Shown here piece after piece: positions 1 through 9,832 of a stretch of DNA of 9,832 nucleotides. A model generated the notes under the pieces. It did not search any database and was not told where the DNA came from. It saw only the letters and a list, made by a program, of their open reading frames with translations. The translations under genes were made by a program, and so were the position numbers. Source of the stretch: Clostridia bacterium (lineage in GTDB: Bacteria > Bacillota_A > Clostridia > UMGS1883 > HGM11501); NCBI GenBank assembly GCA_017536285.1, contig JAFXHP010000043.1, positions 1 through 9,832 on the forward strand. Reading direction: 5' to 3'. The number at the start of each line of letters is the position of its first letter. Within the stretch, counting starts at the first letter, position 1.

Positions 1-1
1 G

Positions 2-907
2 ATGGTGAAAACTACCGGCGAAATGCTTAAAAAACTGGACGGAGTTATCGGCACGGGCATTGATTCCAAAGCCGCAATAGTTTATGACTATAAAACACAA
101 TGGGCACTTGACAGCGATCTTGCGACCTTTGCACCCCAGGACACCAACGGCTATCTGGCACTTACGAAAAATCTTTTTTATTCATTCTGGGACAAAAACA
201 TCCCCGTCGATATAATTTCCTATGATATGGACTTTTCAAAGTACAAGGCAATCTGCCTTCCCCTTCCCTATATTATGACGGAGGCTTTGGCAGATAAAAT
301 CAAAAAATTCGTGTCAGATGGCGGAACGCTCATTTCAACCTGCCTTGCCGCAACCGCCAACGAAAACGACTTAAACTACACAGGCGGCGTTCCCGGTGCA
401 GGCCTTCGTGAACTTTTCGGTCTCCGTGTGGACGAGGTTGACTATTACGGTGCAGGTGCTCCCACGCCCAATGCAGTAATCGCAGGTGATAAGGAATATC
501 CTGTCCGCTTACATGCAGAGCTGATTGTTCCTGACGATGCCAAGACTCTTATGACATTTAAGAGAGACATCCTTGAAGGCAGTCCCGCCCTGCTTACCAA
601 AGATTACGGCAAGGGCAAAGTCTACTACATAGGCTTTAACCCGGGACCTGAATTCTTATCCGATTTTCTCCCCGAAGCCGTAGCAGAATGCGGCATAACA
701 CCTCTTTCAGAAATCACCGGAGATGAATTTATCCGCGTTACCAAAAGAGAAGGTGACGGTGAAGAATATTTCTTCGTTATGAATATATCGGGAACAGAAG
801 AACAGACCGTTTCCTTAAATGAAAGCTTCACCGATGTACTTACAGGCGAAAAGAAAGAAGGAAGCTTTACCCTTAAGGGGAAAGGCTTTATGATTTTAAC
901 AAAATAA
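2..907 (+). CDS. Beta-galactosidase, glycoside hydrolase family 42, 3' part (5' end outside window)
   Basis: This is the C-terminal part of a GH42 beta-galactosidase, which releases terminal beta-galactose from oligosaccharides in the cytoplasm. The reading frame is open from the first bases, so the true start is upstream; the ATG at position 2 is internal. Fragment residues 24-37 (AAIVYDYKTQWALDS) match the family stretch that joins the catalytic barrel to the trimerisation domain. Residues about 48-230 form that amidotransferase-like domain, with VDIISYDMDFSKYKAICLPL at 69-88 and YGKGKVYYIGFNPGPEF at 202-218. The last 60 or so residues fit the small C-terminal beta domain. Family members are roughly 650-700 residues, so the TIM barrel with both catalytic glutamates should lie left of the window. 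The gene is followed directly by a strong terminator. The family call is from recognition of motifs; substrate preference cannot be judged from this part. Confidence 0.88.
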   Translation: MVKTTGEMLKKLDGVIGTGIDSKAAIVYDYKTQWALDSDLATFAPQDTNGYLALTKNLFYSFWDKNIPVDIISYDMDFSKYKAICLPLPYIMTEALADKIKKFVSDGGTLISTCLAATANENDLNYTGGVPGAGLRELFGLRVDEVDYYGAGAPTPNAVIAGDKEYPVRLHAELIVPDDAKTLMTFKRDILEGSPALLTKDYGKGKVYYIGFNPGPEFLSDFLPEAVAECGITPLSEITGDEFIRVTKREGDGEEYFFVMNISGTEEQTVSLNESFTDVLTGEKKEGSFTLKGKGFMILTK

Positions 908-911
908 GATT

Positions 912-944
912 AAAGCACTTGGCAAAGCCAAGTGCTTTTTCTTT
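912..944 (+). terminator. Intrinsic terminator of the GH42 gene
   Basis: A perfect 12-bp stem, AAAGCACTTGGC (912-923) pairing with GCCAAGTGCTTT (927-938), has a 3-nt AAA loop and is followed by TTCTTT. It begins 4 nt after the GH42 stop codon. Its T-tract runs directly into the -35 box of the topB promoter. Confidence 0.93.
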
Positions 945-971
945 GACATATGTATAATTTTATGCTATACT
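943..971 (+). promoter_or_regulatory. Sigma-A promoter of topB
   Basis: A perfect -35 box TTGACA (943-948) is separated by 17 bp from the -10 box TATACT (966-971), which is preceded by TGC, an extended -10. Transcription should start near 977-979, giving a leader of only about 16 nt that is mostly the ribosome binding site AAGGAG (981-986). Confidence 0.9.
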
Positions 972-993
972 CTTTCTATTAAGGAGTGATTTC

Positions 994-3162
994 ATGGGAA
1001 AAACATTGGTTCTTGCCGAAAAGCCCTCTGTGGGCCGCGAACTTGCAAGAGTGCTTGACTGTAAAATAAAAAAAGACGGATGCATCGAAGGTGCAAAATA
1101 TATCGTAACCTGGGCGCTTGGGCATTTAGTTACCCTTGCTGACCCCGAAAAATACGGAGACGAATATAAAAAATGGTCACTTGAAACCCTGCCCATTCTT
1201 CCCGATAAAATGAAGCTTGAGGTTATAAAGGAAACAAGCAAGCAGTATAAGGTGGTGTCGGGCTTACTTAAGAGCGATGCCGTATCTGACATCGTTATCG
1301 CCACCGACGCAGGGCGTGAAGGTGAGCTTGTTGCCCGCTGGATAATCCTTAAGGCAGGATGTAAAAAGCCCTGCAAGCGTCTTTGGATTTCATCCCAGAC
1401 GGATAAGGCAATAAAGGACGGCTTTGCAAACCTTAAGGACGCATCTGAATATGACAACCTATTCAAAAGTGCCGTTTCCCGTGCCGAAGCCGACTGGATT
1501 GTTGGACTTAATGTGACACGTGCCTTAACCTGCAAGCACAACGCCCAGCTTTCCGCAGGCAGAGTGCAGACCCCCACCCTTGCGATGATTGTAAACCGCG
1601 AGGAGGAAATAAGAAAGTTTGTCCCGAAGGAATACTTTTCCGTAACGGCATCACTTAATGTTTTCAATCTTCACTGGAGAAACAAGGATAATTTAGCAAG
1701 AACCTTTGATAAGGAATTTGCAGAGAGCATCGTTAAGAAAACGGAAGGTCACAAAGCTGTAATCACCAAGGTTGACAAAAAGGAAAAGAAGGAGCAGCCT
1801 CCCCTTTTATATGACCTTACCTCTCTGCAGGTTGACGCCAATAAAAAGTACGGCTACAGTGCAAAGAAAACCCTTAATCTCATGCAGAGATTATACGAAG
1901 TGCATAAGCTCTTAACCTACCCCAGAACAGACTCAAAGCACTTAAGTGCGGACATTGTGCCCTCACTTATGGACAGAGTGAAGTCCGTTTCCGTCGACCG
2001 TTTCCGTGATATGGGTAAGCTTGTAATTAAAAACGGAATCCACCCCACCAAGCGATTTGTTGACGATTCCAAGGTGTCAGACCATCACGCAATCATCCCC
2101 ACAGAGCAGTTTGTGGATTTAACCGCACTTGAAAGCGACGAGCTTCACATTTACACCCTTGTTGTAACACGATTTTTAGCGGCATTAATGCCCGATGCAG
2201 TATCCGCCGCAATGAATATCGAAGCTGAAATCGGCGGCGAAAAATTTGTTGCCAAGGGCTCTGCCTTGGTAGAACCCGGCTTTAAGGCGATTTATACCGC
2301 AACCGATGAGGAGGACGATGATGAAGAAGCCGAACAGCGCCTTCCCTCATTAAAGGCCGGCGACTCCTTTGATGTTAAAAAGGTAAGCTTAGTTTCGGGA
2401 AAAACCAAGGCTCCCGCCCGTTATACGGAGGCAACTCTCCTTCACGCCATGGAGCATCCCGGAAGTATGCTTTCCGATAAAGAGCTTTCCAAAATTGTGG
2501 AATCATCAGGCGGTCTCGGTACACCTGCAACAAGGGCTGATATAATTGAAAAGATATTCAACACAGGCTATGTTGAAAAGCAAGGACAGTCCATTTTCCC
2601 AACAGCCAAGGGAATTCAGCTTATTAAAATTGTTCCCGAAGATTTAAAATCTCCCGAGCTTACTGCAAAATGGGAAAGCAGCTTAGGCGATATTTCAAAG
2701 GGTAGTTTAAACGACAAAAAGTACATTTCCGAAATGAAGGAATATGCAACAGGCCTTGTTTCAGGCGTTATCGCATCAAACGAAACCTACCGCCATGAAA
2801 ATCAGACAAACAAGCGCTGCCCCTCCTGCGGTGAGCCCTTACTTGAGGTTTCGGGCAAGCACGGAAAAAGCCTTGTTTGCCGTGACAGAGAGTGCGGCTA
2901 CCGTGAAACCCTGACAAGAGTAACCAATGCAAGATGCCCGGAATGTCACAAAAAGCTTAATACTTTCGGTGAAGGCGAAAAGAAAATTTACGTTTGCTCC
3001 TGCGGCTTTAAAGAAAAGTTTGCTTCTTTCAATCAGAAGCTGGCGGACGCCAGAAACTCAATGAACAAAAGAGAGGTTGCCCGCTTTATGCAAAAACAGA
3101 AATCGGAAAACTTTGCTTCAAATACACTCGCTGATGCCTTAAAGGGCATAAAGCTTGACTAA
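994..3162 (+). CDS. topB: DNA topoisomerase III (type IA)
   Basis: This is a type IA topoisomerase that cuts and passes single DNA strands, mainly resolving precatenanes and recombination intermediates. The 722-residue length is normal for Firmicute TopB. The TOPRIM domain is at the N terminus: LVLAEKPSVGRELA with catalytic E9, and the acidic motif TDAGREGE with D105 and E109. The catalytic tyrosine is Y309 in LTYPRTDS. An acidic linker (EEDDDEEAE) follows in the central part. The C terminus carries two zinc-binding repeats, with cysteines C609, C612, C629, C634 and then C648, C651, C668, C670. The start is set by AAGGAG 7 nt upstream and by the conserved N terminus. It has its own promoter at 943-971. 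The next gene's ribosome binding site overlaps its stop codon, so the two are co-transcribed. Plasmids and integrative elements also carry topB, but nothing else from such an element is visible here. Confidence 0.96.
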   Translation: MGKTLVLAEKPSVGRELARVLDCKIKKDGCIEGAKYIVTWALGHLVTLADPEKYGDEYKKWSLETLPILPDKMKLEVIKETSKQYKVVSGLLKSDAVSDIVIATDAGREGELVARWIILKAGCKKPCKRLWISSQTDKAIKDGFANLKDASEYDNLFKSAVSRAEADWIVGLNVTRALTCKHNAQLSAGRVQTPTLAMIVNREEEIRKFVPKEYFSVTASLNVFNLHWRNKDNLARTFDKEFAESIVKKTEGHKAVITKVDKKEKKEQPPLLYDLTSLQVDANKKYGYSAKKTLNLMQRLYEVHKLLTYPRTDSKHLSADIVPSLMDRVKSVSVDRFRDMGKLVIKNGIHPTKRFVDDSKVSDHHAIIPTEQFVDLTALESDELHIYTLVVTRFLAALMPDAVSAAMNIEAEIGGEKFVAKGSALVEPGFKAIYTATDEEDDDEEAEQRLPSLKAGDSFDVKKVSLVSGKTKAPARYTEATLLHAMEHPGSMLSDKELSKIVESSGGLGTPATRADIIEKIFNTGYVEKQGQSIFPTAKGIQLIKIVPEDLKSPELTAKWESSLGDISKGSLNDKKYISEMKEYATGLVSGVIASNETYRHENQTNKRCPSCGEPLLEVSGKHGKSLVCRDRECGYRETLTRVTNARCPECHKKLNTFGEGEKKIYVCSCGFKEKFASFNQKLADARNSMNKREVARFMQKQKSENFASNTLADALKGIKLD

Positions 3163-3173
3163 GGAGAATAACA

Positions 3174-3668
3174 ATGAAAAATGCATTAAAAATTATCGGA
3201 GTAGTTTTGCTCCTTATATTCATAGCACTCTGTTTCGGACTTAACGCCTCTCAGAAAGGATATCAAATTACGCTTTCCTGCTTCTTAGAGGGAACAACAA
3301 GGCACCTTTCCCCAGACTTTGCCATGAATATCGGAACCTTTGATCAGATAATGAGTATAGTTTATATCATCGGCTGGTTCGTCATCGCTTTCTTTTCAGG
3401 CAAGAACGAATGGAAAAATATTTTCCGCGGCATGATGATTTATTCAAGCCTTCCTTTTATCGGTCTTTTCGGCTACTTCTTCCTTCAAAAGGGAATGAAA
3501 CTGGGCATCATGATGCTTATGCCCCTTATCTGGGGGTATCCCTTCTTCCCCGTAATCATAACCGAAAGCAGTATTGATTCAATCATAACACCCCTCGGCA
3601 TAATGATGTTTGTAATGCCTATCGGAGCCTTAATCGCAAGAGCCGTTGCAAAGAAAATACAGTTTTAA
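3174..3668 (+). CDS. Small multi-pass membrane protein of unknown function
   Basis: I do not recognise a family for this 164-residue protein. It begins with a hydrophobic segment (about residues 6-23, IIGVVLLLIFIALCFGL), followed by a short polar loop of about 30 residues. Three or four more hydrophobic segments follow (about 57-75, 87-104, 110-128 and 137-156), and it ends with a basic tail (ARAVAKKIQF). It is thus an integral cytoplasmic-membrane protein with little soluble mass and no visible catalytic motif. The ribosome binding site AAGGAG (3161-3166) overlaps the TAA of topB (3160-3162), and the start follows 7 nt later. It therefore belongs to the topB transcript and is probably translationally coupled. 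Its stop codon touches the terminator at 3668. A functional link to topoisomerase III is not implied by the sequence alone. Confidence 0.78.
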   Translation: MKNALKIIGVVLLLIFIALCFGLNASQKGYQITLSCFLEGTTRHLSPDFAMNIGTFDQIMSIVYIIGWFVIAFFSGKNEWKNIFRGMMIYSSLPFIGLFGYFFLQKGMKLGIMMLMPLIWGYPFFPVIITESSIDSIITPLGIMMFVMPIGALIARAVAKKIQF

Positions 3669-3706
3669 AAAACTTCCGCATCCATTGGATGCGGAAGTTT
3701 TTATTT
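3668..3706. terminator. Bidirectional terminator between converging transcription units
   Basis: A 16-bp stem (3668-3683 with 3687-3702) has the core ACTTCCGCATCC / GGATGCGGAAGT and a 3-nt loop. The stem ends in a T-run on the plus strand and, because its other arm starts with A-residues, also on the minus strand. It serves the topB unit from the left and the transposase-ending operon from the right. The two flanking stop codons (3666-3668 on plus, 3703-3701 on minus) touch its ends. Confidence 0.93.
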
Positions 3707-4198
3707 GTAAAAGCAATCTCTTTCCCATTTTAAGGGATTGGTTTCAATGTACTCTGCTATTTTCGTATAATCCTTTTCACTTCTGATAATGTGATCGTGG
3801 AAGGAACGCTGCCAGATGTTTTCTCCGAATTCCTTATTGCAAAACCGCTTAAATGTTGAAACAAAATTTGCTATAACCGAATTAGTAGGGGACGGCGTCC
3901 TCGACGTCCCGTTTTCACAACATTTTACTGATAAAAGAAAATGTATATGATTAGGCATAATTACATATCTGTCAACAGAGACATATTCATAAAATCCATT
4001 CATCTGATTTATATATTTGTCTGCAATTTTTCCGTAACCGGTAAATTTATTCTGCGGGACGTCGAGGACGCCGTCCCCTACAAATTCAGACAGCAGACAT
4101 TTTCTGTCCCGTATGCATATCGTAATGAAATATGCCCCGGGAGCCGAATAATCATATCCTTTAAGCCTTGCAGGTTTTCTTTTAACAAAATCCGTCAT
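3701..4198 (-). CDS. REP-associated tyrosine transposase (RAYT, Y1/HUH superfamily)
   Basis: This is a 165-residue single-domain HUH nuclease of the IS200/IS605-related RAYT type, which cuts single-stranded DNA at palindromic repeats. Family marks are LKGYDYSAPGAYFITIC (12-28), the metal-binding HUH pair H84/H86 in IMPNHIHFLL, WQRSFHDHIIRSEKDY (129-144), and the probable nucleophile Y150 in EYIETNP. I chose the ATG at 4198 because it overlaps the stop of the upstream acetyltransferase gene as ATGA, like the two junctions before it. A TTG at 4216 would add six residues. It has no strong ribosome binding site and probably relies on coupling. Two inverted copies of a 27-nt repeat lie inside the gene and are translated in frame as V40-P48 (VGDGVLDVP) and N96-T105 (NGTSRTPSPT). 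Its stop abuts the shared terminator. The gene looks intact. Confidence 0.92.
   Translation of the reverse strand: MTDFVKRKPARLKGYDYSAPGAYFITICIRDRKCLLSEFVGDGVLDVPQNKFTGYGKIADKYINQMNGFYEYVSVDRYVIMPNHIHFLLSVKCCENGTSRTPSPTNSVIANFVSTFKRFCNKEFGENIWQRSFHDHIIRSEKDYTKIAEYIETNPLKWERDCFYK
3885..3911 (-). repeat. 27-nt REP-like repeat inside the transposase gene, copy 1
   Basis: On the plus strand this copy begins GTAGGGGACGG and ends GACGTCCCG. It is the exact reverse complement of 4055-4081 over all 27 bases, and identity stops sharply at both ends. Internally GGGACG (3889-3894) can pair with CGTCCC (3905-3910) to form a 6-bp hairpin, and GGAC/GTCC (3890-3893 with 3897-3900) is an alternative fold. 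In the gene's direction it encodes N96-T105 of the transposase. Confidence 0.88.
4055..4081 (+). repeat. 27-nt REP-like repeat inside the transposase gene, copy 2 (inverted)
   Basis: This is the inverted partner of 3885-3911, identical over 27 bases, with 143 nt between the copies. In the gene's direction it is read as V40-P48 (VGDGVLDVP), between the CLLSE strand and the GYGKIADKYI helix. Together the copies could form a 27-bp stem in DNA or mRNA, placing the codons for the H84/H86 motif in the loop. Confidence 0.88.
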
Positions 4199-4713
4199 AT
4201 CTTTTTCTCTAAACAAACAAGTTTTACTTTTCCAAGGCCGTTAAAGTCGCTTTCAACTATTCCCACTTCTTTATACCCAAGCTTTTTGTAAAGACTGCGG
4301 GCAGCCTTGTTTCTTTCGTTGGTGTCAAGGCGTAAATCCTTGACGCCCATTTTCTTTCCCATAGCCTCGTAAAAGCGAATAAACTCCGTTCCGTAACCGC
4401 ATCCCGATGCTGAAGGACTTACCGTAAGAGTATGAATTACCAAAACTTCTTCTCTTTTTGCTTCAATTTCCCAGGAGGCTTTATCATATCCGTCTGCCTC
4501 CTTTTGATTTATTACAGCAGAGGCTAAAATCTCTCCGTTCTCCTCAAGGACATAGAGTGTCCCTTCTGAAAGTGCGGCAAGTGCGTTTTTTTCCACAGGA
4601 TAAATGCCTTTTATCCATCCGGTGGTGATTTTTCCTGCCTCTTCAAGGGATAAAATTTCTTCATATATAGAAACTATTTGGGAAATATCGCAATCTTTAG
4701 CTCTACGTATCAT
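4195..4713 (-). CDS. GNAT family N-acetyltransferase
   Basis: This is a 172-residue cytoplasmic acetyltransferase predicted to move an acetyl group from acetyl-CoA to an amine; the substrate is unknown. The fold is visible along its length. The N-terminal IRRAKDCDISQIVSIYEEI (2-20) is the usual beta1-alpha1. VIHTLTVSP (92-100) is beta4. SASGCGYGTEFIRFYE (101-116) is the acetyl-CoA pyrophosphate-binding turn and helix, with G104, G106 and G108. LDTNERNKAARSLYKKLGY (129-147) is the typical beta5-alpha4. The long segment between residues 20 and 50 may form the acceptor site. The start ATG overlaps the TGA of the HAD gene as ATGA, with GGAGA 7 nt upstream. Its own TGA overlaps the start of the transposase gene in the same way. 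It is the fourth gene of the operon driven from 7101-7129. Confidence 0.9.
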   Translation of the reverse strand: MIRRAKDCDISQIVSIYEEILSLEEAGKITTGWIKGIYPVEKNALAALSEGTLYVLEENGEILASAVINQKEADGYDKASWEIEAKREEVLVIHTLTVSPSASGCGYGTEFIRFYEAMGKKMGVKDLRLDTNERNKAARSLYKKLGYKEVGIVESDFNGLGKVKLVCLEKKI

Positions 4714-5399
4714 TTTAATTTCTCCAGTACATCATAAACTTCAGAAAGTGACTTTATTTCAAAATCGATTTTTATATCGGTTTTGTTTTCTATGCCGCCG
4801 GGATTGTACCAACAGCAGATAATTCCCGCATTATTTCCGCCACGCATATCGCTGGATAAGGAGTCCCCGATAATTATTGTTTTAGACTTATCAATGTTTC
4901 CTATCTCAGAAAAACAATAGTCAAAATAACCTTTTTCAGGCTTTGGGCAACCAACAGCATCGGAAATAAAAACTCCGTCCACTACGTCGCCAAGTCCCGA
5001 ATCTTTAATTTTCATAGTCTGGGGCTTAACGTGGCCGTTGGTTACGATATACTGACGGTATTTACCCTTAAGGGAAGTAACCACCTGGAGAGAATTATCC
5101 TGAAGCACATACATTTCCCCAAGATAGGTAAGATAATTTTCGTTAAGCTTTTCAACATCACAGGAAAAGTGAGTCACCTTAAAAAGCTCATAAAAACGGC
5201 GTGTAAAAACTTCCTTTCGTTCAAGCTCTCCCCTTTCGTACATTTTCCAGCACTTGTCGTTTATTTCGGAATAAAGAGAAATTTGCTCTTCGGTTATATC
5301 TATGCCAAAGTCGGCAAAGGCTGCCTTAATTGCCTTTTTTTCCGACGCCTTAAAATCCATTAATGTCCCGTCAATATCCCATAAAATTAAATCAATCAT
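4710..5399 (-). CDS. HAD-superfamily hydrolase, YjjG/YfnB-like nucleotidase
   Basis: This is a 229-residue HAD phosphatase. Motif I is WDIDGTL with nucleophile D8 and acid/base D10. Motif II is IVTNG with T120. Motif III is CPKPEK with K153. Motif IV is GDSLSSD with D179 and D184. The all-alpha cap after motif I, with INDKCWKMYERGELERKEVFTRRF (residues 46-69, shown here only as the key stretch), is characteristic of the YjjG/YfnB family. Its characterised members dephosphorylate nucleoside monophosphates, including non-canonical pyrimidines, as a house-cleaning activity. The substrate here is inferred. I place the start at MIDLILWDID (5399) because it has AAGGAG 7 nt upstream and overlaps the EamA gene stop as ATGA. 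An upstream in-frame ATG at 5465 would add 22 residues unlike the family. The stop overlaps the GNAT start, also as ATGA. Confidence 0.9.
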   Translation of the reverse strand: MIDLILWDIDGTLMDFKASEKKAIKAAFADFGIDITEEQISLYSEINDKCWKMYERGELERKEVFTRRFYELFKVTHFSCDVEKLNENYLTYLGEMYVLQDNSLQVVTSLKGKYRQYIVTNGHVKPQTMKIKDSGLGDVVDGVFISDAVGCPKPEKGYFDYCFSEIGNIDKSKTIIIGDSLSSDMRGGNNAGIICCWYNPGGIENKTDIKIDFEIKSLSEVYDVLEKLK

Positions 5400-6307
5400 A
5401 CTTTTTCTCCTTTTTTCCTGTCGGGAAGCTGAGCAATTATGATAGCTGCAAAAATTGCCGCACATCCCATAATCTTTATAAGCTTAAAAGGATTCTGCTC
5501 GGGCTGAATTATCATACCCGAAAGAAGCGCAAAAACAGATTCCAAGCTCATAAGCATGGAAGCAACGGTGGGATCGGTGTATTTCTGCCCTACAATCTGA
5601 AGTGTGTAGGCAATGCCTGATGACATAACACCTGCATAAAGAATGGGAATTGCCGCATCAATTATGGCTGAGAATGAAGGCTTTTCAAAGATAAACATAA
5701 GGACCGTGGCAAGTATTGCCGTAACGAAAAACTGAATGCAGGAAAGCCTTACTCCGTCAACCTTAGGCGAAAAATAATCCACCACCATAATATGAGCAGA
5801 AAAAGCAAAAGCACATATCAGAACCATCAATGTTCCTGCATTAAAGGAAAACTTTTCCGTTAAGAGATAAAGTCCCAAAAGGGCAATCGCAACGCCTATC
5901 CATACTTTAGCTCCGACTTTTTTCCCGAAAAACAATCCTGCAACAGGAACGATAAGTATGTAAAGAGCGGTGATAAAGCCTGCATCACCGGCGGATGCGT
6001 CAAGCCACATGCCAAACTGCTGAAATCCCGATGCCGCACAAAGTACGATACCGCATAAAACGCCGCCCTTTATAAGAAGCCTTTTTTCAGCCTTATCCGC
6101 TTTTCTGTAGCTGCCGCTTTTTTTCTTTAAGGAATCCATAAAAAATATTACCGGAATCAGAACAATACATCCGATATAAGACCTTGATGCAAGATAGGTA
6201 AAAGGATCAACAACATCCGTTCCCGCACTCTGTGCAACAAAGGTTGTTCCCCATAAAATTGCCGCAATAAGCAAACAGATATTTCCCTTAAGCTGTGATT
6301 TTTTCAT
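5396..6307 (-). CDS. EamA/DMT family transporter
   Basis: This is a 303-residue integral membrane protein of the drug/metabolite transporter superfamily, predicted to have ten transmembrane helices in two EamA repeats (about residues 8-150 and 155-293). Family marks include AAILWGTTFVAQ (15-26) in helix 1, DAGFITALYILIVPVAGLFF (108-127) at the end of repeat 1, and PTVASMLMSLESVFALLSGM (246-265) in the matching place of repeat 2. DMT exporters of this type move amino acids, nucleobases, nucleosides or other metabolites; the substrate cannot be told from sequence. A short basic tail (PDRKKGEKV) ends the protein, and its codons contain the ribosome binding site of the HAD gene. AAAGGA lies just upstream of its ATG. 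The start is only 18 nt after the metallophosphoesterase stop, so the genes share a transcript. Confidence 0.93.
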   Translation of the reverse strand: MKKSQLKGNICLLIAAILWGTTFVAQSAGTDVVDPFTYLASRSYIGCIVLIPVIFFMDSLKKKSGSYRKADKAEKRLLIKGGVLCGIVLCAASGFQQFGMWLDASAGDAGFITALYILIVPVAGLFFGKKVGAKVWIGVAIALLGLYLLTEKFSFNAGTLMVLICAFAFSAHIMVVDYFSPKVDGVRLSCIQFFVTAILATVLMFIFEKPSFSAIIDAAIPILYAGVMSSGIAYTLQIVGQKYTDPTVASMLMSLESVFALLSGMIIQPEQNPFKLIKIMGCAAIFAAIIIAQLPDRKKGEKV

Positions 6308-6325
6308 TTTTTTCGTCCTTTCCGG

Positions 6326-7021
6326 TTAATTAATTTTCTCCATATCATACCACAAAAGTCGCTGCTTTGTGTAGGCAATTTCAGCATCCTTATGAAAATG
6401 TCCGAAAAACCACTTTTTATATTCGCATCTTTCCCGTATGTCTTCAAGATAGTAATTAAGCACATGCTCTTCAGGCACCGATGGCTTTATTGCCGTATCC
6501 TTAAGTGCAATGGGAAGATACTCTAAGGTTTTAATGTTTGCTGTGTGAGTTATTATGTAATCCACCTTAAAGCCGTGCTTTTCAAGGTTTTTCTTTCCTT
6601 CTTCAAACTCCCGATTTTCAGGCATTTCCTGGCTCCACCAATCGACATTTTCCTTTCTTCTCCACTTGTCAAGGCTGTAGCCACCTCCGAATGTGAAGAA
6701 TTTCAATCCCTCAATTTCAAAAACCTGCCCACGGCAAAGATGAATTATATTATTTCTTATCCTGTGTATTCTGCCTCCATTCCACTCCTCCTCGGGATAG
6801 GAATAAATTGCAGGGAAATTTTCATGATTTCCGTCAACAAACAAAATGCTGTAATTCTTTTTTTCTATATCATCAAGCAAAGAATTTTCACTTTTATCAT
6901 TGGCGAAAATATATCCCCAGTCGCCACATGCGATTAAAATATCTCCGTCGTCAAGTTCCTTGTTTGCATAAACAAGTCTTCCGTATTCGCCGTGCATATC
7001 ACCTGTAATGTAAATGCTCAT
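6326..7021 (-). CDS. Calcineurin-like metallophosphoesterase
   Basis: This is a 231-residue cytoplasmic phosphoesterase with the full two-metal active site: GDMHG (D8, H10), CGDWG (D34), DGNHE (N65, H66), THT (H159) and GHFH (H208, H210). The substrate may be a nucleotide, phosphodiester or phosphoprotein; the sequence does not decide. The central stretch with FGGGYSLDKWRRKE (111-124) and DWWSQEMP (127-134) is typical of a Firmicute subgroup of small stand-alone enzymes. The start is fixed by the conserved N terminus MSIYITGDMHG. The ribosome binding site is poor (GCGGAT before AAAG-ATG), so this first gene may be translated weakly. It is the promoter-proximal gene of the five-gene operon, with a leader of about 73 nt. 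Confidence 0.9.
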   Translation of the reverse strand: MSIYITGDMHGEYGRLVYANKELDDGDILIACGDWGYIFANDKSENSLLDDIEKKNYSILFVDGNHENFPAIYSYPEEEWNGGRIHRIRNNIIHLCRGQVFEIEGLKFFTFGGGYSLDKWRRKENVDWWSQEMPENREFEEGKKNLEKHGFKVDYIITHTANIKTLEYLPIALKDTAIKPSVPEEHVLNYYLEDIRERCEYKKWFFGHFHKDAEIAYTKQRLLWYDMEKIN

Positions 7022-7100
7022 CTTTCATCCGCTCTTTTTATCTTTTATGCATCATCAGAGCATATATTTGTAAAAATCTCTTTTTCTACGTTATCATAGA

Positions 7101-7129
7101 ATTATACCATACAAAACTTTCTATTTCAA
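7101..7129 (-). promoter_or_regulatory. Sigma-A promoter of the five-gene operon
   Basis: On the minus strand TTGAAA (7129-7124) is followed after 17 bp by a perfect TATAAT (7106-7101). Transcription should start near 7094. The leader to the ATG at 7021 is about 73 nt; I see only a weak 5-bp hairpin (TATGC/GCATA) in it and no recognisable riboswitch. Confidence 0.85.
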
Positions 7130-7144
7130 CATAATTTTACAGCA

Positions 7145-7174
7145 AAATCCCTCCCTTTTTATCGGGAGGGATTT
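7145..7174 (-). terminator. Intrinsic terminator of the envelope two-gene operon
   Basis: An 11-bp stem, AAATCCCTCCC (7145-7155) with GGGAGGGATTT (7164-7174), has an 8-nt loop. It begins 3 nt after the lipoprotein stop codon. On the minus strand the T-run after the stem is short (ATTTTG), so termination may be incomplete. The -35 box of the next promoter lies 15 nt further on. Confidence 0.8.
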
Positions 7175-7177
7175 ATA

Positions 7178-8017
7178 TTATATTTCTCTTAAAAGCTCCC
7201 CTGTCACAGAATCATATATCTTACCTTTAACAGGCTCCTCTTTACCATATTCGTACTGAATGTAGGAAATTTCCGACTTCTCATCATCATAACCTGTTTC
7301 AAAAACGTACCTGACACCGTCTATTATATGCTCCGCAGTTCCCACAAAATAGGGAAAATAATTTGAAAACTCATCTTTTCGGGAAAGCATAGCATTTGAA
7401 ACTTCTACAGAAACCCCAAGGTCCGTCAAAAGTTCATGGGAAAAATCCCCGTATTCGCCGATCTCAGCTTCACGTCCTATTGATGAAAGATAGCGTCTTG
7501 CGTAAAGACGTTCCCCTGCAGAGCAAAGTGTATATGCGTCTCCGCTTTTGCTTCTGCCCTCGTAGATGGCATAGGTCTCATCGTCAAACATCTTTTTTAC
7601 AGACTCTTCATACATAGCACCGTCAAGGGCTTCTAAATACTCTTCTACGTTTCCGTCCTCATCAAAAGTTATACGGCAGGGAATTGCACCTGAGCCTGAT
7701 ATTTTCACGAAGTTTCCGTTTTCAAAGCCGTATTCGCCGTAGCTTGCAAAAAGAGAAACCACTCTTTTTTCGTTTTCAGTTTTATCGGTAAGTATCAGAT
7801 GTCCCTCTGCCACACATTCTCCTTCAAGATAATGACCTTTATTATAAGATAGTATTGCCTCAGAAATTTCATCCGTCTCATCAGCACTCGTCGATACAAT
7901 AATTTCTGTTGGCCCATCCGCCCCTCCGATTATTCCAATTGATTCATTTTCAGTACAGGCGATAAAAGAGAAAACCGCAAATAACGCTACTACCAATGCC
8001 CATATTTTTTTCATCAT
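7178..8017 (-). CDS. Lipoprotein with GIIGGADGPT motif, function unknown
   Basis: This 279-residue protein has a lipoprotein signal peptide: basic start, hydrophobic core (about 5-18) and lipobox SFIAC with C21 as the predicted lipidated residue. Just after it comes SIGIIGGADGPTEIIVS (26-42). The same motif is the hallmark of the membrane beta subunit of sodium-pumping decarboxylases (OadB/GcdB type), yet nothing else of that family is present. The remainder is an acidic soluble domain rich in short strands with repeated tyrosines (GEYGFENG, YAIYEGR, VRYVFETGYDD), expected on the outer face of the membrane. It ends with YDSVTGELLREI. The start overlaps the stop of the upstream gene as ATGATG; AAGGAG lies 5 nt before the first ATG and 8 nt before the second (8014), which is equally likely. 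No enzymatic motif is seen. Confidence 0.82.
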   Translation of the reverse strand: MMKKIWALVVALFAVFSFIACTENESIGIIGGADGPTEIIVSTSADETDEISEAILSYNKGHYLEGECVAEGHLILTDKTENEKRVVSLFASYGEYGFENGNFVKISGSGAIPCRITFDEDGNVEEYLEALDGAMYEESVKKMFDDETYAIYEGRSKSGDAYTLCSAGERLYARRYLSSIGREAEIGEYGDFSHELLTDLGVSVEVSNAMLSRKDEFSNYFPYFVGTAEHIIDGVRYVFETGYDDEKSEISYIQYEYGKEEPVKGKIYDSVTGELLREI

Positions 8018-8649
8018 TCTGTCTCCTTTATAAGTTCAAGTGCCACTTTCTTTGCATTTTCAAAGGCTGAAGCGTCCTTATATTCTTCCTCCAGCAGCAT
8101 TATATATAAGTTTTCCACAGGGAAACCTTTTTCCTTAAGGTAGGCACTGTTTTTCAAGCTTACCGCACCGGGAAAACCGGACACAACCAAATAATCATCC
8201 TCGGAGTCAACTGCCCTTAAATCTGCCTGCATCACATATTTTCCCGACATTGCAAGAATCATACCTGCAAGGCTTTCATCAGCTAAAACAAGGCAAACAT
8301 CTTCTTCCTTTGCAAGCATATTTTCCAGCGTTGCCGTCATGGTGTTAAGATACTGGGGATCATTAAGGCCTCCGTAGCAGAACTGGTCAAACAAAAGCTT
8401 AACCTCCCCATCACCGGTTATATCGGTGCCAAAGTCGGAAAGGGAATATACAGCTTCTGCATAATCACTTCCGATATAAGCCTCTCCTGCATAAAAGAGC
8501 CTTATGTCGTATTCCTCTTTAGTCGCAAAATGTACTACCGTACAAACTATGGCAATAACAATTAAAAGGGCAATTATTATGTGCCACTTGTAATAGTCCT
8601 TTATGTATTCATTTTTTTGCTTAGTCGTCATATCCTTACTCATTGCCAT
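8014..8649 (-). CDS. Signal-anchored membrane protein with an extracytoplasmic domain, function unknown
   Basis: I do not recognise a named family for this 211-residue protein. Residues 1-22 are polar and basic and end in the stretch YIKDYYKWH. One transmembrane helix follows at about 23-42 (IIIALLIVIAIVCTVVHFA), and then a soluble acidic domain of about 165 residues that by the positive-inside rule lies outside the cytoplasm. In that domain, VCLVLADESLAGMILAM (about 117-133) and YLVVSGFPGAVSL resemble the alternating strand and helix pattern of solute-binding-like folds, but this is only an impression. The start at 8649 is chosen over the ATG at 8643 because AAAGGAG lies 8 nt upstream. It is the first gene of a two-gene operon, and its TGA overlaps the lipoprotein start. 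The two products are therefore probably made in step and may act together at the cell surface. Confidence 0.78.
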   Translation of the reverse strand: MAMSKDMTTKQKNEYIKDYYKWHIIIALLIVIAIVCTVVHFATKEEYDIRLFYAGEAYIGSDYAEAVYSLSDFGTDITGDGEVKLLFDQFCYGGLNDPQYLNTMTATLENMLAKEEDVCLVLADESLAGMILAMSGKYVMQADLRAVDSEDDYLVVSGFPGAVSLKNSAYLKEKGFPVENLYIMLLEEEYKDASAFENAKKVALELIKETE

Positions 8650-8669
8650 AAAATCAGCTCCTTTGTTTT

Positions 8670-8698
8670 ATTATAGCACAAAAAGAAAGCTTTGTACA
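8670..8698 (-). promoter_or_regulatory. Sigma-A promoter (extended -10) of the envelope operon
   Basis: On the minus strand a perfect TATAAT (8675-8670) is preceded by TGC, an extended -10. Seventeen bp upstream is TGTACA (8698-8693), a 4-of-6 match to the -35 box. That -35 sequence is also the outer arm of the palindrome at 8693-8743. The ribosome binding site AAAGGAG (8664-8658) follows closely, so the leader is very short, about 20 nt. Confidence 0.8.
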
Positions 8699-8743
8699 GA
8701 ATTAAAAAACACACCCACGGGTGTGTTTTTTTAATTCTGTACA
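8693..8743. terminator. Long palindromic terminator downstream of glpP
   Basis: A 51-nt inverted repeat has arms from TGTACAGAATT (8693-8703) to AATTCTGTACA (8733-8743), an A-run/T-run layer, and a GC core ACACACCC / GGGTGTGT with a tiny loop. The only flaw is one extra T (six A against seven T). The core with its T-run acts as an intrinsic terminator in either direction. On the minus strand it ends the glp transcript. The paired AATTCTGTACA beyond the T-run is unusual for a plain terminator. Confidence 0.85.
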
Positions 8744-8748
8744 TTGTT

Positions 8749-8776
8749 GGGATTCTTCGCTGCGCTCAGAATGACA
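8749..8776 (+). repeat. REP-like repeat unit, left half of an inverted doublet
   Basis: The unit GGGATTCTTCGCTGCGCT followed by CAGAATGACA matches a dispersed intergenic repeat type I know from many bacterial genomes, including gut Firmicutes, usually read as TGTCATTCTGAG...GAAGAATC. It faces a related unit at 8810-8860 in opposite orientation, with 33 nt between them. It is non-coding and lies between glpP and its terminator. Confidence 0.65.
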
Positions 8777-8809
8777 GCAGGGAGAACATCAGAATTACAC
8801 CACCAAAAA

Positions 8810-8860
8810 TGTCATTCTGCAAAGCCACCGGACGACGGCAATGCCGGAGGAAGAATCTCC
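8810..8860 (-). repeat. REP-like repeat unit, right half of an inverted doublet, with inner hairpin
   Basis: The ends TGTCATTCTG (8810-8819) and GAAGAATC (8850-8857) are those of the same repeat type. The middle is a longer variant holding CCGG...CCGG (8828-8831 and 8844-8847) and a tight CGGCA/TGCCG hairpin (8836-8840 and 8842-8846). The unit ends at 8860, one base before the glpP stop codon (8861-8863). Together with 8749-8776 it can form an extended stem in the 3' untranslated region of the glp transcript. Confidence 0.65.
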
Positions 8861-9403
8861 TTATTCCCAAAGCTCACTCTTTCCTGTGGATACCGCAGAA
8901 GCACCCGCAGATAGAGCAGAATAAATTTCCGCCTTTTCCTCAATAAGTCCCCCTGCGATAACTGGAATTTTAATTGTTTCCTTAAGGCGTTTGATTTCCC
9001 TTGTAACAAGGGCGGGCATAACCTCAATCATATCAGGACGTGCCGCCTTAACAGACTCAACAGCTGTATCAAAGGAGTGGGAATCCACAATGAAAAATCG
9101 CTGAACTGTGAGCAATCCTGCTTCTTTTGCATACTTTACAATTCCGCTTCGTGTGGTAATTACTCCGTCGGCTTTGAATCTTGCCAGAGCCTCCATTCCC
9201 ACCTTGTCTTTTCCAAGGCCTTCAGTAAAATCCACGTGGACGAAGATCGTTTTTTTCGCCTCGTGGGCTTTTTTTATTGTTTCTTTAAGCATCAGAAGAT
9301 CGGAATTTAATAAAAAGATGTGCGAAACCGCACTTTTAAGTGCCTTATCAAAACCTTTTTCATCCCTTACCGCCGCAATTACGGGATTATCGGAAAAGTC
9401 CAT
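8861..9403 (-). CDS. glpP: Glycerol-3-phosphate-responsive antiterminator GlpP
   Basis: This 180-residue protein is close to the 190 or so typical of GlpP. It is a TIM-barrel-like RNA-binding regulator that, with glycerol-3-phosphate, lets transcription pass terminators in the leaders of glp genes. Diagnostic stretches are NPVIAAVRDEKGFDKAL (6-22), HVDFTEGLGKDKVGMEAL (56-73), IITTR-type VITTRSGIVKYAKEAG (81-96), QRFFIVDSHSFDTA (101-114), IEVMPALV (126-133), IPVIAGGLIE (146-155) and SAGASAVSTGKSELW (165-179). I chose the ATG at 9403, which fits the family N terminus and has GAGAGGG just upstream. An ATG at 9454 would add 17 unfamiliar residues overlapping the DUF1667 gene. It lies 25 nt after that gene, so it is the last gene of a glycerol catabolism operon. 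The leader it would act on is outside the window. Confidence 0.93.
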   Translation of the reverse strand: MDFSDNPVIAAVRDEKGFDKALKSAVSHIFLLNSDLLMLKETIKKAHEAKKTIFVHVDFTEGLGKDKVGMEALARFKADGVITTRSGIVKYAKEAGLLTVQRFFIVDSHSFDTAVESVKAARPDMIEVMPALVTREIKRLKETIKIPVIAGGLIEEKAEIYSALSAGASAVSTGKSELWE

Positions 9404-9428
9404 ATCCAACGCCCTCTCTCGATTAAGA

Positions 9429-9782
9429 TTAAAGTTCTGCATCGCCGGTGGCAATTACATCCGCACCGGTACCTAAAATATCCTTTATTATAATATCGCC
9501 TGTTTTAACCGATTTGTCAAGAACTATTTTATTTATTTCCTTCATACAGTCAAATAAAAGCTCCTTGGGCACTGCCGCATTTGTTCTTACCGGAACCATT
9601 ATGTCACAGGAAGTTGCAACAGTTGTGGTAAGCGTTCTTTTGGGGCAGGTAAGCTCATCGGTTACATAAGCAACACCACGCTTGCAGGTGTGGCCTTCGA
9701 TATTTATAATTTCACTGCCCTCGAACTCGGCATGAATCTGACAACCCTTGGGGCATACTATACAGGTAAAATCTCTTTTCAT
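9429..9782 (-). CDS. DUF1667 domain protein of the glycerol-3-phosphate oxidation operon
   Basis: This 117-residue protein fits the DUF1667 family. It is a small cytoplasmic protein with a cysteine-rich N terminus, CIVCPKGC (C7, C10, C14) plus C33 in GHTCKRG and C46 in LTCPKRTLTTTV. The spacing suggests an iron-sulfur cluster or another metal site. In clostridia it is commonly encoded next to GlpA-like and FAD/NAD-dependent oxidoreductases, and it may serve as an electron-transfer partner in glycerol-3-phosphate oxidation; this role is inferred, not shown. The C-terminal half (VPVRTNAAVPKELLFDCMKE, then GADVIATGDAEL) is also typical of the family. The start is set by GGAGG 7 nt upstream, and the ATG shares one base with the stop of the preceding gene (TAATG), so translation is coupled. 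glpP follows 25 nt downstream. Confidence 0.9.
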   Translation of the reverse strand: MKRDFTCIVCPKGCQIHAEFEGSEIINIEGHTCKRGVAYVTDELTCPKRTLTTTVATSCDIMVPVRTNAAVPKELLFDCMKEINKIVLDKSVKTGDIIIKDILGTGADVIATGDAEL

Positions 9783-9832
9783 TATTTAGCCTCCAGACCA
9801 ACGGTGATTTCACCGGATTTGATTTTTTCAAC
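9782..9832 (-). CDS. 3' end of an upstream gene, probably a FAD/NAD-dependent oxidoreductase
   Basis: Only the last 16 codons are in the window, reading VEKIKSGEITVGLEAK and a TAA at 9784-9782. The stop shares its final base with the ATG of the DUF1667 gene, so the frame is very probably real. The end is too short to identify by itself. From the usual clostridial order (GlpA-type dehydrogenase, FAD/NAD-binding oxidoreductase, DUF1667, GlpP) it is most likely the oxidoreductase. The ribosome binding site of the next gene (GGAGG) lies within its last codons. Confidence 0.55.
   Translation of the reverse strand, partial: VEKIKSGEITVGLEAK

Follow-up and report, generated by a model that had tools for sequence, protein, structure and literature searches.

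An outward-facing inverted pair of REP-type hairpins read in frame within a RAYT gene of a Clostridia bacterium

Each TnpAREP has its own REP family (main text of PMC6006769), and in the canonical REPtron, for example that of E. coli TnpAREP (4er8), the REPs flank the transposase gene. In the window (the whole 9,832-nt stretch analysed, from a probable gut Clostridia bacterium), two copies of a REP-like repeat lie inside the transposase gene itself. Why would such a gene hold an exact inverted pair of these repeats within its coding sequence, and is it the peptide, the RNA or the DNA that is kept?

The transposase gene and its inverted pair

The RAYT (TnpAREP) gene (3701..4198, minus strand) encodes 165 aa from an ATG, the start used in the database copy P0001, and its reading frame remained open up to a TTG at 4216 (3701-4216, minus strand). 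The HUH motif NHIH (residues 83-86; 3941..3952, minus strand) was located between the two repeat arms; N83, H84 and H86 were invariant in the homologue alignment and I85 nearly so. The probable catalytic tyrosine, Y150 in YIETNP (3749..3751, minus strand), was assigned by motif as worded in PMC6006769 and was also invariant. NCBIfam NF047646 (RAYT) scored 64.6 bits, below its curated cut-off of 80, and Pfam PF01797 scored 21.3 against a cut-off of 23. Several features of RAYT group 4 (TnpAREP subclass 2.4) were found in the gene: NHIH fits the HuH motif NH[IFV]H, W129 Q130 gives the W then Q, residues 96-105 form the variable insertion between beta3 and alphaC, and REPs lie inside the tnpA gene with the frame kept. 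The Y motif YIETNP is one residue off the printed subclass 2.4 consensus, YIxNNP (PMC6006769). The assignment of the gene to the RAYTs in an earlier, sequence-only reading was borne out, showing a Y1 REP-associated transposase; as part of the explanation preferred below, its product is probably a single-strand REP endonuclease of group 4 (subclass 2.4) or a close relative. Around the gene, simple scans picked up four promoter-like sites against 2.1 expected and no terminator-like site.

Direct reading confirmed that the 27 bp at 3885-3911 are the exact reverse complement of those at 4055-4081, and this pair headed the window's inverted-pair list. The arm sequence, GTAGGGGACGGCGTCCTCGACGTCCCG, was present in opposite orientations, and exact identity stopped at 27 nt on either side; the calculated chance expectation of such a pair in 9.8 kb is about 3e-9. 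Arm 1 (4055..4081, minus strand) has its GTAG strand on the coding strand and supplies codons 40-48 (VGDGVLDVP), in the loop before the first long helix. Arm 2 (3885..3911, plus strand) has its GTAG strand on the non-coding strand and supplies codons 96-105 (NGTSRTPSPT), in the loop between strand 84-91 and helix 108-124 of the structure model, where both arm-encoded loops were of low confidence. Both arms had the 5' GTAG foot and hairpin of the REP family, and each was predicted to form, as single-stranded DNA, a stem of 6 bp and 2 bp separated by a G.A mismatch (-9.9 kcal/mol for the GTAG strand and -7.2 kcal/mol for the other). The sequence-only reading was therefore right about the exact pair, the hairpin in each arm, their REP-like character and their in-frame translation.

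The inter-arm stretch (3912..4054, 143 nt) is the inside of a REPIN-like bracket and contains the HUH codons. The GTAG tags of the pair pointed outward, so that on either DNA strand of the gene a single hairpin had the orientation that can be recognised. At the stem threshold used, the 9832-base window had no further GTAG hairpin, and no REP flanked the transposase gene there. E. coli TnpAREP requires GTAG plus the hairpin and cleaves at CT, as described in passages of PMC8266576, and the hairpin on each strand of the window gene has the orientation that this enzyme recognises. This arrangement is consistent with cis autoregulation, in which the enzyme would bind its gene wherever single strands are exposed and restrain its own copying or expression; the arms lie mid-gene, however, and not at the promoter, making such control unlikely.

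A 35-bp hairpin was also observed at 3668-3702, in a single copy. The syntenic locus L001 has two (L001:3518-4800), with about 1.2 kb extra between them that holds a secreted-protein-like and an HTH-like gene (named by eye).

The pair among relatives and paralogues

In an alignment of the best 120 of 7761 relatives listed in a protein search, the two loop peptides co-varied in many rows; VGDGVLDVP occurred with GTSRTPSPT, and VGTGVLDCP with GQSRTPVPT or GPSGTPVPT. A set of 81 genes was then compared, comprising the window gene and 80 loci (the best 80 of 168 from a genome scan), with a pair called when inverted copies had at least 19/27 matches. The inverted in-gene pair was present in 45 of the 81 genes, 44 of them with the two-loop layout and one (L079) with both inverted copies in the second loop; 36 genes had no pair above the threshold. 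Counted by hairpins, 42/81 genes had outward GTAG hairpins in both loops, one (L027) had them inward and 18 had none at all, and the remainder were partial or interrupted genes, or carried either a single arm or, in the second loop, a double-foot REP. L046 aside, hairpins occupied both loops in 43 genes, and the layout was accordingly outward in 42 of these. Two relatives of 37-39% identity (L065 and L066) had flanking REPs, short loops and no in-gene copy. Presence of the pair changed at least 15 times on a 70-row tree that omitted short rows and scored L008 and genes with one or a decayed arm as without. Judging by these genes, the pair is dispensable for the family as a whole, since 36/81 lacked a pair above the threshold and 18/81 lacked any such hairpin.

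Loop lengths, taken from an alignment without eight rows that had internal stops, supported the earlier claim that the arms are insertions in loops. The first loop had 15 residues in 16 of 29 full-length homologues without the pair and at least 18 residues in two-loop pair genes, as expected for insertions; the other 13 pairless homologues also had longer loops, some with a single or decayed REP and some (L045, L076) with none seen. Other loop architectures were observed as well. The first loop of L059 (L059:3118-3300) contained three in-frame REP copies at a spacing of 78 nt, the coding sequence that separates them being itself repeated, and double-foot REPs (GTAG...CTAC) were located in or near the second loop in L049, L054, L056, L063 and probably L064, in records from Patescibacteria, Anaerolineae, Bacteroidales and Gracilibacteria.

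The arms of one gene matched each other closely. Among 41 genes (the 45 pair genes minus L079 and the internal-stop genes L002, L004 and L032), the two arms differed on average at 1.34/24 positions, with 19 exact pairs, compared with 9.64/24 between genes at 50-65% core identity; none of 2000 permutations reached the observed sum. When only the nearest relatives were compared, a gene's own arm was closer in 22 genes, farther in 14 and tied in 5; the result is less clear because genes so closely related have a REP type in common. Paralogues within one genome are the better control. In 58 RAYT regions from 18 Clostridia genomes, taken from 78 matches to P0001 after omission of short or split matches and of G007:C19 (whose arms were taken as L008), the inverted in-gene pair was called at 17/24 matches or more and was found in 50. 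The within-gene difference was on average 1.18/24 (23 exact), and arms of paralogues in one genome differed at 9.31/24 (134 comparisons). The own partner was closer than the paralogue's arm in 47 of 48 cases, tied in one and farther in none. Paralogues may share a repeat type, as in G004, where five fetched RAYT regions had five pairs of four types. Arm subfamilies other than that of the window include the GGGACA, GGGGTCG and GGGGCGATTC types.

What is kept, and how the arms are renewed

The reading frames of the arms varied among the 45 pair genes. Arm 1 was read as GTA|GGG in 38, as xGT|AGG in 6 and in the TAG-meeting frame in one (L032, with an internal stop); arm 2 was read mainly in two frames (35 and 9 genes). 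In four gene pairs whose remaining DNA was 29-34% different, the arms differed at only 1-2/48 sites. Across 11 gene pairs sharing a REP type, the arms were by percentage more alike than the rest in 10, although the counts are small; L026 and L034 differed at 4/48 arm sites and 23/429 others, the arms being worse conserved, and the window and L001 differed at 2/48 and 22/447, in effect equally. The DNA repeat, rather than the peptide, seems to be what is kept.

Within single genes, 28 of 37 stem positions that differed between the arms were compensated inside the arm, and 24 further differences lay in the loops. Four genes (L016, L030, L044 and L079) differed between arms at 4-6 stem positions and kept both hairpins at 7-9 bp, and the first three had two good hairpins with a poor mutual fit. 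Because stem differences were mostly compensated inside the arm, the conserved unit looks like each hairpin and not the 27-bp duplex. These results weakened the earlier proposal that a 27-bp mRNA stem around the HUH codons could hold back translation or serve as a site for RNase III cleavage. The predicted mRNA fold did contain the inter-arm stem (z-score -7.0, with 0/100 shuffles as stable), but compensation within an arm gives inter-arm pairing no protection, the four genes retained their hairpins despite the stem differences, and the conserved GTAG tag would have no role in an mRNA stem. Control at the RNA level is thus very improbable.

The repeat was also expected elsewhere in the genome. 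Twenty-six genomes were each searched with a repeat type found in one of the genome's RAYTs, allowing up to 3 mismatches and thus including neighbouring subfamilies, and matches beyond the pair were found in 23 of the 26; backward-read control queries gave 0 matches. Counts were 12 in G002, 22 each in G003, G016 and G020, 33 in G014, 37 in G021, 20 in G023, 29 in G028 and 39 in G034, and the extra matches in G022 and G027 were only variants with 2-3 mismatches. In most relatives examined, the arms belong to a repeat type with further copies. Three genomes (G001, G007 and G030) had the in-gene pair only, with no further match at up to 3 mismatches. One of them is the nearest relative, G001 (93% identical protein; syntenic with the window at 79-90% nucleotide identity), where 2/2 window-type matches were inside the gene. 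The expectation of copies elsewhere was thus upheld in most relatives but not in the nearest one, where half of the outcome that had been named as refuting, a 27-mer found nowhere else, was observed. Two other RAYTs of G001 had 7 and 4 further matches, ten of the eleven being 2-mismatch variants, and for this reason the absence of the window type from G001 is probably not an assembly gap.

Copy positions were checked in two genomes. In R. bicirculans (G014), 23 of the 33 copies lay in fetched stretches; the RAYT itself contained 2 of these, and the other 21 overlapped no RAYT match. The ACCGGCG type accounted for 34/50 matches in G004, and many of these formed REPIN-like elements of 137-139 bp; this type was absent from all five RAYT regions fetched from the incomplete assembly. 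A repeat type was often missing from genomes whose RAYT has another type (0 matches in 4/9), and G020 had 33 matches of a type other than that of its RAYT. The 137-139 bp elements of G004 looked mobile, with two inverted REPs around a conserved AT-rich core in 13 copies and both orientations (loci L123, L125, L127, L130, L132, L135-L138 and L140). An origin as cut-down RAYT genes was rejected, as 16 cores gave no blastn-short match (E <=0.01) to four G004 RAYT genes. In G020, an array with a period of about 98 nt and alternating REP types was observed (L203:387-1070).

The borders of the arms were sharp. Across the 45 genes, outward flank identity was 0.56 at offsets 1-2 and 0.11-0.36 thereafter, and inward identity past position 27 was 0.11-0.33. 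Broad conversion tracts were rejected as the general homogeniser, with flank identity near chance beyond 2 nt, and were retained for L008 only. Arms of two REP subfamilies occurred in one gene in L016, G008:C18 and G020:C24a. The end of identity at the REP border and these mixed arms fit replacement of arms by whole REP units. In L008 (L008:3115-3409), a tract of 57 nt was common to both arms and took in a tandem 27-nt unit with a foot other than GTAG, and the first loop had one repeat unit more; the long shared tract, together with an outer REP that had no other match in its genome (G007), suggests copying from arm to arm. Replication template switching between inverted arms, which would keep them identical without selection, could account for this tract, its non-GTAG tandem foot and the unmatched outer REP. 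As a general account it is distinctly unlikely, because tracts in the 45 genes mostly end at the REP edge and the copies outside the gene and the compensated differences would be left unexplained.

A passive relic would be formed if REPs had inserted in two tolerant loops of an ancestral RAYT and been overwritten by abundant genomic REPs, giving matched arms with no in-gene function. The low-confidence loops of the structure model, the two-subfamily arms of L016 and G008:C18, the arms of the window and L001 drifting like the rest of the gene, and the in-frame entry of REPs into other genes (passages of PMC3733652) all agree with it. This origin nevertheless seems rather unlikely, since it does not predict the outward layout in 42/43 genes, arms that are alike even in genomes that yielded no further copies (G007 and G030, and the window type in G001 at 22/24), or an own arm that was farther than the paralogue's in 0/48.

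The comparisons show that the arms are GTAG hairpins, that they are conserved as DNA rather than as peptide, and that the two arms of a gene resemble each other more than they do those of paralogous RAYTs in that genome. We favour, with a probability of about 0.58, an explanation in which the enzyme's own cognate REP supplies the coding sequence of the two loops in the form of an outward-GTAG inverted pair, a portable substrate copy kept as DNA. The encoded protein would bind and nick the in-gene GTAG hairpins, and the pair would be a substrate copy inseparable from the enzyme, travelling with it and able to seed a new REP population. After a shift in REP specificity, the arms would be renewed as whole REP units. 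In the window lineage, the dispersed family seems either to have been lost or to have yet to form, which would leave the in-gene pair alone. The pair-only genomes G001, G007 and G030 count against the portable-substrate explanation, as do the arms of the window and L001, conserved no better than the rest as for a relic; its support was lowered slightly by the G004 repeat type for which no in-gene pair was seen and by the comparison of L026 with L034. A bolder version is that the pair is an active self-target: the RAYT would act on its own coding sequence, and REP-precise strand transfer would rewrite both loops when the REP family changes. The gene would then be enzyme, specificity record and founder copy at once, and DNA recognition, not protein function, would dictate its loops; we hold this version only tentatively and think it rather unlikely. 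The alternatives considered here are not mutually exclusive.

Known systems and meaning

In-frame REPs inside RAYT genes are already published, and the observation is not new in kind; according to the main text of Quentin et al. 2018 (PMC6006769), such REPs occur in subclass 2.4 genes, generally between HuH and Y. That subclass and the window gene share NHIH and WQ, the beta3-alphaC insertion, a short C-terminus and in-frame REPs. In the subclass as described there, mostly from Cyanobacteria and Bacteroidetes, the insertions occur beside flanking REPs, whereas the window has an inverted matched pair, one arm before HUH and one after, with no REP at its flanks. Neither an inverted REP pair that brackets the HUH codons nor gene-specific matching of its arms is described in the passages of PMC6006769 covered here (Figure S10 aside), and no title or abstract opening in the literature searches describes the paired, concerted arrangement.

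The canonical REPtron and the window share the Y1 HUH fold, a GTAG hairpin substrate (predicted here) and a mismatched stem; its REPs flank the gene, as in L065 and L066, and those of the window are inside. A REPIN, defined in passages of PMC3116915 as an inverted REP doublet, similarly has two inverted REPs around a spacer, but the spacer in the window is essential coding sequence, and the gene would not survive excision. GTAG REPs and intragenic REPs have been described by Di Nocera et al. 2013 (passages of PMC3733652), and these, like Rickettsia palindromic elements, resemble the window pair as palindromes read in frame in proteins. Unlike the window pair, they lie, in those passages, in scattered genes other than the cognate transposase and have no matched partner.

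These genes bear on how REP families originate, keep in step with their RAYT and spread from one species to another. An in-gene cognate REP would be a readable tag of the substrate, so that the gene by itself would suffice to match enzyme with REP. Changes of specificity could be counted on a tree, and REP recognition could be tested through recoded loops. The family may also offer a clear case of a protein sequence seemingly set by a constraint at the level of DNA.
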